64,000 nucleotides of DNA from Gulosibacter sp. 10 (GTDB lineage: Bacteria; Actinomycetota; Actinomycetes; Actinomycetales; Microbacteriaceae): NCBI RefSeq assembly GCF_900163695.1, contig NZ_FUIC01000012.1:1-64000 (forward strand). The letters run 5' to 3'. Made by a program: the position numbers and the translations under genes. The notes beneath the pieces were generated by a model that had not been told where the DNA came from, searched no databases, and saw only the letters and a program-made list of their open reading frames with translations. Of this stretch, positions 1-64,000 are shown piece by piece. The number at the start of each line of letters is the position of its first letter. The stretch's first letter is position 1.

Positions 1-3
1 CTC

Positions 4-585
4 CTACACGGACAGCGACGCGCTCAACGGACTACACCCTCGTTCGAGAAGAGCCCGATAACCGGGGTCCGCGACGGCCAGGACGCCGGGCGCACCGGCA
101 CAGGAGATGCCGTGCAGCTCCGCGAATCCCGTGGGGATGATCCGGCTCCCGACGACCGCCTCGATCGCGATGAGCGCACCGCCATCGGGGTGGGCGCAGA
201 AGATCGTCCCGGCCTCGTCCACGGCGATGCCGGAATGCATCCACCCGTCGCTATCGGGCAGGTGATCGCTGAGGTCCTCCCACTCGACGATACCCGTCGG
301 CGACGGCGTCGGAGAGGGCGACATCTGGGCCTGCCACTGCAGCGTCTGCAGGTGCTCGCGGATGTCCTGGCGCCGGGTCAGCGGCTCCGGCCACGCGAAA
401 CCGCGGACGGAAGTCCCATCGGGAAGCTCCAGCTCGAGCAGGAACTCGGCGCCCGTGAAATCCACGAGCCTGGCCGAGGCCGCCTCGGGAAAGGTCATGC
501 GCGCGATATCGAGGAGTGCTTCGGGCTGGCTCTCGTTCATGTAGTCGGCGATGAACGTCTTCGCCTCGGCGTCGGGGGTATACAT
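4..585 (-). CDS. NHL/SMP-30-like beta-propeller fragment, probably truncated
   Basis: This is a 193-residue open frame. The ATG at 585 is chosen because GAGAGGAAG lies just upstream of it on the coding strand. Residues 1-100 match nothing I recognise. From about residue 119 the protein reads like the first blades of an NHL/SMP-30 propeller: GIAVDEAG at 119-126, LHGI at 157-160 and VADPG ending at 175. It then stops within 18 residues. Such propellers normally need about six blades (roughly 250-300 residues), so this looks like a truncated or frameshifted copy. The rest, if any, lies beyond the left edge of the window. It follows the sugar porter gene on the same strand after 76 bp and is probably co-transcribed with it. 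A lactonase-like role is possible for the family but is not shown here. Confidence 0.5.
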   Translation of the reverse strand: MYTPDAEAKTFIADYMNESQPEALLDIARMTFPEAASARLVDFTGAEFLLELELPDGTSVRGFAWPEPLTRRQDIREHLQTLQWQAQMSPSPTPSPTGIVEWEDLSDHLPDSDGWMHSGIAVDEAGTIFCAHPDGGALIAIEAVVGSRIIPTGFAELHGISCAGAPGVLAVADPGYRALLERGCSPLSASLSV

Positions 586-661
586 GCTTCCTCTCCAGTG
601 GTCGGTTGAGGTTCGGCCCCGGGACCGCATCGCGCAGTCCCGGGGTGTGGAGCGTCGACTC

Positions 662-2104
662 TCAGCGGGTGTGGATCGCCCCGGTGGAGACGTCCTCCTC
701 GATCTTCTCGAGGGTGCGGCCCCGGGTCTCGGGAATGAACTTGAGCGCGAACGCGAGCGCGATGAGGTTGAGCACGCCGAAGCCGAAGAAGGAGCCGACC
801 ATGCCGATTCCCTCGACGACGGAGGGGAATACGAGCCCTACCGTCGCATTGGCGATCCAGTGGCAGAACACCGCGACGCCGATTCCGAACCCGCGCATGT
901 GCAGGGGGAAGATCTCCGAGAGGATGACCCAGGTGGAGATGCTGAGGAACGTCTGCATCGACCCGACGAATAGGACGATGAGGAGGAGGATCACGTACGG
1001 GCGAACGGCGGTTCCCTGCTCGAGGAGCATCGTCGAGAGGGCGATGAGGACGTGGCAGAGCGTGACCATTCCGTAGCCGATGATGAACATCTTCCGGCGA
1101 TCCATGCGCTCCATCAGCGACAGCGCGATGAACCCGCCGATGACGCCGATCAGCCCCGGCGCGACGTTGGCGATGAGCGCCGCGTTCCGGTCGAAGCCGG
1201 CCTCGATGAGCACGGTCTGCCCGTAGTACACGATCGTGTTGATGCCGGTGAGCTGCTGGAAGACGCCGATGCCGATGCCGATGAGCAGGATGCGGCGCAG
1301 CCACTTGTTCGCGAGGATGTCGCGCCAGCCGCTGGTCTTCTCGGCATTCGCCTTCGCCTGAGCCGTGGTGTACATGATCTCGGCGAGTTCGGCTTCGGCT
1401 CGGTCCTCGGAGCGCATCCGCTTGAGGATCTCGAGAGCCTCATCGTTGCGGCCGCGCTCGACGAGCCATCGAGGCGACTCCGGGACCCGCAGCATGCCGA
1501 TGAACAGCGCTGCGGCGGGAATGAGGCAGACGGCGAGCATGACGCGCCAGACGCCGTCGATGTGACCCCAGACGTTGCCGATGATCGCGTTGACGACGAA
1601 GGCGAGGAACGCGCCGATGATGACCATCATCTCGTTGCGCCCGGAAAGCGAACCGCGCACCTCGAACGGCGCGATCTCGGCGAGGAACACCGGCACGACC
1701 CCGGACGCACCGCCGACCGCGAGACCGAGCAGCACTCGGCCGACCACCATGACGCCGAAGCTCGGTGCGAATACGCAGATCAACGAGCCGAAGAAGAACG
1801 CCAGGGCGAGCAGGAGGATCGTCTTGCGCCTGCCCAGGACATCGGCGAGGCGGCCGAAGACGAACGCGCCTACCGCGGCCCCGAACAGGAGCGAGCTCGT
1901 GACGATGCCGACGGTAAGCGGGGTCAGGCCGAGCTCCTCGGTCATCGGCAGCAGCGCGCCGTTGATGACCCCGGTGTCATAGCCGAAGAGCAGACCGCCG
2001 ATGGTGGCGATCATGGTCACGCGGACCAGGTATTTGCGATGCGGACCCGGGCGGAGGGCTGGCAGCGCGGGCCTCGCCTCGGGGATTTCTGAGTGTTGCG
2101 TCAT
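662..2104 (-). CDS. MFS sugar porter (inositol/hexose proton symporter type)
   Basis: This 480-residue, 12-helix carrier of the sugar porter family imports a sugar or polyol with protons across the inner membrane. Family signatures are clear: GYDTG at 41-45 in helix 1, GRLADVLGRR at about 84-93, PESPR at 208-212 before the central loop, the GINTIVYYG stretch in helix 7, and PETRG near residue 460 close to the C terminus. Start ATG 2104 has AAAGGAG seven bases upstream. The gene is divergent from the P450 fusion, and its promoter overlaps a LacI-type operator. The regulator lies beyond the P450 gene. The substrate cannot be read from sequence. The context suggests a sugar that the P450 then oxidises. 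Confidence 0.85.
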   Translation of the reverse strand: MTQHSEIPEARPALPALRPGPHRKYLVRVTMIATIGGLLFGYDTGVINGALLPMTEELGLTPLTVGIVTSSLLFGAAVGAFVFGRLADVLGRRKTILLLALAFFFGSLICVFAPSFGVMVVGRVLLGLAVGGASGVVPVFLAEIAPFEVRGSLSGRNEMMVIIGAFLAFVVNAIIGNVWGHIDGVWRVMLAVCLIPAAALFIGMLRVPESPRWLVERGRNDEALEILKRMRSEDRAEAELAEIMYTTAQAKANAEKTSGWRDILANKWLRRILLIGIGIGVFQQLTGINTIVYYGQTVLIEAGFDRNAALIANVAPGLIGVIGGFIALSLMERMDRRKMFIIGYGMVTLCHVLIALSTMLLEQGTAVRPYVILLLIVLFVGSMQTFLSISTWVILSEIFPLHMRGFGIGVAVFCHWIANATVGLVFPSVVEGIGMVGSFFGFGVLNLIALAFALKFIPETRGRTLEKIEEDVSTGAIHTR

Positions 2105-2152
2105 TGCGACTCCTTTGTCATCTCGCGCCGGAGGCACTGCCCCGGCGCCCCA

Positions 2153-2175
2153 ATCATGGCGCGCGCTAATACTAT
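2153..2175. promoter_or_regulatory. Operator O2, imperfect copy of the LacI-type palindrome
   Basis: The segment shares the GGCGCGCGC core and the AATACT right arm with the perfect palindrome at 2250-2277, but its left arm is degenerate. Its centre (2162/2163) lies 101 bp from the centre of the main operator. It sits inside the sugar porter promoter. Confidence 0.55.
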
Positions 2176-2181
2176 TGTCAA
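2153..2181 (-). promoter_or_regulatory. Promoter of the sugar porter gene
   Basis: On the minus strand a perfect -35 box TTGACA (2176-2181) is followed by a 17-bp spacer and the -10-like box CATGAT (2153-2158). Start codon 2104 lies about 40 bases further on. The spacer is almost filled by the second LacI-type operator, so repressor binding would occlude RNA polymerase. Confidence 0.55.
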
Positions 2182-2218
2182 GACAAGAGATTCCCGGCTT
2201 GAAGCTGCCGAAATCGGC

Positions 2219-2247
2219 TTGACCTCGCAAGACGTGCTGGCTAGCAT
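2219..2247 (+). promoter_or_regulatory. Promoter of the P450 fusion gene
   Basis: TTGACC (2219-2224) and TAGCAT (2242-2247) are separated by exactly 17 bp, giving a plausible sigma-70-type promoter. Its start point would fall near 2254, inside the perfect palindrome that begins three bases after the -10 box. Confidence 0.55.
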
Positions 2248-2249
2248 TC

Positions 2250-2277
2250 CGCAGTATTGGCGCGCGCCAATACTGCG
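2250..2277. promoter_or_regulatory. Operator O1, perfect 28-bp palindrome of LacI type
   Basis: Half-site CGCAGTATTGGCGC is followed directly by its exact reverse complement. The inner 14 bp (2257-2270) have the form TTGG-N6-CCAA with a central CG step, as in many LacI-family operators. The site overlaps the predicted start point of the P450 gene. The LacI-family gene at 4602-5624 is the obvious candidate to bind it. Confidence 0.75.
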
Positions 2278-2302
2278 CACACCGTAGAGAGACGAGTAAT
2301 CA

Positions 2303-4567
2303 ATGGCGATCAACATCGAAAAGCCCTACGTGGAGTCGGAGTACGACCCCATCTACGACCCCTTCACCGATGAGTTCCAGCGCGATCCGTTCACGGCGTA
2401 CCGGCGGCTTCGCAACGAAGCTCCCGTGTACTACAACGAGAAGTGGGACTTCTACGCCTTGAGCCGGTTCGACGATGTCCGAGCGGCGCTCAAGGACCAC
2501 GAATCGCTGCTGAACTTCCAGGGTGTCGACATCGACGACTTCGAGCAGGAGCAGAGCGGCTATCCCGGGATGATCCCGAACATCGACAACCCCCGGCACG
2601 ACCAGTTGCGCTCCGTAGTGCAGCGCTCGTTCATGCCGCGGACGATCAAGGGGCTGACCGAGGAGGTCAGGAAAGTCTGCGACGGGCTCATCGACGGATT
2701 CGCCGGTCGTCGCGAAGTGGATCTCTCGGACGAGTTCGCGTGGCCGATCCCCTTCGAGGTCTTCTACAACTTCTTCGGCATGCCTCACGGGAAGATCCGC
2801 GAGCAGTTCGTGGAATGGACCCACGGCATCAAGCACAGGGAGCCCGGCACGCCGGAGCTGACCGACTTCGCGAGGGAGTCGTCGCGAGAGCTCCGCGAGT
2901 ACCTGGCCGAACTGCTGCGCGAGCGCCGGCGCAACCCGCAGGACGATGTCCTCACACGGATCGTGCAGGCGGAGATCGACGGCGAGCCGCTCGCCCCCGA
3001 GGAGTTCGACTACGCCGCCGAGGCGGTCGGCGTGGCCTTCGCCCTCTATCTGGGCGGGGTCGAGACCACCGCGGGTCAGATCTCCACGCTCTTCGAACAG
3101 CTCGCACGGCATCCGGAGCAGCAGCGCGCCCTGCACGAGGATCCGACGCTGATCCCCCGGGCCGTCGAGGAGTCGCTCCGGTATCGGACCATCTTCCAGG
3201 TGACGGCTCGGACCACGAGCCGCGAGATCGAGGTGGACGGCGTCTCGATCCCGAAAGGCAAGCGCGTGTTCCTCATCCTCGGTTCGGCGAACCGTGATGA
3301 GTCGAAGTTCGAGAACCCGGACGAGTTCGACATCCACCGTCCGCCCGCGCCGCACCTGGGGTTCGGCGAAGGGCTGCACGGGTGCCTGGGCAATCCGCTC
3401 GCACGTCTCGAAGCCACCGTGGCGCTCGAGCAGATGGTCGCTCGAGGCGGGATGTTCGAACTCGCCGGCGACCCGGAGCGATACGTCACGACCCCGAACG
3501 CCTACGTCTTCGACCGGGTGCCGGTCCGCTTCCTCGATGCCCCCGTGGCAACCGAGCCGCGGAACGAGGAAGCGCCGTCCGCGGCGGCGGCCTCGCCCTC
3601 CGCCCCGATGGCGGCTCCCGCCCGGGCGAACGAGATCGCCGTGCGCGTCGCGAAGCGCATAGACGCCGCTGAAGGCGTCGCGCTCCTCACGCTCACGCCC
3701 GTCGACGGACAGCCGCTGCCCGACTGGTCCCCGGGCGCGCATATCGACGTGGTCATGAACGACATCCTCGAGCGGCAGTACTCGCTCTGCGGCGACCCGC
3801 GCGATCGCAGCTCCTACACGATCGGAGTGCTGAAAGAAGAACGAGGGCGGGGCGGCTCCCGGCACATGCACGAGGAGGTGTCCGAGGGGAGCATCGTGAA
3901 GATCCGCGGCCCGAGGAACCATTTCGAACTCGTCGACTCGGAGCGGTACCTCTTCATCGCGGGCGGTATCGGCATCACCCCGATCGCGGCGATGGCCCGC
4001 GAGGTCCATCGTCGGGGCAAGCCCTGGCGGATGATCTACTGCGGGCGCAGGCTCGAGACCATGGCGCTTCGCGAAGAGTTCGGGCAGTACGGCGACCGGG
4101 TCACGTTCTGGCCCCGGGACACGCACGGGAGGATATCGCTCCCCGACGTGCTGCAGAGCCCCCGGGAGGGGACAGCCGTCTACACGTGCGGTCCCGCGCC
4201 GTTCACCGAGGCGATCGAGGAGATCTGCGAGGCCTCGTGGCCGAGGGGATCCCTGCACGTCGAGCGGTTCACGCCGAAGCAGTTCGACGATTCGGAGAAC
4301 ACCGAGTTCGAGGTCGAGCTGGCCCAGCGGGGATATCGGCTCACCGTGCCGAAGGATCGATCAGTGCTGGACACGCTGGAGGCGGCCGGCGTGCACGTCC
4401 TGTCGTCCTGCGGAGAGGGAACCTGCGGAACCTGCGACACGGCGGTCCTCGCCGGGGAGGTGGACCACCGCGATTCGGTCCTCACCAAGGAGGAGCAGGA
4501 CCGGAACGACTGCATGATGGTGTGCGTCTCCCGCGCGAAGTGTCCGAAGCTGGTGCTGAACCTTTGA
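2303..4567 (+). CDS. Self-sufficient cytochrome P450 fused to an FMN/2Fe-2S reductase
   Basis: This 754-residue cytosolic monooxygenase carries its own electron chain. Residues 1-410 are a bacterial P450: I-helix GGVETT at 251-256, ExxR at 290-293, and the haem loop FGEGLHGCLG with thiolate Cys361. An Ala/Pro-rich linker spans about 413-443. Residues 445-750 form a phthalate-dioxygenase-reductase-type module. It has flavin motif RQYS at 491-494, nucleotide-binding GGIGITP at 554-560 and CGP at 629-631. A C-terminal plant-type ferredoxin has Cys703, Cys708, Cys711 and Cys741 (CX4CX2CX29C). NAD(P)H electrons would pass FMN, 2Fe-2S, haem. The arrangement matches class VII (CYP116B-like) fusions, but the CYP family cannot be assigned here. 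LacI control and the divergent sugar porter suggest a sugar-derived substrate, for example oxidative O-demethylation. An aromatic ether is the main alternative. Confidence 0.9.
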   Translation: MAINIEKPYVESEYDPIYDPFTDEFQRDPFTAYRRLRNEAPVYYNEKWDFYALSRFDDVRAALKDHESLLNFQGVDIDDFEQEQSGYPGMIPNIDNPRHDQLRSVVQRSFMPRTIKGLTEEVRKVCDGLIDGFAGRREVDLSDEFAWPIPFEVFYNFFGMPHGKIREQFVEWTHGIKHREPGTPELTDFARESSRELREYLAELLRERRRNPQDDVLTRIVQAEIDGEPLAPEEFDYAAEAVGVAFALYLGGVETTAGQISTLFEQLARHPEQQRALHEDPTLIPRAVEESLRYRTIFQVTARTTSREIEVDGVSIPKGKRVFLILGSANRDESKFENPDEFDIHRPPAPHLGFGEGLHGCLGNPLARLEATVALEQMVARGGMFELAGDPERYVTTPNAYVFDRVPVRFLDAPVATEPRNEEAPSAAAASPSAPMAAPARANEIAVRVAKRIDAAEGVALLTLTPVDGQPLPDWSPGAHIDVVMNDILERQYSLCGDPRDRSSYTIGVLKEERGRGGSRHMHEEVSEGSIVKIRGPRNHFELVDSERYLFIAGGIGITPIAAMAREVHRRGKPWRMIYCGRRLETMALREEFGQYGDRVTFWPRDTHGRISLPDVLQSPREGTAVYTCGPAPFTEAIEEICEASWPRGSLHVERFTPKQFDDSENTEFEVELAQRGYRLTVPKDRSVLDTLEAAGVHVLSSCGEGTCGTCDTAVLAGEVDHRDSVLTKEEQDRNDCMMVCVSRAKCPKLVLNL

Positions 4568-4601
4568 GCACGCGCCGCCCCGGTCGCGGCCCGATAGCGC
4601 G

Positions 4602-5624
4602 TCAGGTCGCCGGGCGGAGGGAGGAACGCCGGACGACCAACTCGGGCTCGAGCACCACCGTCCGGCCCTGCTTGTCGGGTTGCGCGATACGCTCGAGCAG
4701 CAGCGCCGCGGCTTCGGCGCCGATCCGTTTCGAGCGCTGGTCGACAGAGGTCAGCTCCACTCCGGGGTATCCCGCACCGCGGGTGTTGTCGTATCCGGTC
4801 ACCGCCAGATCCTCGGGAACTCGCAGGCCGAGCTCCTGCGCCCGCGCGAGGACGCCGATGGCCGTCGAGTCGTTGTAGCTGACGACGGCGGTCGGCAGCG
4901 TACCCGTCTCCGACATGTGCGTCAGCGCAGCCGCCCCGGCGGCCTCCGACGCGTCCCCGTCCAGCTCGAACGGGGCGAGCGAGGCCGAGAACATCGCATG
5001 CCTGTATCCTCCGCGCCGGGCGCTGTTCTGCTGCGTCACGGGGCCCGCGATATACGCGATCCGTCGGTGTCCCTGATCGATGAGGTGCTCGGTCGCGAGC
5101 CGTGCGCCGAGACGGTCATCGCCTGCAACGGAGTCCACCCGCTCGGATGAGGACACCTCGCCCAGCGACACGCACGGCGTGCTCGTGAGGAGCTCCTGAA
5201 TCTCGAGCCCTGCCGAACTGTGATCGGCGACCAGCAGGCCGTCGACCCGCAGCCCCACGAGCGAATCGATGTTCTTCCTCCGGCTCTCCTCATCCGGTCC
5301 GCCGACTGCCAGGAGCAGCTGGTACCCGGCAGGGGCGGTGACCCGGGCGATACCCTCGGCGAAGTCCGCGTAGACCTGGTTGTGGATGTCCAGAGTCACC
5401 ATGCCGAGCGCGAAGGTCCGCTGCCCCGCGAGGCCTGCGGCGAGGTGGTTCCGCCGGTACCCCAGGCGCTCGGCGGTCTCGAGCACGAGCGCGCGCTTGC
5501 CGGGCGCCACGTACCCCTGATTGCGGATGACGAGCGATACCAGCTGTCGCGAGACCCCGGCCGCCTTGGCCACATCCGCCATCGTGACGGTCCGGCGCGA
5601 CTGGGGAGTGTCATCGGACGGCAT
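4602..5624 (-). CDS. LacI-family transcriptional regulator
   Basis: This is a 340-residue repressor of standard length. The N-terminal helix-turn-helix covers residues 15-34 (MADVAKAAGVSRQLVS), followed by the hinge helix near 50-65. The periplasmic-binding-protein-like ligand domain runs from about 68 to the end. It ends with the usual ELVVRRS segment. ATG 5624 is favoured because TAGGAT (5632-5637) lies seven bases upstream, which predicts a leaderless mRNA. The gene is convergent with the P450 fusion, with 34 bp between the stops. By position it should control the P450/sugar porter pair through the two palindromic operators at 2153-2277, with a sugar or its oxidation product as inducer. 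That link is inferred. Confidence 0.88.
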   Translation of the reverse strand: MPSDDTPQSRRTVTMADVAKAAGVSRQLVSLVIRNQGYVAPGKRALVLETAERLGYRRNHLAAGLAGQRTFALGMVTLDIHNQVYADFAEGIARVTAPAGYQLLLAVGGPDEESRRKNIDSLVGLRVDGLLVADHSSAGLEIQELLTSTPCVSLGEVSSSERVDSVAGDDRLGARLATEHLIDQGHRRIAYIAGPVTQQNSARRGGYRHAMFSASLAPFELDGDASEAAGAAALTHMSETGTLPTAVVSYNDSTAIGVLARAQELGLRVPEDLAVTGYDNTRGAGYPGVELTSVDQRSKRIGAEAAALLLERIAQPDKQGRTVVLEPELVVRRSSLRPAT

Positions 5625-5689
5625 GGTCGTGATCCTAGTGGATGGTGCGGTGCTGCGAAGCCCGGCGCCGGCGCGATCCCGCGGCTGGC

Positions 5690-6442
5690 CTAGAGGATGA
5701 GGTAGACCGCGCCGAGCACCGTGAGCACGAGCACGATGCCGTCGAAGAGCTCCTGCTTGATGCGGTTCGCGATCCAGCGGCCGACGAAGGCGCCGACGAT
5801 GAGGCCCGGGATGAGCACGAGGTCCACGAGCAGACCGCCGGGCGTGATGAGCCCGAGGCCGATCGAGAAGGGCAGCTTGGCGAGGTTCACGATCGCGAAG
5901 AACCAGGCGGCGGTGCCGAGGAACGCCTTGACGGGGAAGCGCGCCGCGACGAAGTACATCGACATGACGGGGCCGCCGGCGTTGGCGACCATGGTCGTGA
6001 AGCCGCCGAGCGCGCCGTAGCCGATGCGCGAGGCGAGGGCCGCACGGTCGCTCGGCTCCTTGGGGGAGCGGTAGCGCTGCCACAGGGTGACGGCGACCAC
6101 GAGCAGCAGCACGACGCCGATGACGCGCTGCACGCCCGAGTCGTCGGCGAGCCAGAGGAACAGCACCCCCAGCAGCAGCCCCGCGGCGACGGCGGGGATC
6201 AGCCGGATCAGGGCTTTGCGGTCGGCGTGCCGCCGATACGCGAGTAGCGCGAAGACGTCCCCGACGATGAGCAGGACCAGCAGCGCCCCGGTCGACTCCT
6301 TCGCGGGCATGAGCGCCGCGAAGATGGCGATCGAGATCGTGGAGATGCCCGGCAGCGCCGTCTTGGAGATGCCGACGAAGAAGCCGGCGCAGACGAGCAG
6401 CGCCCAGGCGTAGGCGGGGAGTTCGGGGAGCAAGGTCAGCAC
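5690..6442 (-). CDS. TauE/SafE family membrane exporter
   Basis: This 250-residue membrane protein has about eight hydrophobic helices and the duplicated TauE/SafE architecture. A GISKTALPG motif sits near residue 24, and a second similar region (GGFTTMVANAGGP) lies near 150. Family members move sulfite, sulfoacetate or other organosulfur anions, but substrate calls within the family are unreliable. The GTG at 6442 is the start. TAGACT (6449-6454) lies six bases before it, consistent with a leaderless transcript. The gene is 85 bp downstream of the PfkB-like kinase on the same strand and 65 bp upstream of lacI. No sulfur gene is nearby to fix its role. Confidence 0.8.
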   Translation of the reverse strand: MLTLLPELPAYAWALLVCAGFFVGISKTALPGISTISIAIFAALMPAKESTGALLVLLIVGDVFALLAYRRHADRKALIRLIPAVAAGLLLGVLFLWLADDSGVQRVIGVVLLLVVAVTLWQRYRSPKEPSDRAALASRIGYGALGGFTTMVANAGGPVMSMYFVAARFPVKAFLGTAAWFFAIVNLAKLPFSIGLGLITPGGLLVDLVLIPGLIVGAFVGRWIANRIKQELFDGIVLVLTVLGAVYLIL

Positions 6443-6527
6443 CGGGACAGTCTAGGACCGGCGGAGGATGTCCGCATGTCGTGACATTCGATGCCCACCG
6501 GGATCGCGCAGGCGATGCGCGGCCCCA

Positions 6528-7529
6528 TCAGTCCAGCCGCGCCGTGGGGACCGGCTCGCCGATCTCGACCGGGACGGAGGGGATGACCTCGGGGTTGATC
6601 GTCGGGCTCGCCGTGAGCACGGCGGCGCGGCCGAAGCGCACGGCCGTCGCGAGCGCCGCGCGCACCGCATCCGGGTCCCCATCGCCGCGCCAGCCGTGCA
6701 GGAGGCCGGCCAGCGTCGCGTCGCCCGCGCCGGTGGTGTTCACCGGGCGCACCGGCGCCGTGCGGGCCCAGTGCTGCGCGGTGCGGGAGACGAGCAGCAC
6801 GCCCCGATGGCCGAGCGTTGCGAAGACGTGCTCGACGCCCGAGCGCAGGAGCGCGAAGGCCGCGTCCACCGCGGCGCCGATCGTGGGGATGCGCCGGCCG
6901 GTGAGCTCCCGGAGCTCCTCGATGTTCGGCGCGATGAGGTGCGGTCGCACGCCCTGCGCGAGCCAGTCGCCCAGCGTCGCCGCGGGCAGGTCGAGCGCGA
7001 GCCGCGCGCCCGTTCGCTCCGCCAGCTCCGCGAAGGGGCGGACCTCGGCGGGCGCGGCGTCCGTGCCGTGGGCCGCGGGCATGGCCCCGCCCACGACGAG
7101 CCAGTCCGCGTCGATGTCCCGGACGGCGGAGTCGAGTTCGCGGTGCAGCGCCGCCCATTCCCCGGCGGAGAGCCGCGCGGCGGGCTCGTTGACGTTCGTC
7201 GTGGTGCCGTCGCGCTCGATGATCACCGAGTTCACGCGGGTGCGCTCGCGGATCGGGATCGGCCGCAGGTGCGCGCCGGGAGGCTGTGCGGCGAACTCCG
7301 GGGCGATGTTCAGCGGCGCCACCGCCGCGGTGGGGTTACCGGCGGCGGCGAGCGCCCTGGCGAGGTTGAGGCCGTTGCCGCCGAGGAAGTGCTCGGCCGG
7401 GGCCGACCGGTTGACGAGCCCGCGGGTCAGCGCGTCGAGGCGGATGACGCGGTCGATCGCGGGGGCGGGCGTGACCGTGACGACGCGGCTGAGCGCCGTC
7501 GTGCTGCGGACCTCGGGTGAGCTGGCCAT
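6528..7529 (-). CDS. 1-phosphofructokinase-type PfkB-family sugar kinase
   Basis: This 333-residue kinase has the ribokinase/PfkB fold and is closest in form to the 1-phosphofructokinase/tagatose-6-phosphate kinase branch (FruK/LacC). Seen in the sequence: an N-terminal TPAPAIDRV strand near 20-28, the PfkB signature GGNGLNLA at 50-57, APNIEEL at 200-206, and the catalytic GAGD at 267-270 with Asp270 as base. Start ATG 7529 has AAGAAGGAAG just upstream. It is divergent from the two iclR genes, so it may be part of the same regulon. No PTS fructose genes are adjacent, so the substrate (fructose-1-P, tagatose-6-P or an inositol-pathway intermediate) is open. Confidence 0.78.
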   Translation of the reverse strand: MASSPEVRSTTALSRVVTVTPAPAIDRVIRLDALTRGLVNRSAPAEHFLGGNGLNLARALAAAGNPTAAVAPLNIAPEFAAQPPGAHLRPIPIRERTRVNSVIIERDGTTTNVNEPAARLSAGEWAALHRELDSAVRDIDADWLVVGGAMPAAHGTDAAPAEVRPFAELAERTGARLALDLPAATLGDWLAQGVRPHLIAPNIEELRELTGRRIPTIGAAVDAAFALLRSGVEHVFATLGHRGVLLVSRTAQHWARTAPVRPVNTTGAGDATLAGLLHGWRGDGDPDAVRAALATAVRFGRAAVLTASPTINPEVIPSVPVEIGEPVPTARLD

Positions 7530-7610
7530 GCTTCCTTCTTCGTGCGGGGGTGGAGTGGGCGTCGGGATGGGGTCCGGACGACCCGGGTCGAGTTAACTTA
7601 TTGAAACACG

Positions 7611-7621
7611 GACAATTTGTC
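7611..7621. promoter_or_regulatory. Short palindrome in the pfkB/iclR divergent promoter region
   Basis: The 146-bp gap 7530-7675 is AT-richer than its surroundings. It contains GACAA-T-TTGTC, an 11-bp palindrome, and a TAAACT box (7634-7639) on the plus strand that could be the -10 of the first iclR gene. It is a candidate IclR autoregulatory site. No clear -35 box was found. Confidence 0.3.
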
Positions 7622-7675
7622 TAGTTTGTGAGATAAACTGGCGGCACTGACGACGAAGCGTGAAAGACTTGGGCA

Positions 7676-8461
7676 ATGGCTGGTGACACCGACGCGGGCG
7701 GGATGGCGATCCTCGAGAAGGCGGGGGCGATCATCTCGGCCCTCGAGAGCGAGGGCGAGTGGACGGCGGCGCAGATCTCGAAGGAGGTCGACGAGCCGGT
7801 GAGCTCGACCTACCGCCTGCTCTCCACGCTCATGTCGCTCGGCTGGGTAGACGCCGGGTCCAAGCGCGGCCGCTACCGGCTCGGCGTGGACGTCGTCCGC
7901 ATCGGCGGGCTGCTCGAGGACCAGCTCGACGTGCGCGCCACCGCGGCGCCGGTGCTCCAGCAGCTCCGCGACGAGACCCGCGGCACCGCGTTCCTCTGCG
8001 TGCTGCGCCGGGACAGCGCGGTGTGCGTCGAGCGCATCGGCGGGCGGGACGTGCAGTCGCTCGAGATGCGGCTCGGCGACAGCCTGCCGCTCTACAGCGG
8101 CGCGGCGCCCCGGGCGCTGCTCGCCTTCATGCCCGAGAAGGAGCGCGGCGCGGTGCTCGCGCGGCTCGCGGATCGTCGCGCCAGGGGCGAGGCGATCCCC
8201 TCGGAGCGGGAGATCCTCCGCGATGTGGAGGCGGCCCGGGCGTGCGGCTACACGATCTCCGATCAGGATGTGACGTTCGGGATCGGCGGCATCGGCGCGC
8301 CGATCTACAACCACCGGGGCGAGATCGAGGGCGCGATCTCGGTGAGCGGGCTGCGGGAGCGCGTGCTCGGCGTCGAGGCGGCCGCCGCGGAGCGCGTCGT
8401 GGTCGCGGCGCGCGAGATCAGCCGCGCCCTCGGCTACCTGGAAGCGGAGGAGGCGGCATGA
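7676..8461 (+). CDS. IclR-family regulator, first of an overlapping pair
   Basis: This 261-residue protein has an N-terminal winged helix-turn-helix (about residues 12-75). Recognition region AAQISKEVDEPVSSTYRLL is followed by a GRYRLG wing. The IclR effector-binding domain extends to the end, with the family motif GYTISDQDVTFGIGGIGAPI near 195-214. Start ATG 7676 follows GAAAG at a distance of nine bases. Its last four bases ATGA are shared with the next gene, which is also an IclR protein, so the two are translationally coupled. It is divergent from the pfkB-like gene and upstream of iolD, the likely targets. The effector is unknown. Confidence 0.85.
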   Translation: MAGDTDAGGMAILEKAGAIISALESEGEWTAAQISKEVDEPVSSTYRLLSTLMSLGWVDAGSKRGRYRLGVDVVRIGGLLEDQLDVRATAAPVLQQLRDETRGTAFLCVLRRDSAVCVERIGGRDVQSLEMRLGDSLPLYSGAAPRALLAFMPEKERGAVLARLADRRARGEAIPSEREILRDVEAARACGYTISDQDVTFGIGGIGAPIYNHRGEIEGAISVSGLRERVLGVEAAAAERVVVAAREISRALGYLEAEEAA

Positions 8462-9210
8462 AGCCCATCAAGACGCTCGGCAAGGCCGATGACATCGTGC
8501 GCCTGCTCGGCGTCGAGGGGGCGCTCTCGCCCGCCGAGATCGCCGAGCGCATCGACATGCCCCGGCCCAGCGTGTACCGGCTGCTCGACGGGCTGGCGGC
8601 GATCGGGCTCACCGAGCCGGCCGCCGGCGGGCGCGCGCAGCTGAGCCGTCGGTGGCTGCGCCTGGCCGATCGCGCGCGCGAGTCCATGGCCGAGTGGCGG
8701 GACGCCGGGAGCGTGCTGGCCGGGCTCGTGCGGGAGACGTCGCTGACCGCCTATCTGTCGGTGCGCCGGGAGCACGAGGCCGTATGCGTCGACTGGCGCC
8801 AGGGCCGGGGGATCGGCGTGCTGCTGCTCAAGCCCGGACGGAGCCTGCCGCTCAACGCCGGGGCGGCCGGGCGGGCGCTGCTCGCCTTCGACACGAACGC
8901 GGACGCCTATTTCGCCGCCGTGCCGGAGCGCCGCCGGTTCAATGCGCGGACGCTCGTGGAGGAGGGGGAGCTCCGGGCCGATATCGCGGCCACGCGGGCG
9001 CGCGGCTACTCCTTCTCCGATCAGGACGTGACCGACGGCATCGGGGCGTTCGGCGTGCCGGTGCTCGGCGGTTCGGGGGAGGACGGGCGCGGCGCGGTGC
9101 TGGGCGTGCTCTCGCTCTCGGGCATCGTGGCCGAGGTGCTCGAGCACCGCGAACGCGTGCTCGCCGCGCTGCGGGAGGCGGCGCAGCGCCTCGGCGCGGC
9201 CCAGGGATAG
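8458..9210 (+). CDS. IclR-family regulator, second of an overlapping pair
   Basis: This 250-residue IclR protein starts at the ATG inside the ATGA overlap with the preceding gene. It has an N-terminal winged helix-turn-helix (residues 6-65, PAEIAERIDMPRPSVYRLLD). The ligand domain carries a SFSDQDVTDGIGAFGVPV motif matching the one in its neighbour. The two proteins are clearly related but divergent. A tandem duplication with tight coupling makes heterodimers or heterotetramers plausible, since IclR proteins act as dimers of dimers. A GC hairpin at 9233-9256 follows the stop. Confidence 0.85.
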   Translation: MKPIKTLGKADDIVRLLGVEGALSPAEIAERIDMPRPSVYRLLDGLAAIGLTEPAAGGRAQLSRRWLRLADRARESMAEWRDAGSVLAGLVRETSLTAYLSVRREHEAVCVDWRQGRGIGVLLLKPGRSLPLNAGAAGRALLAFDTNADAYFAAVPERRRFNARTLVEEGELRADIAATRARGYSFSDQDVTDGIGAFGVPVLGGSGEDGRGAVLGVLSLSGIVAEVLEHRERVLAALREAAQRLGAAQG

Positions 9211-9232
9211 GCCGCCGGCGGCGGTGGAGCGG

Positions 9233-9256
9233 CCGCCGCCGGGCCGCCGGCGGCGG
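9233..9256 (+). terminator. Hairpin terminator after the iclR pair
   Basis: A perfect 10-bp stem CCGCCGCCGG / CCGGCGGCGG has a four-base loop and no T tract. It lies within a GC repeat in which the 16 bp at 9211-9226 recur at 9243-9258. It separates the iclR pair from the iolD promoter. Confidence 0.5.
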
Positions 9257-9287
9257 TGCGACAAATCCGACCGTATGTCGCACCTCA

Positions 9288-9316
9288 TAGACATGGCGTC
9301 CATGCCCTGGTAGTTT
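9288..9316 (+). promoter_or_regulatory. Candidate iolD promoter
   Basis: TAGACA (9288-9293) and TAGTTT (9311-9316) are separated by exactly 17 bp. The predicted start near 9322 falls inside the palindrome at 9319-9332. A second, weaker -10-like box, TAGCCT at 9381-9386, has no -35 box. An inverted repeat CATGG-N3-CCATG (9292-9304) lies within the spacer. Confidence 0.4.
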
Positions 9317-9318
9317 CT

Positions 9319-9332
9319 TTGGAACGTTCCAA
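9319..9332. promoter_or_regulatory. Operator upstream of iolD, perfect 14-bp palindrome
   Basis: TTGGAACGTTCCAA is a perfect palindrome of the form TTGG-N6-CCAA, the same layout as the core of the P450 operator at 2257-2270. It lies two bases after the predicted -10 box, a repressor position. A LacI-family inositol regulator encoded elsewhere, or the neighbouring IclR pair (whose family often binds GGAA/TTCC repeats), could bind it. Confidence 0.6.
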
Positions 9333-9429
9333 TACGTGCGGGAGCCGACGTCGCCGTCAGGTTCCTCCAGTCCGAAAAGCTAGCCTCTTAACACTCACCA
9401 CACACGACTCATGGAAGGGTGGTTGCGGT

Positions 9430-11310
9430 ATGACGTCGAAGTCCTATCCAACTGTTCGGCTGACCGTCAGCCAGGCAATTATTCGTTTTCTGCAGGCACA
9501 GTACGTCGAGCGCGATGGTGAAACCCAGCGCTTCTTCGGCGGCGGCTTCGGCATCTTCGGCCACGGCAACGTCGGCGGCATGGGTCAGGCCATGCTCGAG
9601 TACGAGAAGGACTTCCCGTACTACCAGGGCCGCAACGAGCAGGGCATGGTGCACATCGGCATCGGCTACGCGAAGATGCGCAACCGCCTCGGCGCGCTCG
9701 CGGTGAGCACCTCCATCGGCCCCGGCGCGACCAACATGGTCACCGGCGCCGGCACCGCCTCGGTGAACCACCTCCCCGTCCTGCTGCTCCCCTCGGACGT
9801 GTTCGCCACCCGCGCCACGGGCGCGGTCCTGCAGCAGCAGGAGATGCCCTACGCGATGGACGTCACCGCCAACGACGCGTTCCGCGCCGTCTCGCGCTAC
9901 TTCGACCGCATCTGGCGTCCCGAGCAGCTCGCCCCGGCGCTGCTCGAGGCCATGCGCGTCCTCACCAGCCCGGCCGACACCGGCGCCGTGACCCTGGCCC
10001 TCCCGCAGGACGTCCAGGCCGAGGCCTACGATTTCCCCGAGGACCTCTTCCGCGACCGCGTGTGGCACGTGCCCCGCAACCGCGCCGACCGCGCGTCGAT
10101 CAAGCGCGCCGCCGAGATCATCCGCTCGGCGAAGAAGGCCGTCATCATCGCCGGCGGCGGCGTCATCTACTCCGAGGCCACCGAGCAGCTCGTCCGCCTC
10201 GCGGAGTCCACCGGCATCGGCGTCGGCGTCACGCAGGCCGGCAAGGCCTCGTTCCCGCACGAGCACGAGCTCGCCCTGGGCGGCCTCGGCTCGAGCGGCA
10301 CCAAGTACGCGAACATCCCCGCGGGGGAGGCCGACGTCGTCATCGGCATCGGCACGCGCTACACCGACTTCACCACCGCGTCGAACACGCTGTTCAAGAA
10401 CCCGGACGTCAAGTTCGTGAACATCAACGTCGCCGAGATCGACGCCTACAAGGAGTCGGCCACCGCTCTCATCGGCGACGCGCAGGTCACGATCGAGGAG
10501 CTGCTCGAGGAGCTCGGCGACTGGTCGCTGCCCGTCGAGTCGCGCGAGGCCAACGTCGAGTCGGCCTCGGAGTGGCGCACGGAGCTGGACCGCATCATCG
10601 AGCTCGACGGCTCGCCCACGCTCTCGCAGGGGCAGATGCTCGGCATCCTCAACGGCGCCGCCGGCGAGCGCGACGTGATCGTCAACGCCGCGGGCTCGAT
10701 GCCCGGCGACCTCCACCGCCTGTGGCGCCCCGGCAGCACCAAGGGCTACGACATCGAATACGGCAACTCGTGCATGGGCTACGAGGTCCCCGGCGCGATC
10801 GGCAACGCGCTCGCCGACCGCAGCCGCCACGTGTTCGGCCTCATCGGCGACGGCACGTACCTCATGCTCTCGAGCGAGATCCTCACCGCCGTGCAGGAGC
10901 AGCTGAAGATCACCTTCGTCGTCGTGAACAACTACGGCTACGGCTCGATCGCGGCGCTCTCGGAGACCGTCGGCTCGCAGGCCTTCGGCTGCCGCTTCAA
11001 CGAGCGCGGCGAGGACGGCTCCACCCACGACGGCGCCCGCCTCGAGGTCGACTTCGCGAAGAACGCCGAGAGCTACGGCGCCAAGGTCTGGACCGCCGAC
11101 ACGGCCGACGGCTTCCAGCAGGCCCTCGAGGAGGCCAAGGCCTTCGACGGCACGAGCGTCGTGTACGTCGAGGTCGACTCCCAGGCCCGCTTCGGCGGCT
11201 CGGGAGCCTGGTGGGACGTCGCCGTCGCCGAGGTCTCGGAGCTCGAGTCGAGCATCGGGGCCCGCGCCGAGTACGACGAGCACCGCAAGGAGCAGCGCCT
11301 CTACCTGTAG
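9430..11310 (+). CDS. iolD: 3D-(3,5/4)-trihydroxycyclohexane-1,2-dione hydrolase (IolD)
   Basis: This is a 626-residue thiamine-diphosphate enzyme. In myo-inositol catabolism IolD opens the ring of 3D-trihydroxycyclohexane-1,2-dione to 5-deoxy-glucuronate. Length and sequence fit IolD. The N-terminal Pyr domain has Glu70 in GRNEQG as the likely cofactor-activating glutamate. The central domain follows, then the C-terminal PP domain with the ThDP motif GDG at 473-475 and NN at 500-501. ATG 9430 is chosen because the GGAAGGGTGG purine stretch precedes it and the homologous region begins there. No iolB, iolC, iolE or iolG gene is adjacent, so it is an orphan in this window. A perfect palindromic operator overlaps its predicted promoter, and a 32-bp palindromic hairpin follows it. 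Confidence 0.85.
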   Translation: MTSKSYPTVRLTVSQAIIRFLQAQYVERDGETQRFFGGGFGIFGHGNVGGMGQAMLEYEKDFPYYQGRNEQGMVHIGIGYAKMRNRLGALAVSTSIGPGATNMVTGAGTASVNHLPVLLLPSDVFATRATGAVLQQQEMPYAMDVTANDAFRAVSRYFDRIWRPEQLAPALLEAMRVLTSPADTGAVTLALPQDVQAEAYDFPEDLFRDRVWHVPRNRADRASIKRAAEIIRSAKKAVIIAGGGVIYSEATEQLVRLAESTGIGVGVTQAGKASFPHEHELALGGLGSSGTKYANIPAGEADVVIGIGTRYTDFTTASNTLFKNPDVKFVNINVAEIDAYKESATALIGDAQVTIEELLEELGDWSLPVESREANVESASEWRTELDRIIELDGSPTLSQGQMLGILNGAAGERDVIVNAAGSMPGDLHRLWRPGSTKGYDIEYGNSCMGYEVPGAIGNALADRSRHVFGLIGDGTYLMLSSEILTAVQEQLKITFVVVNNYGYGSIAALSETVGSQAFGCRFNERGEDGSTHDGARLEVDFAKNAESYGAKVWTADTADGFQQALEEAKAFDGTSVVYVEVDSQARFGGSGAWWDVAVAEVSELESSIGARAEYDEHRKEQRLYL

Positions 11311-11323
11311 GGGATGCGCGCCG

Positions 11324-11355
11324 CGGGGCCCGGGAGCAGCTGCTCCCGGGCCCCG
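11324..11355 (+). terminator. Terminator after iolD, 32-bp perfect palindrome
   Basis: The two 16-base halves, CGGGGCCCGGGAGCAG and its exact reverse complement, abut with no spacer. The RNA would form a very stable GC hairpin 13 bp after the iolD stop. There is no T tract, as is common in actinobacteria. Confidence 0.65.
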
Positions 11356-11443
11356 TCCCGGTTTCCGGCCGCCTCCATGCTCCTTGCCATCCGCGTGCGG
11401 GACCATAGAAGAGAAGCACTGACGCGACGCGAAGGAGCACGCC

Positions 11444-12178
11444 ATGACCCTCCCTCTCCTCGACCCGACGCGCTGGCGGCGCGTGCTCTGCGTCCTCGCG
11501 CATCCGGACGACGCCGAGTACGGCCTCTCGGCGGCCGTGGAGCAGTGGACGCGGGCCGGCATCGAGGTGGACTACCTGCTGCTCACGAGCGGCGAGGCCG
11601 GCATGCGCCGGTCGCCCGAGGAGGCGGGGCCGCTCCGGGCCGCCGAGCAGCGCGACGCCTGCGACGCGGTCGGCGTCCGCCGCCTCGCCATCCTCGACCA
11701 CCCCGACGGCGTGCTCGAGTACGGCCTGCCGCTGCGGCGGGACATCGCGAGGGCGATCCGCGAGTCCGGGCCGGATGCGGTGATCACCGCGAACTTCGAC
11801 GTCGAGGCCTACGGGAGCCTCAACCAGGCGGATCACCGGGCGGCGGGGCTCGCCACCGTGGACGCCGCGCGGGATGCCGGCAACCGCTGGGTCTTCCGCG
11901 ACCTGCTCGACGAGGGTCTCGAGCCCTGGCAGCCGGCCCTGCTGCTCGTGGCCGGAGCGGCCGAGCCGACGCACGCCGTCGAGGTGGATGTGCGCGCCGA
12001 GCGGGCAGCCGTGCGCTCGCTCGAGTGCCACCGGGCGTATCTCGCAGATCTTCCCGGCCATCCGGCGCCGGGGGAGTTCATCCCCGAGCTGCTGCGCCGG
12101 GGCGGGGCGGAGGCGGAGGCGGAGCGGGCCGTGACCTTCCGGGTGTTCCCGCTCGGCGGCATCGCGGCCGAGGAATGA
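11444..12178 (+). CDS. PIG-L/LmbE family deacetylase
   Basis: This 244-residue zinc-dependent deacetylase of the PIG-L superfamily removes N-acetyl groups from GlcNAc-type conjugates. The zinc/catalytic motif AHPDD lies at 19-23. The second metal-binding region reads NQADHRAAG near 127-135 and supplies another His/Asp pair. Start ATG 11444 is preceded by GAAGGAG at a seven-base spacing. In actinobacteria close relatives include MshB (mycothiol synthesis) and Mca, but those are usually about 290-300 residues. This shorter protein is therefore better left unassigned within the superfamily. The next gene, an alpha/beta hydrolase, follows after a short gap with its own leaderless-type start. Confidence 0.82.
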   Translation: MTLPLLDPTRWRRVLCVLAHPDDAEYGLSAAVEQWTRAGIEVDYLLLTSGEAGMRRSPEEAGPLRAAEQRDACDAVGVRRLAILDHPDGVLEYGLPLRRDIARAIRESGPDAVITANFDVEAYGSLNQADHRAAGLATVDAARDAGNRWVFRDLLDEGLEPWQPALLLVAGAAEPTHAVEVDVRAERAAVRSLECHRAYLADLPGHPAPGEFIPELLRRGGAEAEAERAVTFRVFPLGGIAAEE

Positions 12179-12255
12179 GCCCCGCCGCGGTCCGGGAGGC
12201 GCGCGGCACGCCCCCGGATTCCGCGATCCGGCGCCGAGACGGGAGAATGGAGCAC

Positions 12256-13113
12256 GTGCAGAGCGAATCGGAGCAGAGCGGAGCGGGAACGGCGGGCCGG
12301 GTCCCGATCTCGGCGCAGGAACTCGGCGCGGGGAACGAGCGGGTGGTCTTCCTGCACGGGCTCATGGGCCGCGGCAAGAACTTCACCACCGCGGCGCGCG
12401 GGCTCGGCGAAGACTACCGCTGCCTGCTCGTCGACCTGCCGAATCACGGCGAGTCCGCCTGGACCGACCGGTTCGACTACGCCGAGCAGGCGGATCTCGT
12501 CGCCGACTTCCTGGCCAGCGGCTTCGCGGCCCAGGGGCCCGTCAACCTCGTCGGGCATTCGATGGGCGGCAAGACCGCGATGACGCTCGCGCTGCGCCAC
12601 CCCGAACTGGTCGAGCGGCTCGTCGTGGTCGACATCGCGCCGGCCCGAAGGCCGCGGCCCGCGAAGGGCTCGAGCAGCGACTTCACCCATCTGCTCGGCA
12701 GCCTCGCGGCGCTCGACCTCGGCGCCATCGAGACCCGCGCCGAGGCCGACCGGTGGCTGCAGGAGGCGATCCCCAGCCGGACGGTGCGGGGCTTCCTGCT
12801 GCAGAACCTGCGCCGCGTCGACGGCGGGTTCCGCTGGCAGCCGAACCTCGCCATGCTGCTCGCGAACCTCGACGCCATCGGCGACTTCCCGCGCACGGAG
12901 GCGCACTTCGACGGCCCCGTGCTGTGGATCGCGGGGGAGCGCTCCGACTACATCGGCGAGGACGACCTGCCCGAGATGAAGCGCCTGTTCCCTCGGACGA
13001 CGAGGGTCGCGGTCAAGGACTCCGGGCACTGGGTGCACTCGGAGCAGCCCGGCACCTTCCTCGACATCCTGCGGTACTTCCTGCGCCAGCCGGCGGGAGG
13101 CGCGGGCCGCTGA
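12256..13113 (+). CDS. Alpha/beta-fold hydrolase (esterase)
   Basis: This 285-residue serine hydrolase has a classic alpha/beta fold. Oxyanion region FLHGLMG lies near residues 32-38, the nucleophile elbow GHSMGG has Ser102, and a late DSGHWVH segment supplies the catalytic His. It resembles the YbfF/abhydrolase-11 esterases, but no substrate can be inferred. Two starts are possible. ATG 12247 has a GGGAGA directly abutting it. GTG 12256 lies seven bases after GAGAAT (12243-12248) and fits the leaderless pattern seen elsewhere in the window, so I prefer it. The stop TGA overlaps the ATG of the next gene (TGATG), so the two are coupled. Confidence 0.75.
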   Translation: MQSESEQSGAGTAGRVPISAQELGAGNERVVFLHGLMGRGKNFTTAARGLGEDYRCLLVDLPNHGESAWTDRFDYAEQADLVADFLASGFAAQGPVNLVGHSMGGKTAMTLALRHPELVERLVVVDIAPARRPRPAKGSSSDFTHLLGSLAALDLGAIETRAEADRWLQEAIPSRTVRGFLLQNLRRVDGGFRWQPNLAMLLANLDAIGDFPRTEAHFDGPVLWIAGERSDYIGEDDLPEMKRLFPRTTRVAVKDSGHWVHSEQPGTFLDILRYFLRQPAGGAGR

Positions 13114-14459
13114 TGAGCATCGTCGCGAACCTGGGGCTGGTGCTGCTCTTCGTCCTGATCGGCGGGGTGTTCGCGGCCACGGAGATGGCGCTCGTGTCGC
13201 TCCGCGAGTCCCAGATCCGCCAGCTCGAGCGCGGCGGCAGATCCGCACGGGTGGTCGCGGGCCTCGCGCGGGACTCCGGACGGTTCCTCTCGGCGGTGCA
13301 GATCGGCGTCACCTTCGCGGGCTTCCTCTCGTCGGCCTTCGGCGCCTCCACGATCGCCCCGCAGGTCGTGCCGCTGCTCCTGGACTGGGGTGTTCCGGAG
13401 CCGACGGCCTCCGCGCTCGCGCTCGTGGCCATCACGCTGCTGGTCTCCTACCTCAGCCTCGTGCTCGGCGAGCTCGTGCCGAAGCGCATCGCGATGCAGC
13501 GCGCCGCACGGGTGAGCCTCGTCGTCGCGCCGCCGCTCAACGTGTTCGCGAAGCTCATGCTGCCGCTCATCTGGCTCGTGAACACGTCCTCGAACCTGCT
13601 GCTGCGGCTGCTCGGCTTCGACCCGGACGCGCGCAACGAGGAGATGTCCACCGAGGAGGTGCGCGACATCGTCGCGACCCACGGCGGGTTCGAGGAGGAC
13701 GAGCGGCGGCTCCTCGCCGAGGCGCTCGACCTGAACGACACGCTCGTGGGCGCGGTGATGCGCCATCGCAGCGACATCGTCGCGTTCGACTCGGCGCGCA
13801 CGGTGCGCGAGGTGGCCGACGGCATCGTCGACCAGCCGTACTCCCGCTATCCGATCTTCGACGGCATCATCGACCGCATCATCGGCTTCGTCCACGTCCG
13901 CGACCTGCTCGAGACCGCCTCGAGTGGCCGGGGCGACCGCCCCGTCACCGGGATCATGCGCACGATCGAATACCTGCCCAGCAGCGTCCGGGTGCCGAAC
14001 GCGATGCAGCAGCTGCGCGCGAGCTCGACGCACATCGCCGTGGTGGTGGACGAGTACGGCGGCACCGACGGGCTCGTCACGCTCGAGGACCTGCTCGAGG
14101 AGCTCGTCGGCGAGATCTGGGACGAGTACGACGCGGCGGAGCACCGGGCCGCGCTGCGGCTGCACGAGAGCCGGCGGTTCGACGGCGCGACGAACCTCGA
14201 GGACTTCGCGGACCTGACCGGCATCCGCCTCCCCGAAGGGCCCTACGAGACCGTGGCGGGCTGGATGCTCGACCGGCTCGGCCGCCTCGCGAGGCCCGAG
14301 GACGTCGTGCCGATCGACCCCGGCTGCACGGAGGACCGCGAGGACGACGACGCGGCGGAGGGCGTGAGGTACCAGGTGGAGGTGGCCGAGCTGCACGGCA
14401 ACCGCATCGCGGCCGTGCAATTGCGCAAGACCTCGGTGCCGGACGGGGTCGAGGACTAG
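13113..14459 (+). CDS. CorC/HlyC-type membrane protein with DUF21 and CBS domains
   Basis: This 448-residue membrane protein has the full CorC architecture. The N-terminal DUF21/CNNM transmembrane domain (about 1-190) has roughly four helices. A CBS pair (about 205-335) includes SRYPIF and VVVDEYGGTDGLVT. The C-terminal CorC_HlyC domain runs from about 355 to 440. Family members are implicated in Mg2+ or Co2+ efflux and in adenosine-nucleotide sensing through CBS domains. The old name hemolysin is misleading. It starts at the ATG overlapping the preceding stop codon and ends before a strong hairpin shared with the convergent ddh operon. Confidence 0.85.
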   Translation: MSIVANLGLVLLFVLIGGVFAATEMALVSLRESQIRQLERGGRSARVVAGLARDSGRFLSAVQIGVTFAGFLSSAFGASTIAPQVVPLLLDWGVPEPTASALALVAITLLVSYLSLVLGELVPKRIAMQRAARVSLVVAPPLNVFAKLMLPLIWLVNTSSNLLLRLLGFDPDARNEEMSTEEVRDIVATHGGFEEDERRLLAEALDLNDTLVGAVMRHRSDIVAFDSARTVREVADGIVDQPYSRYPIFDGIIDRIIGFVHVRDLLETASSGRGDRPVTGIMRTIEYLPSSVRVPNAMQQLRASSTHIAVVVDEYGGTDGLVTLEDLLEELVGEIWDEYDAAEHRAALRLHESRRFDGATNLEDFADLTGIRLPEGPYETVAGWMLDRLGRLARPEDVVPIDPGCTEDREDDDAAEGVRYQVEVAELHGNRIAAVQLRKTSVPDGVED

Positions 14460-14475
14460 CGGAACGACGAGCGGA

Positions 14476-14515
14476 GCGCCGCCCCGCCGGTCGAGCACGA
14501 CTGGCGGGGCGGCGC
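14476..14515. terminator. Bidirectional terminator between the corC-like gene and ddh
   Basis: A perfect 13-bp stem GCGCCGCCCCGCC / GGCGGGGCGGCGC with a 14-base loop lies in the 73-bp gap between convergent stops at 14459 and 14533. Confidence 0.7.
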
Positions 14516-14532
14516 CCCTGCCGCGCGGTCGA

Positions 14533-15492
14533 TCAGACGTCGCGGCGGATGAGCTCCTCGAGCGGAACGGGGGAGATCAGGTAGGGCGGGATCTCCAATA
14601 CGGTGCGGGCCCCGGTCTCGCCCGCCTCCGCGAGCCGGGCCGCGGCGCGGCCGTAGGCGACCATGGAGGCCGCCGTGAAGTCGGGGTTGCTCTCGAGATC
14701 GAGCGAGAACTCGACCGTGCTGCGCGACTCGCCTAGCGAGCCCGAGGTGATGACCCGGCCGCCGTGGGGCAGGCCCTGGTGGTCGCGCAGGAACTCCTCC
14801 TCCGAGATGAAGTGCACCTCGGTCTCGTAGCCGACGAAGTAGTCCGGCATGGTCACGATCGTCTCGCGGATGCGCTCCTGCTCCGATTCGTCCGCGACGA
14901 CCCAGCACTGCCGCAGGTGCGCGCGCTTGCCGTCGATGTCGGCACCGCGCCCGGCCTTGGCCGCCTCGACCGCCTCCTGGCTGGGGATCGTGTACTGCAC
15001 GCCGTGGCGGACGCCCTCGATGCCGCGCACCGCGTTCGAGTGGCCCTGCGAGAGGCCGCGGCCCCAGAAGGTGTTCTGCTGCGGCTCGGGGAAGAGCGCG
15101 GCGCCCAGCACGCGGTTGAGCGAGAACAGGCCCGGATCCCACCCGGTGGCGACGACGGCGACGGTGCCCGCCGCTCGCGCGGCCTCGTCCATCGCCCGGT
15201 AGTGCGCCGGGATCTGCTTGTGGTTGTCGTAGGTGTCCACCGTGGTGAAGCGCTCGGCGAAGGCCACCGCCTGCTCGGGGATGTCCGTGGCGCTGCCGAG
15301 GCAGAGGAAGAGGACGTCGATCTCGTCGGCGTACCGCTCGATGTCGTTCACGGGGTATACGGGGGTGTCGGTGTCCAGCTCGTTGCGGCGGGAGAAGATG
15401 CCGAAGAGCTCCATGTCGGCCTGCGCCCGGACGAGCTTCTCGACTCCCCGGCCGAGATTGCCGTAGCCGACGATTGCGGTAGTGATGGTCAT
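14533..15492 (-). CDS. ddh: meso-Diaminopimelate D-dehydrogenase
   Basis: This 319-residue NADPH-dependent enzyme makes meso-diaminopimelate in one step from tetrahydrodipicolinate, ammonia and NADPH. It supplies lysine and, in DAP-type walls, peptidoglycan. The N-terminal Rossmann motif VGYGNLGRG lies at 8-16. Substrate-domain features typical of Ddh follow: the TGWDPGLFS stretch near 120, the FWGRGLSQGHSNAVRG region near 150-165, and a late FTAASMVAYGRA. Length equals that of Corynebacterium Ddh (about 320). It is the last gene of a three-gene operon in which each start overlaps the previous stop by 4 bp (DUF808, PfpI-like, ddh). The succinylase-route gene dapD is also present at 36.4 kb. 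Confidence 0.88.
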   Translation of the reverse strand: MTITTAIVGYGNLGRGVEKLVRAQADMELFGIFSRRNELDTDTPVYPVNDIERYADEIDVLFLCLGSATDIPEQAVAFAERFTTVDTYDNHKQIPAHYRAMDEAARAAGTVAVVATGWDPGLFSLNRVLGAALFPEPQQNTFWGRGLSQGHSNAVRGIEGVRHGVQYTIPSQEAVEAAKAGRGADIDGKRAHLRQCWVVADESEQERIRETIVTMPDYFVGYETEVHFISEEEFLRDHQGLPHGGRVITSGSLGESRSTVEFSLDLESNPDFTAASMVAYGRAAARLAEAGETGARTVLEIPPYLISPVPLEELIRRDV

Positions 15493-16016
15493 GACTGCGA
15501 GATCACCTCGATGAATGCGTTGTTGAAAGCGGGCAGGTCCTTCGGCGTGCGGCTCGAGACGAGGGCGCCGTCGACGACGACCTCTTCGTCGACCCAGGTG
15601 GCCCCCGCGTTGCGGAGGTCGGTCTTGAGGCTCGGGAAGGACGTGATGGTGCGGCCGCGGAGCGCGTCCGCGTCGGTGAGGATCCAGGCGCCGTGGCAGA
15701 TCGCCGCGATCGGCTTGCCGGCCTCGGCGAACTCCCGGACGAGGCGCACCGACTCCTCATCCATCCGCAGGTGGTCGGCGTTGCCCGTGCCGCCAGGCAG
15801 CATGAGGGCGTCGTAGTCGGCGGCCGCGGCCTCGCCCGAGGCGAGGTCCACGGGCTGGGAGTGCCCCTTCTTGCCGTTGATCTCGCCGCGCTCGGGCGCG
15901 ATCAGCGTCGCGGATGCGCCCGCGGCGACCACCGCGTCCCAGGGCGAGGCGAGCTCGCTGTCTTCGTAGGCGTCGGTGGCGAGGAACGCCACGCGCCTGC
16001 CGGTGAGGTCGGTCAT
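15489..16016 (-). CDS. DJ-1/PfpI family protein (glyoxalase/deglycase-like)
   Basis: This 175-residue cytosolic protein has the PfpI fold. Nucleophile Cys107 is followed by His108 in AAICHGAW. The conserved acidic residue is probably one of Glu18 or Glu21 in the YEDSELA segment. Length matches YhbO/PfpI proteins, for which glyoxalase III, protein deglycation and protease activities have been reported. It overlaps ddh downstream and DUF808 upstream by 4 bp each, so translation is coupled. Why a stress-type enzyme sits between a membrane protein and a wall-precursor dehydrogenase is unclear. Confidence 0.85.
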   Translation of the reverse strand: MTDLTGRRVAFLATDAYEDSELASPWDAVVAAGASATLIAPERGEINGKKGHSQPVDLASGEAAAADYDALMLPGGTGNADHLRMDEESVRLVREFAEAGKPIAAICHGAWILTDADALRGRTITSFPSLKTDLRNAGATWVDEEVVVDGALVSSRTPKDLPAFNNAFIEVISQS

Positions 16017-17044
16017 TGCTCTTTCCTTTCTTCGGTCTCGGTCGTCGCGCCGGCCTCGGCCCCCGCCTCGGCCCCGGTCACGGTATCAGCGGCCTCCTCG
16101 CCGTGCCCGGCCTTTTTGCCGTGCCCGAAGGGGAGCAGGTGCACCGCTCCCACGACGAGCGAGCCGATCGCGAAGCCCACGATCATCGCGCACACGGTAT
16201 CCACGAGCCAGGCGAGCACGGCGCCCGCTCCCGGCACGAGGGCCGCCGGCTCGGCGAGCCGGTGGATCAGCTCGTAGGGTGCCGTGAAGCCGAGCGAGTC
16301 GAATCCGACGACGATGAGGTGGCCGCCCACCCAGAGCATCGCGATGGTGCCGATGAGCGAGATCGCGTCCATGACCCGGGGCATCGCGGCGACGAGGCCC
16401 CTGCCGAACCGGGCGCCCGCGCGGGAGCGGCCGCGGGTCATCGCCAGCCCGATGTCGTCGAGCTTGACCAGCAGGGCGACCGCGCCGTAGACGAGCGCGG
16501 TGATGCCGATGCCGACGACGATGAGCACCGCGAGGCGCGTCCAGAACTGCTCCGCCGCGACCTCGTTGAGCGCGATGACCATGATCTCGGCGCTGAGGAT
16601 GAGGTCGGTGCGCACGGCGCCCGAGACGATCTGCTTCTCGTTCTTCGGGGACTGCGCGGCGACCGGTGCCTCCCGCTCGGCATGGCGGCCCCGCACCTTC
16701 TCCCAGACCTTCTCGGCGCCCTCGAAGCAGAGGAAGGCGCCGCCGAGCATGAGGATCGGCTGCAGCAGGCCCGGGAGGAACTGGCTGAGCAGCAGCGCGA
16801 TCGGCAGGATGATGAGCAGCTTGTTGATGAGCGAGCCACGCGCGATGCGCCAGATGATGGGGAGCTCGCGGCTGGGCTTGAGGCCGGAGACGTACTGCGG
16901 CGTCACGGCCGCATCGTCGATCACGACGCCGGCGGCCTTGCTCGAGGCCTTCGTCGCGGCGAGCGCGACGTCGTCGAGCGAGGCGGCGGCCGCGCGGGCG
17001 AGCGCGGCGATGTCGTCGAGGAGGGCTACGAAGCCACCGGCCAT
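16013..17044 (-). CDS. DUF808 membrane protein (YedI-like)
   Basis: This 343-residue inner-membrane protein matches DUF808/YedI from its first residues (MAGGFVALLDDIAALA). It carries about eight hydrophobic helices. The N-terminal third is amphipathic, with SLDDVALAATKASSKAAGVVIDD. The function is unknown in any organism. The last 35 residues are a Glu/Ala/Thr-rich tail not typical of the family. ATG 17044 has AAAGGA nearby and a TATACT box at 17073-17078 on the coding strand. It leads the operon with the PfpI-like gene and ddh. Confidence 0.82.
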   Translation of the reverse strand: MAGGFVALLDDIAALARAAAASLDDVALAATKASSKAAGVVIDDAAVTPQYVSGLKPSRELPIIWRIARGSLINKLLIILPIALLLSQFLPGLLQPILMLGGAFLCFEGAEKVWEKVRGRHAEREAPVAAQSPKNEKQIVSGAVRTDLILSAEIMVIALNEVAAEQFWTRLAVLIVVGIGITALVYGAVALLVKLDDIGLAMTRGRSRAGARFGRGLVAAMPRVMDAISLIGTIAMLWVGGHLIVVGFDSLGFTAPYELIHRLAEPAALVPGAGAVLAWLVDTVCAMIVGFAIGSLVVGAVHLLPFGHGKKAGHGEEAADTVTGAEAGAEAGATTETEERKEQ

Positions 17045-17235
17045 GGGAGTCCTTTCGGAGGCAAACTCGATAAGTATATTGCTGGTTGACAAGGTCCACC
17101 AGTTCGGATTCGGCGGCGCGGCCGGGATCGGTCCGCCGCTCATTCTCGGGCTCGGTCATGGGGCGAGGCTGAGCGTTCGCCGCGGGGCGCGACGCGCGCA
17201 CCGCGCTGTCAAGAGCGCTGTGCCATCCTGGTGCC

Positions 17236-17730
17236 ATGGCAAACATCACCTTCCAAGGCAACCCGATCACCACGTCCGGCGAGCTCCCCGCCGTCGGCTC
17301 GAAGGCCCCCGACTTCACGGTCGTCGACACCGACCTCGGCGGGGTCTCGCTCGGCGGCTTCGCGGGCAAGCGCGTCGTCCTCAACATCTTCCCCTCGGTC
17401 GACACCGGCGTGTGCGCCGCCTCCGTGCGCCGCTTCAACGAGCTCGCGGCGGGCCTCGAGAACACCGTCGTGCTCAACGTCTCGCGCGACCTGCCTTTCG
17501 CGCTCGGCCGCTTCTGCGGCGCCGAGGGCATCGACAACGTGGTCGCCGCCTCCGCATTCCGCTCGAGCTTCGGCGAGGACTACGGCGTGGTGCAGGAAGA
17601 GGGCCCGATCCGCGGCCTGCTCGCTCGTGCGGTGGTCGTGATCGAGCCCGACGGCACGGTCTCCTACACGCAGCAGGTGCCCGAGATCGGCCAGGAGCCC
17701 GACTACGACGAGGTCGTCGCGGCCCTCTAG
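17236..17730 (+). CDS. tpx: Thiol peroxidase (Tpx, atypical 2-Cys peroxiredoxin)
   Basis: This 164-residue thioredoxin-fold peroxidase reduces H2O2 and alkyl peroxides in the cytosol using thioredoxin. The active site SVDTGVC has peroxidatic Cys60 and Thr57. The resolving Cys94 lies in GRFCGAEG, matching the E. coli Tpx pair at positions 61 and 95. The length is exactly that of the family. ATG 17236 is the only reasonable start and lacks a strong Shine-Dalgarno. It is divergent from the DUF808 operon across 191 bp, and a 19-bp-stem hairpin follows it. Confidence 0.93.
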
Positions 17731-17777
17731 CGAGGACCACCCGGCTGTGCCGGGGAACTCCGATTCCATCCGCCCAG

Positions 17778-17820
17778 GCGCCCCTGACCGTCGCGAATCC
17801 ATCGCGACGGTCAGGGGCGC
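17778..17820. terminator. Bidirectional terminator between tpx and the patatin gene
   Basis: A perfect 19-bp stem (17778-17796 with 17802-17820) has a five-base loop ATCCA. It is the longest perfect hairpin noted in the window. It lies between convergent stops at 17730 and 17848. Confidence 0.85.
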
Positions 17821-17847
17821 CGAGCCGTGTCGCGCCCCGAGGCCGCG

Positions 17848-18741
17848 TCAGACGCCGAGGAAGGCCCGCCAGGCGGGCAGCTCCCGTCGGGCCTGCTGTG
17901 CGCCCAGCTCGTGCGAGCGCCGGAGCTTCCGCAGATCGCGCTCGGTGTTCGAGACGCTGAGGTGCTCGGGCAGGAAGAGGTAGGCGCTCCCCTCGCGCTC
18001 GAGCTCGAAGAGCTCCCGGCGCGACTCGTTGTAGCGGTAGGGGCGGTGCCGGATGCCGTTTAGCACCGCCGGGTAGCGCCGGAAGAGGCGCTGCAGCACC
18101 GGATTGACGCGCTGCTGCGGCTTCACGTACTCGCGGCCGCGGGTCATCACGACGAAGAACTTCTCGTAGCCCGCGGCCCGGGCGGCGTCGAGGGCGAACC
18201 CGCCGGTGGGTCCGAGCGCGCCGTCCACGTAGACGCGGTCGCCGATGCGCACCGGCGGCATGATCACGGGCAGCGTCGAGGAGGCGCGCACCCGGGTCAG
18301 CAGGTCCCCGAGCTCGTGCACGTCCTCGCGGCCCCAGTACTGCATCCGGCCCGTGGACATCTCGAACGCGCCGATCGCGAACTCGGCGGGGTTGGCGCGG
18401 TACGCCTCCCAGTCGTAGGGGAGCGCGCGGCCGGGGAGCCCGGCCTCCTCGTAGATGTAGGAGGAGTTGAAGAAGCCCTCGCCCCGCGCCCAGGTGCGGA
18501 GATTGCCGAAGTTCGGGTCCTGCGTGAACCCGGTGAACGACTCGTCCGACCGCTCGACATCCCGTGACAGGTAGTTCGCGGTGTTGCTCGCGCCCGCGGA
18601 GATGCCGCCGACCCAGTCGAAGTGCAGCCCCTCGCGCAGCAGCAGCGACACGACGGCGGAGGTGTAGCTCGCCCGCATGCCGCCGCCCTCGAAGATGAGC
18701 GCGGTGTCGTGGATGTTCGTCGTCAGCCCGGTTGCAGTCAC
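17848..18741 (-). CDS. Patatin-like phospholipase (RssA type)
   Basis: This 297-residue serine hydrolase has the patatin catalytic dyad. The glycine-rich oxyanion loop FEGGGMRA lies around 18-24, GISAG with Ser48 is the nucleophile elbow, and Asp173 is in the VDGAL motif. Patatin-family proteins release fatty acids from glycerophospholipids or act as lysophospholipases. GTG 18741 is the likely start because GAGAAT (18748-18753, minus strand) lies six bases before it, as in other leaderless genes here. It is divergent from the small unknown gene at 18777 across only 35 bp. There is no signal peptide, so it is cytosolic or membrane-peripheral. Confidence 0.85.
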   Translation of the reverse strand: MTATGLTTNIHDTALIFEGGGMRASYTSAVVSLLLREGLHFDWVGGISAGASNTANYLSRDVERSDESFTGFTQDPNFGNLRTWARGEGFFNSSYIYEEAGLPGRALPYDWEAYRANPAEFAIGAFEMSTGRMQYWGREDVHELGDLLTRVRASSTLPVIMPPVRIGDRVYVDGALGPTGGFALDAARAAGYEKFFVVMTRGREYVKPQQRVNPVLQRLFRRYPAVLNGIRHRPYRYNESRRELFELEREGSAYLFLPEHLSVSNTERDLRKLRRSHELGAQQARRELPAWRAFLGV

Positions 18742-18776
18742 CGCTCCATTCTCCCAGGCCGGTAGTATCCGGACCC

Positions 18777-19310
18777 ATGGACGCAGCGGAAGCACAGGAG
18801 ATCGCGCAGCGGGTCCACTCGCTCGCGGCCCGCTACCACGAGCTCCTCGACGGCTCCGGCATCGGGGCGGAGGCGGTCGGGGAGTACCGGCCGCCGCAGC
18901 GGCGCCTCCTACGCACCCGTCCGGCACGCATCGTCGAGGTGACGAGGGGGTGGCGGCTCGGCGTCCTGCTCGTGGACGTGGACGACCGCCTTCGCGCGAG
19001 CGGCGCCACGCTGCGGGCCCACGAGCCGCCGCCGGTGCTCGGCTATCCCTCCGAGTCGGCGCGGGAGCGGGACGCCCTGCGGCACGCGGCCATCCGGGGC
19101 GGGTTCGCCGAGGGGGAGCCGGTGCACTACGACACCTTCGTGATCGGCGAGGAGCGGCTGCGCACCTGCAGCGGGCCGATCGTGCTCAGGGACGGCGAGG
19201 CCGCGGTGCGCTGGCACCGGGACGCCCCCGTCGAGCGGGCCGTGCCGCTCGAGCGCTACCTCCGCGAACGCGCCGCGCTGCTGCTCGATCCGTCGCGGGG
19301 CGCCACCTGA
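18777..19310 (+). CDS. Conserved-looking hypothetical protein
   Basis: This is a 177-residue soluble protein with no motif I recognise. It is Arg-, Glu- and Ala-rich, begins with a predicted helix (AEAQEIAQRVHSLAARYHELL), and has a central RLGVLLVDVDDRL strand and an EPVHYDTFVIGEERLRTCSGP region. ATG 18777 lies eight bases after TAGTAT (18763-18768), suggesting a leaderless transcript. It is divergent from the patatin gene with nearly back-to-back promoters. Codon use and GC3 match its neighbours, so it is likely a genuine gene. No function is offered. Confidence 0.6.
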   Translation: MDAAEAQEIAQRVHSLAARYHELLDGSGIGAEAVGEYRPPQRRLLRTRPARIVEVTRGWRLGVLLVDVDDRLRASGATLRAHEPPPVLGYPSESARERDALRHAAIRGGFAEGEPVHYDTFVIGEERLRTCSGPIVLRDGEAAVRWHRDAPVERAVPLERYLRERAALLLDPSRGAT

Positions 19311-19420
19311 TCCGCCGCCCGCGCGGGACAGGAATCGCGGGCGTACACGCGGTGTGACCGGCCCCTTAGGCGAGTTTCCTGGGAGGACGATGCGAACCGG
19401 GGCGAATCGTGCCACGATGT

Positions 19421-19969
19421 ATGGCCGTGCCTACAATCACCACTGCGATCCTCCGCCAGGTCGCGCATATCCTGCGCGAGGGGGAAGAACCGAAATGGAT
19501 GCAGCCGGCGCGCTGCATCGAGTCCGAGATCGACCTCGAGGACGACCGCTTCGAGAACGACGAGGAGCCGCAGACCGAGAACCTCGACGCCGAGTCGAAG
19601 GTCAAGGTGACCGAGCTCGACCCGGAGGACGACCGGTTCGAGTCGATCGTGCAGGAGCAGCTCGACGGCGGCTCGTACCTCGGCTGCACCGGCTGCCTCG
19701 CCGCGGGCCTGCGCAAGGCCCTCGAGGTGCCCACGAGCGAGATCCTCGTGACGGACCAGCGCCTGATCGTCGTCGATGTCAACGGCGTCGACGAGGCCGA
19801 GCTGGAGTGGGAGGTCGATCGCACGGCTATCCTGCATGTGTGGCGCCGCTCGCGCTTCCTCGAGCCGGGCCGCGTCGTGATCGCGTTCAAGGACGGCTCG
19901 GTGCTCGCACTGCACGTGGGCCTGCTCGGCGGCAAATCCGCCTGCAAGCTCGTCGAGGCCATCCACTAG
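19421..19969 (+). CDS. Hypothetical protein with a possible bacterial PH-like C-terminal half
   Basis: This 182-residue acidic protein can be split in two. The N-terminal part (to about 75) is rich in Asp/Glu with a repeated EDDRFE motif, which occurs at two places about 24 residues apart. The C-terminal part alternates beta-strand-like segments (ILVTDQRLIVVDVNG, RVVIAFKDGSVLALHV) that resemble a bacterial PH domain, ending in a helix. A GCTGC pair (CxxC) sits between the two. GTG starts at 19409 and 19427 are alternatives to ATG 19421, and none has a strong ribosome site. It is 27 bp upstream of the MFS gene. No function can be assigned. Confidence 0.6.
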   Translation: MAVPTITTAILRQVAHILREGEEPKWMQPARCIESEIDLEDDRFENDEEPQTENLDAESKVKVTELDPEDDRFESIVQEQLDGGSYLGCTGCLAAGLRKALEVPTSEILVTDQRLIVVDVNGVDEAELEWEVDRTAILHVWRRSRFLEPGRVVIAFKDGSVLALHVGLLGGKSACKLVEAIH

Positions 19970-19996
19970 GCACTCAACCGCAGGAAAGACCCCCTC

Positions 19997-21358
19997 ATGG
20001 CAGAGACGACGACGTCCATCGCAGACGGGGAGGCCGGCGTGCGGCCGAGCCGCGCCGAACGGCTCGACCGGCTGCGGCCAAACCGCGCGCACGGCAGGCT
20101 CCTGTGGGGATCGGGGGTCGGCTGGGCGCTCGACGCGATGGATGTCGGCCTCATCTCCTTCGTCATCGCGGCGCTCACCTCGCAGCAGCTCGTCACCACC
20201 GTCGAGGCGAGCTGGATCGTCTCCATCGGCTTCGTCGGCATGGCCATCGGCGCCTCGCTCGGCGGCCTGGTCGCGGACAGGATCGGCCGCCGTCAGGTCT
20301 TCGCCCTGACGCTGCTCGTCTACGGCATCGCGACCGGAGCCTCGGCGCTCGCCTCCTCCGTCGCGCTGCTCATGCTCTTCCGCTTCATCGTGGGCCTCGG
20401 CCTCGGCGCCGAGCTGCCGGTGGCGTCCACGCTCGTCTCGGAGTTCGCGCCCCGCCGCATCCGCGGCCGGCTCGTGGTCTGGCTCGAGGCGTTCTGGGCG
20501 GTCGGCTGGATCCTCGCCGCGCTCATCGGCACCTACGTGGTGCCCGCCGGCGAGCACGGCTGGCGGTGGGCCCTCGCGCTCGGCGCCGTCCCCGCCGTCT
20601 ACGCGATCGCGGTGCGGATGGGCCTGCCCGAGTCGGTGCGCTTCCTCGAGTCGAAGGGCCGCCACGACGAGGCCGAGCGGGTCGTGCGCCGCTTCGAGGC
20701 CGCGGGCGGCATCGATCCGGCGCCGGCCCCCGTCCGGCCCGCGTCGGATGCGCAGGCCGTCTCGATCTGGTCGCGGCCCATGCGGCGGCGCACGATCGCG
20801 CTGTGGACGATCTGGTTCTGCATCAACCTCGCCTACTACGGGGCCTTCACCTGGATTCCGAGCCTGCTCGTCGACGCCGGGTTCTCGATGGTGAAGTCCT
20901 TCACCTTCACGCTCATCATCACGCTCGCGCAGCTGCCCGGCTACGCCGTCGCGGCCTGGCTCATCGAGGTCTGGGGCCGCCGGGCCACGCTCGCGGTCTT
21001 CCTCGCCGGCTCGGCCGGGGCGGCCGCGCTCTACGGATTCTCCGGCGGGGTCGGCGCGGAGTGGCTCATCATCCTCGCGGGCTGCCTGCTCTCCTTCTTC
21101 AACCTCGGAGCGTGGGGCGCGCTCTACGCGATCGGCCCGGAGCTGTACCCCACGACCATCCGCGGCACCGGCGCGGGCGCGGCGGCCGGGTTCGGCCGCA
21201 TCGCGTCGATCATCGCCCCGCTCGTCGTCCCCGCGCTCGTCGCGGCCGGCGGCGGGGGCATCGGGCTCGTCTTCACGGTGTTCGCGATCGCCTTCGGCGT
21301 GGCCGCGGCGGCGGCGTTCCTCCTGCCCGAGCTGAAGGGCCGGGCGCTCGCGGGATAA
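19997..21358 (+). CDS. MFS transporter, aromatic/nicotinate:H+ symporter-like
   Basis: This 453-residue, 12-helix major facilitator has GWALDAMDVGLISF in helix 1, DRIGRR in the helix 2-3 loop, and the LGLGAELPVASTLVSEF and PESVRFLESKGR signatures. These are typical of the AAHS/NiaP-like branch that moves aromatic acids, nicotinate or similar anions with protons. ATG 19997 has AGGAAAG at a fitting distance. The Rieske lipoprotein gene starts just 9 bp after its stop but has its own leaderless-type promoter. Substrate unknown. The sugar-porter branch is unlikely because the C-terminal PETRG motif is absent. Confidence 0.82.
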   Translation: MAETTTSIADGEAGVRPSRAERLDRLRPNRAHGRLLWGSGVGWALDAMDVGLISFVIAALTSQQLVTTVEASWIVSIGFVGMAIGASLGGLVADRIGRRQVFALTLLVYGIATGASALASSVALLMLFRFIVGLGLGAELPVASTLVSEFAPRRIRGRLVVWLEAFWAVGWILAALIGTYVVPAGEHGWRWALALGAVPAVYAIAVRMGLPESVRFLESKGRHDEAERVVRRFEAAGGIDPAPAPVRPASDAQAVSIWSRPMRRRTIALWTIWFCINLAYYGAFTWIPSLLVDAGFSMVKSFTFTLIITLAQLPGYAVAAWLIEVWGRRATLAVFLAGSAGAAALYGFSGGVGAEWLIILAGCLLSFFNLGAWGALYAIGPELYPTTIRGTGAGAAAGFGRIASIIAPLVVPALVAAGGGGIGLVFTVFAIAFGVAAAAAFLLPELKGRALAG

Positions 21359-21367
21359 ACTGCGCGG

Positions 21368-21877
21368 GTGAACTCCTCCGACACCGACCGGCGCCTCGAG
21401 CCCGCCCGCCCCGCCGGAGGCACCCGGGGTGCGGCCGCGCCCTCCTGCGGCGGCGCCTGCGGAGCGCCCTCGCGCCGCGCATTCCTCCGCGCCTCCGCGC
21501 TGGCGGGCGGCGGCACGGCCCTCGCGCTGCTGCTCTCGGCCTGCGCCGAGGAAGGCGTCGAGCCGGGCGAGACCGCGGAGCCCTTCGACCTCCCGGCGGC
21601 GGAGGTGCCGGTCGGCGGCGGCGTGGTGCTGCGGGATCGGGAGGTCGTGGTCACGCAGCCGGCGGCGGGGGAGTACGCGGCCTTCGGCGCCATCTGCACG
21701 CATCAGGGCTGCGTGCTGAGCGATGTTCGCGATCGCGGGGCGCACTGCGGCTGCCACGGCAGCTTCTTCGACATCGCGACCGGCGACCCCGTGGCCGGGC
21801 CGGCGCAGCGGCCGCTGCCCGCGATTCCCATCCGACTCGAGGGTGACACGCTGCGGATCGGGGAACCGTCAGGGTGA
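21368..21877 (+). CDS. Tat-exported Rieske [2Fe-2S] lipoprotein
   Basis: This 169-residue secreted redox protein has a twin-arginine signal, SRRAFLR at 35-41, followed by a hydrophobic stretch and a lipobox LSAC with Cys59. It should be folded in the cytosol, exported by Tat and lipid-anchored outside. The Rieske site is complete: Cys110 and His112 in CTHQGC, and Cys127 and His130 in CGCHGS. Cys115 and Cys129 are placed to form the stabilising disulfide seen in bc-complex Rieske proteins. GTG 21368 lies six bases after TAAACT (21356-21361), suggesting leaderless expression. No obvious redox partner is adjacent, so its electron donor and acceptor are unknown. Confidence 0.88.
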   Translation: MNSSDTDRRLEPARPAGGTRGAAAPSCGGACGAPSRRAFLRASALAGGGTALALLLSACAEEGVEPGETAEPFDLPAAEVPVGGGVVLRDREVVVTQPAAGEYAAFGAICTHQGCVLSDVRDRGAHCGCHGSFFDIATGDPVAGPAQRPLPAIPIRLEGDTLRIGEPSG

Positions 21878-21896
21878 AGCCCCATACACTCGTGGT

Positions 21897-24107
21897 GTGA
21901 GTGCATCGATTTCTGCGCAGGTTCTCGCCCAGCTCGCCCAGCGGTACGGCATCGCCGCCGAATACCACGACTGGCAGGGGCAGCACGTCGAGGTCGCCCC
22001 GGAGGTGCTCCGCGCGGTGCTCGCGGCTCTCGACGTGGACACGTCGACTCCCGAGGCGGCCGAGGCCGCGCTGCGCGCCGCGGAGGAGCGGCCGTGGCGC
22101 AGAACGCTCCCGCCGACCACGGTTGCGCGCCAGGGCCGGGAGACGGATGTGCTCGTGCACGTGCCCCACGGCCGCGGGGTGAGCCTCGAGATCGTGCTCG
22201 AGCCGGGCGCCGATGCGGCGCTCGGCGCGCCGCCCGCGGCGGTGCAGGTCGAGCACGACGCGGCGCCGCGCGAGATCGACGGCGCGCTCGTGGGGGAGGC
22301 GCGGTTCCGGCTCCCGGACACCCTCCCGCTGGGCTGGCACGAGCTCGTCGCCCACATCGCCGAGGACCCGGCGGAGGACGCCTCGGCCGAGGGCGGACGC
22401 AGCCGGCGCCGCCGGGGCGGTCAGGAGAACCGCTCGCGCCTGATCGTGGCCCCCGAGGCGCAGAGCGTCGGCGTCGAGGATCCTGCCTGGGGCATCATGG
22501 CGCAGCTCTACCAGGCGCGCAGCGACGGCTCCTGGGGCATCGGCGATCTGCGCGACCTGCAGACCGTCGGGCGATGGGGCGCCGAGCGCGACGCCGACTT
22601 CGTGCTCGTCAACCCCTTCCACGCGGCGGCGGTCACCACGCCCATCGAGCCGAGCCCCTACCTCCCCACGAGCCGCCGGTTCGCGGACCCGAGCCTCATC
22701 AGCATCGGCGACGTCATCGCGGAGTTCGAGCTGGGCCTCGACGAGGCGAGCGCGAACCGCATCGCCGAGCTCGCCTCCTACGGCCGGGCCCTCAACCGCG
22801 TCGACAAGATCGATCGCGACGCGAGCTGGCTCGCGAAGCGCGAGGCGCTCACCATCTGCTTCGACGCCATGCGCCGCAGCGGGCACCCGGGCTGGCGCGA
22901 TTTCGGCTTCTTCTGCGAGGAGGAGGGGCAGAGCCTCATCGACTTCGCGACGTGGTGCTCGCTGTGCGAGCAGCACGGCGGCGACTGGCACGAGTGGCCC
23001 GAGGGGCTGCGCACCCCGCAGTCGCCCGAGGTCGACGCCTTCCGCCAGGAGCACTCGGACCGGGTGGAGTTCTACTGCTGGGTGCAGTTCGTGCTGCGCG
23101 GCCAGACGCTGCGCACCCAGGAGCGGCTGCGGGAGGCGGGCATGACCATCGGCGTCATGCACGATCTCGCGGTGGGCGTGCACCCCCACGGGGCCGACGC
23201 CTGGTCGCTCGACGAATCCCTCGCGCGCGGCGTCTCGGTGGGCGCCCCGCCGGACCAGTACAACCAGCTCGGCCAGAACTGGTCGCAGCCGCCGCTGCGG
23301 CCCGACACGCTCGAGCGCGACGGCTACGAGCCGCTGCGGGAGGTGCTCCGCGCCTCCTTCATCGGGGCGGGCGCGCTGCGCATCGACCACATCCTCGGCA
23401 TGTTCCGGCAGTGGTGGATCCCCGAGGGTCTCGGCCCGGAGCAGGGCACCTACGTGACCTACGACCACGAGGCGATGATCGGCGTGCTGCTGCTCGAGGC
23501 GCATCGGGCCGGGGCGCTCGTGATCGGCGAGGACCTCGGCACCGTATCGGAGCTCACCCGCGAGGTCATGGCCGAGCGGGACGTGTACGGCACGCAGGTC
23601 ATGTGGTTCGAGCGCGGCGAGGACGGCGCGCCCCGGGAGCCGCGGGACTACCGCGTCGAGTGCCTGGCCACCGTCACGACCCACGACCTGCCGCCCACGG
23701 GCGGGTTCCTCGAGCTCGCGCACATCGACCTGCGCGAGCGGCTCGGGCTGCTCGCGGAGTCGGCCGACGAGGTGCGGGTCGAGGAGGAGGCGCTGCTCGC
23801 GGCCTACAGAGATCGACTCCGCGAGGCCGATCTCGTTGGTGAGAACCCCACAACGGAGGAGCTCGTGATTGCACTGCACGAGTTCATGGCTGCTAGCGTT
23901 TCCAAGCTGTTCGGCGTGGCGCTGGCGGACCTCGCGGGAGACCGCCGGGCCATCAACCAGCCGGGAACGTCTTCCGAGTATCCAAATTGGTCACTTCCCC
24001 TGGCGGATGCCCGGGGAGGTGTACGCTTGGTAGACGAAATTCTGGCTGATGAGCACGCGGCAGCGCTGGCGCGGGTATCAGCCCGACACAACCCCCTAAA
24101 GCGTTGA
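21897..24107 (+). CDS. malQ: 4-alpha-glucanotransferase (amylomaltase)
   Basis: This 736-residue GH77 enzyme transfers maltooligosaccharyl units between alpha-1,4-glucans in glycogen and maltodextrin metabolism. Catalytic signatures are present: RIDHILGMF with the nucleophile Asp, GEDLGTV with the acid/base Glu, and TTHDLPPTGG with the third Asp. An N-terminal region of about 180 residues precedes the catalytic barrel, as in the long actinobacterial MalQ form. GTG 21897 is chosen because TACACT (21885-21890) lies six bases before it, consistent with a leaderless mRNA. A 10-bp-stem hairpin between malQ and dppB probably ends transcription. Confidence 0.9.
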   Translation: MSASISAQVLAQLAQRYGIAAEYHDWQGQHVEVAPEVLRAVLAALDVDTSTPEAAEAALRAAEERPWRRTLPPTTVARQGRETDVLVHVPHGRGVSLEIVLEPGADAALGAPPAAVQVEHDAAPREIDGALVGEARFRLPDTLPLGWHELVAHIAEDPAEDASAEGGRSRRRRGGQENRSRLIVAPEAQSVGVEDPAWGIMAQLYQARSDGSWGIGDLRDLQTVGRWGAERDADFVLVNPFHAAAVTTPIEPSPYLPTSRRFADPSLISIGDVIAEFELGLDEASANRIAELASYGRALNRVDKIDRDASWLAKREALTICFDAMRRSGHPGWRDFGFFCEEEGQSLIDFATWCSLCEQHGGDWHEWPEGLRTPQSPEVDAFRQEHSDRVEFYCWVQFVLRGQTLRTQERLREAGMTIGVMHDLAVGVHPHGADAWSLDESLARGVSVGAPPDQYNQLGQNWSQPPLRPDTLERDGYEPLREVLRASFIGAGALRIDHILGMFRQWWIPEGLGPEQGTYVTYDHEAMIGVLLLEAHRAGALVIGEDLGTVSELTREVMAERDVYGTQVMWFERGEDGAPREPRDYRVECLATVTTHDLPPTGGFLELAHIDLRERLGLLAESADEVRVEEEALLAAYRDRLREADLVGENPTTEELVIALHEFMAASVSKLFGVALADLAGDRRAINQPGTSSEYPNWSLPLADARGGVRLVDEILADEHAAALARVSARHNPLKR

Positions 24108-24136
24108 CCCCCTTCACCTGACGCGCTGACGCGTCG

Positions 24137-24166
24137 CGGTCGGGGGCACGTACTGACCCCCGACCG
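24137..24166 (+). terminator. Hairpin between malQ and the dpp operon
   Basis: A perfect 10-bp stem CGGTCGGGGG / CCCCCGACCG has a ten-base loop, followed by six A residues. It could terminate malQ or act as a leader hairpin of dppB. It lacks a T tract on the plus strand. Confidence 0.5.
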
Positions 24167-24185
24167 AAAAAAGGTGCAACGGAAT

Positions 24186-25202
24186 ATGGCGCTTGCAAAA
24201 TTCCTTGTGCGAAGGCTCCTGAATTACGTGATTCTTGCCTTCATCGCAACCTCTCTGGCGTTCATCCTCGCCTCGTGGCTGCTGAATCCGCAGGAAGTCA
24301 TGTACCCGCCGAACACGGTCGGCGGTCAGCCCATCTCCGAAGAGGTGAAGCAGGCCTACTTCGACCTTCGCAACATCAATCCTGATGTATCGATCTGGCA
24401 ACGGTATCTGAATTGGCTGGGCGATCTCTTCACGGCGCCGTGGGACGAGAAGCTCGGGGTGACGGCGGGCACGGACAAGAAGGCCCTGCTCGTGATGCCG
24501 GAGCTCGGCACCCGCATCTGGATCTCGCTGCGACTCGTCGTCATCGGCACGCTCCTCGGCGTCGTGACCGGCATCGCCCTCGGCGCATGGACCGCCGTGC
24601 GCCGCGGCTCGCTCTCCGACAAGGCCGTCTCGACCATCAGCTTCGTGATCCTCGCCCTGCCCACGCCCGTGATCATCCTCTGCATCCAGGGCGCCAACCT
24701 CTTCGTGCGCCAGACCACCGGCGACTCGCTGCCGGCGGTGAACCCCATCGACCCGTTCGCCGAGCCCGGAAGCTGGGACGCGATCAAGTTCCAGATCCTC
24801 GCGATGATCATGCCGACCTTCGCGCTCATGCTCATGGGCGCGGCGAGCTATTCGCGCTACATGAAGGTCACCACGCTCGACGTGCTCGGCGCCGACTACC
24901 TCCGCACCGCCCGGGCCAAGGGCCTCACGAAGGGCGTCGCGATGCGCCGCCACGGCCTCCGCATGGCGCTCATCCCGATGGGGCAGTACTTCGCCTTCGC
25001 GCTGACCGGCGCGTTCACCGGCTCGTTCTTCGTCGAGCGGCTGTTCAACTGGCAGGGCATCGGCTCCTGGTCGCTCACCCAGATCCAGATCGCCGACATC
25101 AACGGCACCGCCGCGGTCGTGCTCTACGGCGCCATCCTGACGCTGCTCGCCGCGACCCTCGCGGACTTCATCCAGGCCATTCTCGACCCGAGGATCCGGT
25201 GA
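24186..25202 (+). CDS. dppB: Oligopeptide ABC transporter permease, DppB-type
   Basis: This 338-residue inner-membrane permease has six main hydrophobic helices and the coupling-helix (EAA) motif LGADYLRTARAKGLTKGVAMRRH near 237-259. The large loop after the first helix is typical of DppB/OppB. The start is set at ATG 24186. An in-frame GTG at 24174 is the alternative, and the purine-rich AAAAAAGG lies just before both. It heads an operon of five functions: two permeases, a fused ATPase pair and a binding protein. The set imports di- or oligopeptides, although nickel and sugar oligomer variants of the family exist. Confidence 0.9.
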   Translation: MALAKFLVRRLLNYVILAFIATSLAFILASWLLNPQEVMYPPNTVGGQPISEEVKQAYFDLRNINPDVSIWQRYLNWLGDLFTAPWDEKLGVTAGTDKKALLVMPELGTRIWISLRLVVIGTLLGVVTGIALGAWTAVRRGSLSDKAVSTISFVILALPTPVIILCIQGANLFVRQTTGDSLPAVNPIDPFAEPGSWDAIKFQILAMIMPTFALMLMGAASYSRYMKVTTLDVLGADYLRTARAKGLTKGVAMRRHGLRMALIPMGQYFAFALTGAFTGSFFVERLFNWQGIGSWSLTQIQIADINGTAAVVLYGAILTLLAATLADFIQAILDPRIR

Positions 25203-25209
25203 TCGCACC

Positions 25210-26193
25210 ATGACCACGCCGCTTCCACACCAGCAGCAGGGCGCGGGCGACACCGCGCAGTTCGCCGACCCCCAGGTCGCCGACCCGAACCCCATCGCGA
25301 CCGACTCGCCCGCCGAGGGCCCGGTCGTCGACACGCTGCCGTCGACCACGGCCACGAGCCGCACCCGGCTCGTGCTGCGACGGATGCGCCGCATGCCCAC
25401 CGCCTGGATCGGCGGCGGCATGCTCCTCCTGCTCGTGCTCTCGGGGGTGATCTTCCCGATGATCTACCAGTACACGCCGATCGAGTACGACTACGCCAAC
25501 CAGATGTCGCCGCCGAGCCAGTACCACTGGTTCGGGACGAACGCCCAGGGGCAGGACATCTTCGCCCAGGTCATGGCGGGGCTGCGGATCTCGCTGATCA
25601 TCGGCTTCGCGACCGCGGTGGCCGTCACCTTCCTGTCGGCGCTGTTCGGCACGATCGCCGGCTACTTCGGCGGCAAGCTCGACGCGGTGATCGTGAACCT
25701 CATCAACTTCATGCTCATCGTCCCGAGCTTCCTGCTGCTGCTCCTGCTGAGCCCGGTGCTGCAGGGCCTGCACTGGATCTTCATGGTGCCGCTGCTCGCG
25801 GTCTTCTCTTGGATGCTCACGGCCCGCGTGCTGCGCGCGATGACCCAGGGCCTCGTGAACATGGAGTACGTGCAGGCCGCGAAGTTCATGGGCGTGCCCT
25901 CGCGCACGATCATCATGCGGCACATCATCCCGAACATCTCGTCGTGGATGATCATCGACACCACCCTCGGGGTCGGCGGCGCGATCCTCGCCGAGACCGG
26001 CCTGAGCTTCCTGGGCTTCGGCATCCTCTACCCGAACTTCTCGCTCGGCACGGTGCTGCAGGCCTACAACATCGCCCACCCGCACACGTGGGTGTTCGCG
26101 GCCGTGGTGCTCGCGATGCTGGTGATTTCAATCAACATGGTCGGCGAGGCGCTGCGCGACGCGCTCGACCCGACGAGCGGACGGGGGCACTAG
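25210..26193 (+). CDS. dppC: Oligopeptide ABC transporter permease, DppC-type
   Basis: This 327-residue permease pairs with DppB. A 50-residue cytosolic N-terminal extension rich in Thr/Asp/Pro precedes the first helix. The periplasmic segment HWFGTNAQGQDIF is the DppC family signature. The coupling helix reads EYVQAAKFMGVPSRTIIMRHI and is followed by LAETGLSFLGFG. ATG 25210 begins 7 bp after the dppB stop, and the ATPase gene starts 3 bp after its own stop, so the genes form one operon. Confidence 0.92.
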   Translation: MTTPLPHQQQGAGDTAQFADPQVADPNPIATDSPAEGPVVDTLPSTTATSRTRLVLRRMRRMPTAWIGGGMLLLLVLSGVIFPMIYQYTPIEYDYANQMSPPSQYHWFGTNAQGQDIFAQVMAGLRISLIIGFATAVAVTFLSALFGTIAGYFGGKLDAVIVNLINFMLIVPSFLLLLLLSPVLQGLHWIFMVPLLAVFSWMLTARVLRAMTQGLVNMEYVQAAKFMGVPSRTIIMRHIIPNISSWMIIDTTLGVGGAILAETGLSFLGFGILYPNFSLGTVLQAYNIAHPHTWVFAAVVLAMLVISINMVGEALRDALDPTSGRGH

Positions 26194-26196
26194 ACG

Positions 26197-28344
26197 ATGA
26201 TCGGTACCGAACGAGACGGCGCCTCGGACTACGTGCTCGAGGTCGAGGACCTGTCGGTGCACTTCCCGAGCGAGGCGGGGCCGGTGCAGGCCGTCCGCGG
26301 GCTCGACTACCGGGTGCGGCGCGGCGAGTCGCTCGCCATCGTGGGGGAGTCGGGGTCCGGCAAGTCCGTGTCCTCGCTCGCCGTGATGGGGCTGCTGCCG
26401 CAGTCGGCGCGGATCTCCGGGGCCATCCGCTTCAAGGGCGAGAACCTGCTCGAGAAGTCGGACGCGCAGCTCTCGAAGCTCCGCGGCGACCAGATCTCGA
26501 TGGTGTTCCAGGACCCGCTGTCGGCGCTCACCCCGGTGTACCGCATCGGCGATCAGATCGCCGAGACGGTGCTCGCGCACCGGCAGATCTCGAAGTCCGA
26601 GGCGCAGGCCCGGGCGGTCGAGCTGCTCGACGCGGTGGGCATCCCCAACGCGAAGCTGCGGGCCCGCTCGTTCCCGCACGAGTTCTCCGGCGGCATGCGG
26701 CAGCGCGCGATGATCGCGATGGCGATCGCGAACGACCCCGACCTCATCATCGCCGACGAGCCCACGACCGCTCTCGACGTGACCATCCAGGCGCAGGTCA
26801 TGGAGCTGCTGCGCACCGCGCAGGAGGTCACGGGCGCCGCGACCGTGCTCATCACCCACGACCTCGGCGTCGTGAGCGGCTTCGCGGACCGCGTGATGGT
26901 GATGTACGCGGGCAAGGCGGTCGAGTTCGGCGACGTCGAGTCGATCTACCGGACCCCGCGCATGCCCTACACCAAGGGGCTGCTCTCCTCGATCCCGCGC
27001 ATCGACGCGACCGAGAAGGAGCCGCTCACGCCGATCGAGGGCACGCCGCCCTCGCTCGTCGACGTGCCCAGGGGCTGCCCCTTCGCGGCCCGCTGCCCGA
27101 TCGCGACGGACCTCTGCCGCGAGGAGGAGCCGCAGCTCACCGGCACCGACAAGCCGGGCATCCTCGCCGCCTGCCACCACAGCGACGTGCTCGCCGAGCG
27201 CGGCGACATCTTCGCGCGGCCCGAGCTGCCGGAGCCCGCGCTCCGGGCCCCGCGCGAGGAGCGCGACCGGGTGCTCGAGCTCGACGGGGTGGAGCGCATC
27301 TACCCCCTCACGAAGGGCTCGGTGGTCAAGCGCAAGGTCGGCAGCGTGCGCGCGGTGGACGGCGTGAGCTTCGACATCCGCGAGGGCGAGACGCTCGGCC
27401 TCGTCGGCGAATCCGGCTGCGGCAAGACCACGACCATCATGGAGATCATGCAGCTGCAGGCCCCGCAGACCGGCGAGATCTCGATCGACGGCCGCAACGT
27501 GACCGAGCTGAACCGCAAGGAGAAGCACGCGCTGCGCGCCGAGATGGCGATGGTCTTCCAGGACCCGATGGCCTCGCTCGACCCGCGCATGCCGGTGGGC
27601 GACATCCTGCGCGAGCCCATGCGGGTGCAGGGCTACGACGAGGAGCGGATGGCGAAGCGAGTCGACTGGCTGCTCAAGACGGTGGGCCTCCTGCCGGAGC
27701 AGGCCGACCGCTATCCGCAGGAGTTCTCGGGCGGTCAGCGGCAGCGCATCGGCATCGCCCGCGCGCTCGCGTGCGATCCGCGCATCGTGGTGCTCGACGA
27801 GCCCGTCTCCGCGCTCGACGTCTCCATCCAGGCCGGGGTCATCAACCTGCTCGACGAGCTGAAGAACCGACTCGGGCTGAGCTACCTCTTCGTCTCCCAC
27901 GACCTCTCGGTGGTCTCGCACATCGCCGACCGGGTGGCCGTCATGTACCTCGGCAAGATCGTCGAGCTCGGCTCGACCGAGGAGATCTTCCGCGGCGAGC
28001 TGGCGCACCCCTATACGCGGGCGCTGCTCTCGGCGATCCCGATCCCGGATCCGGAGATCGAGCGGCGGCGCGAGCGCATCGTGCTGCACGGCGACCTGCC
28101 CTCGCCCGCCGACACGCCCACGGGCTGCCGCTTCGTGAGCCGCTGCTACATCTACCAGCATCTGCTCGACGAGCAGCAGCGCGCCCGCTGCGAGAGCGAG
28201 ATGCCGCCGCTGGCGCCCCTGGAGGGCCGCGATCACGCGATCGCCTGCTACTACCCGGAGAAGACGGCGGGCTACGAGCCCGCCAGGCACGAGGAGGGCT
28301 TCGCCGACCTGGCGGAGACCGAGCTCCTCGGCAGCGCCGACTAG
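26197..28344 (+). CDS. Fused dipeptide ABC transporter ATPase (DppD-DppF in one chain)
   Basis: This 715-residue protein joins both ATPases of the importer. Domain 1 (about 12-330) has Walker A GESGSGKS near 50-57, signature FSGGMRQR, Walker B LIIADEP and a switch His (ITHD). Its oligopeptide C-terminal extension has Cys residues in [15 protein letters not shown]. Domain 2 (about 365-680) has [23 protein letters not shown] and a second Cys-containing tail ([12 protein letters not shown]). Both sites look active. Each half is normally a separate gene in E. coli, but fused forms are common in actinobacteria and some rhizobia. It overlaps no neighbour and lies 39 bp before dppA. Confidence 0.92.
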
Positions 28345-28383
28345 ACCACCCGAAACCCGAATCCATCGGAGAAGGAGAGAACA

Positions 28384-30123
28384 ATGAACAAGCGAATCGT
28401 GAGCGGCGTCGCTCTCGTCGCTGCCTTCGGCCTCGTGCTCAGCGGTTGCGCACGTGCCGACGAGGCGGGCGGCGGCGGAGTCGCCGAGGACGGCGGCCAG
28501 GTCGAGCACCTCAACGCCGCCGAGAACCAAATGAACTACGTCGACGAGGACGGGCTCGGCCACGGCGGCACGCTGCGCCTCTACAACAACGCGTACCCGG
28601 CCAACTTCAACTTCAACACCGTTGAAGGGTACGAGAAGAACACGAACGAGATCATGGAGGCCGTCTGGCCGCAGCTCTACGCCTATACCGCGGATGGTCA
28701 GGTCATCCCGAACGACCTCTACACCCAGCGCATCGAGCAGGTGAGCGAGGAGCCCTTCGCCTACGAGATTGAGCTCGTCGAGGGCCTCACGTGGTCCGAC
28801 GGCACCCCGCTCGACTGGACCTCGGTGAAGAACAACATGGAGGCGTACCAGAACGAGGAGTTCAACGTCGTCTCCCGCGACGGCTACGACCGCATCGAAG
28901 AGGTCACCCAGGGCGACAACGAGCAGACCGCCGTCATCACCTTCAAGGAGGGCGAGGTCTACGCCGACTGGATCGGCCTGTCCGGCGTCATGCCCGACGC
29001 GCTCGTCGAATCGGCCGAGGAGTTCAACACCGGCTGGGTGGACGGCCCCAAGGTCACCGCGGGCCCCTACACGATCGAGAACGCCGACCGCGCCAACCAG
29101 GTCGTCACGCTCGTGCCCGACGAGAACTGGACGGGCGCGCGCGACGCGAAGCTCGACCGTCTCTCCTTCCAGACCATCGAGGACCCCTCGGCGGCCGCCA
29201 CGGCCTTCAACAACGGCCAGCTCGACGTGATCGACGCCTCGGCCGAGGCCATCTACTCGGTGGTCATCGACACCGTGGACAACGGCGACGAGTTCGAGAT
29301 CCGCACCGCGGCGGGCCCGGACTGGAGCCACTTCACGCTCAACGGCGGCGAGGGCAACGTCCTCTCCGACCCGAACCTGCGCGAGGCCTTCTTCTACGCG
29401 ATCAACCGCGCGGACATCTTCATGGCGCTGAACGGCACCATGCCCTACCCGGAGGGCATCGAGAACGACCTGCTCGGCAACCACATGCTCATGTCGAACC
29501 AGGACGGCTACGAGAGCCACGCCGGCGAGTACGGCACGGGCGACGCCGACAGGGCGAAGGAGCTCATCGAGGAGGCCGGCTGGGAGCTCGGCGACGACGG
29601 CTTCTACCAGAAGGACGGAGAGGTCCTCGAGATCCGCTACGTCTACAACGCGGGCTCGGCCGTGAACGGCACGATCGCGCCGATCGCCACGGAGAACCTC
29701 CAGGCGGCCGGCATCAAGCTGACCGTCGAGCAGGTGCCCCCGACCGACCTGTTCTCGCAGTACGTCATCCCCGGCGACTACGACATCACGATGTTCGGCT
29801 GGAGCGGCAACCCGTTCGTCACCTCGAGTGTGAACTCGTGGCTCTCGGACGGCGAGCAGAACTTCACGAACATCGGCTCGGAGGAGCTCGACGACCTGCT
29901 CAACCAGCTCACGAACGAGGCCGACGTCGACAAGCAGACGGACCTGTTGAACCAGATCGACGAGGCGCTGTGGGGCCTGCACAGCAACCTGCCCCTCTAC
30001 CAGTCCTACGACTTCATCGCCACGCCCGTGGACCTCGCCAACTACGGCGCCCCGGGCTTCGCGAACATCATCGACTGGTCGATGGTTGGCTACGTCGACG
30101 GCTCGCCCCACCTCGAGGGGTAG
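28384..30123 (+). CDS. dppA: Oligopeptide-binding lipoprotein (SBP family 5)
   Basis: This 579-residue extracytoplasmic solute-binding protein has a signal peptide with lipobox LSGC and lipidation at Cys22. The mature part begins with a Gly/Glu-rich linker and continues as an SBP_bac_5 fold. Typical segments are ITFKEGEVYADWIG, the LREAFFYAINRADI motif and a LPLYQSYDF stretch near the C terminus. Start ATG 28384 has AAGGAGAG at good spacing. It captures peptides for the preceding permease-ATPase complex. Placing the binding-protein gene last in the operon is less usual than first. A strong hairpin follows. Confidence 0.92.
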   Translation: MNKRIVSGVALVAAFGLVLSGCARADEAGGGGVAEDGGQVEHLNAAENQMNYVDEDGLGHGGTLRLYNNAYPANFNFNTVEGYEKNTNEIMEAVWPQLYAYTADGQVIPNDLYTQRIEQVSEEPFAYEIELVEGLTWSDGTPLDWTSVKNNMEAYQNEEFNVVSRDGYDRIEEVTQGDNEQTAVITFKEGEVYADWIGLSGVMPDALVESAEEFNTGWVDGPKVTAGPYTIENADRANQVVTLVPDENWTGARDAKLDRLSFQTIEDPSAAATAFNNGQLDVIDASAEAIYSVVIDTVDNGDEFEIRTAAGPDWSHFTLNGGEGNVLSDPNLREAFFYAINRADIFMALNGTMPYPEGIENDLLGNHMLMSNQDGYESHAGEYGTGDADRAKELIEEAGWELGDDGFYQKDGEVLEIRYVYNAGSAVNGTIAPIATENLQAAGIKLTVEQVPPTDLFSQYVIPGDYDITMFGWSGNPFVTSSVNSWLSDGEQNFTNIGSEELDDLLNQLTNEADVDKQTDLLNQIDEALWGLHSNLPLYQSYDFIATPVDLANYGAPGFANIIDWSMVGYVDGSPHLEG

Positions 30124-30156
30124 CACCCGCATCCGGCGCGCCGATCGTCGGAGGCC

Positions 30157-30196
30157 CCGCGGCCCGCGTCCCTCTCCGGAGGGCCGCGGGCCGCGG
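30157..30196. terminator. Bidirectional terminator between dppA and the CPBP gene
   Basis: A 12-bp stem (CCGCGGCCCGCG with 30185-30196) is extended after one mismatch by a five-base stem CCCTC/GAGGG with a four-base loop. It lies between convergent stops at 30123 and 30213. Confidence 0.75.
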
Positions 30197-30212
30197 TCGT
30201 GCCCGGACGGGG

Positions 30213-31010
30213 TCAGAAGAGCCCGGGCCACAGGGCCGCAGCGAGGGGGTAGCCCAGGAAGGAGACGAGGTCGAGGAGCAGGTGGGCGAGCACGAGCGGC
30301 AGCACCCGCGGCCGGTCGCCGATCCGCCCCGTGCGCCGGGTGAACCACCACGCGAACACGATGCCCATGACGACGTTGCCGAGGGCCATGGGCACGCCCT
30401 GGTAGAGATGGTAGGAGCCGCGCAGCAGGGCCGAGGCGAGGATGACGCCCCAGCGGCTCCAGCCGAGCGTGCGCAGCCGGGTCGCGAGGTACGCGACCGC
30501 CACGACCTCCTCGATGAGCGCCGCCCGCAGCGCCGAGAGCACGAGCAGGACGGCGGTCCACCACGCGAGCTGCGCGTCGCCGGCCACCACCTGGACCGTC
30601 AGGCCGAACGCGCGCGAGACGGCGTAGAGCGCGAGCCCGGGCAGGCCGATCGCGAGGGCGAGCAAGGCGCCGAGGCCGAGATCCCGCGCCGGGCGCCGGG
30701 CGTCCAGGCCGATGCGGGCGAAGCCCGACTCCGCGCGCGACCAGAGCAGCCACACGACCAGCGCGACCGGCACGAGGGCCGCGGCGACGCTCACGAGCCG
30801 GTGCAGCACGTCGAAGAGCGGGAACTCGGAGGCGGCGGGATTGATCGAGGCGGAGGTCTCGCCGATCGGGGTGGGCGCGGCGGCGAGCTCGGCGAGCGTG
30901 ACGATCGCGCTCAGCCCCGAGGGGAGGAGGGAGAGGCCGAGGACGATGAGGATCTCCCAGCGGAGCCGCAGCCGCGTCGCGCGCAGGTCCGGTCGATGTG
31001 CTCGAGTCAT
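30213..31010 (-). CDS. CPBP/CAAX-type membrane protease-like protein
   Basis: This 265-residue integral membrane protein has about seven helices. Two spaced motifs match CPBP (Abi/Rce1) proteases: a double glutamate EEVVAVAYLATRLR in the middle and later SYHLYQG and HLLLDL with candidate zinc-binding His residues. The canonical EExxxR arginine five positions after the first Glu is not present, so catalytic competence is uncertain. ATG 31010 is seven bases from CAGAAT (31018-31023, minus strand), suggesting a leaderless mRNA. It is divergent from typA. A role in prenyl-protein processing or bacteriocin immunity is typical of the family but is not shown here. Confidence 0.72.
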   Translation of the reverse strand: MTRAHRPDLRATRLRLRWEILIVLGLSLLPSGLSAIVTLAELAAAPTPIGETSASINPAASEFPLFDVLHRLVSVAAALVPVALVVWLLWSRAESGFARIGLDARRPARDLGLGALLALAIGLPGLALYAVSRAFGLTVQVVAGDAQLAWWTAVLLVLSALRAALIEEVVAVAYLATRLRTLGWSRWGVILASALLRGSYHLYQGVPMALGNVVMGIVFAWWFTRRTGRIGDRPRVLPLVLAHLLLDLVSFLGYPLAAALWPGLF

Positions 31011-31074
31011 ACGTGCAATTCTGCGGTTCGCGATCCGTTTTCCCGCAGGACGCGCACGGGACACGCGAAACGAC

Positions 31075-31080
31075 TAGGCT
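31075..31080 (+). promoter_or_regulatory. Candidate -10 box of typA
   Basis: TAGGCT lies 22 bp before ATG 31102. The same hexamer occurs upstream of fdxA (33437-33442) and gltA (33898-33903). No clear -35 box is visible. Confidence 0.35.
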
Positions 31081-31101
31081 GAACTGTCCGACGTTTTCAC
31101 A

Positions 31102-33036
<1,935 letters not shown>

Positions 33037-33037
33037 C

Positions 33038-33439
33038 GTGCGCGGGGGCCGGACGCTCGAGACGGTGCTCACGTTCCTCGCCTACCTCGTCTTCGGGGTG
33101 CTGGCGGGGATCGTGGGCACGGTCGCGCATCGCGCGCGGATCGACGTGCTCGGCGTCCAGATCTGGTTCGGCTGGGCCGTCGGGCTGCTCGCGGTGCTCG
33201 CGCTCGCGATCGGCCTGCGGCTCTACCTCGGGGATCGGCTGCCGGGGTACGGCTTCGCGATCGGCGTGTGCCTCGCCGTGCTCGTGTTCACGCTCGGCGG
33301 CGCGGGGCAGTCGGTGATGATCCCCGCCGCGGCGAACGGGCTCGGCGCGGGGGAGGCCTGGACCTTCGGCTCGGCCATCGCGGCCTTCGTCCCCGTCATC
33401 TGGCCGCGCCTGGCGCGGCGCGCGCCCCGGGACGAGTAG
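33038..33439 (+). CDS. Small four-helix membrane protein, unknown function
   Basis: This 133-residue protein starts with GTG directly after the typA stop. It has four hydrophobic helices (about 10-30, 42-60, 70-90 and 100-118) with short basic loops and no catalytic motif. Proteins of this kind commonly lie between typA and fdxA in actinobacteria, which supports its being real. It is probably translated from the typA transcript. No function is proposed. Confidence 0.7.
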   Translation: MRGGRTLETVLTFLAYLVFGVLAGIVGTVAHRARIDVLGVQIWFGWAVGLLAVLALAIGLRLYLGDRLPGYGFAIGVCLAVLVFTLGGAGQSVMIPAAANGLGAGEAWTFGSAIAAFVPVIWPRLARRAPRDE

Positions 33440-33487
33440 GCTGGAAGATCCCCAGAGAACGTTTCCGGTAGAGATGGAGTTTCGGTC

Positions 33488-33811
33488 GTGACCTATGTGA
33501 TCGCCCTTCCGTGTGTGGATGTCAAGGACCTCGCCTGCGTGGACGAGTGCCCGGTCGACTGCATCTACGAGGGCGACCGGATGCTCTACATCCACCCCGA
33601 CGAATGCGTGGACTGCGGCGCGTGCGAGCCCGTCTGCCCCGTCGAGGCCATCTACTACGAGGACGACCTGCCCGACGAGTGGAGCGACTACTACCGGGCG
33701 AACGTGGACTTCTTCGAGGAGATCGGCTCCCCGGGCGGCGCCGCCAAGGTGGGGGCCTACGACTTCGATCACCCGCTCGTGGCGGCGCTGCCGCCCCAAT
33801 CGGAGGGCTGA
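33488..33811 (+). CDS. fdxA: 7Fe ferredoxin
   Basis: This 107-residue soluble electron carrier has one [3Fe-4S] and one [4Fe-4S] cluster. Cys9, Cys17, Cys21, Cys25, Cys40, Cys43, Cys46 and Cys50 give the 7Fe FdxA/FdxC pattern. The acidic C-terminal tail ([21 protein letters not shown]) is typical. GTG 33488 is preceded by GGAG (33476-33479) at an eight-base spacing. A TAGGCT box at 33437-33442 may be its -10. In many actinobacteria fdxA is followed by dapC, but here citrate synthase comes next. Confidence 0.95.
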
Positions 33812-33897
33812 ACCCCCGCCCGCGGCCTGCCGTTGTCGAATGAGTGAATGAATTCGTAGAGGTATTGTCGATTTCATCAATGGGCATGCCGACGGTT

Positions 33898-33903
33898 TAG
33901 GCT
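33898..33903 (+). promoter_or_regulatory. Candidate -10 box of gltA
   Basis: TAGGCT lies in the 155-bp gap between fdxA and gltA and would start a leader of about 55 bases carrying the strong AGGAGG ribosome site. No convincing -35 box is visible. Confidence 0.35.
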
Positions 33904-33966
33904 AGTTTCCGGCGCCGCCATCACAAATGGCGGTCGCACATGATTGCAAGCGTTCCAGGAGGTTCC

Positions 33967-35295
33967 GTGAGCGAGCAGCTCCCCACGAATGACGCACCAC
34001 AGGTCGCCACAATGACTTTCCCCGGCGGCACCGCCGAGTTCCCGATTCTGGAGGCGACGGAGGGCCGGGGTTCGCTCGATCTTTCGACGCTCACCAAGCA
34101 GACGGGCTACACGGGACTCGACTACGGCTACGTCAACACCGCATCCACCCGCTCGGAGATCACGTTCATCAACGGCGATGAGGGCATTCTCCGCTACCGC
34201 GGCTACCCGATCGAGCAGCTCGCGAAGAGCTCGTCCTTCCTCGAGGTGGCCTACCTGCTGATCTACGGCGAGCTGCCGACGGAGCAGGAGCACTCGGCCT
34301 TCACCGAGCGCATCACGCGCCACACGCTGTTGCACGAGGGGCTCAAGCCGCTGTTCCAGGCGCTGCCCGACTCGGCGCACCCGATGTCGGTGCTCTCGAG
34401 CGCGGTGGCGGGGCTCGCGACGTACTACGAGGACTCGCTCGACGTGCACGACCCCGAGGCGGTGGAGGTCAACACCATCCGGCTGCTCGCCAAGCTGCCG
34501 GTCATCGCGGCGTACGCGCACAAGAAGGCCATCGGCCAGGCGTTCATGTACCCCGACAACAGCCTCGGCTTCGTCGACAACTTCCTCAAGCTGAACTTCG
34601 GCAACTTCGCCGAGCCCTACGAGGTGAACCCCGTGCTCTCCCGGGCGCTCGAGCGCCTGCTCATCCTGCACGCGGACCACGAGCAGAACGCCTCGACCTC
34701 GACCGTGCGACTGGTGGGGTCCACCGAGGCGAACATCTACGCCTCGATCTCGGCGGGCATCTCCGCGCTCTACGGCCCGCTGCACGGCGGCGCCAACGAG
34801 GCCGTGCTCAAGATGCTCGGGGAGATCCGCGACTCGGGCGAGGGCGTCGGCCGCTTCGTCGAGCGGGTCAAGAACAAGGAAGACGGCGTGAAGCTCATGG
34901 GCTTCGGCCACCGTGTCTACAAGAGCTACGACCCGCGGGCGAAGCTCGTCAAGGAGTCGGCGGACGAGGTGCTCGAGTCGCTCGGCATCGAGGACCCGCT
35001 GCTCGAGATCGCGGTGGAGCTCGAGCAGACGGCGCTCAACGACCCCTATTTCCAGGACCGCCGCCTGTATCCGAACGTGGACTTCTACACCGGCATCATC
35101 TACAAGGCGATGGGCTTCCCCACGCGCATGTTCACGCCGCTGTTCGCGATCGGCCGCCTGCCGGGATGGATCGCGCAGTGGCGCGAGCAGAACGCGGACC
35201 CGAAGACGAAGATCGGCCGCCCGCAGCAGCTCTACCTCGGCGAGACCTCGCGCGACTACCCGGCCGGCCGCGGCTTCAGCGGGCCGCAGGACTAG
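33967..35295 (+). CDS. gltA: Citrate synthase, type II
   Basis: This 442-residue enzyme condenses oxaloacetate and acetyl-CoA at the entry of the TCA cycle. Catalytic residues are His273 in PLHGGANEA, His315 in GFGHRVY and Asp372 in NVDFYTG. Their spacing matches E. coli GltA (264, 305, 362). Length and N-terminal beta-domain fit the hexameric gram-negative/actinobacterial type. GTG 33967 is fixed by AGGAGG at 33957-33962. The mobA-like gene begins 10 bp after the stop and is probably co-transcribed. Confidence 0.96.
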   Translation: MSEQLPTNDAPQVATMTFPGGTAEFPILEATEGRGSLDLSTLTKQTGYTGLDYGYVNTASTRSEITFINGDEGILRYRGYPIEQLAKSSSFLEVAYLLIYGELPTEQEHSAFTERITRHTLLHEGLKPLFQALPDSAHPMSVLSSAVAGLATYYEDSLDVHDPEAVEVNTIRLLAKLPVIAAYAHKKAIGQAFMYPDNSLGFVDNFLKLNFGNFAEPYEVNPVLSRALERLLILHADHEQNASTSTVRLVGSTEANIYASISAGISALYGPLHGGANEAVLKMLGEIRDSGEGVGRFVERVKNKEDGVKLMGFGHRVYKSYDPRAKLVKESADEVLESLGIEDPLLEIAVELEQTALNDPYFQDRRLYPNVDFYTGIIYKAMGFPTRMFTPLFAIGRLPGWIAQWREQNADPKTKIGRPQQLYLGETSRDYPAGRGFSGPQD

Positions 35296-35305
35296 CGACC
35301 GCGCC

Positions 35306-35944
35306 GTGGCGCGCCCCACCCGCGCGGCGATCCTCGCGGGCGGCCGGGCCGCCCGGCTCGGCGGCCGCCGCAAGCACGCCCTCGAGATCGGCGGCAGGAC
35401 CGTGCTCGACCGCATCGCGGATGCGGTCCTCGAGTACGACCCTGCCGCCGATCTCTGCGTCGCGGGGCCCGAGCTGCCGGAGATCGCCGAACGCCGTCCC
35501 GGCCTGCGCTGGGTGCGCGAGGAGCCGCCGTTCGCCGGCCCCGCGGCCGGCGTCGCCGCGGCGATGGCGGCGCTCGAGCCCGATGAGGATGCGGTCGTGC
35601 TGCTGCTCGCCGGCGATCTGCCGCTGATCACCGCGGCGGCCTGCGCCGCGCTGTGCGCGGCCGCCGGGGCGGGCGCTCCGGCGCTTGCCGCGGACGCGTC
35701 CGGACGCGACCAGTACCTCTGCGCGGCCTGGCCCGAACCGGTGCTGCGGGAGCGTCTTGACGGGCTCGGGGATGCGACGGGGCTGCCGGTGCGCCGCCTC
35801 TACGCGGGATCGCCCGAGCCGACCCGGGTCGGGCTGCCGGAGGAGGTGCTCGCGGATATCGACGCGCCCGCCGATCTCGACCGCGTGCGGGCGCTCATCG
35901 AGGGCCGTGGACGCCCGGGCCGGCCCCGAGCCGCTCGCGATTGA
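35306..35944 (+). CDS. mobA: Molybdenum cofactor guanylyltransferase-like protein (MobA)
   Basis: This 212-residue nucleotidyltransferase has an N-terminal LAGGRAARLGGRRKHALEIG segment, the MobA-type glycine-rich loop with a modified SGR-like motif. GDLPLI with the metal-binding Asp lies near residue 98, followed by GRDQYLCAAW. It would attach GMP to molybdopterin. The loop differs from the textbook LAGGxSxRMGxDK form, so a relaxed or different nucleotide-sugar role is possible. GTG 35306 is the start. Its 3' end overlaps the convergent mogA-like gene by 50 bp, so the two molybdenum cofactor genes meet tail to tail. Confidence 0.78.
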   Translation: MARPTRAAILAGGRAARLGGRRKHALEIGGRTVLDRIADAVLEYDPAADLCVAGPELPEIAERRPGLRWVREEPPFAGPAAGVAAAMAALEPDEDAVVLLLAGDLPLITAAACAALCAAAGAGAPALAADASGRDQYLCAAWPEPVLRERLDGLGDATGLPVRRLYAGSPEPTRVGLPEEVLADIDAPADLDRVRALIEGRGRPGRPRAARD

Positions 35945-36440
35945 GCCGGCCGAGGTCGAGCCCGTCGTGCCCGAGCTGCTCGAGCACGTGCGGCAGGAGC
36001 GGGCCGAGCACCGCGAGCCCGTCGGCGACGCCGCCGCGGGATCCGGGCAGGTTGACCACCAGTGTCCGGCCCCGCACGCCCGCGACGCCCCGTCCGAGGG
36101 TCGCGAGCGGGGTGCTCTCGAGCCCCCGGCGCCACAGGGCGTGCATGATGCCCGGCACCTCGTAGTCGAGCAGCCCCGCGGTGATCTGCGGGGTGCGGTC
36201 GTCCGGGGAGAGCCCGGTGCCGCCGGTGGTGAGGATGAGGTCGGGCGGCGCATCCGCGAGCGCGGCCTCGAGCGCCTCGAGGAGGGGCTCGCCGTCGGCC
36301 GTCACGCGCGGCTCCGGCGCCTCGAAGCCCCACTCCCGCAGCCGGCGCACGATCTCGGGCCCGGTGCGGTCGGCGGCGGCGCCGGCCGCGGCGGAGGTCG
36401 AGACGACCAGCACGAGGGCCGCGGGCGGGCGCTCAGCCAT
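35895..36440 (-). CDS. mogA: Molybdopterin adenylyltransferase-like protein (MogA/MoaB)
   Basis: This 181-residue protein has the MoCF_biosynth fold. The molybdopterin-binding motif is TTGGTGLSPDDRTP near residues 70-83, and the NLPGSRGG loop near 129-136 is a family hallmark. It activates molybdopterin as the adenylate before metal insertion. ATG 36440 lies within the 3' end of dapD (8-bp overlap), so it is translated with dapD. Its own end overlaps mobA by 50 bp in antisense. No molybdoenzyme is encoded in the window. Confidence 0.85.
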   Translation of the reverse strand: MAERPPAALVLVVSTSAAAGAAADRTGPEIVRRLREWGFEAPEPRVTADGEPLLEALEAALADAPPDLILTTGGTGLSPDDRTPQITAGLLDYEVPGIMHALWRRGLESTPLATLGRGVAGVRGRTLVVNLPGSRGGVADGLAVLGPLLPHVLEQLGHDGLDLGRLNRERLGAGPGVHGPR

Positions 36441-37356
36441 CCCGGGAGAAGACCTCGACGGCGCCCGTGAGGGAATTGCGGCGGAACAGCAGGTTGGCGA
36501 CGCCCGAGAGCGTCCCCGCCTTCACGGCCTCGCCGCTCGCGGCGAGCCGCACCTTGGTGCCGGCCGTGACGTAGAGGCCGGCCTCGACCACGCAGTCGTC
36601 GCCGAGCGCGATGCCGATGCCCGCGTTCGCGCCGATGAGCGAGCGCTCGCCCACGAGCACGCGCTGATCGCTGTCGCTCGCGACCATGCCCATGATCGAT
36701 GCGCCGCCGCCGATGTCGGTATGCGCGCCGATCACGACGCCCTGCGAGATGCGGCCCTCGATGATGCTCGGGCCGAGCGTTCCGGCGTTGAAGTTCACGA
36801 AGCCCTCGTGCATCACCACGGTGCCCGGGGAGAGGTAGGCGCCGAGGCGCACCCGGCCGCTGTCCGCGATGCGCACGTGCTCCGGCACCACGTAGTCGAG
36901 CAGCCGCGGGAAGCGGTCGATCGCGTACACCTGCACGCCGCTGCGGCGCATCACGGGCAGGCGGTCGGTGATCTCCTCGGGGTCCATCGGCCCGAGGTCC
37001 GTCCAGGCGTTGATCGGCAGTCGTGCGAAGAGGCCGTCGAGGTTCTGCGCGTGCGGGCGCACGAGCCGATGCGAGAGCAGGTGCAGCCGCAGGTAGGCGT
37101 CCTCGGCCGAGGCGATCGGGGCGTCGAGATCGGACTCCACGAGGATCGGCGTGAGCCGCACCCCGCGCCGGGCGTCCTCGTGGGCCTCGTCGGAGAGCGC
37201 CTTGGGCGCGAGGTAGCGATCGCGGGTGCCGGGCACGCGCCCGAGCCGCGGGGTCGGGAACCAGCAGTCGAGCACGCGGCCGGATTCCGTCATGGTCGCG
37301 AGCCCGTCGCCCCAGGCCCAGTTGCCCGCGTGCCGCTCGCTCAGTTGCGCATCCAT
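36433..37356 (-). CDS. dapD: Tetrahydrodipicolinate N-succinyltransferase, actinobacterial type
   Basis: This 307-residue enzyme transfers succinyl from succinyl-CoA to tetrahydrodipicolinate in the succinylase branch of lysine/DAP synthesis. The C-terminal half is a left-handed beta-helix of hexapeptide repeats (about 160-265), for example GASIMGMVASD and GANAGIGIALGDDCVVEAG. The N-terminal domain is of the actinobacterial form. ATG 37356 has TACGCT seven bases before it (37364-37369, minus strand), a leaderless signature. It overlaps mogA by 8 bp. The dapC and dapE genes that often neighbour fdxA and dapD are absent here. Confidence 0.92.
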   Translation of the reverse strand: MDAQLSERHAGNWAWGDGLATMTESGRVLDCWFPTPRLGRVPGTRDRYLAPKALSDEAHEDARRGVRLTPILVESDLDAPIASAEDAYLRLHLLSHRLVRPHAQNLDGLFARLPINAWTDLGPMDPEEITDRLPVMRRSGVQVYAIDRFPRLLDYVVPEHVRIADSGRVRLGAYLSPGTVVMHEGFVNFNAGTLGPSIIEGRISQGVVIGAHTDIGGGASIMGMVASDSDQRVLVGERSLIGANAGIGIALGDDCVVEAGLYVTAGTKVRLAASGEAVKAGTLSGVANLLFRRNSLTGAVEVFSRDG

Positions 37357-37388
37357 GCGCTCAAGCGTAGCGCCCTACACTGGTCGGC

Positions 37389-38675
37389 ATGCCTGCACGT
37401 CGCGCGCCCGTACCGACCCTGCCGAGGCGATACCGGGACCCGATGATCGACGCGCGGGAGTTCCGCCTCGGCCGCGAGGAGCCGGGCGCGCTCGCACGCG
37501 GCTGGCGCGCGCTGCCGGTCTGGCTGCAGCTGATGATCGTGTACTTCGCGACGCGGATCCTGACCACCGCGACGATGCTCGTCTTCGCCGCCAACCAGGA
37601 GGAGACGTGGCAGACGCCGGCGCGGCCGGACTACTGGACGTTCGCGAACATCTGGGATGCGGAGTGGTACCGCTACATCTCCCTCGCCGGCTACCCGTCG
37701 GAGCTGCCCATGCGCGAGGACGGCACGGCGGGGGAGAGCGCCTGGGCCTTCATGCCGGTCTACCCGCTCATGGCGCGGGGGCTGTCGATGATGACCTTCC
37801 TGCCCTTCGAGGTCGTGACGGTGCTGCTCTCGCTCGGCGCGGGGCTCGGCACCGTGTTCGCGACGCACCGGCTGCTGCGCCGGTTCGTGCCGCACGGCGT
37901 CGCGATGTTCGCGGTGCTGCTGCTGTGCCTGGGGCCGATCTCGCCGATGTTCCAGGTGGGCTACGCCGAGGCGCTGCACTTCTGGATGCTCGCGCTGCTG
38001 CTCAACCTGCTCGTGGACCGGCGCTGGCTCGCGATGATCCCGCTCGTGATCCTGGCCTCCCTCACCCGCCCCACCGGGCTCGCGTGGGCCTTCACGCTGC
38101 TGCTGTACATCCTCTACCGCTACCGGAACCGCTTCGTGACCCGGCTCGAGCGGTTCGACGCGGCGGAGCAGCGCAGGCTGTGGGGCGTCGCGGTGCTCTC
38201 GGGGGTGATGGGGCTCGCGTGGCTCGCGATCGCCGGCGCGGTCACGGGGCAGTGGGACGCCTACCTCGAGACCGAGTTCGCGTGGCGCAGGCAGTACACC
38301 GGCGGCGAGAGCCCGCCGCCCTTCACGCCGTGGTTCTGGGCCGGCGGGTTCTGGTTCGGCCAGCCCGCGGGCGCGGTGATCGCGGCGGCAGCGGTGCTGC
38401 TGTTCGCGCTGTGGTTCACGCGCCCCGTGATGCGGCGCTTCGGCATCGAGATCACGCTGTGGGGCGCGGCCTACACGAGCTACGTGCTCGCGGTGTTCTT
38501 CCCGCAGTCCTCGTTCTTCCGCATCCTCTTCCCGCTGTTCCCGGCGGCCGCCCCGCTCGCGCTGCCGCGCTCGCCCCTGTACCGGGTGCTCGTCGCGCTC
38601 GCGGCGTTCGCGCTGCAGGTCGCATGGCTGCACTGGATGTGGTTCGTGATCGGGCACGACTGGACGCCGCCCTGA
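37389..38675 (+). CDS. GT-C/PIG-V-like membrane mannosyltransferase
   Basis: This 428-residue polytopic membrane protein has about nine to ten helices. The extracytoplasmic loop after helix 1 carries NIWDAEWYRYISLAGYP, the acidic motif expected of PIG-V/GT-C enzymes that use polyprenyl-phosphate sugars. A second conserved stretch is the SLTRPTGLAW helix. Such proteins glycosylate lipids or exported proteins in actinobacteria. ATG 37389 lies seven bases after TACACT (37376-37381), consistent with leaderless expression. It is divergent from dapD across 32 bp, and an acyl-CoA synthetase gene follows after 38 bp. The acceptor is unknown. Confidence 0.75.
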   Translation: MPARRAPVPTLPRRYRDPMIDAREFRLGREEPGALARGWRALPVWLQLMIVYFATRILTTATMLVFAANQEETWQTPARPDYWTFANIWDAEWYRYISLAGYPSELPMREDGTAGESAWAFMPVYPLMARGLSMMTFLPFEVVTVLLSLGAGLGTVFATHRLLRRFVPHGVAMFAVLLLCLGPISPMFQVGYAEALHFWMLALLLNLLVDRRWLAMIPLVILASLTRPTGLAWAFTLLLYILYRYRNRFVTRLERFDAAEQRRLWGVAVLSGVMGLAWLAIAGAVTGQWDAYLETEFAWRRQYTGGESPPPFTPWFWAGGFWFGQPAGAVIAAAAVLLFALWFTRPVMRRFGIEITLWGAAYTSYVLAVFFPQSSFFRILFPLFPAAAPLALPRSPLYRVLVALAAFALQVAWLHWMWFVIGHDWTPP

Positions 38676-38713
38676 TCGAGGGAATTCCGGCCCGTCGGTG
38701 GTTCAATGGCTCG

Positions 38714-40504
38714 ATGAACACTACCGAGAACGCCATCGACGGCACCGCCGCCTTCCGCGCGGCGCGCGACCGGCTCCTCGAGCTGCAGGGCAGCCCCGGG
38801 CGAGCCCGCGAGGAGTTCGAGTGGCCCGACGTCGGCCCGTCCTTCAACTGGGCCCTGGACTGGTTCGACGTCGAGGCGCTGGACAACCGCCGCTGCGTCC
38901 TGCGCGTCGTCGAGGACGACGAGGCGGACGAGCAGTACTCCTTCGACGAGCTCCGCCGCCGCTCCAACCGGGTGGGCAACTGGCTCATCGAGCTGGGGGT
39001 GCGCCCGGGCGACACCGTGATGCTCATGCTCGCGAACCGGGTGGAGCTGTGGGAGTCGATGCTCGCGCTGCTGAAGATCGGCGCGGTCATGCTGCCCACC
39101 GCGATCGTGCTCGGCGCGGCCGAGCTCGAGGACCGCGTGCGGCGCGCCGAGGTGCGCTGGGTCATCACGGACGAGGCCGACGCCGAGAAGTTCGACGCCT
39201 TCGAGGGCGACTTCGGGGTCATCGCCGTCGGCGGGGCCCGCGGGGCGGAGCGGGTCGCCATCGGCCTCCGCAACGAGAGGGACCTCGACCGTCCGCGCAT
39301 CGACTACGGCGCCGCCGCCGAAGCCTCGGACGCCCCCGTCGAGCGGCGCGCTGGCGGCGACGACCCCGCGCTCGTCTACTTCACCTCGGGGACGACCTCG
39401 AGGCCGAAGATGGTGCTGCACTCGCACCGCTCGTACCCCGTGGGGCACCTCACGACGATGTTCTGGATCGGCGTGCGGCCCGGCGACACCCACATGGTGA
39501 TCTCCTCGCCGGGCTGGGCGAAGCACGCGTGGAGCGCGTTCTTCGCGCCGTGGCACGCCGGCGCCACCATCTTCGTCTACAACTACCTGCGGTTCGACGC
39601 GGCGAGGCTCGTCGAGCAGCTCGACCGCGCCGAGGTGTCCTCGTTCTGCGCGCCGCCCACCGTGTGGCGGATGCTCATCCAGCACGGCGCCTCGAGCAGG
39701 CCGCGCGCGCTGCGCGAGCTGCTCTCGGCGGGCGAGCCGCTCAACCCCGAGGTGATCGGCCGCATCCGCGAGTGGTGGGGGCTCGAGATCCGCGACGGCT
39801 ACGGCCAGACCGAGACCACGGCGACGCTGGCGAACGCGCCGGGGGAGTCGGTGCAGCCCGGCTCGATGGGACGCCCGCTGCCCGGCGTGCCCGTCTGCCT
39901 GGTGGATCAGCGCACGGGGGAGCGGATCCCCGACGACCGGGCCCGGGCCGAGGGCGAGCTCTGCATCGACCTGGCCGGCGGCGGCCCGATCAACGTGATG
40001 CGCGGCTACTTCGGGAACGAGGAGGCCACGCGCGAGCGCACCGCCGGAGGGGTCTTCCACACCGGGGACGTCGCGCAGCGCGACCCCTCGGGGCGCTACA
40101 CCTTCGTGGGGCGCGTGGACGACATCTTCAAGTCGAGCGACTACAAGGTCTCCCCGTTCGAGGTCGAGTCGGCGCTCATCGAGCACCCCGCCGTGGCCGA
40201 GGCCGCCGTCGTGGGCGCGCCGGACGAGACGCGGCTGAACATCACGAAGGCCTACGTGCAGCTGGCCGCGGGATGGGCGGAGGACGAGCGATCGGCATTC
40301 GAGGTGCTGCTGCACGCGCGGAAGGCGCTGCCGCCATACATGCGCGTGCGGCGGGTCGAGTTCTACGAGCTGCCGAAGACCACCTCCGGCAAGATCCGCC
40401 GCGTGGACCTGCGCGACCGGGAGCAGCAGTTCGCCCGCCGCGGCGAGCGCATCCCCAACGAGTGGCGCGAGGAGGACTTCCCGGCGCTGAAGACCCGCGT
40501 CTAG
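38714..40504 (+). CDS. AMP-forming acyl-CoA synthetase
   Basis: This 596-residue ANL-superfamily ligase activates a carboxylic acid as the acyl-adenylate and transfers it to CoA. Seen: P-loop TSGTTSRPK at 224-232, the A5 motif DGYGQTETT, the A8 hinge VGRVDDIFKSSDYKVSP, and the catalytic Lys in TTSGKIRR near 567-574. Architecture is closest to acetyl-/medium-chain acyl-CoA synthetases. ATG 38714 lies six bases after TTCAAT (38702-38707). It faces sodA and ends before a 16-bp-stem hairpin. Substrate cannot be fixed from sequence. Confidence 0.87.
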   Translation: MNTTENAIDGTAAFRAARDRLLELQGSPGRAREEFEWPDVGPSFNWALDWFDVEALDNRRCVLRVVEDDEADEQYSFDELRRRSNRVGNWLIELGVRPGDTVMLMLANRVELWESMLALLKIGAVMLPTAIVLGAAELEDRVRRAEVRWVITDEADAEKFDAFEGDFGVIAVGGARGAERVAIGLRNERDLDRPRIDYGAAAEASDAPVERRAGGDDPALVYFTSGTTSRPKMVLHSHRSYPVGHLTTMFWIGVRPGDTHMVISSPGWAKHAWSAFFAPWHAGATIFVYNYLRFDAARLVEQLDRAEVSSFCAPPTVWRMLIQHGASSRPRALRELLSAGEPLNPEVIGRIREWWGLEIRDGYGQTETTATLANAPGESVQPGSMGRPLPGVPVCLVDQRTGERIPDDRARAEGELCIDLAGGGPINVMRGYFGNEEATRERTAGGVFHTGDVAQRDPSGRYTFVGRVDDIFKSSDYKVSPFEVESALIEHPAVAEAAVVGAPDETRLNITKAYVQLAAGWAEDERSAFEVLLHARKALPPYMRVRRVEFYELPKTTSGKIRRVDLRDREQQFARRGERIPNEWREEDFPALKTRV

Positions 40505-40524
40505 ACGCATCCGCGGAAACGGGA

Positions 40525-40560
40525 GCGGGGCGGCGCCGACCGGAGTCGGCGCCGCCCCGC
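40525..40560. terminator. Bidirectional terminator between the acyl-CoA synthetase and sodA genes
   Basis: A perfect 16-bp stem (40525-40540 with 40545-40560) has the tetraloop CGGA. It lies between convergent stops at 40504 and 40575. Confidence 0.85.
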
Positions 40561-40574
40561 GGCCCGTTCGCGCG

Positions 40575-41171
40575 CTACGCCTTGGCGGCGTCGATGCGCT
40601 CGGCGACGTTCGCCCAGTTCACGATGTTCCAGAACGCGTTGACGTAGTCCGCCTTGACGTTGACGTAGTCGAGGTAGAACGCGTGCTCCCACATGTCGAG
40701 CATGAGCAGCGGGGTCACGCCGAAGGGCACGTTGCCCTGCTGGTCGTAGAGCTGGAAGGTCGAGACGTTGCCGGTCGCGTTGTCGCGGCCGAGCACCGCC
40801 CAGCCCGAGCCCTGGATGCCGAGGGCCGCCGCCGAGAACTGCTTCTTGAAGTTCTCGAGGCCGCCGAACTCGCCGTCCAGGAGGTCCTTGGCCGACCCGG
40901 CCGGGTCCGCGTAGTCCGGGGTGAGGTTGGTCCAGAAGATCGAGTGGTTGTTGACGCCGCCGACGTTGAACGCGAGGTCCTTCTCGAGCTTGTTGATGTT
41001 CGCGAAGTCGCCCTTGTCGCGGGCCTCGGCGAGCTGCTCGAGCGCGGTGTTGGCGCCCTTCACGTAGGTCGCGTGGTGCTTGTCGTGGTGCAGCTCCATG
41101 ATGCGACCCGAGATGTGGGGCTCGAGCGCCGCGTAGTCGTAGGGGAGGTCGGGAAGAGTGAACTCAGCCAT
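40575..41171 (-). CDS. sodA: Superoxide dismutase, Mn/Fe family
   Basis: This 198-residue cytosolic enzyme dismutates superoxide. Metal ligands are His28 (in ELHHDKHH), His76 (VNNHSIFW), Asp159 and His163 (DMWEHAFY). Gln145 in the DQQGN segment sits where Mn-type enzymes carry their active-site glutamine, favouring manganese or cambialistic use. Start ATG 41171 has a GAAAGGAA ribosome site about five bases upstream on the coding strand. The 197-bp upstream gap is shared with the divergent DUF3117 gene. No obvious metal-regulator operator was found in it. Confidence 0.95.
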   Translation of the reverse strand: MAEFTLPDLPYDYAALEPHISGRIMELHHDKHHATYVKGANTALEQLAEARDKGDFANINKLEKDLAFNVGGVNNHSIFWTNLTPDYADPAGSAKDLLDGEFGGLENFKKQFSAAALGIQGSGWAVLGRDNATGNVSTFQLYDQQGNVPFGVTPLLMLDMWEHAFYLDYVNVKADYVNAFWNIVNWANVAERIDAAKA

Positions 41172-41329
41172 TGTGTTCCTTTCGTGAAGTTTTCGGTGCC
41201 GTACAGGACGATACCGCCACCACCGGAGGACAACCCTAACGGCGGCTCGACTATTCCGCTCCGTGTCGTTCCGTGTCATCCGGAAGGCGGCTTTTCCGCC
41301 CGAATCTGGGAGGACCGCCCGAGGGGTGA

Positions 41330-41335
41330 GATAAT
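41330..41335 (+). promoter_or_regulatory. Candidate -10 box of the DUF3117 gene
   Basis: GATAAT lies 33 bp before ATG 41369, giving a short leader that contains a perfect AGGAGG (41355-41360). No good -35 match is seen 16-18 bp upstream. Confidence 0.45.
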
Positions 41336-41368
41336 GGGAAAGTTCGCACTACACAGGAGGCAGAGTAA

Positions 41369-41539
41369 ATGGCTGCAATGAAGCCGCGCACCGGCGACGG
41401 ACCCATGGAGGCGGTTCGCGAGGGACGCCTGATCATCGTCCGCGTCCCCCTCGAGGGCGGAGGTCGCCTCGTCGTCTCGGTCAACGACGAAGAGGCGAAG
41501 GATCTCGCCGAGGCGCTGAGCGGCGCCATCAGCAAATAG
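41369..41539 (+). CDS. DUF3117 micro-protein
   Basis: This 56-residue protein is almost invariant across actinobacteria, and nothing is known of its function. It begins MAAMKPRTGDGPMEAV and ends in DLAEALSGAIS-Lys, with a central REGRLIIVRVPLEGGGRLVVSV beta-hairpin-like part, split here as REGRLIIVRV and PLEGGGRLVVSV. The start is fixed by AGGAGG eight bases upstream and the GATAAT box. A hairpin 14 bp after the stop suggests it is transcribed alone. Its conservation and strong ribosome site point to high expression. Confidence 0.9.
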   Translation: MAAMKPRTGDGPMEAVREGRLIIVRVPLEGGGRLVVSVNDEEAKDLAEALSGAISK

Positions 41540-41553
41540 ATCCGGTCGATCCG

Positions 41554-41583
41554 CTGCGGGTACCCCATCCGGGGCACCCGCAG
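41554..41583 (+). terminator. Terminator after the DUF3117 gene
   Basis: An 8-bp stem CTGCGGGT/ACCCGCAG encloses, after one mismatch, a four-base CCCC/GGGG stem and an ATCC loop. It may also serve the convergent O-methyltransferase gene. Confidence 0.6.
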
Positions 41584-41638
41584 TGCATGTTTTCCGGGGT
41601 CCGTGTTCGACGCGGAACGGTGCCGCGGGCGTCGGCCG

Positions 41639-42271
41639 CTACTGCGGCAGGGAGGTGACCTGCAGCAGCCCGCCGTCGAGCGGGATCACGGAGCTCGTGA
41701 GATCCGGCTGCCGCTGGAACTCGCGGATCAGGAGCCGCAGGGAGGCGGTGACCGGATCGCGGCGCGCGGGATCGGCCACCCGCCCGTGGTTGAGCGCGTT
41801 GAGCACGAGGATGCTGCCGCCGGGGCGCACGACCCGCAGGCCGTGCTGCAGGTGCGCGGCGACGTGCTCGAGGGGGCCGGTGACGAGGACGAGGTCGTAG
41901 GTGCCCTCGCTCATGCGGGGCAGCACGACGTGCGGGTTGCCGGTGATGCAGCGCACTCGCGACGGCGCGTGGCCCGAGGCCAGCAGCGCGCGGCGAGTCT
42001 GGGCGAGGTGCTCCGGCTCGTGATCGATGCACGTGATCACCGCCTCCGGCGCGCCGCGGCGCAGCCAGGTCGTGGTGAGCCCGCCCGTCGAGCCGATCTC
42101 GATGATGCGCTCCGCGTGCGTGGCGCCCGCCATGAACGCGAGATGCGCCCCGAGCGCGCGCGAGATCGTGGGCAGGCCGAGTTCGAGGGCATACCGGCGC
42201 GCGGCCTGCTGCGCCACGGGCTCGACGATCTGCTCGTCGATGAAGCGCATGCTCAACTCGAATTCGGACAT
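41639..42271 (-). CDS. O-methyltransferase, SAM-dependent (family 3)
   Basis: This 210-residue class I methyltransferase has SAM motif I IIEIGSTGGLTTTWL near residues 56-70, an acidic CIDHEPEH at the end of strand 2, and motif IV YDLVLVTGP where the metal-binding Asp of catechol-type enzymes lies. It fits the small-molecule O-methyltransferase family that sits beside tatB or sigE in actinobacteria (Rv1220c-like). ATG 42271 lies six bases after TAGCCT (42278-42283 on the minus strand), so the mRNA should be leaderless. The promoter overlaps that of tatB. Substrate unknown. Confidence 0.8.
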   Translation of the reverse strand: MSEFELSMRFIDEQIVEPVAQQAARRYALELGLPTISRALGAHLAFMAGATHAERIIEIGSTGGLTTTWLRRGAPEAVITCIDHEPEHLAQTRRALLASGHAPSRVRCITGNPHVVLPRMSEGTYDLVLVTGPLEHVAAHLQHGLRVVRPGGSILVLNALNHGRVADPARRDPVTASLRLLIREFQRQPDLTSSVIPLDGGLLQVTSLPQ

Positions 42272-42277
42272 TGCATC

Positions 42278-42287
42278 AGGCTACCCT
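42278..42287. promoter_or_regulatory. Overlapping divergent -10 boxes of the O-methyltransferase and tatB genes
   Basis: In the 23-bp gap, TAGCCT on the minus strand (42278-42283) and TACCCT on the plus strand (42282-42287) overlap by two bases. They lie six and seven bases before their start codons, respectively. Both transcripts should be leaderless, and the two promoters cannot be fully occupied together. Confidence 0.55.
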
Positions 42288-42294
42288 TAACCGC

Positions 42295-42753
42295 ATGGGC
42301 GGCCTGACCTTCGAGAAACTCCTGCTGATCGGGATCATCGCCGTGTTCATCTTCGGCCCGGACCGCCTTCCCAAGCTCGCCGAACAGCTCGCGCAGCTCA
42401 TCAAACGGGTGCGCAGCTGGACGGACACGGCGAAGACCCGCGTCTCCGAGGAGCTCGGCGAGGACTTCACCGACGAGGACTGGCGGCGGCTCGATCCGCG
42501 GCAGTACGATCCGCGCCGGATCATCCGCGACGCCTGGAACGACGTCGACGCCCCGGCCGCGGTCCCTCCCGCGGCGAGGACCGCTGCGGCCGGCTCCGGA
42601 GCCGTGGCCGCGACGGCGGCCGGCGCGAGCGCGGGCGCAGCGGGCGGCGCGAGCGCGGCGGCGGGCGCGGCCAGCGCGCCGAGCTGGGCCGCGACGGGCG
42701 GCACCGCGACACTCGAGCCGGGCCGGGCGCCGTTCGACGACGAGGCGACGTAG
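42295..42753 (+). CDS. tatB: Sec-independent (twin-arginine) translocase TatB-like protein
   Basis: This 152-residue TatA/B-family protein has a short periplasmic N terminus, one transmembrane helix (about 7-23, FEKLLLIGIIAVFIFGPDRLP), an amphipathic helix and a long tail. Residue pattern and length favour TatB over TatA. The last 60 residues are an Ala/Gly-rich low-complexity stretch. The leaderless start ATG 42295 is described under the promoter. It is convergent with mrp across 45 bp. TatB would serve, among others, the Tat-dependent Rieske lipoprotein at 21.4 kb. In mycobacteria sigE, rseA and htrA lie between this methyltransferase and tatB, and here they are absent. Confidence 0.85.
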   Translation: MGGLTFEKLLLIGIIAVFIFGPDRLPKLAEQLAQLIKRVRSWTDTAKTRVSEELGEDFTDEDWRRLDPRQYDPRRIIRDAWNDVDAPAAVPPAARTAAAGSGAVAATAAGASAGAAGGASAAAGAASAPSWAATGGTATLEPGRAPFDDEAT

Positions 42754-42798
42754 GCGCGGAGCCGCAGCTGAAGGCCGACGACTCCTGTTCTCGGCGGT

Positions 42799-43923
42799 TC
42801 AGTCGTCGATGCTGAGGCCCAGCGGCCTGCCGGCGAGGCCGCGGGGGCGGCGGGCCAGGGCGCGCGCCGCGTCGCGGAGCGCGACGGCGGCCGGGTCCTC
42901 GGGATGCGCCAGCACTACCGGCGTCCCGGCGTCGCCGTCCGCGCGGAGGGCGCTCGAGATGGGCACCTGCGCGAGCAGGGGCACCTCGAAGCGCCGCGCC
43001 ACCTCCTCGCCGCCGCCCGAGCCGAAGAGGTCGAGCACGGAGCCGTCCGGGCCGGCGGCGGGGGAGAGCGTCTCGACGACGCCGATCACGCGCTGCCCGG
43101 TCTTGCGGGCCACCGCGCCGGAGCGCCAGGCCACGTCGGCTGCGGCGGGCTGCGGCGTCGTGACCACGAGCACCTCGCCGTGGGGGAGGAGCTGGCCCAG
43201 CGAGATCGCGACATCGCCCGTGCCCGGCGGCAGGTCGAGCAGCAGCACGTCGAGGTCGCCGAAGTAGACGTCCCGGAGGAACTGCTCGAGCGTGCGGTGC
43301 AGCATCGGCCCGCGCCAGGCCACGATCTCGTCGGGGGAGCGGAGGAACATGCCGATCGACACGGCCTGCACCCCGTGCGCCTCGGGCGGGAGCATGAGCT
43401 CGCCGACCTGCGTGGGCTGCGCGCCCTCGGGCATGCCGAGCAGGCCGGGCACGGAGAACCCGAAGACGTCCGCGTCCACGACTCCCACGCGCAGCCCCTC
43501 GGCCGCCATGGCCGCGGCGAGGTTGACCGTGACCGTGGACTTGCCGACTCCGCCCTTCCCGCTCGTGACCGCGATGATCCGGGTGAGGGAGTCGGCGCCG
43601 AAGGGATGCTCCCTGCGGCGGGAGCCGCGCAGCCGCTCGGTGAGCCGCTGCCGCTGCTCGCGCGACATGACGCCGATCTCGAGCTCGTAGGGGGCGTCTC
43701 CGACGGCGCGCTCGATCGCGGCCCGGGCGTCGGCCTCGATGTCCCGGGCGCGCGGGCAGCCCACGATCGTGAGGCGGATCTCGACCCGGGCCGGGCCGTC
43801 GTCCGGCGCCTCCACGCGGCCGACCATGTCGAGCTCCGTGAGCGGGCGGTGCAGCTCCGGGTCGATCACCCGGCCGAGCTCGGCGCGGATGCGCGCGACG
43901 CGCTCGTCATTCACGGCGCTCAC
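42799..43923 (-). CDS. mrp: Mrp/NBP35-type P-loop ATPase
   Basis: This 374-residue Fe-S-carrier-type ATPase has an N-terminal MIP18/DUF59 domain (about 5-85) and a deviant Walker A SGKGGVGKST at 121-130. Switch motifs are DADVFGFSVPGLLG and LDLPPGTGD. The C-terminal CxxC used by many Mrp/ApbC proteins to hold a bridging cluster is absent, and the region reads LDLFGSGGGEEVA, as in mycobacterial Mrp. A chaperone role in cluster delivery is therefore likely only by family. The start overlaps the end of the DUF1003 gene by 17 bp. Confidence 0.9.
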   Translation of the reverse strand: MSAVNDERVARIRAELGRVIDPELHRPLTELDMVGRVEAPDDGPARVEIRLTIVGCPRARDIEADARAAIERAVGDAPYELEIGVMSREQRQRLTERLRGSRRREHPFGADSLTRIIAVTSGKGGVGKSTVTVNLAAAMAAEGLRVGVVDADVFGFSVPGLLGMPEGAQPTQVGELMLPPEAHGVQAVSIGMFLRSPDEIVAWRGPMLHRTLEQFLRDVYFGDLDVLLLDLPPGTGDVAISLGQLLPHGEVLVVTTPQPAAADVAWRSGAVARKTGQRVIGVVETLSPAAGPDGSVLDLFGSGGGEEVARRFEVPLLAQVPISSALRADGDAGTPVVLAHPEDPAAVALRDAARALARRPRGLAGRPLGLSIDD

Positions 43924-44533
43924 CGGTCCCGGCGGCCCCCTGCTCCTCCTCGCGCTCCTCGAGATCCTCGAGCAGCGACCGCAGCTCGGCGCGGATGAAG
44001 TCCTTCGAGGCCATGTCGTCGAGCCGCATCCGCATCGAGACGATCTCGCGGGTGAGGTACTCGAGGTCGGCCGTGTTGCGCTCCGCGCGCTGCCGGTCCT
44101 GCTCGATCTGCACGCGGTCGCGGTCGTCCTGACGGTTCTGCGCGAGCAGCAGCATCGGGGCGGCGTAGGAGGCCTGCAGCGACAGCGCGAGGGTCAGCGC
44201 GATGAAGCCGAGGTCGGCGGAGTCGAAGCGCCAGGATGCAGGCAGCAGCGAGTTCCACGCGATCCAGCCGCCGACGAAGAGCGTGAGCACGATGAGGAAG
44301 GCCGGGGTGCCCATCGCGCGCGCGACGGCCTCCATGACCCGCCCGAGCACATCGTGGTCCTCGCGCTCCTCCTCGCGCTGCTCCCGCTTGCGCTCGCGCC
44401 GCGATTTCCGGTCCTCGGATGAGCGCCCGCCGCGCTTGGCCTCCGCGCGCCTCGAGCGGCCGCGCTTCGGCTTCGCCGACTTCGGCACCGCCAGCAGCTC
44501 GTCGTCCTCGTTGATGTCAGCCACGCGCGACAC
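43907..44533 (-). CDS. DUF1003 membrane protein
   Basis: This 208-residue protein has a very basic Arg/Lys/Glu-rich N terminus (about 20-60, likely a charged coil). Two transmembrane helices follow (about 75-95 and 105-130, with GFIALTLALSLQASYAAPM, the DUF1003 hallmark, split here as GFIALTLALS and LQASYAAPM). A C-terminal coiled coil follows them. Function unknown. The family commonly lies beside the MgtE-N/CBS protein and mrp in actinobacteria. It overlaps both neighbours by 17 bp, so the three genes form one operon led by the CBS protein. Confidence 0.85.
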   Translation of the reverse strand: MSRVADINEDDELLAVPKSAKPKRGRSRRAEAKRGGRSSEDRKSRRERKREQREEEREDHDVLGRVMEAVARAMGTPAFLIVLTLFVGGWIAWNSLLPASWRFDSADLGFIALTLALSLQASYAAPMLLLAQNRQDDRDRVQIEQDRQRAERNTADLEYLTREIVSMRMRLDDMASKDFIRAELRSLLEDLEEREEEQGAAGTGERRE

Positions 44534-45827
44534 CTCCGCCGTCGATCGTCGGGAGCGTGATGATGCCGGTCTCGGCGTGCTCCTCGCTGGGCACCGAGCG
44601 CCAGTCGTCCGGCAGGATGTGGTCGAGCACGTCGTCGACCGTGATGACGCCCACGAGCCGGTCCTCGTCGTCCACCACCGGCAGCACCACGAGGTCGTAG
44701 CGGGCGAGCGAGCGGACCACGTCGACGTCGGGCGTGGTCGTGTGCGCCGGCTCGATGCGCTTGTCGAGGATCGAGCCGACGCGCTCGTGGGGCGGATAGC
44801 GCAGGAGGCGCTGGAAGTGCACGAGCCCGAGATAGCGGCCGGTGGGCACCTCGTAGGGCGAGGCGGTGACGAACACGGCCGTCGCGAGCGCGGGGACCAC
44901 TTCGCTGCGGCGGATGAGGACGAGCGCCTCGGCCACGGTGGCGTCGGGGGAGAGCACGATGGGGTCGGTGGTCATGAGCCCGCCGGCCGTGTCCGGCTCG
45001 AACTCGAGGAGCATCCGCAGGTCCTCGGCCTCCTCGGGCTCCATCAGGGCGAGGAGCGCCTCGGTCTTGCGGTGGTCGAGCTTGCCGACGAGGTCCGCGG
45101 CGTCGTCCGGCTGCATGTGGTCGAGCACGCTCGCGGCCCGCTGGTCCTCCAGGTGCTCGATGATGACGACCTGGTCGTCCTCGTACATCTCCTCGAGCAC
45201 GGCCGCGAGGCGCACGTCCGGGAGCTCCTCGATGATGTCGAGGCGGCGCTCGAGGCTGAGGTCGAGCAGCGCGTCAGCGAGGTCGCTCGGGCCCATCTCC
45301 GAGTGCGCGGTGAGGAACTGGGTCGCGGGGGTGTCCTCCTCAGGGTCGAAGTCGAGGTCGAGCTCCTCCCATGTCGCGTACCGCGTCGGCGGCTTGCCGA
45401 ACAGGCTCTTCGTCGTGCGCGGCAGGCGGACGAAGAGCTGGCTCACCGACCAGTTGCCGGCGTCGTCCTCCTCGATCGACACATCCTCGATCACGGCGCG
45501 GGCGCCCGTGTCGCGCAGCGTGCCCGAGCGGTCGAGCAGCTCGGAGAAGACGCGCACCTCCTCGCCGCGCTGCTCGAACGTGCGCTGGTCCACGTTCTGC
45601 CAGTTCACGATGAGCTGCGCCGAGCCGATGGCCGTGACGTGCTTCATCTTCACGAACACGAGGCGGCGCGTCGCGCCCACGAGCTCGACGAGCAGCCCGT
45701 TCACCCGGGGGGCATGCGTGGAGCGGTAGTTCACGATCACGTCGCGGAGCCTGCCCACCCGATCGCCGTCGGGATCGTAGACGGGCGTGTTCGCCAGCCG
45801 GGCGACGAAGACTTTTGAAGCGCTCAC
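44517..45827 (-). CDS. MgtE N-domain and CBS-pair protein without a channel domain
   Basis: This 436-residue soluble protein has an N-terminal PRC-barrel-like region (about 1-110, PVYDPDGDRVGRLRDVIV). The MgtE intracellular N domain, a superhelix, follows (about 165-280, LADALLDLSLERR and LDHMQPDDAADLV). A CBS pair lies at about 285-415 (GLMTTDPIVLSP and VLPVVDDEDRLVGVIT). The transmembrane Mg2+ channel of true MgtE is missing, so it may be a Mg2+ or nucleotide sensor that partners another membrane protein, perhaps DUF1003 downstream. GTG 45827 has TACGAT six bases upstream (45834-45839, minus strand), a leaderless start. Confidence 0.82.
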   Translation of the reverse strand: MSASKVFVARLANTPVYDPDGDRVGRLRDVIVNYRSTHAPRVNGLLVELVGATRRLVFVKMKHVTAIGSAQLIVNWQNVDQRTFEQRGEEVRVFSELLDRSGTLRDTGARAVIEDVSIEEDDAGNWSVSQLFVRLPRTTKSLFGKPPTRYATWEELDLDFDPEEDTPATQFLTAHSEMGPSDLADALLDLSLERRLDIIEELPDVRLAAVLEEMYEDDQVVIIEHLEDQRAASVLDHMQPDDAADLVGKLDHRKTEALLALMEPEEAEDLRMLLEFEPDTAGGLMTTDPIVLSPDATVAEALVLIRRSEVVPALATAVFVTASPYEVPTGRYLGLVHFQRLLRYPPHERVGSILDKRIEPAHTTTPDVDVVRSLARYDLVVLPVVDDEDRLVGVITVDDVLDHILPDDWRSVPSEEHAETGIITLPTIDGGGVARG

Positions 45828-45885
45828 CCGACAATCGTATCCCCGGCTCAGCAAACTCCCCCGGTGAGGACGGAGAATGGAGCCC

Positions 45886-46725
45886 ATGAGTGCTCCCCGC
45901 CCCCTGGGCCGTCTCGGCCTGCCCACGATCCCGGAAGGCGAGATCGTCGCATCCTTCCCCAGCTACGAGCAGGCGCGCGCCGCGGTGGACGCCCTCGTGC
46001 GCGAGGAGGGGTTCAGCGTCTCCTCGGTCTCGATCGTCGGCTCCGACCTGAAATCGGTCGAGCGGGTCACCGGGCGCATGAGCTACGGCCGCGCCGCGCT
46101 CGGCGGGCTGGCGAACGGCCTCATGATCGGCCTGTTCATGTCGCTCGCCTGGCTCGTGCTCGTCCCCTCAACGGACCTGCGGGCGCTGCTCGGGGTATTC
46201 ATCATGGCGCTCGCCTTCGGCGTGATCTGGAACCTGCTCGCGTACTCCCTGAGCCGCCAGAAGAAGGAGTTCACCTCGATGATGCAGGTCACTGCCTCGC
46301 GCTTCGACGTGATCGTCCCGCGCGAGCTCGGGCAGCAGGTGCGGAGCATCCTCGAGCGCGGCGGGACACGGACGGTCTCGGGCCCGTACGCCGGCCACGA
46401 CGGCGGCGCAGCCGCACCGGCGCCGTCCGCGCCGCCGATGCAGGGAGGCCTGCCGCCGGCCGCGGGAGGGCCCGCGCCGGGGAGCGGCGAGCCCGAGGCG
46501 CCGACGCAGCCGCCGCGCACCTACGGCGAGATGCAGGACGAGCTGCGGCGGCGCCGGCGTGAGGAGGCCGAGGCCTGCTCCGGTGGTCCCCGGACCGGAG
46601 CGGCGTCGACGAACCACGGCTCGCCGGACGGCCACGGCTCGCCGGAGAGCGGAGCGCCGGACCGCGGTTCGCCGGACCGTGGCTCGCTGGACGGCGGGGC
46701 GCCGGAGGACGACGCGCGGGGCTGA
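45886..46725 (+). CDS. General-stress-type membrane protein with low-complexity tail
   Basis: This 279-residue protein has an N-terminal domain resembling general stress protein 17M/YflT (about 15-60, IVASFPSYEQARAAVDALV and FSVSSVSIVGSD). Two transmembrane helices follow (about 78-100 and 105-125), then a second small domain. The last 120 residues are Pro/Gly/Ala-rich and then a run of Gly-Ser-Pro-Asp/Glu repeats. ATG 45886 is preferred over 45877 because GAGAAT (45873-45878) lies seven bases before it. It is divergent from the MgtE-like gene and followed by a hairpin. Function unknown. Confidence 0.7.
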   Translation: MSAPRPLGRLGLPTIPEGEIVASFPSYEQARAAVDALVREEGFSVSSVSIVGSDLKSVERVTGRMSYGRAALGGLANGLMIGLFMSLAWLVLVPSTDLRALLGVFIMALAFGVIWNLLAYSLSRQKKEFTSMMQVTASRFDVIVPRELGQQVRSILERGGTRTVSGPYAGHDGGAAAPAPSAPPMQGGLPPAAGGPAPGSGEPEAPTQPPRTYGEMQDELRRRRREEAEACSGGPRTGAASTNHGSPDGHGSPESGAPDRGSPDRGSLDGGAPEDDARG

Positions 46726-46738
46726 CCGCCCACGAGGA

Positions 46739-46768
46739 GGGGCTCGCAGGAGGGATCCTGCGGGCCCC
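46739..46768 (+). terminator. Terminator after the stress-type membrane protein gene
   Basis: A 13-bp stem GGGGCTCGCAGGA / TCCTGCGGGCCCC with one G-U wobble and a GGGA loop lies 13 bp after the stop. Confidence 0.7.
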
Positions 46769-46792
46769 TTCGCCGTGCATCCCGACGACTAC

Positions 46793-46834
46793 TTGATCAC
46801 GCATACTGTGTGACGTAGAGTAATTACTACGTCA
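46793..46834 (+). promoter_or_regulatory. padR promoter with autoregulatory operator
   Basis: TTGATC (46793-46798), a 17-bp spacer and TAGAGT (46816-46821) form the promoter. A 24-bp inverted repeat, TGACGTAG-N8-CTACGTCA (46811-46834), covers the -10 box and start point. Eight-base perfect arms with an AT-rich centre fit a PadR dimer site, so autorepression is likely. Confidence 0.65.
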
Positions 46835-46849
46835 GACGAGGGAGTGGGG

Positions 46850-47176
46850 ATGATCAGCGCCGAAGTGATCCGCGGCTACGTCGATCTGCTCGTCCTCGAG
46901 GCGCTGCTCGACGAGCCGTCCTACGGCTACGCGATCTCCCGCCGTATCGAGCGCATCGCGGAGGGCGAGTACGAGCTCAAGGAGACCACGCTCTACTCGG
47001 CCCTGCGCAGGCTCGAGAAGCAGGGCGCGATCGCCTCGTACCGGGGCGCGCAGAGCCAGGGAAGGCCGCGCACCTACTATCGGCTGACCGATTCGGGGCG
47101 AGCCCACTACCGCGATCGCTGCCGGGAATGGCAGCAGACCGTGGACCTCGTCCGTCGATTCGTGCGGGAGCGGTAG
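46850..47176 (+). CDS. PadR-family transcriptional regulator
   Basis: This 108-residue winged-helix repressor has the PadR core VLEALLDEPSYGYAI and the wing region LKETTLYSALRRLEKQG, with YYRLTDSGR in the beta-hairpin. The short C-terminal helix is the dimerisation arm of the PadR-s2 type. ATG 46850 follows GAGGGAG at a five-base spacing; GTG 46844 is an in-frame alternative. It is co-transcribed with the membrane protein that starts 35 bp downstream. The pairing PadR plus HAAS-domain protein is a recurring module, often linked to membrane or drug stress sensing. Confidence 0.9.
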   Translation: MISAEVIRGYVDLLVLEALLDEPSYGYAISRRIERIAEGEYELKETTLYSALRRLEKQGAIASYRGAQSQGRPRTYYRLTDSGRAHYRDRCREWQQTVDLVRRFVRER

Positions 47177-47211
47177 CCGCACGGCGCCGAACACACCCAG
47201 GGAGAGCGCTC

Positions 47212-48204
47212 ATGGACGCCATCAGAAGCTATATCGACCACATGTTCCGCAGCCTTCCGGAGACCGAGGAGGTCCGGCAGGCCCGGCTGGAGCTGCAGCA
47301 GATCTGCGAGGACCGCTATCACGAGCTCCGAGGGGAGGGCGTGAGCGAGCACGAGGCGGTAGGCCGCGTGATCACGCAGTTCGGCGATCTCGACGAGGTC
47401 GCGGACGAGCTCGGCATCCGCTCGGCGATCGACGACCGGGGCGAGGAGGCCGAGGGGATCGAGCTCTCGCGCGAGGACGCCGAGCGGTTCCTCCGGTCCC
47501 GCCGCAGCGGCTCCCGGCTCATCGCGCTGGGGGTGTTCGTCATCCTGCTCGGCATCTCCGCCATGATCGCGGCCACGGAGGCGATCGGGCACGAGGGCGA
47601 GGAGCCGCCCGCGATCGCGCTCATCCTCTTGTTCATGCTCGTCGCCGGCGCGGTCGCGCTGTTCATCGTCGGCGGCATGTCGATCGGCCAGTTCCGGCGC
47701 TACGAGGACAGGGCGCTGCGGCTCGACCCCGCGACCGCGGAGCACTACCGCGCGCTCCGCGTCGCCGAGCAGGGCCGGTTCACGGCGTCGATCGCGACGG
47801 GCGTGGTGGTGATCATCCTCGGCATGGGCCTCGCCGCGATCGGCGGAGTGCTGCAGCAGGAGGGCGGCCCCGAGCCGGGCGGCTGGCTGCTCGCGTGCAT
47901 GCCCGCGGTCGTGGGCATCGGCACGGGCGTGATCATCGTCGGCAGCATCCGCCGGGGATCGCTCGACCGCCTCACCTCGGAGGGCGACTGCCATCCCGAG
48001 CGCAGCCGTGCGAACCAGCTCATCTCCCGCATCGCCGGGCCCTACTGGCTGCTCGCGCTGCTCGTCTTCCTGGTCTGGGGGTTCATCGGCGAGGCGTGGG
48101 ACCGCAGCTGGATGGTCTGGCCCATCGGCGGCGTGCTGTTCGCGGCGATCGCGATCACCATCGAGTCCTTCTGGGGCGATCGCGAGCGCCGGGGAGACCG
48201 CTAG
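47212..48204 (+). CDS. Membrane protein with N-terminal HAAS/permease-prefix domain
   Basis: This 330-residue protein starts with a helical HAAS-like domain (about 1-75, IDHMFRSLPETEEVRQARLEL and AVGRVITQFGDLDEVADELG, shown in parts). Six predicted transmembrane helices follow, in pairs (about 100-120, 135-155, 190-210, 220-240, 275-295 and 298-318). HAAS domains bind PadR partners in characterised systems such as Bacillus, where they signal membrane state. ATG 47212 has GGGAGAG about five bases upstream. The final TAG shares three bases with the stop of the convergent pepP gene in the sequence CTAG. The transport or sensor role is inferred from the PadR pairing only. Confidence 0.75.
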   Translation: MDAIRSYIDHMFRSLPETEEVRQARLELQQICEDRYHELRGEGVSEHEAVGRVITQFGDLDEVADELGIRSAIDDRGEEAEGIELSREDAERFLRSRRSGSRLIALGVFVILLGISAMIAATEAIGHEGEEPPAIALILLFMLVAGAVALFIVGGMSIGQFRRYEDRALRLDPATAEHYRALRVAEQGRFTASIATGVVVIILGMGLAAIGGVLQQEGGPEPGGWLLACMPAVVGIGTGVIIVGSIRRGSLDRLTSEGDCHPERSRANQLISRIAGPYWLLALLVFLVWGFIGEAWDRSWMVWPIGGVLFAAIAITIESFWGDRERRGDR

Positions 48205-49568
48205 CGCGTCGCGCGGACGCGGCGCATCCAGTCCTCGACCTCGTCGGCGGTGCGGGGGATGCCGATCGAGAGGTTCTCCGCGCCCTGCCCGGTGACGAGG
48301 ATGTCGTCCTCGATGCGCACGCCGATGCCGCGCAGCTCCTCCGGCACGGTGAGGTCGTCGGGCTGGAAATAGAGTCCCGGCTCGATCGTGAAGACCATCC
48401 CGGAGCGGACCTCGCCGTCGAGGTACATCTCGCGGCGGGCCTGCGCGCAGTCGTGCACGTCGATGCCGAGGTGGTGGCTCGTGCCGTGCACCATGTAGCG
48501 GCGGTGCGGCTGGTTCTGCGGCTCGAGGGCCTGCTCGAGCGGCATCGGCAGCACGCCCCACTCGTCCAGGGTGACGGCGATCGACCGCAGCGCGGTGTCG
48601 TGCACGTCGCGGAAGGTGATGCCCGGCCGGACGATCGCGAAGGCCTCGTCGGCGGCCTTGCGGACTGCCTCGTAGACGCGGCGCTGCACGTCGGTGAAGG
48701 CGCCGTTCACGGGCAGGGTGCGCGTGATGTCGGCGGTGTAGTACGAGTCCACCTCCACGCCGGCGTCGACGAGGATGAGGTCTCCGGGCGCCACGGCGCC
48801 GTCGTTGTCGGTCCAGTGCAGGATGCAGGCGTGGGCGCCGGAGGCCGCGATCGTGCCGTAGCCGACGTCGTTGCCCTCGAGCCGCGCGCGGGCGTGGAAG
48901 GCGCCCTCGACGATGCGCTCGCCGCGGGGGTGCTCGGCGGCGCGGTCGAGCTCGCGGATGATGTCGTCGAAGCCGAGCTCGGTGGCCGCCACCGCGCGGC
49001 GCAGCTCGGCGATCTCCCAGTCGTCCTTGACCAGGCGCAGCTCGCTCAGCTCCTGGCCGAGCCGCGGGTGCTCGAGCTCGAGGTCGCCGCGCCGGCGCTC
49101 GAACTCCTCGATGCGGGCCGTCGCGATGTCGAGGGAGGCGCCCACCTCGGCGAGCGAGGGGCGCGGGCCCGTCCAGAACTCGCCGATCGCCGAGTTCGCG
49201 TAGAACTCGTCGGTGTCGCGGCCCGCGCCCTCGCGGAAGTACAGCGTGGCCTCGTGGCCGTCCGCCACCGGCTCGAACACGAGCACGGCGCCGGGCACGG
49301 TGTCCGAGCCCCAGCCGGTGAGGTAGGCGAACGCGGTGTCGGCGCGGTAGGGGTAGTCGGTGTCGTTCGAGCGCACCTTCGGGGCGCCCGCGGCGATGAC
49401 GATCCGCTCGCCCGGGTGCATCGCCGAGAGCGCCGCGCGACGCGCTGCCGCGTAGGGCGCGACGTCGCGCACCACCGGCTCGGGCCGCTGCGGCATCGCC
49501 CACCCCGAGGTGATGAAGTCGCGGAAGGTGTCGGATGCGGGGGTCGTCGAACGGTTGCTGTCACTCAT
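48201..49568 (-). CDS. pepP: Xaa-Pro aminopeptidase (aminopeptidase P)
   Basis: This 455-residue M24B metallopeptidase removes N-terminal residues that precede proline. The C-terminal pita-bread domain has all five metal ligands: Asp268 (VDAG), Asp280 (ADIT), His365 (in HGTSHHLG), Glu396 (TIEPG) and Glu420 (RIEDD). The N-terminal AMP_N domain covers about 30-165. Length fits bacterial PepP. ATG 49568 lies six bases after GACAAT (49575-49580, minus strand), suggesting a leaderless transcript. Its stop overlaps that of the convergent HAAS gene by 3 bp with no room for a hairpin between. Confidence 0.93.
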   Translation of the reverse strand: MSDSNRSTTPASDTFRDFITSGWAMPQRPEPVVRDVAPYAAARRAALSAMHPGERIVIAAGAPKVRSNDTDYPYRADTAFAYLTGWGSDTVPGAVLVFEPVADGHEATLYFREGAGRDTDEFYANSAIGEFWTGPRPSLAEVGASLDIATARIEEFERRRGDLELEHPRLGQELSELRLVKDDWEIAELRRAVAATELGFDDIIRELDRAAEHPRGERIVEGAFHARARLEGNDVGYGTIAASGAHACILHWTDNDGAVAPGDLILVDAGVEVDSYYTADITRTLPVNGAFTDVQRRVYEAVRKAADEAFAIVRPGITFRDVHDTALRSIAVTLDEWGVLPMPLEQALEPQNQPHRRYMVHGTSHHLGIDVHDCAQARREMYLDGEVRSGMVFTIEPGLYFQPDDLTVPEELRGIGVRIEDDILVTGQGAENLSIGIPRTADEVEDWMRRVRATR

Positions 49569-49638
49569 CCGGTCATTGTCCCACGAACCCCGGCGAGCGC
49601 CAGGACGCGGGCAGCGGCCGGCGGCGCCCCGGCGGAGG

Positions 49639-50679
49639 TCAGCCCGCGGGGGAGAGCTCGGCGAAGATCGGTCGGTGATCCGACCCCGAGCGGTCCTCGC
49701 GGCGGATGAGCTCGTAGCCCGTGGTCTGCCACTGGGGCGTGGACATCACGTGGTCGATCGCGGGGACGAGCAGCGGGTGCTTGCCGCTCGTCCAGGTGCC
49801 CGCCGAGGCCGCGCCCGCGTCCTGCGCCGAGTCCGAGCAGTCGCCGAAGACGGCGCCCTCGACCTCGTCGTTCTCGAGCCCCGCCAGGTGGTCGAGCGTC
49901 GCGTTGAAGTCGCCGGCGATGATCGTGTTGCCGTCGCACATCGTCGAGAGCCACTCCAGGTCGCTGCGCCAGTTGTCCATCTGCTCCGGCACGGGCGCGA
50001 TCGGGTGCGCGGCGACGAGCCGGGGGCCCGAGCCGTCGACCGGCTCGGCGACCACGGTCGCGAGCGCCGAGGTGTCGCCGTACTCGGTGTGCACCTGGTA
50101 CTCGCCGAGGTCCGCGGAGACGAGCAGCGTGGTCTCGGCGGCCCGGTAGCCCGGGGCGCCGGTGTTCGCGAACACCGCCATGGGGCGGCCCTGCTCGGCG
50201 AGGATGCCCGCGATCTCGTAGCCCATGTCGCCCGTGGTCTCGGGCAGCATCACCACGTCGGCGTCGTAGTCGAGCACGAGCTGGGCGATGGTGGGGGAGC
50301 CGGGCTCGTTGCCGAGGGTGTTCCAGGCGAGGACCCGGATGGCCTCATCGGCGCCGGTGGCCTCCTGCGACATCGAGATGCCGCGCTGGAGGTAGTTGAA
50401 CCCGCCGGCGGCCAGGAGCACGGCGAGTACGATGGCCGTGGTGCCGAAGAGCGCGCGCGTCGGCCTCGAGACGAGCACGAGGATGAGCGCGATCACGAGC
50501 GCCCCGGCGATGCCGAGCAGCATCACCAGGCGGAAGGAGATGGCCTGGCTGACGAGCAGGCTGCGCTGCAGGCCGAACAGCTGGGGCCAGACGAGCGCCG
50601 CGCCGACGGCGAGGACGGCGAGGCCGAAGATGACGCCGAAGACGGCCCAGGCTGGGGAGATGCGTTTGCGTGCTGGCAT
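49639..50679 (-). CDS. Membrane-anchored endonuclease/exonuclease/phosphatase-family protein
   Basis: This 346-residue protein has three N-terminal transmembrane helices (about 10-35, 48-68 and 78-95). An extracytoplasmic EEP domain follows from about 113. EEP motifs are complete: VLAWNT, LPETT with the metal Glu, GDFNATLDH, IDHVM and GSDHRP with the catalytic His. Enzymes of this type (UpgP/YafD-like) cleave phosphodiesters such as nucleic acids or phospholipid headgroups outside the membrane. TACAGT nine bases upstream of ATG 50679 may be the -10. It is divergent from the PHP phosphoesterase gene across 64 bp. Confidence 0.85.
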   Translation of the reverse strand: MPARKRISPAWAVFGVIFGLAVLAVGAALVWPQLFGLQRSLLVSQAISFRLVMLLGIAGALVIALILVLVSRPTRALFGTTAIVLAVLLAAGGFNYLQRGISMSQEATGADEAIRVLAWNTLGNEPGSPTIAQLVLDYDADVVMLPETTGDMGYEIAGILAEQGRPMAVFANTGAPGYRAAETTLLVSADLGEYQVHTEYGDTSALATVVAEPVDGSGPRLVAAHPIAPVPEQMDNWRSDLEWLSTMCDGNTIIAGDFNATLDHLAGLENDEVEGAVFGDCSDSAQDAGAASAGTWTSGKHPLLVPAIDHVMSTPQWQTTGYELIRREDRSGSDHRPIFAELSPAG

Positions 50680-50743
50680 GACCGCACCACTGTAGCCCGC
50701 CGCGGTGGGAAGTCCGGGAACGGCTCGCGCCTAGGATTGAGCA

Positions 50744-51643
50744 ATGGCCATCCGAGGGTTTGACGAGTCGCTGCCGATCGATCTGCACACGCATTCGAGC
50801 GTGTCCGACGGCACGGAGCCGCCTGGCGCGGTCATCCGCGCCGCCGCGGCGGCCGGGCTCGGCACCGTCGCCCTCACGGACCACGACTCCTGCGCGGGAT
50901 GGGCCGAGGCCGCCGCGGCCGCCCGGGAGGCGGGCATCTCCTTCATCCCGGGAGTCGAGTTCTCGACCCAGATCGATCGGGCCTCGGTGCACGTGCTGGG
51001 CTATCTCGTGGACCCGGCGGACGCCGACCTGCTGGCCTCGATGACCGAGGTGCGGGAGAGCCGGCTCACCCGCGCGGAGCGCATGGTCGAGCGCATCGGC
51101 GCGGACTACCCGCTGACCTGGCAGGACGTGCTCGACGAATCGGAGCCGGACGCCACGATCGGCCGGCCGCACATCGCGGACGCGCTCGTCCGGCGCGGGA
51201 TCGTCGGCGATCGCACGGAGGCCTTCGAGGGGATCCTGCACTGGCGCGGCGGCTACTACCAGCCGCACCGGGCGCCGAGCCCCGTCGAGGCGATCGGCCT
51301 CATCCGCGCCGCGGGCGGCGTGGCCGTGCTCGCGCACCCCGCGAGCCGGGGCAAGGCCGCGCTGCGGCCGGGATGGATGCGGCGGCTGGTGGACGCCGGG
51401 CTGCAGGGGCTCGAGATCGATCACCGCGAGAACGACGAGGTCAGCCGCGGGCTGCTCCACGAGTACGCGCGGAAGCTCGATCTGCTCGTCACCGGCTCGA
51501 GCGACTACCACGGCACGGGCAAGCCCAACCGGCTCGGCGAGCACACGACGGCCCCCGAGCAGCTGCGGCGGATCCTCGAGCTGGGCACCGGGTCCCGGCC
51601 CGAGCTCGCAGTCGCGGATGACTCGGGGCAGCAGCAGCGCTGA
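50744..51643 (+). CDS. PHP-domain phosphoesterase (RNase AM/YciV-like)
   Basis: This 299-residue metal-dependent phosphoesterase of the PHP superfamily has motif I DLHTHSSVSDG near residues 13-23, motif II LTDHDS near 43-48, GVEFS near 66, a HPASRGK region and a C-terminal GSSDYHG. These are the trinuclear-metal ligands of YciV/TrpH-type enzymes. Characterised relatives hydrolyse 3',5'-nucleoside bisphosphates or 5'-ends of RNA. ATG 50744 lies six bases after TAGGAT (50732-50737), one of the clearest leaderless starts in the window. The 138-bp gap after it contains a shared terminator. Confidence 0.88.
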   Translation: MAIRGFDESLPIDLHTHSSVSDGTEPPGAVIRAAAAAGLGTVALTDHDSCAGWAEAAAAAREAGISFIPGVEFSTQIDRASVHVLGYLVDPADADLLASMTEVRESRLTRAERMVERIGADYPLTWQDVLDESEPDATIGRPHIADALVRRGIVGDRTEAFEGILHWRGGYYQPHRAPSPVEAIGLIRAAGGVAVLAHPASRGKAALRPGWMRRLVDAGLQGLEIDHRENDEVSRGLLHEYARKLDLLVTGSSDYHGTGKPNRLGEHTTAPEQLRRILELGTGSRPELAVADDSGQQQR

Positions 51644-51693
51644 CCCGGGACGGGGGCCCGCCCCGCACGTGCAGCAAGCCGGTCGACGGAGCG

Positions 51694-51729
51694 GCTACGC
51701 GGGCCATCGAGGAGGAAGGCCCGCGTAGC
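51694..51729. terminator. Bidirectional terminator between the PHP and dctA-like genes
   Basis: A perfect 12-bp stem GCTACGCGGGCC / GGCCCGCGTAGC has a 12-base loop. It lies between convergent stops at 51643 and 51782. Confidence 0.75.
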
Positions 51730-51781
51730 GCCTGTGCTCTGCCGACGCGGCAGTGGCATTCCGCCGCTGCACCGGCGGGGC

Positions 51782-53326
51782 TTATCGGTCCTCGTCGGAA
51801 GGACGCGCTTCTTTCCTGCGCGGTGCACGGTCCTGCCCAGAGGGATCTTCGGCGTCGACCGTGCGGATGCCTCGGGTCTCTTCACCCACCATGCGGATTT
51901 CCGGGAAATGATGCTCGTCAGGGCCGCCCGCGAACTTGGGCAGCGGAGGCTTGCCCTCCGCCCGACGCTTCTCGTTCACCTTCGCGTATTGGTCCTCTAC
52001 GCCGAGCATGATCGCGGAGTCCTCATTGGTGACGCCGCCCGCGAAGGCGATTTTCATAGCCTTCGGATTGAACTGCTTCTCCCATTTCGCGACGACGAAG
52101 GTGGCGACGCAGTTGCCGAGCAGATTGACGCATACCCGCATGGAGTCCATGATCCTGTCCGCACCGAGCAGCAGGGCCACGCCTGCCACGGGGAAGATGC
52201 CGAGGGCGGCGGCCGTCGCCGAGAGCGCGAGGAAGCTCGACCCGGGAACTCCGGCCATCCCCTTCGAAGTGAGCAGCAGGACGCCGAGGGCCGCGAGCTG
52301 CTGGCCGAGGCCGAGCTCTACTCCGAACGCCTGGGAGAGGAAGAGCAGCGCGATCGACAGATAGATGGCGGCGCCGTCGAGATTGAACGAATACCCGGTG
52401 GGAATGACCAGACCGGTGGTGGCGCGCGAGCATCCCGCGTTGGTCAGCTTGGTCATGATTCGGGGCATGACGGCCTCGGTGGAGGCCGTGCCCAGGGCGA
52501 TCAGGAGCTCATCCTTGATGTACTTGATGAAGCTCCAGAGATTCACTCCTGCGAAGAACCACGCGACGAGGAACAGCAGCCCGATGAACACGATGCCGGC
52601 CCCGTAGCAGGCGAGGATCAGCAGCCCGAAGGTGCCCAGGGTCTCGATGCCGTACTGGCCGATGATGAAGCCCATTGCGCCGAATGCGCCGATGGGCGCC
52701 ACTCGCATGATCCAGGCCATGATCTTGAAGACGATTTCCAGGATCAGTTCGAAGAGGCTCAGCACAGGTGCGCACCGTTTCGGGCCGATCACGATCACGG
52801 CGGCCCCGAAGAACACTGCGAAGAAGAGCACTTGGAGCAGGATGTTGTCTGCGAACGCCCCTACTGCGCTCTCGGGTATCACTCCCAAGAGGAATTCGGA
52901 CGTGGACTGCGGCTCTCCCGTGGCCTCCTCGAGTGCCGAGGTATCGAGGGTGTTCGGGTCCACGTCCATCCCTCGACCCGGCTGGACGAGATTCGCGACG
53001 ATCAGGCCGAATACGAGGGCGAACGTGGTTGCGGCGGTGAAATAGACGAGTGCTTTCACCCCTACGCGCCCGACCGATTTCACATCTCCCACTGCTGCGA
53101 TGCCGGTGACGATGACCAGGAAGATCAGCGGGGCGATGATCATCTTGATGAGTCGTATGAAGCCGTCGCCTAATGGCTTGAGCTCTGCGCCGATTTCCGG
53201 AAGGAAATGTCCCAGGGATATTCCGAGTACGACTGCCACGGCCAAGTGGAAGAACAGCGATTTGTAGAAGGGCTGGCGTTTGGGCTTGACGGTGATGCTA
53301 CTCGTCTCCGGCGACGGTGCCTTCAT
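51782..53326 (-). CDS. dctA: C4-dicarboxylate/amino-acid:cation symporter (DctA/GltP family)
   Basis: This 514-residue secondary carrier of the DAACS family has eight helices plus two re-entrant loops. The serine/threonine-rich hairpin LGTASTEAVMP near residue 238 and VIPTGYSFNLDGAAIY near 265-280 (cation site) are present. Other marks are GIPGSSF-like AGVPGSSFLALSA and the helix 8 segment RVCVNLLGNCVATFV. Gene symbol is by family resemblance; a glutamate carrier is the alternative. The C-terminal 60 residues are a charged tail. ATG 53326 faces a 282-bp gap shared with the NCS1 gene. This stretch is less GC-rich in codon position 3 than its neighbours, which may mark later acquisition. Confidence 0.85.
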   Translation of the reverse strand: MKAPSPETSSITVKPKRQPFYKSLFFHLAVAVVLGISLGHFLPEIGAELKPLGDGFIRLIKMIIAPLIFLVIVTGIAAVGDVKSVGRVGVKALVYFTAATTFALVFGLIVANLVQPGRGMDVDPNTLDTSALEEATGEPQSTSEFLLGVIPESAVGAFADNILLQVLFFAVFFGAAVIVIGPKRCAPVLSLFELILEIVFKIMAWIMRVAPIGAFGAMGFIIGQYGIETLGTFGLLILACYGAGIVFIGLLFLVAWFFAGVNLWSFIKYIKDELLIALGTASTEAVMPRIMTKLTNAGCSRATTGLVIPTGYSFNLDGAAIYLSIALLFLSQAFGVELGLGQQLAALGVLLLTSKGMAGVPGSSFLALSATAAALGIFPVAGVALLLGADRIMDSMRVCVNLLGNCVATFVVAKWEKQFNPKAMKIAFAGGVTNEDSAIMLGVEDQYAKVNEKRRAEGKPPLPKFAGGPDEHHFPEIRMVGEETRGIRTVDAEDPSGQDRAPRRKEARPSDEDR

Positions 53327-53440
53327 GATTCTCCTAGCCTCATCGTTGAGCTCTAGTTATTCGAGTTTTGACGCAGTGCGTTCGCACCGCTGGTTCAGCA
53401 TGCTAGGCAGGGCAAGAAGATTCCGCAAGGGAGAAGCTGA

Positions 53441-53457
53441 ATTCCGCTATGCGGAAT
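53441..53457. promoter_or_regulatory. Inverted repeat IR1 upstream of the NCS1 permease gene
   Basis: ATTCCGC-TAT-GCGGAAT is a perfect inverted repeat with a three-base centre. It lies upstream of the TTGACA box, an activator-type position. A half site GATTCCGC precedes it at 53419-53426. It shares the ATTCC-N7-GGAAT layout with IR2. Confidence 0.6.
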
Positions 53458-53475
53458 CTATGGATCATCGAGGGC

Positions 53476-53504
53476 TTGACACGCTTCGGTGCTTGTGATC
53501 TAGT
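53476..53504 (+). promoter_or_regulatory. Candidate promoter of the NCS1 permease gene
   Basis: A perfect TTGACA (53476-53481), a 17-bp spacer and the -10-like TCTAGT (53499-53504) lie between the two inverted repeats. The -10 box is weak, as expected for an activator-dependent or tightly regulated promoter. Confidence 0.4.
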
Positions 53505-53526
53505 TCGTTTCAGTTACCGGAATCAC

Positions 53527-53545
53527 GATTCCATGATGCGGAATC
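53527..53545. promoter_or_regulatory. Inverted repeat IR2 between promoter and NCS1 gene
   Basis: GATTCC-N7-GGAATC has perfect six-base arms. It lies downstream of the predicted start point, a repressor position, 86 bp from IR1. A further half site CGGAATC precedes it at 53518-53524. The regulator is not encoded next to it. Confidence 0.6.
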
Positions 53546-53608
53546 AAGGTCGATCGACGGCTCGGTGCCGGTGCGGACAACGACGTCATCAGCAAGCAAA
53601 GGAGCTTC

Positions 53609-55141
53609 ATGTCGGAACAGGACTATGTCCACGTGCCGAGCCGAGCCTCGCAGGGACTGCACGATCCGGCCCCCTCCGGGGTGTTCGCCGTCAACGCGGG
53701 CATCAGCCCGCGCCTGTACAACCGAGACCTCGCTCCCACGACCCGAACGGGGCGCACCTGGAGCGCGTACAGCATCTTCACGCTGTGGGCGAATGACGCC
53801 CACAGCCTCGGCAACTACGTGTGGGCCATCGGCCTCTTCTCGCTCGGGATGAGCGGGGGAGCCATCCTCGGAGCACTCGCCTTCGGGGCGCTGTTCCTGT
53901 TCATCCTCCTCACGCTCTCCGGATACATGGGAGAGAAGACGGGAGTGCCATTTCCGGTGATGAGCCGCATCTCGTTCGGCGTCTTCGGGGCTCAGATCCC
54001 CGCGCTCCTGCGAGGAGTGGTGGCGATCGCATGGTTCGGCATTCAGACCTATCTGGCCTCGCAAGTGCTCCAGGTCGTGCTCATCGCCGTCCTCCCCGCT
54101 CTCGAATCATGGCAGGAAGGCGCATTCCTCGGACTTTCGGCATTGGGCTGGGTGAGCTTCATGGCCCTCTGGCTTCTGCAGACGGTGATCGTCAGCTACG
54201 GCATGGAGATGATCCGGAAGTATGAGGCCTTCGCAGGCCCGGTCATCCTGTTCACCTTCGTAGCGCTCGCGGCCTGGGTGCTGTTCCAGGCGGAATTCAA
54301 GATCGCGTGGTCGAACGGCGACGCCGTGACGGGAGGCGAGATGTGGATCAAGATGCTCGGCGCCGCATCGGCCTGGGTGGCGATCTACGGCACGTTCGTA
54401 CTCAACTTCTGCGACTTCACACGCGGCGCGAAGTCTCGTAGATCGATCGTGCTCGGCAACTTCTGGGGAATCCCCATCAATATGCTTTTCTTCGGGTTCA
54501 TCGTCATCGTGCTGGCCGGCGGATCCTTCACGATCAACGGAGAGGCGATCACCTCGCCGGCCGATGTGGTCGCGGCGATCCCCAACACGCTGCTTCTCGT
54601 GCTGGCCTCCTTCGCGTTGATCGTCCTGACGATCGCGGTGAATCTGATGGCGAATTTCGTCGCCCCGACGTACGCGCTGACGAACCTCTTCCCGAGGCAT
54701 CTGAATTTCCGGAAATCCGCAATCATCTCCGCCGTGATCGGTGTGCTCATCCTCCCTTGGAACATGTACGACTCGCCGGTCGTGGTGGGCATCTTCCTGA
54801 ACGGCCTGGGTGCCCTGCTCGGCCCGCTATTCGGCATCATCATGATCGACTACTGGCTCATCAAGAAGCAGCGCATCAACGTGCTGGACCTCTACGTCGA
54901 TGCGCCTTCGGGCGATTACTACTACCGGAACGGGTTCAACCCCCGTGCCGTGGCCGCGCTGGTGATATCCGGTGCGTTGGCGCTGACCATCACCTTCGTG
55001 CCGCTGTTCCAGGTGGTCAGCTCGTTCTCATGGTTTATCGCCGCTGCGCTGGGCGCCTTGACCTATGCGCTCGTCGCCGACCGTCGAGGTCCATTCGTAA
55101 GCGTCGACGGCGAAGAAATCGCCGCAACCCCTACGCACTGA
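53609..55141 (+). CDS. NCS1-family permease (hydantoin/allantoin/nucleobase symporter)
   Basis: This 510-residue, 12-helix carrier of the NCS1 (Mhp1/PucI) family imports hydantoins, allantoin or nucleobases with a cation. Signatures are SPRLYNRDLAPT near residues 33-44, TWSAYSIFTLWANDAHS at the first helix, FGIQTYL in helix 3 with the substrate-stacking aromatic region, and NFCDFTRGAK near 270. ATG 53609 has AGGAGC near the start. It is followed by the racemase-like gene after 15 bp, so the two form an operon. The region has somewhat lower GC3 than its surroundings. Repeated ATTCC/GGAAT operators lie upstream. Confidence 0.88.
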   Translation: MSEQDYVHVPSRASQGLHDPAPSGVFAVNAGISPRLYNRDLAPTTRTGRTWSAYSIFTLWANDAHSLGNYVWAIGLFSLGMSGGAILGALAFGALFLFILLTLSGYMGEKTGVPFPVMSRISFGVFGAQIPALLRGVVAIAWFGIQTYLASQVLQVVLIAVLPALESWQEGAFLGLSALGWVSFMALWLLQTVIVSYGMEMIRKYEAFAGPVILFTFVALAAWVLFQAEFKIAWSNGDAVTGGEMWIKMLGAASAWVAIYGTFVLNFCDFTRGAKSRRSIVLGNFWGIPINMLFFGFIVIVLAGGSFTINGEAITSPADVVAAIPNTLLLVLASFALIVLTIAVNLMANFVAPTYALTNLFPRHLNFRKSAIISAVIGVLILPWNMYDSPVVVGIFLNGLGALLGPLFGIIMIDYWLIKKQRINVLDLYVDAPSGDYYYRNGFNPRAVAALVISGALALTITFVPLFQVVSSFSWFIAAALGALTYALVADRRGPFVSVDGEEIAATPTH

Positions 55142-55156
55142 ATCGAGGAATCAACC

Positions 55157-55891
55157 ATGCGTATCTTGGTAGTGAACGTCAATACGACGGAGAGCATGAC
55201 CGAGGCCATCGCCGCCGCGGCGAAGGAAGTCGCATCGAGCGCGACTGAAATCATCGGCATCACCCCGCGCTTCGGAGCGGAATCGTGCGAGGGCAATTTC
55301 GAGAGCTACCTCGCCGCAATCGCGGTCATGGATGCAGTGGCGCGGTATGAGGGCGAATTCGATGCGATCATCCAGGCGGGTTATGGCGAGCACGGGCGGG
55401 AGGGGCTCCAAGAGCTCTTCGACGTTCCCGTCATCGACATCACCGAGGCCGCGGCATCGACCGCGGCATATCTCGGGCGGACGTACTCCGTGGTGACGAC
55501 GTTGGACCGGACGGTACCGCTGATCGAGGATCGCCTGCTGCTTGCGGGTCTCGACCGCAGGTGCGTGTCAGTGCGGTCCTCGGGGCTCGGGGTGCTGGAA
55601 CTCGAATCCGATCCGGAGCGAGCGGTCGAGGCGATCGTCGCGGAAGCGGAGCGGGCGGTGCTGCAGGACCGCGCCGAAGTGATCATACTCGGCTGCGGAG
55701 GGATGGCCGAGCTGAAAGATCGGGTGGTCGCACGCTGCGGAGTCCCCGTTGTAGACGGAGTCCAGGCTGCCGTCGCCGTTGCCGAAGGGCTGGTTTCGCT
55801 CGGCCTGTCCACTTCGAAAGCGCGAACGTATGCGAAACCGCGAGAGAAACGAGTGACGGGGTTCCCAGTGGACCGGCCGGCGTCATCATGA
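55157..55891 (+). CDS. Asp/Glu/hydantoin racemase-superfamily protein with one catalytic Cys
   Basis: This 244-residue protein is homologous over its whole length to hydantoin and allantoin racemases. It has the N-terminal phosphate-binding-like loop VNVNTTESMT and a C-terminal LGCGGMAEL with Cys180. Two-base racemases use a first Cys in an ACFGDPG-type motif near position 76, but here the matching stretch reads AGYGEHG with Gly75. A single-Cys superfamily member, arylmalonate decarboxylase, also has Gly at that position. So this may be a decarboxylase, isomerase or lyase instead of a racemase. It is co-transcribed with the NCS1 permease, so a hydantoin-, allantoin- or malonate-like ring compound is plausible. 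SD region: GAGGAATCAACC before ATG 55157. Confidence 0.82.
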   Translation: MRILVVNVNTTESMTEAIAAAAKEVASSATEIIGITPRFGAESCEGNFESYLAAIAVMDAVARYEGEFDAIIQAGYGEHGREGLQELFDVPVIDITEAAASTAAYLGRTYSVVTTLDRTVPLIEDRLLLAGLDRRCVSVRSSGLGVLELESDPERAVEAIVAEAERAVLQDRAEVIILGCGGMAELKDRVVARCGVPVVDGVQAAVAVAEGLVSLGLSTSKARTYAKPREKRVTGFPVDRPASS

Positions 55892-55985
55892 ATCTGCTCG
55901 TCCAGTGGACGACTGCAGGGAAGACGCGCATTTCCGCTCGTCCACCATCCCGGGGACGCACCGCGAGGCAGTAGCGGTGGGGCCC

Positions 55986-56031
55986 GCCGTGACGCGCGCC
56001 GGGCGGGCAGCGCCGCCCGGCGCGTCACGGC
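55986..56031. terminator. Bidirectional terminator between the racemase-like and DEAD-helicase genes
   Basis: A long stem pairs 55986-56006 with 56013-56031, broken only by a two-base bulge. The loop is about six bases. Convergent stops are at 55891 and 56043. Confidence 0.8.
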
Positions 56032-56042
56032 CTGACGCGGGG

Positions 56043-57503
<1,461 letters not shown>

Positions 57504-57682
57504 AAAATCGCCCTAACAATACGGGAGTGGATCGGCGCCCGTCTGCCCGGGGCGCACCGTGCCTTCTGCGGCACCGTATGCAAGGGTATCGCGACCTCGC
57601 CGGGCGCGTCCCCGATCCCGCCGGAACGGCGCCCGTCGCGCACTCTGCCGACGGGCACGGGGCACTCAGTAGGATGGCCACT

Positions 57683-58345
57683 GTGACCAGCAATGCAGAG
57701 ACCAGCCCCGCAGAGCTCTACGCCGCTCTCGTCCCCTCGGCCGAACGACTGCGTCGCTTCGCGGCGCGCGTGCTCGTGAGCCTGCACGCCGAAGTCGTCG
57801 TGCTGCGCGAGAAGTACGCCTCCTCGCCCGTCGCGGGCACGATCGGCGCCGCCGCCGAGCGGTTCGGCCGGTACGCGGAGACGGCGCGGCAGGCGGTCCA
57901 GGAGGGACCGGAGCGCGAGCTCGACTCGCTCATCGCCGACCTCCGGGGGCGCACCGGCGGGAGGACGCACCACGAGCAGCTGCTCTCGGTGCACCTCAAC
58001 GCCGCCATCGTCGAGGACGCGCTCCGCCATCTCGCCGCGGGGCACGGCGAGGACGCCGCGGCCGCGGTCGAACCGCTGCTCGGCTGGCAGGAGGGGCACG
58101 ATCTGCTCCGGGACGCGCTCAAGGCGCTCTTCGAGATCGACAACCGGCTCGACGACCGGCTCGCGATGTGGGGCCGCCGGATCGCGGGAGACCAGGCGGT
58201 CTGGGCGCGACGCATCGTGGGCGTCGAGCCGGGGCGGCACGCCGACGAGGTCCGCGAGGGCGCGGACGAGATCGTGGAGCCCTACGTCGCCGAGCTGTTC
58301 GCGCAGCACTCGCGCCGGATGAACGCGCTCGAGCTGGCGGCCTGA
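57683..58345 (+). CDS. Ferritin-like-fold protein (MiaE-like neighbour of the DEAD helicase)
   Basis: This 220-residue, almost all-helical protein is of the ferritin-like type often encoded beside the rhlE-like helicase in actinobacteria. The helix pattern fits a four-helix bundle (about 10-45, 50-75, 90-120 and 125-160), followed by a further C-terminal helical part. I see no ExxH metal-binding pair, so a di-iron site is doubtful despite the MiaE-like annotation common for relatives. GTG 57683 is chosen over ATG 57674 because TAGGAT (57670-57675) lies seven bases before it and overlaps the ATG, predicting a leaderless mRNA. Confidence 0.65.
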   Translation: MTSNAETSPAELYAALVPSAERLRRFAARVLVSLHAEVVVLREKYASSPVAGTIGAAAERFGRYAETARQAVQEGPERELDSLIADLRGRTGGRTHHEQLLSVHLNAAIVEDALRHLAAGHGEDAAAAVEPLLGWQEGHDLLRDALKALFEIDNRLDDRLAMWGRRIAGDQAVWARRIVGVEPGRHADEVREGADEIVEPYVAELFAQHSRRMNALELAA

Positions 58346-58376
58346 GCGCCGGGCGGCCGCCGCGCCGCCGGAACGG

Positions 58377-58408
58377 GACGAGCCGGCACCCGAGGGTGCC
58401 GGCTCGTC
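58377..58408. terminator. Bidirectional terminator after the ferritin-like gene
   Basis: A perfect 14-bp stem (58377-58390 with 58395-58408) has a CGAG loop. It lies between convergent stops at 58345 and 58425. Confidence 0.85.
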
Positions 58409-58424
58409 GTCGCTCGAGGGCGCG

Positions 58425-58751
58425 TCAGAACGCCGAGGGCCCGGCGTGGCTCAGCCGGTCGAGCAGGTCGCCGTCGCTCGCGGCGCGGGAGCGCGGCAGC
58501 GCGATCGCCATCGCGAAGGCCACGATCGCCACGATCGCCACGAGCAGCGCCCAGATCGCCCCGCGGTCGTAGGCGAGCCACGAGAAGCTCGGGATCGTGA
58601 GCAGCCAGGTCGCCCCGGCCCAGTAGGCGAGGGCGACGGCGGCCGCCGTCCCGGGGATGAGCGCGAAGCCCACCGTGTGCCGGGGGCGGGCGACGAGCTG
58701 CGCCGCCACGCCGATGGCGAGGCCGAAGATGCCGGCGAACAGGATCTCCAT
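58425..58751 (-). CDS. Small three-helix membrane protein, unknown
   Basis: This 108-residue hydrophobic protein has three predicted membrane helices (about 4-20, 26-52 and 64-85) and a short charged C-terminal tail. It starts at ATG 58751, two bases after the DUF3107 stop, so it is translated from the same mRNA. No family is recognised. The AT-poor third codon positions and tight coupling support it as a real gene. It lies between a ferritin-like gene and DUF3107 in the helicase block. Confidence 0.65.
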   Translation of the reverse strand: MEILFAGIFGLAIGVAAQLVARPRHTVGFALIPGTAAAVALAYWAGATWLLTIPSFSWLAYDRGAIWALLVAIVAIVAFAMAIALPRSRAASDGDLLDRLSHAGPSAF

Positions 58752-58753
58752 GG

Positions 58754-58972
58754 TCAGGCCACGAACCCGATGCGCCGCTGCGTCTCCTCGCCGATCTCGA
58801 GGAAGGTGATCTTCTCCGCGTTCACGAGGAACACGCGCTCGCGGTCGTCGACGAACCGCGCCACGCCGGACTTGAACGCGTCGGTGAGGAGCGTTTCGAT
58901 CTCGGCGGCCGACTGGTTGCTCTCGAAGGTGATCTCCCGAGCGGAGTGCTCGATGCCGATACGGATTTCCAC
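58754..58972 (-). CDS. DUF3107 protein (TB9.4-like)
   Basis: This 72-residue protein belongs to the actinobacterial DUF3107 family, found next to adnAB-like genes (Rv3208A/TB9.4 in Mycobacterium tuberculosis). It starts with a VEIRIGIEHSAREITFES segment and continues with a helix and a beta-hairpin VFLVNAEKITFLEIG, here split for length. The start is GTG 58972, preceded by GAAAGG at an eight-base spacing on the coding strand. Function unknown. It is divergent from adnA across 91 bp and co-transcribed with the small membrane protein. Confidence 0.85.
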   Translation of the reverse strand: MEIRIGIEHSAREITFESNQSAAEIETLLTDAFKSGVARFVDDRERVFLVNAEKITFLEIGEETQRRIGFVA

Positions 58973-59063
58973 AGGTGCGCCTTTCGCTGGGGTCTGGGAC
59001 AGACACCAGGATAACGACCCCCGGCGGTGAAGCATGTCGGGGGCTCCGGATACCTTTGGGGCC

Positions 59064-62000
59064 ATGAGCGAACAGCAGGCAGCCGATGCACGGGACCACG
59101 CCGCGATCGACCTCGATCCCTCGCAGCGCGAGGCGGTCGAGCGCGGCGGGGAGTCGTCCTTCGCCGTGCTCGGCGCGCCGGGCTCCGGGCGCACCGAGAC
59201 GCTCGTCGAGCTCGTCGCCCGCCGCATCGAGCAGGGCGTCAAGCCGGATCAGGTCGTGGCGATCGCCGCCAACCGCCGCCTCGCGGCGGATCTGCGGGAC
59301 CGTATCGAGCAGCGCATCCGAGTGGCGGCGGCTGGTGGCACCCTGGGCCGCACGGCCGCGTCGATCGCGATCGAGATCATCGCGGAGGACCTCGCGCGGC
59401 GCGGCGAGCAGCCGCCGCGGCTGCTCACGGGCTCGCAGCAGGACGACATCATCGCGGACCTCATCGCGGGTCGGCTCGACGAGACGGCGCCGGGCGCCGC
59501 CCGCCGCCCGCAGGACGAATGGCCCTCGTGGTTCGGCGCCGAGACCCTGCAGCTGCGCGGGTTCCGCGACGAGCTGCGGGCGCTCATCGGGGCGATGGCG
59601 GAGGAGGCGGTGACGCCCGAGCGGCTCGCCGAGCTCGCGGTCGACCCCGAGGCCGAGCCCGGCGCCGGCACCCGGCACCGCGCGCTGTGGCGGGGCGCGG
59701 CCCGGATCGCGCAGGAGTACTTCGACGTGCTCGACCGCGCCTACGAGGGCAGCTACGACTCGGCCCAGGCGCTCTCGGAGGCGGCCCGGCTGCTGCTCGA
59801 GCGGGACGGCGTCGGCGGGAGGCGGGTCTTCGACCGGGTGCGGCTGCTCGTGATCGACGACGCCCAGGAGCTCACCGAGCCCGCGCGCCGCCTGGTGCGC
59901 GCCTTCGAGCGCCGCGGTGCGCAGGTCGTCGCCTTCGGCGATCCGGACATCGCCACCGGCTCCTTCCACGGCGGCCGCGCCGAGCTCGCCGCGAACTGGC
60001 GCGACCCGGGGGAGCCGGCGCCCGAGCGTCTCGTGCTCGACCGCGTGCACCGCCACGGGCCGACGCTGCGCGGCGTCGTGCAGCGCATCGGCGAGGGGCT
60101 CGCGACCGGGCTCGCGGGCACGCAGCGACGTGCCCCGGCCGCCGCGGCGGACGCCCCCGGCCCCGGCACGGCGTCGCCGGAGGGCGCGCCGGGGCCGCGG
60201 GCCGCCGCGGGGCGGGCCGAGCATCCGCCCGTGGCCGCGCAGGCCATCGCCTCGAGCGAGGTCGAGGAGACCTCCCTCATCACGGGCTACCTGCGGCGGC
60301 TGCATCTGCTCGAAGGGATTCCGTGGGGCGAGATGGCCGTGATCGCCCGCAGCGGCGCGCGCCTGCCGGGCCTCGCGCGCGGCTTCGACCGCGCCGGCAT
60401 CCCGACCACGACGTCCACGCCGGTGCCGGCCGCGGAGGACGCCGCGGTGCGGGCGATCATCGCGCTCGGCGAATCGGCGGTCGCGGGGGGCATCACGCCG
60501 ATCGTGCTGCAATCGGTGCTCCGCTCCCCGCTGTTCCAGGTGGACCCCCTCGAGCTGCGGCGGCTCCGCCGCCGGGCGTACCTCCGGGACCTCGAGGGCG
60601 CGGGCCGGGCCGGGGCCGATGTGCTGGCCGACGCCGTCAACGCCCGTCTGCGGGGCGAGGCGGATCCGGCGGGGGACGCGCTCCTCGAGTCCGCCGAGGC
60701 GGCGGGCGGCCGCGGCCTCCGACAGGTGCTCGAGGTGCTGACCCGCATGACGGGCCGGCTGCGCGCGGGCGACCCGATCGACACCGTGCTCTACGAGGCG
60801 TGGCGCGACGAGCGCCGCGCCGAGCGCTGGCAGCGGATCGCGCTCGGCCACGAGGCCGCCGCCCTCACGATGAACCGGCGACTCGACGCGCTCGTGGTGC
60901 TGTTCGACCGGGCGAAGCGCTTCGTCGAGCGGGAGCCGCACGCCTCGCTCGAGAGCTTCCTCGCCGACTGGCACCGCGACTCGGTCGTCGACGACACCCT
61001 CGCCTCGGGCGCGGGGGCGGAGGCCGTCGCCCTCACCACCCCGGCGGGGGCCGTGGGGCATCAGTGGCGCATCGTGGTGGTCGCGGGCGTCAACGAGGGC
61101 GTCTGGCCGAACCTGCGGGTGCGGGACACGCTGCTGGGCGCCGGCCGGCTGGGCGAGGCGCTCGACCACGCGCGGGGCGGGGCGGCGGCGAGCATCCTCG
61201 ACCGCCGCGCCGAGGTGCTCGCCGACGAGACGCGCATGCTGCTCTCCTCCTGCTCCAAGGCCTCCGAGCGCCTGCTCGTCACCGCCGTCGCCGACGAGGA
61301 CGCGCAGCCCTCCCGGTACCTGCACCGGCTGGGCCTGCCGACCCTGGCCGCGGCGTTCGCCTTCGGCGACGTCGCGAGCCTCGGCTACGACGATCTCGGC
61401 ATCGAGGCGCTCGTGGCCGCGCTCCGCAGGGAGGCCGCGGGGGAGCGCTGCCGGCCCGAGGCGCTCGCGGCGCTGGCGCGGCTCGCGCGCGCAGACGTGC
61501 CCGGGGCGCGGCCGGACTCGTGGTTCGGCACGCGCGGCCGCTCCACCGAGGCGCCCCTCGTGCAGCCGGAGGACGGCGAGCTTCCGCTCCGCCTGTACCC
61601 CTCGGGCATCGACCGGTTCCTGGACTGCGGAGTCGCGTGGTTCGTCGACCAGTACTCGGGCAGCGCCCCGAGCGACGCCATGACGCTCGGCAACATCCTG
61701 CACCTCGCGGCCGAGCGCGAGGCCGAGTTCGAGGACCGCGGGCAGATGATGGACTTCGCGGAGCGCCTGCTGCGCGAGATGACGTTCGACGCGGACTGGA
61801 TCCGCGACATCCAGGTGCGCATCGCCCGCTCGGCCGCGGAATCGCTGTGGAGCTACCTCCGCAGGGACGGGGTCCGCGCCGTGGGCAACGAGACGAGCTT
61901 CGAGTTCGTCATCGAGGAGGAGCTCGACGCGGGCGCGCGCGCGGCCGTGACCGTCGCGGGCCGCATCGACCGGCTCGAGCAGACCGGGACGGGCCTCCGG

Positions 62001-62402
62001 ATCATCGACATCAAGACCGGCACCGTCGCGCCGAGCAAGGACTCGATCGCGCAGAACCGGCAGCTCCTCGCCTATCAGCTCGCGCATCGCGAGGGCGCGA
62101 TCGAGGGGGAGGCGCGGACGATCGAGCTCGAATCCGCGGCGCTGCTCTTCCCGCGCAAGAGCAGCGGCCGGGGGGCGAACAAGGTGCCGTGGTCGCTCTA
62201 CGAGCAGCATCGCCAGAGCGACGCGGAGCTCGCGGGCGTGCGCGAGGAATTCGTCGATGCCGCACTCGGCCAGGCCGGCTTCGCGCGGCGGCGCGCCTCG
62301 TCGCTCGACGCGCCGCCGCGCTTCCTCGCCGACCACGCCGCCCACTGCTCCAACGCGGGCAACTCCTGCCACATCCATTCCATCGCGGAGGTAACCGAAT
62401 GA
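59064..62402 (+). CDS. adnA: AdnA-like helicase-nuclease subunit
   Basis: This 1112-residue protein pairs with AdnB in the actinobacterial double-strand-break resection complex. Residues 15-700 are a UvrD-like motor with degenerate ATPase motifs. Walker A is GAPGSGRT with Arg43 instead of Lys, Walker B is IDDAQEL with Asp265-Asp266, and motif III reads GDPDIATGSFHGG instead of GDxxQSIY. The C-terminal RecB/PD-(D/E)XK nuclease is present, with GRIDRL and IDIKTG (Asp982, Lys984). Cys residues in FLDCGVAW and the terminal CSNAGNSC may be remnants of an Fe-S site. ATG 59064 follows TACCTT by seven bases (leaderless). Its stop overlaps adnB in ATGA. Confidence 0.88.
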   Translation: MSEQQAADARDHAAIDLDPSQREAVERGGESSFAVLGAPGSGRTETLVELVARRIEQGVKPDQVVAIAANRRLAADLRDRIEQRIRVAAAGGTLGRTAASIAIEIIAEDLARRGEQPPRLLTGSQQDDIIADLIAGRLDETAPGAARRPQDEWPSWFGAETLQLRGFRDELRALIGAMAEEAVTPERLAELAVDPEAEPGAGTRHRALWRGAARIAQEYFDVLDRAYEGSYDSAQALSEAARLLLERDGVGGRRVFDRVRLLVIDDAQELTEPARRLVRAFERRGAQVVAFGDPDIATGSFHGGRAELAANWRDPGEPAPERLVLDRVHRHGPTLRGVVQRIGEGLATGLAGTQRRAPAAAADAPGPGTASPEGAPGPRAAAGRAEHPPVAAQAIASSEVEETSLITGYLRRLHLLEGIPWGEMAVIARSGARLPGLARGFDRAGIPTTTSTPVPAAEDAAVRAIIALGESAVAGGITPIVLQSVLRSPLFQVDPLELRRLRRRAYLRDLEGAGRAGADVLADAVNARLRGEADPAGDALLESAEAAGGRGLRQVLEVLTRMTGRLRAGDPIDTVLYEAWRDERRAERWQRIALGHEAAALTMNRRLDALVVLFDRAKRFVEREPHASLESFLADWHRDSVVDDTLASGAGAEAVALTTPAGAVGHQWRIVVVAGVNEGVWPNLRVRDTLLGAGRLGEALDHARGGAAASILDRRAEVLADETRMLLSSCSKASERLLVTAVADEDAQPSRYLHRLGLPTLAAAFAFGDVASLGYDDLGIEALVAALRREAAGERCRPEALAALARLARADVPGARPDSWFGTRGRSTEAPLVQPEDGELPLRLYPSGIDRFLDCGVAWFVDQYSGSAPSDAMTLGNILHLAAEREAEFEDRGQMMDFAERLLREMTFDADWIRDIQVRIARSAAESLWSYLRRDGVRAVGNETSFEFVIEEELDAGARAAVTVAGRIDRLEQTGTGLRIIDIKTGTVAPSKDSIAQNRQLLAYQLAHREGAIEGEARTIELESAALLFPRKSSGRGANKVPWSLYEQHRQSDAELAGVREEFVDAALGQAGFARRRASSLDAPPRFLADHAAHCSNAGNSCHIHSIAEVTE

Positions 62403-64000
62403 CCGCCGTCACGCACGAGCAGATCGCCCGGGCGCTCGACCCCGGGGCCGAGCGCCTGCACCTCCCGACGACCGAGCAGCAGGAGATCATCGAGGCGCCC
62501 CTCGACCCGGCGCTCGTGGTGGCCGGCGCGGGCAGCGGCAAGACCCACACGATGATGCTGCGCATCATGTGGCTCATCGCCAACCGCGGCGTCGCGCCGC
62601 AGCAGATACTCGGGCTCACCTTCACGCGGAAGGCCGCCGGCGAGCTGCGCGAGCGCATCGAACGCGGCCTCGACGGCCTCCGGCGGGCGGGGCTCATCGA
62701 GGTCGACGAGTTCGACGTGCCGCAGGTATCCACCTACAACTCGTACGCCAACACGATCTACGCCCAGTACGCGCTGCTCGTGGGCCGGGACCCGGACGCG
62801 ACGCTCATCGACGAGCCTGGGGCCTTCTCGCTCATGCGGGAGGTGCTCCTCGACCACTCCCACGACCTGCTGAGCGCCCGCGAGAAGGTGTCGCTCTCGC
62901 ACCTGACGACCACCTGCCTGCGCGTCGCGCGCGAGATGCGCGAGATGTGGCTGGGCGTCGAGCAGGTGCACGAGTACGCCGACGCCGTGATCGGGCGCAT
63001 CGCCGATCTGCCGGGCAGACCCAACGCGGACACGAGGCAGCCGCTCGCGCGGCTGCCCATGCTGCGGCTCTACGCCGAGGTGGCCGAGCAGTACGAGCGG
63101 CGCAAACGCGAGACGGGGGTCGTGGAGTTCAGCGACCAGGTGGCGACCGCCTCGGAGATCATCGCGCTCGACCCGTCGATCGGCGCCGAGCTGCGCGAGC
63201 AGTCGCGCGTCGTGATCCTCGACGAGTACCAGGACACCTCGGTGGGCCAGATCCGGCTCCTCGCGGGGCTCTTCAAGGGGCACAGCGTCATGGCGGTGGG
63301 CGACCCGAAGCAGTCCATCTACGGCTGGCGCGGCGCGAGCGCCGCCAACATGAGCCGCTTCCACGAGGACTTCGACGGGCTCGCCGCGGGCCGCGACTTC
63401 CAGCTCTCGATCTCCTGGCGCAACGACCGCCGCATTCTCGAGGCGGCGAACGTCGTCGCGGCCCCGCTGCCGGAGGGCCGGGGCACGAAGACGCTCGACG
63501 CGCGCGAGGAGGCGGGGGAGGGCGTCCTCGAATCGGCCTATCTGCTGACGGACCGCGACGAGGCGAAGCGCATCGCCGTCTGGTTCCGCGCCCTGCTCGT
63601 CGATGCCGAGGGCGGGGCCGACCGGACGGCCGCCGTGCTGGTGCGCAACCGCAGCCACATGGCGCCGATCGCCGAGGCGCTCGCGGAGGAAGGGGTGCCG
63701 CATCAGGTGCTCGGCCTCGGGGGCCTGTTCTCGACGCCCGAGATCGTCGACCTCAACGCGCTGCTCCGCTCCGCCGCCGAGCCGCAGGCGGGGAGCGAGC
63801 TCATCCGCCTGCTCGCGGGCGCGCGGTTCGAGGTGGGGCTCGCCGACATCACGGCGCTCTCGCGCCTGGCGAGGGCCTCCGGCGGGCGCGATCTCGACGG
63901 GGAGCGGCTGCAGGGCGAGCGCAAGCGCCTCGAGCGCAACGACGCGAAGACCGAGGACCGGGGCGAGAGCCTCGCCGAGGCCCTCGACGCCTTCCGCGGG
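62399..64000 (+). CDS. adnB: AdnB-like UvrD-family helicase-nuclease subunit, cut by window end
   Basis: 534 residues of the N-terminal motor are visible and the frame stays open to the last base. All ATPase motifs are canonical: Walker A GAGSGKT at 43-49, TFTRKAA (motif Ia), Walker B DEYQDT at 275-280, and GDPKQSIYGWRG starting near 301. It starts inside the ATGA overlap with adnA. In mycobacteria AdnB is the leading motor of the heterodimer, which fits the intact motifs here against the degenerate ones in AdnA. The RecB-type nuclease expected at the C terminus would lie beyond the window. Confidence 0.93.
   Translation, partial: MTAVTHEQIARALDPGAERLHLPTTEQQEIIEAPLDPALVVAGAGSGKTHTMMLRIMWLIANRGVAPQQILGLTFTRKAAGELRERIERGLDGLRRAGLIEVDEFDVPQVSTYNSYANTIYAQYALLVGRDPDATLIDEPGAFSLMREVLLDHSHDLLSAREKVSLSHLTTTCLRVAREMREMWLGVEQVHEYADAVIGRIADLPGRPNADTRQPLARLPMLRLYAEVAEQYERRKRETGVVEFSDQVATASEIIALDPSIGAELREQSRVVILDEYQDTSVGQIRLLAGLFKGHSVMAVGDPKQSIYGWRGASAANMSRFHEDFDGLAAGRDFQLSISWRNDRRILEAANVVAAPLPEGRGTKTLDAREEAGEGVLESAYLLTDRDEAKRIAVWFRALLVDAEGGADRTAAVLVRNRSHMAPIAEALAEEGVPHQVLGLGGLFSTPEIVDLNALLRSAAEPQAGSELIRLLAGARFEVGLADITALSRLARASGGRDLDGERLQGERKRLERNDAKTEDRGESLAEALDAFRG

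What the first reader, a model, noticed from the sequence alone, without database searches (positions are those of the whole stretch)
4..5624. P450-reductase fusion wired to a sugar porter and a LacI repressor: possible modified-sugar demethylase module
Seen: a single-chain P450-FMN-2Fe-2S enzyme, a divergent MFS sugar porter with PETRG/PESPR signatures, a beta-propeller fragment, and a LacI regulator, with palindromic operators in between. Known: P450s of the CYP236A type from marine bacteria oxidatively demethylate 6-O-methyl-D-galactose, but they need separate ferredoxin and reductase partners. GcoA-type P450s demethylate aromatic ethers. Inference: this module could import an O-methylated or otherwise capped sugar and strip it with a self-sufficient P450. 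I am not aware of that combination being described.
Basis: partly seen in the sequence, partly recalled or inferred. Interest (0 to 1): 0.82.

Follow-up and report, generated by a model that had tools for sequence, protein, structure and literature searches.

The report
Self-sufficient P450 for methylated inositols
A bacterium carries a one-piece P450 enzyme beside a sugar-type repressor, a sugar-type transporter and an inositol-breakdown gene, and relatives keep similar company, so it probably strips a methyl cap from a plant inositol (or a similar polyol) so that it can be eaten; the enzyme has not been tested.

Summary
The window opens at a contig end with a cut NHL beta-propeller, an MFS sugar porter, a 754-aa P450/FMN-reductase/2Fe-2S fusion and a LacI repressor; a perfect 32-bp palindrome and a second site lie between porter and P450. 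Despite its layout the fusion is not CYP116B: heme domain 29% identical to a CYP116B relative, own clade (100/99), joint clade rejected (p-AU 0.019).

I found five relatives in three genera, the window's included. All six have LacI adjacent or heading the same run. In one genus (3 of 12 genomes) the fusion adjoins an inositol-catabolism cluster, fullest in G1071; G1418 has a LacI, binding-protein, fusion, propeller run; a congener carries the window's five functions unfused in one run. An iolD lies 5 kb from the window fusion. None of 49 control loci shows these neighbours at my thresholds.

Best reading (0.45): a LacI-controlled P450 that O-demethylates an inositol methyl ether, feeding inositol catabolism. 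Fusion, regulator and polyol-type context are shown; substrate and demethylation are inferred. The papers listed by my searches include no bacterial P450 for methylinositols. Rivals: another capped sugar, a rhizopine or deoxy-cyclitol, or an unrelated substrate.

The parts
4..585 (-). N-terminal part of an NHL-type beta-propeller protein with an N-terminal DUF2470 domain; cut by the contig end
   Evidence: DUF2470; blastp 52% over 85 aa to the intact 343-aa propeller of congener G1216; aligned with G1216, G1418 and own C2 propellers, homology ends about 50 bases from the contig end; window = C22:1-64000
662..2104 (-). MFS sugar porter (480 aa)
   Evidence: Sugar_tr and TIGR00879 above cut-off; five family members, 56-65% identical, lie within 13 kb of an iolD elsewhere in the genus
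2156..2169 (.). Putative LacI operator 1, ATGGCGCGCGCTAA
   Evidence: the same 14 letters occur upstream of the P450 gene of congener G1216
2248..2279 (.). Putative LacI operator 2, perfect 32-bp palindrome with core TTGGCGCGCGCCAA
2303..4567 (+). Self-sufficient P450: heme domain (about res. 1-412), linker, FMN/NAD reductase and C-terminal 2Fe-2S ferredoxin
4602..5624 (-). LacI-family repressor
   Evidence: 56% identical to the LacI that heads the G1216 P450 run, 35-36% to the three LacI divergent from the g165 fusions
5690..6442 (-). TauE/SafE transporter (context)
   Evidence: 75% identical copy in the G1216 C15 iolD locus
6528..7529 (-). PfkB-family hexose kinase (context)
7676..8461 (+). 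IclR-family regulator 1 (context)
   Evidence: 72% identical copy before iolD in G1216 C15
8458..9210 (+). IclR-family regulator 2 (context)
   Evidence: 61% identical copy before iolD in G1216 C15
9430..11310 (+). IolD, 3D-(3,5/4)-trihydroxycyclohexane-1,2-dione hydrolase of inositol catabolism
   Evidence: TIGR04377 834 bits, cut-off 715; 89% identical to G1216 C15 IolD

Best explanation
A LacI-repressed catabolic module for a capped cyclitol. The porter (in relatives an ABC binding protein or a whole ABC system) brings in an O-methylated inositol such as D-pinitol, ononitol or sequoyitol. The single-chain P450 passes electrons from NAD(P)H through FMN and 2Fe-2S to the heme and hydroxylates the methoxy carbon; the hemiacetal falls apart to formaldehyde and free inositol. 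The inositol enters the iol pathway (IolG, IolE, IolD, IolB, IolC). A chiro-inositol product would first need an inositol dehydrogenase and a TIM-barrel keto-inositol isomerase (recalled); genes of both kinds sit in a row behind LacI in one relative (G1065). The free cyclitol or its methyl ether would release LacI from the TTGGCGCGCGCCAA operators. SHOWN by sequence: the fusion and its catalytic residues, the LacI link, the palindromes, the iol and polyol-type neighbours in the window and relatives. INFERRED: substrate, demethylation, cofactor choice, operator use, inducer, and the propeller's role.
For: (1) Genus g165: in 3 of 12 genomes the fusion (47-48% identical by blastp; 49-50% by alignment) lies between a divergent LacI and an iol cluster: iolC, aldolase, ABC uptake and a Gfo/Idh gene in all three, iolB and iolD too in G1071 and G1065; in G1071 an iolE-like gene is directly downstream on the same strand. 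In G1071 IolC, IolB and IolD exceed their NCBIfam cut-offs; IolG (294 of 355) and IolE (153 of 290) do not. (2) G1418, another family: LacI, binding protein, fusion and propeller in one direction; the binding protein is 44-45% identical to those of the g165 iol clusters, and all four score best against the rhizopine (inositol-derivative) binding-protein model, 182-199 bits, below its cut-off of 420. (3) Congener G1216: one run lacI, propeller, porter, P450 (71%), reductase (59%), with sites like the window's. (4) Window: iolD at 9430-11310. (5) Porter family in genus g1 (E 1e-30 or better): found in all 4 genomes with an iolD over cut-off and in none of the 7 without (Fisher 0.003, shared ancestry ignored). 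(6) The five P450-positive genomes of g1 and g165 all have iolD over cut-off, against 13 of 23 overall (Fisher 0.046). (7) Controls: none of 13 other P450-PDR fusion loci, 32 loci and 4 plasmid loci has iolD, iolC, iolB, the aldolase, this binding protein, LacI, propeller or porter over the thresholds I set. (8) Polar residues invariant in the six members and rare in the 73 other heme domains compared (15% or less): D78, Q84 (B-C loop), H174, K177, R179 (F-G region) and N399; such regions line P450 pockets (recalled). (9) Precedent: in several rhizobia a LacI-family regulator is divergent from the mocD operon, needed to catabolise the O-methylated inositol amine 3-O-methyl-scyllo-inosamine, and in many cases precedes a TIM-barrel epimerase gene (PMC3538637, passages).
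Against: No substrate, product or growth evidence. The three g165 cases probably descend from one event, so the direct iol link rests on about two independent contexts (g165 and the window). In G1216 and G1418 no iolD, iolC, iolB, aldolase, Gfo/Idh or IolE-like TIM-barrel gene was found in the 16-19 kb read on either side, and the window's first 30 kb has iolD but none of the others. In G1216 the locus orthologous to the window's iolD block is on another contig than the P450 run, so the window's nearness may be young or chance. The porters of the window and of G1216 are not orthologues. The porter family and this propeller also occur in a LacI, Gfo/Idh, TIM-barrel operon without a P450 (own C2, L162), so a wider range of sugars is possible. 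Nothing in the sequence proves that the substrate is methylated: hydroxylation of a deoxy-cyclitol would fit the same neighbours. H/K/R in the pocket region could also bind an acid. The AlphaFold heme model is weak (mean pLDDT 68.5, residues 73-94 under 50), so I could not check that the polar residues face the heme.
Confidence: 0.45

Rival explanations
1. Same machine, different polyol: the P450 uncaps or oxidises a methylated or otherwise modified sugar or glycoside, and the products go through Gfo/Idh and TIM-barrel keto-sugar enzymes rather than the iol pathway.
Against: In g165, where the neighbourhood is richest, it is a myo-inositol pathway; iolD is the catabolic gene of assigned pathway nearest the window module.
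Confidence: 0.22
2. The substrate is a rhizopine-like amino-cyclitol (3-O-methyl-scyllo-inosamine) or the reaction is hydroxylation of a deoxy-inositol, not O-demethylation of a neutral inositol ether.
For: The four binding proteins score best against the rhizopine binding-protein model; the LacI plus oxygenase plus TIM-barrel layout of G1065 mirrors the mocD neighbourhood (PMC3538637).
Against: All four scores (182-199 bits) are far below the curated cut-off of 420, and that model may simply be the nearest named inositol binder. No aminotransferase or amino-cyclitol gene was recognised by eye in the clade loci.
Confidence: 0.13
3. An ordinary catabolic P450 for an aromatic or terpene-like compound whose sugar-type neighbours are incidental.
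For: The nearest two-gene P450/PDR relatives (sister at 93/89, not starred) sit in aromatic-type or unassigned catabolic loci on Rhodococcus and Pseudonocardia plasmids. Characterised relatives in mechanism act on aromatics: OhpA (PMC8449657), PbdA (PMC11530827).
Against: LacI adjacency in 6 of 6 members, against no LacI over 120 bits to my model in 49 control loci. Three CYP116B loci that I read (L075, L077, L081) show IclR-type regulators instead, and L081 has homogentisate-type genes (by eye). No aromatic-pathway gene was recognised by eye close to the fusion in the clade loci.
Confidence: 0.2

Closest known systems
CYP116B class VII self-sufficient P450s (P450 RhF, CYP116B46, OhpA)
   Same: One-chain heme, FMN reductase, 2Fe-2S order; full-length alignment to 6kbh and 6laa
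   Different: Heme domain 29% and reductase 41% identical to a CYP116B relative; separate heme clade, union rejected p-AU 0.0186; CYP116B-type reductases split off at 100/100. OhpA serves 2-hydroxyphenylacetate/homogentisate and lies near an IclR-type regulator gene (PMC8449657, passages)
6-O-methyl-D-galactose P450 demethylase of porphyran-degrading marine bacteria
   Same: Proposed job: oxidative removal of a methyl ether from a carbohydrate, with formaldehyde
   Different: Uses separate ferredoxin and ferredoxin reductase (PMC10033563, passages); no sequence comparison made here
PbdA/PbdB (CYP199A with its own reductase)
   Same: O-demethylating P450 with a dedicated NADH reductase carrying flavin and Fe-S; resembles the unfused G1216 pair in layout
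   Different: Substrate is p-methoxybenzoate, held by Arg84, Ser87 and Ser237 in a hydrophobic pocket (PMC11530827, passages); its regulator was not looked at
Rhizobial rhizopine catabolism (moc genes)
   Same: Inositol methyl-ether derivative; LacI-family regulator divergent from the mocD operon in several rhizobia; TIM-barrel epimerase (PMC3538637, passages)
   Different: No P450 named in the passages read; that mocDEF is the demethylating oxygenase system is recalled, not read
PHM/PAL peptide amidation
   Different: Thirty other entries rank above PAL, so the fold alone shows nothing about function

Membership tests
CYP116B self-sufficient P450 | Heme, FMN reductase, 2Fe-2S in one chain, in that order | tested here: met
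CYP116B self-sufficient P450 | Heme domain at least 40% identical to CYP116 (nomenclature rule, recalled) | tested here: not met
   29% to the heme domain of L077, itself 1056 bits to 6kbh and 555 bits to RhF; named CYP116B sequences were compared only by phmmer
CYP116B self-sufficient P450 | Heme domain in one clade with CYP116B | tested here: not met
   78-row tree and AU test p 0.0186; 79-row quick tree with G1418 agrees
CYP116B self-sufficient P450 | Reductase groups with CYP116B reductases | tested here: not met
   48-row tree, the CYP116B-type reductases (11 rows) split off at 100/100; no AU test of this union
Inositol catabolism (iol) locus | iolD equivalog next to the module in the window | tested here: met
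   TIGR04377 834 bits, cut-off 715; 4.9 kb from the P450
Inositol catabolism (iol) locus | P450 adjacent to an iol cluster in all members | tested here: not met
   3 of 6 (g165); window iolD only; G1216 and G1418 none within 16-19 kb
Carbohydrate O-demethylase P450 (CYP236A-like) | Releases formaldehyde from a methylated carbohydrate | not testable with these tools
   needs enzyme assay
Carbohydrate O-demethylase P450 (CYP236A-like) | Sequence clade with CYP236A | not tested
   I had no CYP236A sequence
Rhizopine uptake (MocB-type binding protein) | NF052284 over its cut-off of 420 bits | tested here: not met
   188, 199 and 197 bits for the three g165 binding proteins, 182 for G1418
PAL-type hemiaminal lyase (propeller) | NHL propeller fold | tested here: met
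PAL-type hemiaminal lyase (propeller) | Catalytic metal site of PAL | tested here: inconclusive
   histidines of W(M/L)HSG, LHGI/MHTI, CPHGI and (S/A)PHG are shared by the three full propellers; their place relative to PAL's metal was not measured

The most novel reading that the evidence does not exclude
A dedicated two-enzyme ether-cleaving pair for cyclitols: the fused P450 makes the hemiacetal of an inositol methyl ether and the co-encoded NHL propeller (its GTG start overlaps the P450 stop in G1418) acts like PAL in peptide amidation, breaking that intermediate or handing on formaldehyde. This would be a carbohydrate counterpart of PHM/PAL in a new P450 family.
Probability: 0.1. Interest if true: 0.85.

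Novelty: new variant of a known kind. Interest (0 to 1): 0.64.

Why it matters
Methylated cyclitols are a major share of the carbohydrates in many plants (PMC5889025, abstract start in the listing), and D-pinitol is among the plant osmolytes (PMC10145852, abstract start); yet the papers listed by my searches include no bacterial P450 that removes the methyl group. If the reading is right, it supplies a candidate enzyme with its own electron chain, a candidate cyclitol-responsive repressor with defined palindromes, and a route from plant osmolytes into bacterial central metabolism. It would also show that a P450-PDR fusion outside CYP116B was recruited for polyol rather than aromatic catabolism. 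The test is a one-enzyme assay with cyclitols.

Tried and rejected
CYP116B membership: rejected. A single origin of the fusion within the clade: not settled. The heme domains form one clade (100/99 with five members; SH-aLRT 99 with all six in a quick tree), but the reductases of window/G1216 and of g165 do not group together in the tree, and holding them together is not rejected (p-AU 0.084; G1418 not included). G1216 is unfused (P450 stop at 2053, next ATG at 2064 of L106), so gene split and separate fusions are both open.

AlphaFold of the heme domain was too weak for pocket analysis and was not searched. SMP-30/gluconolactonase membership of the propeller: no Pfam SMP-30 hit; Pfam gave only a marginal NHL match for the full G1216 copy.

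Discarded results: the reductase tree (G1216 row in the wrong frame; redone) and the porter tree (wrong frames; redone, 16 rows). In one search one divergent reductase of L071 was left out. In some searches duplicate loci of one place and short hits were dropped before the tree. thresholds were set by me after seeing the clade, and its models were built from clade proteins, so it favours the clade; it shows that the neighbours are not general, not an unbiased score. Genes in relatives were called with my own simple codon-usage script; names of genes not scanned against a library are by eye. Of the 16 porter places, I read the surroundings of nine (window, own C51, C12 and C2; G1216 C1 261k and 478k, C15 and C18; G255 C4 with two porters counted as one stretch); the other places were not read. 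One search has no positive control inside it; the same query rang.

The pinitol-type substrate was chosen over others from context, not from any residue-level test. Fisher values ignore shared ancestry.

Literature (listings only; papers listed of papers found): 20 of 4,472, 30 of 43, 1 of 1, 9 of 9, 12 of 1,070, 12 of 35. None of those listed is, by title and abstract start, about a bacterial P450 for methyl inositols. The library holds open-licence papers only.
Full report
What is there. The window is the first 64 kb of contig C22 of a 3.65 Mb genome. In order: a beta-propeller gene cut by the contig end (4-585, minus), an MFS sugar porter (662-2104, minus), a P450 fusion (2303-4567, plus) and a LacI repressor (4602-5624, minus). 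The fusion carries a heme domain, a flavin/NAD reductase and a C-terminal 2Fe-2S domain; the residues listed in the observation check are invariant among the five fused members apart from T/S255. Further right are TauE, a PfkB kinase, two IclR regulators and IolD (9430-11310; TIGR04377 834 bits, cut-off 715).

Regulation. The porter/P450 gap holds a perfect 32-bp palindrome (2248-2279) and a second, two-mismatch site (2156-2169). In congener G1216 sites of the same kind stand before the P450 gene and, in variant form, before the propeller gene of its run. In genus g165 the LacI/P450 gap has a different palindrome, TTAAAGCGCTTTAA, in all three loci; an exact search of the 159 loci then held found it in six, which are those three places fetched twice. 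In G1418 a TGGAGCGCTCCA palindrome stands before the binding-protein gene. Conserved association with changing palindromes is what local LacI regulators co-evolving with their sites would give.

Family. By layout it looks like CYP116B, and 6kbh and 6laa are its best full-length structure matches. By descent it is not: heme identity to a CYP116B relative is 29% and reductase identity 41%; the 78-row heme tree puts window, G1216 and the three g165 proteins in one clade (100/99) away from ten CYP116B rows, and the union is rejected (lnL 25.6 lower, p-AU 0.0186). Adding G1418 keeps the clade together (SH-aLRT 99, quick tree). CYP116B-type reductases split from the others at 100/100. The nearest group to the heme clade (93/89, 83, neither starred) is a pair of stand-alone plasmid P450s that have separate PDR/VanB reductase genes. 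In G1216 the two parts are adjacent separate genes, P450 71% and reductase 59% identical.

Distribution. Clade members were found in 1 of 299 genomes drawn from the window's family (the window's own; 95 of the 299 match at 1e-60, nearly all by a stand-alone reductase), 1 further in 396 drawn from the order (G521), 3 of 12 in the genus of G521, no others in its family (186 genomes), 2 of 11 in the window's genus including itself, none further in 396 drawn from the phylum, and 1 further in 394 drawn from the class (G1418, 1073 bits against 608 for the next). These draws overlap. A pattern scan of the 84,980-species collection returned 32 relatives, none over 36% identity. So the clade looks rare: six members in hand.

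Company it keeps. g165: LacI divergent from the fusion, next to an iol cluster with iolC, aldolase, ABC uptake and Gfo/Idh genes; iolB and iolD are beside it in G1071 and G1065, while G521 has an iolD some 16 kb further on; G1071 has an iolE-like gene directly after the fusion and is the fullest. In four P450-free g165 genomes that I read, an iol cluster is there without the module; in G1072 lysS lies beside iolE, so LacI, the P450 and a Gfo/Idh gene look like an insertion at that edge in G1071. G1065 has LacI, Gfo/Idh and a TIM-barrel gene in a row, divergent from the P450. G1216: one plus-strand run lacI, propeller, porter, P450, reductase. G1418: lacI, binding protein, fusion, propeller, the last with a GTG start on the fusion's stop codon (read by eye). 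LacI is thus adjacent, or at the head of the same run, in 6 of 6.

Controls and limits. Models of iolD, iolC, iolB, the aldolase, the binding protein, LacI, the propeller and the porter found nothing over my thresholds in 13 other fusion loci, 32 loci and 4 plasmid loci. The models came from the clade, so this shows that the neighbours are not a general feature, not an independent probability. The g165 cases probably share one origin. G1216 and G1418 have none of the iol, Gfo/Idh or TIM-barrel genes searched for in the 16-19 kb read on either side, and the window's first 30 kb has only iolD of these. In G1216 the locus that matches the window's TauE/IclR/IclR/IolD block (61-89% identical) is on another contig than its P450 run.

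Transport. The window porter belongs to a family found in 4 of the 11 genomes of this genus, exactly the four that have iolD over cut-off. Five members lie within 13 kb of an iolD (own C51, G1216 C15 and C18, two in G255 C4), three others beside Gfo/Idh and TIM-barrel genes without iolD (L160, L161, L162). The porters of the window and of the G1216 run are not orthologues. This supports polyol uptake without naming the polyol. IolF and IolT are known inositol transporters of Bacillus (PMC5504672, passages).

Mechanism. Most likely: repressor senses the imported cyclitol ether; the porter or ABC system imports it; the fusion oxidises the methyl carbon with electrons from NAD(P)H by way of FMN and 2Fe-2S; formaldehyde leaves; the bare inositol goes to IolG, IolE, IolD, IolB and IolC. 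The own genome has iolC (380 bits, cut-off 300) and iolB (225, cut-off 205) on contig C16, with an iolE-like gene (130, cut-off 290) and a dehydrogenase that scores best against the D-chiro/myo-inositol dehydrogenase model (282, cut-off 540), and two iolD over cut-off, one of them in the window. Demethylation is chosen because the neighbours already handle free inositol and what a P450 adds most simply is removal of a cap. Hydroxylation of a deoxy-cyclitol would fit nearly as well.

Comparison. The nearest known logic is rhizopine catabolism, where in several rhizobia a LacI-family regulator sits divergent from the mocD operon and in many cases before a TIM-barrel epimerase gene (PMC3538637, passages), and the porphyran 6-O-methyl-galactose P450 (PMC10033563, passages). 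The nearest known architecture is CYP116B. The combination of a self-sufficient P450 of a separate family with LacI and inositol genes is not among the papers listed by my searches. Verdict: a real and probably functional module; new variant of a known kind; substrate class likely polyol (sum of the first three readings 0.80), methyl inositol the most likely single answer (0.45).

Noticed in passing
window 1-60: The last 50 or so bases of contig C22 do not continue the propeller homology and give an early stop; the gene may well be whole in the organism, and what lies beyond is unknown.
   Followed up: partly
window 4-585: The window propeller has an N-terminal DUF2470 domain; the G1216, G1418 and own C2 propellers start without that stretch (alignment).
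   Followed up: no
L162 (own contig C2) 8616-16148: A P450-free operon of aldolase, porter, LacI, Gfo/Idh, two TIM barrels and the same propeller family: a likely sugar or cyclitol route of unknown substrate.
   Followed up: partly
L122 (own contig C51) 2048-14054: A second iolD (751 bits) in a run with a porter, VOC, Gfo/Idh, IclR-type, TIM barrel, 2-hydroxyacid-type dehydrogenase, SDR, aldolase and aldehyde dehydrogenase genes (mostly by eye): apparently another cyclitol pathway.
   Followed up: no
L040-L057, for example L043 17-3961: In many genomes of the window's family a stand-alone PDR/VanB-type reductase, 47-54% identical to the window reductase domain, is mostly flanked by two amidohydrolase-like genes and often an XRE or GntR regulator (by eye), with no oxygenase gene recognised in the 1.5 kb read on either side.
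   Followed up: no
L073, L076, L078, L079, L080, L093: P450-PDR fusions fall in several separate heme lineages besides CYP116B and the window clade, so such fusions seem to have arisen repeatedly.
   Followed up: partly
L081 4031-11346: A CYP116B relative next to an IclR-type gene and homogentisate-type genes (homogentisate dioxygenase and fumarylacetoacetase by eye), in line with the published OhpA function.
   Followed up: partly
L105 9963-11006: A zinc alcohol dehydrogenase gene (by eye) lies about 2 kb before the G1216 P450 run, on the other strand; zinc alcohol dehydrogenases are also found beside the 6-O-methyl-galactose P450 (PMC10033563).
   Followed up: no
L097 773-12651: Several sulfatase-like genes and an ABC system (by eye) lie on the far side of the G1065 P450/iol locus.
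   Followed up: no
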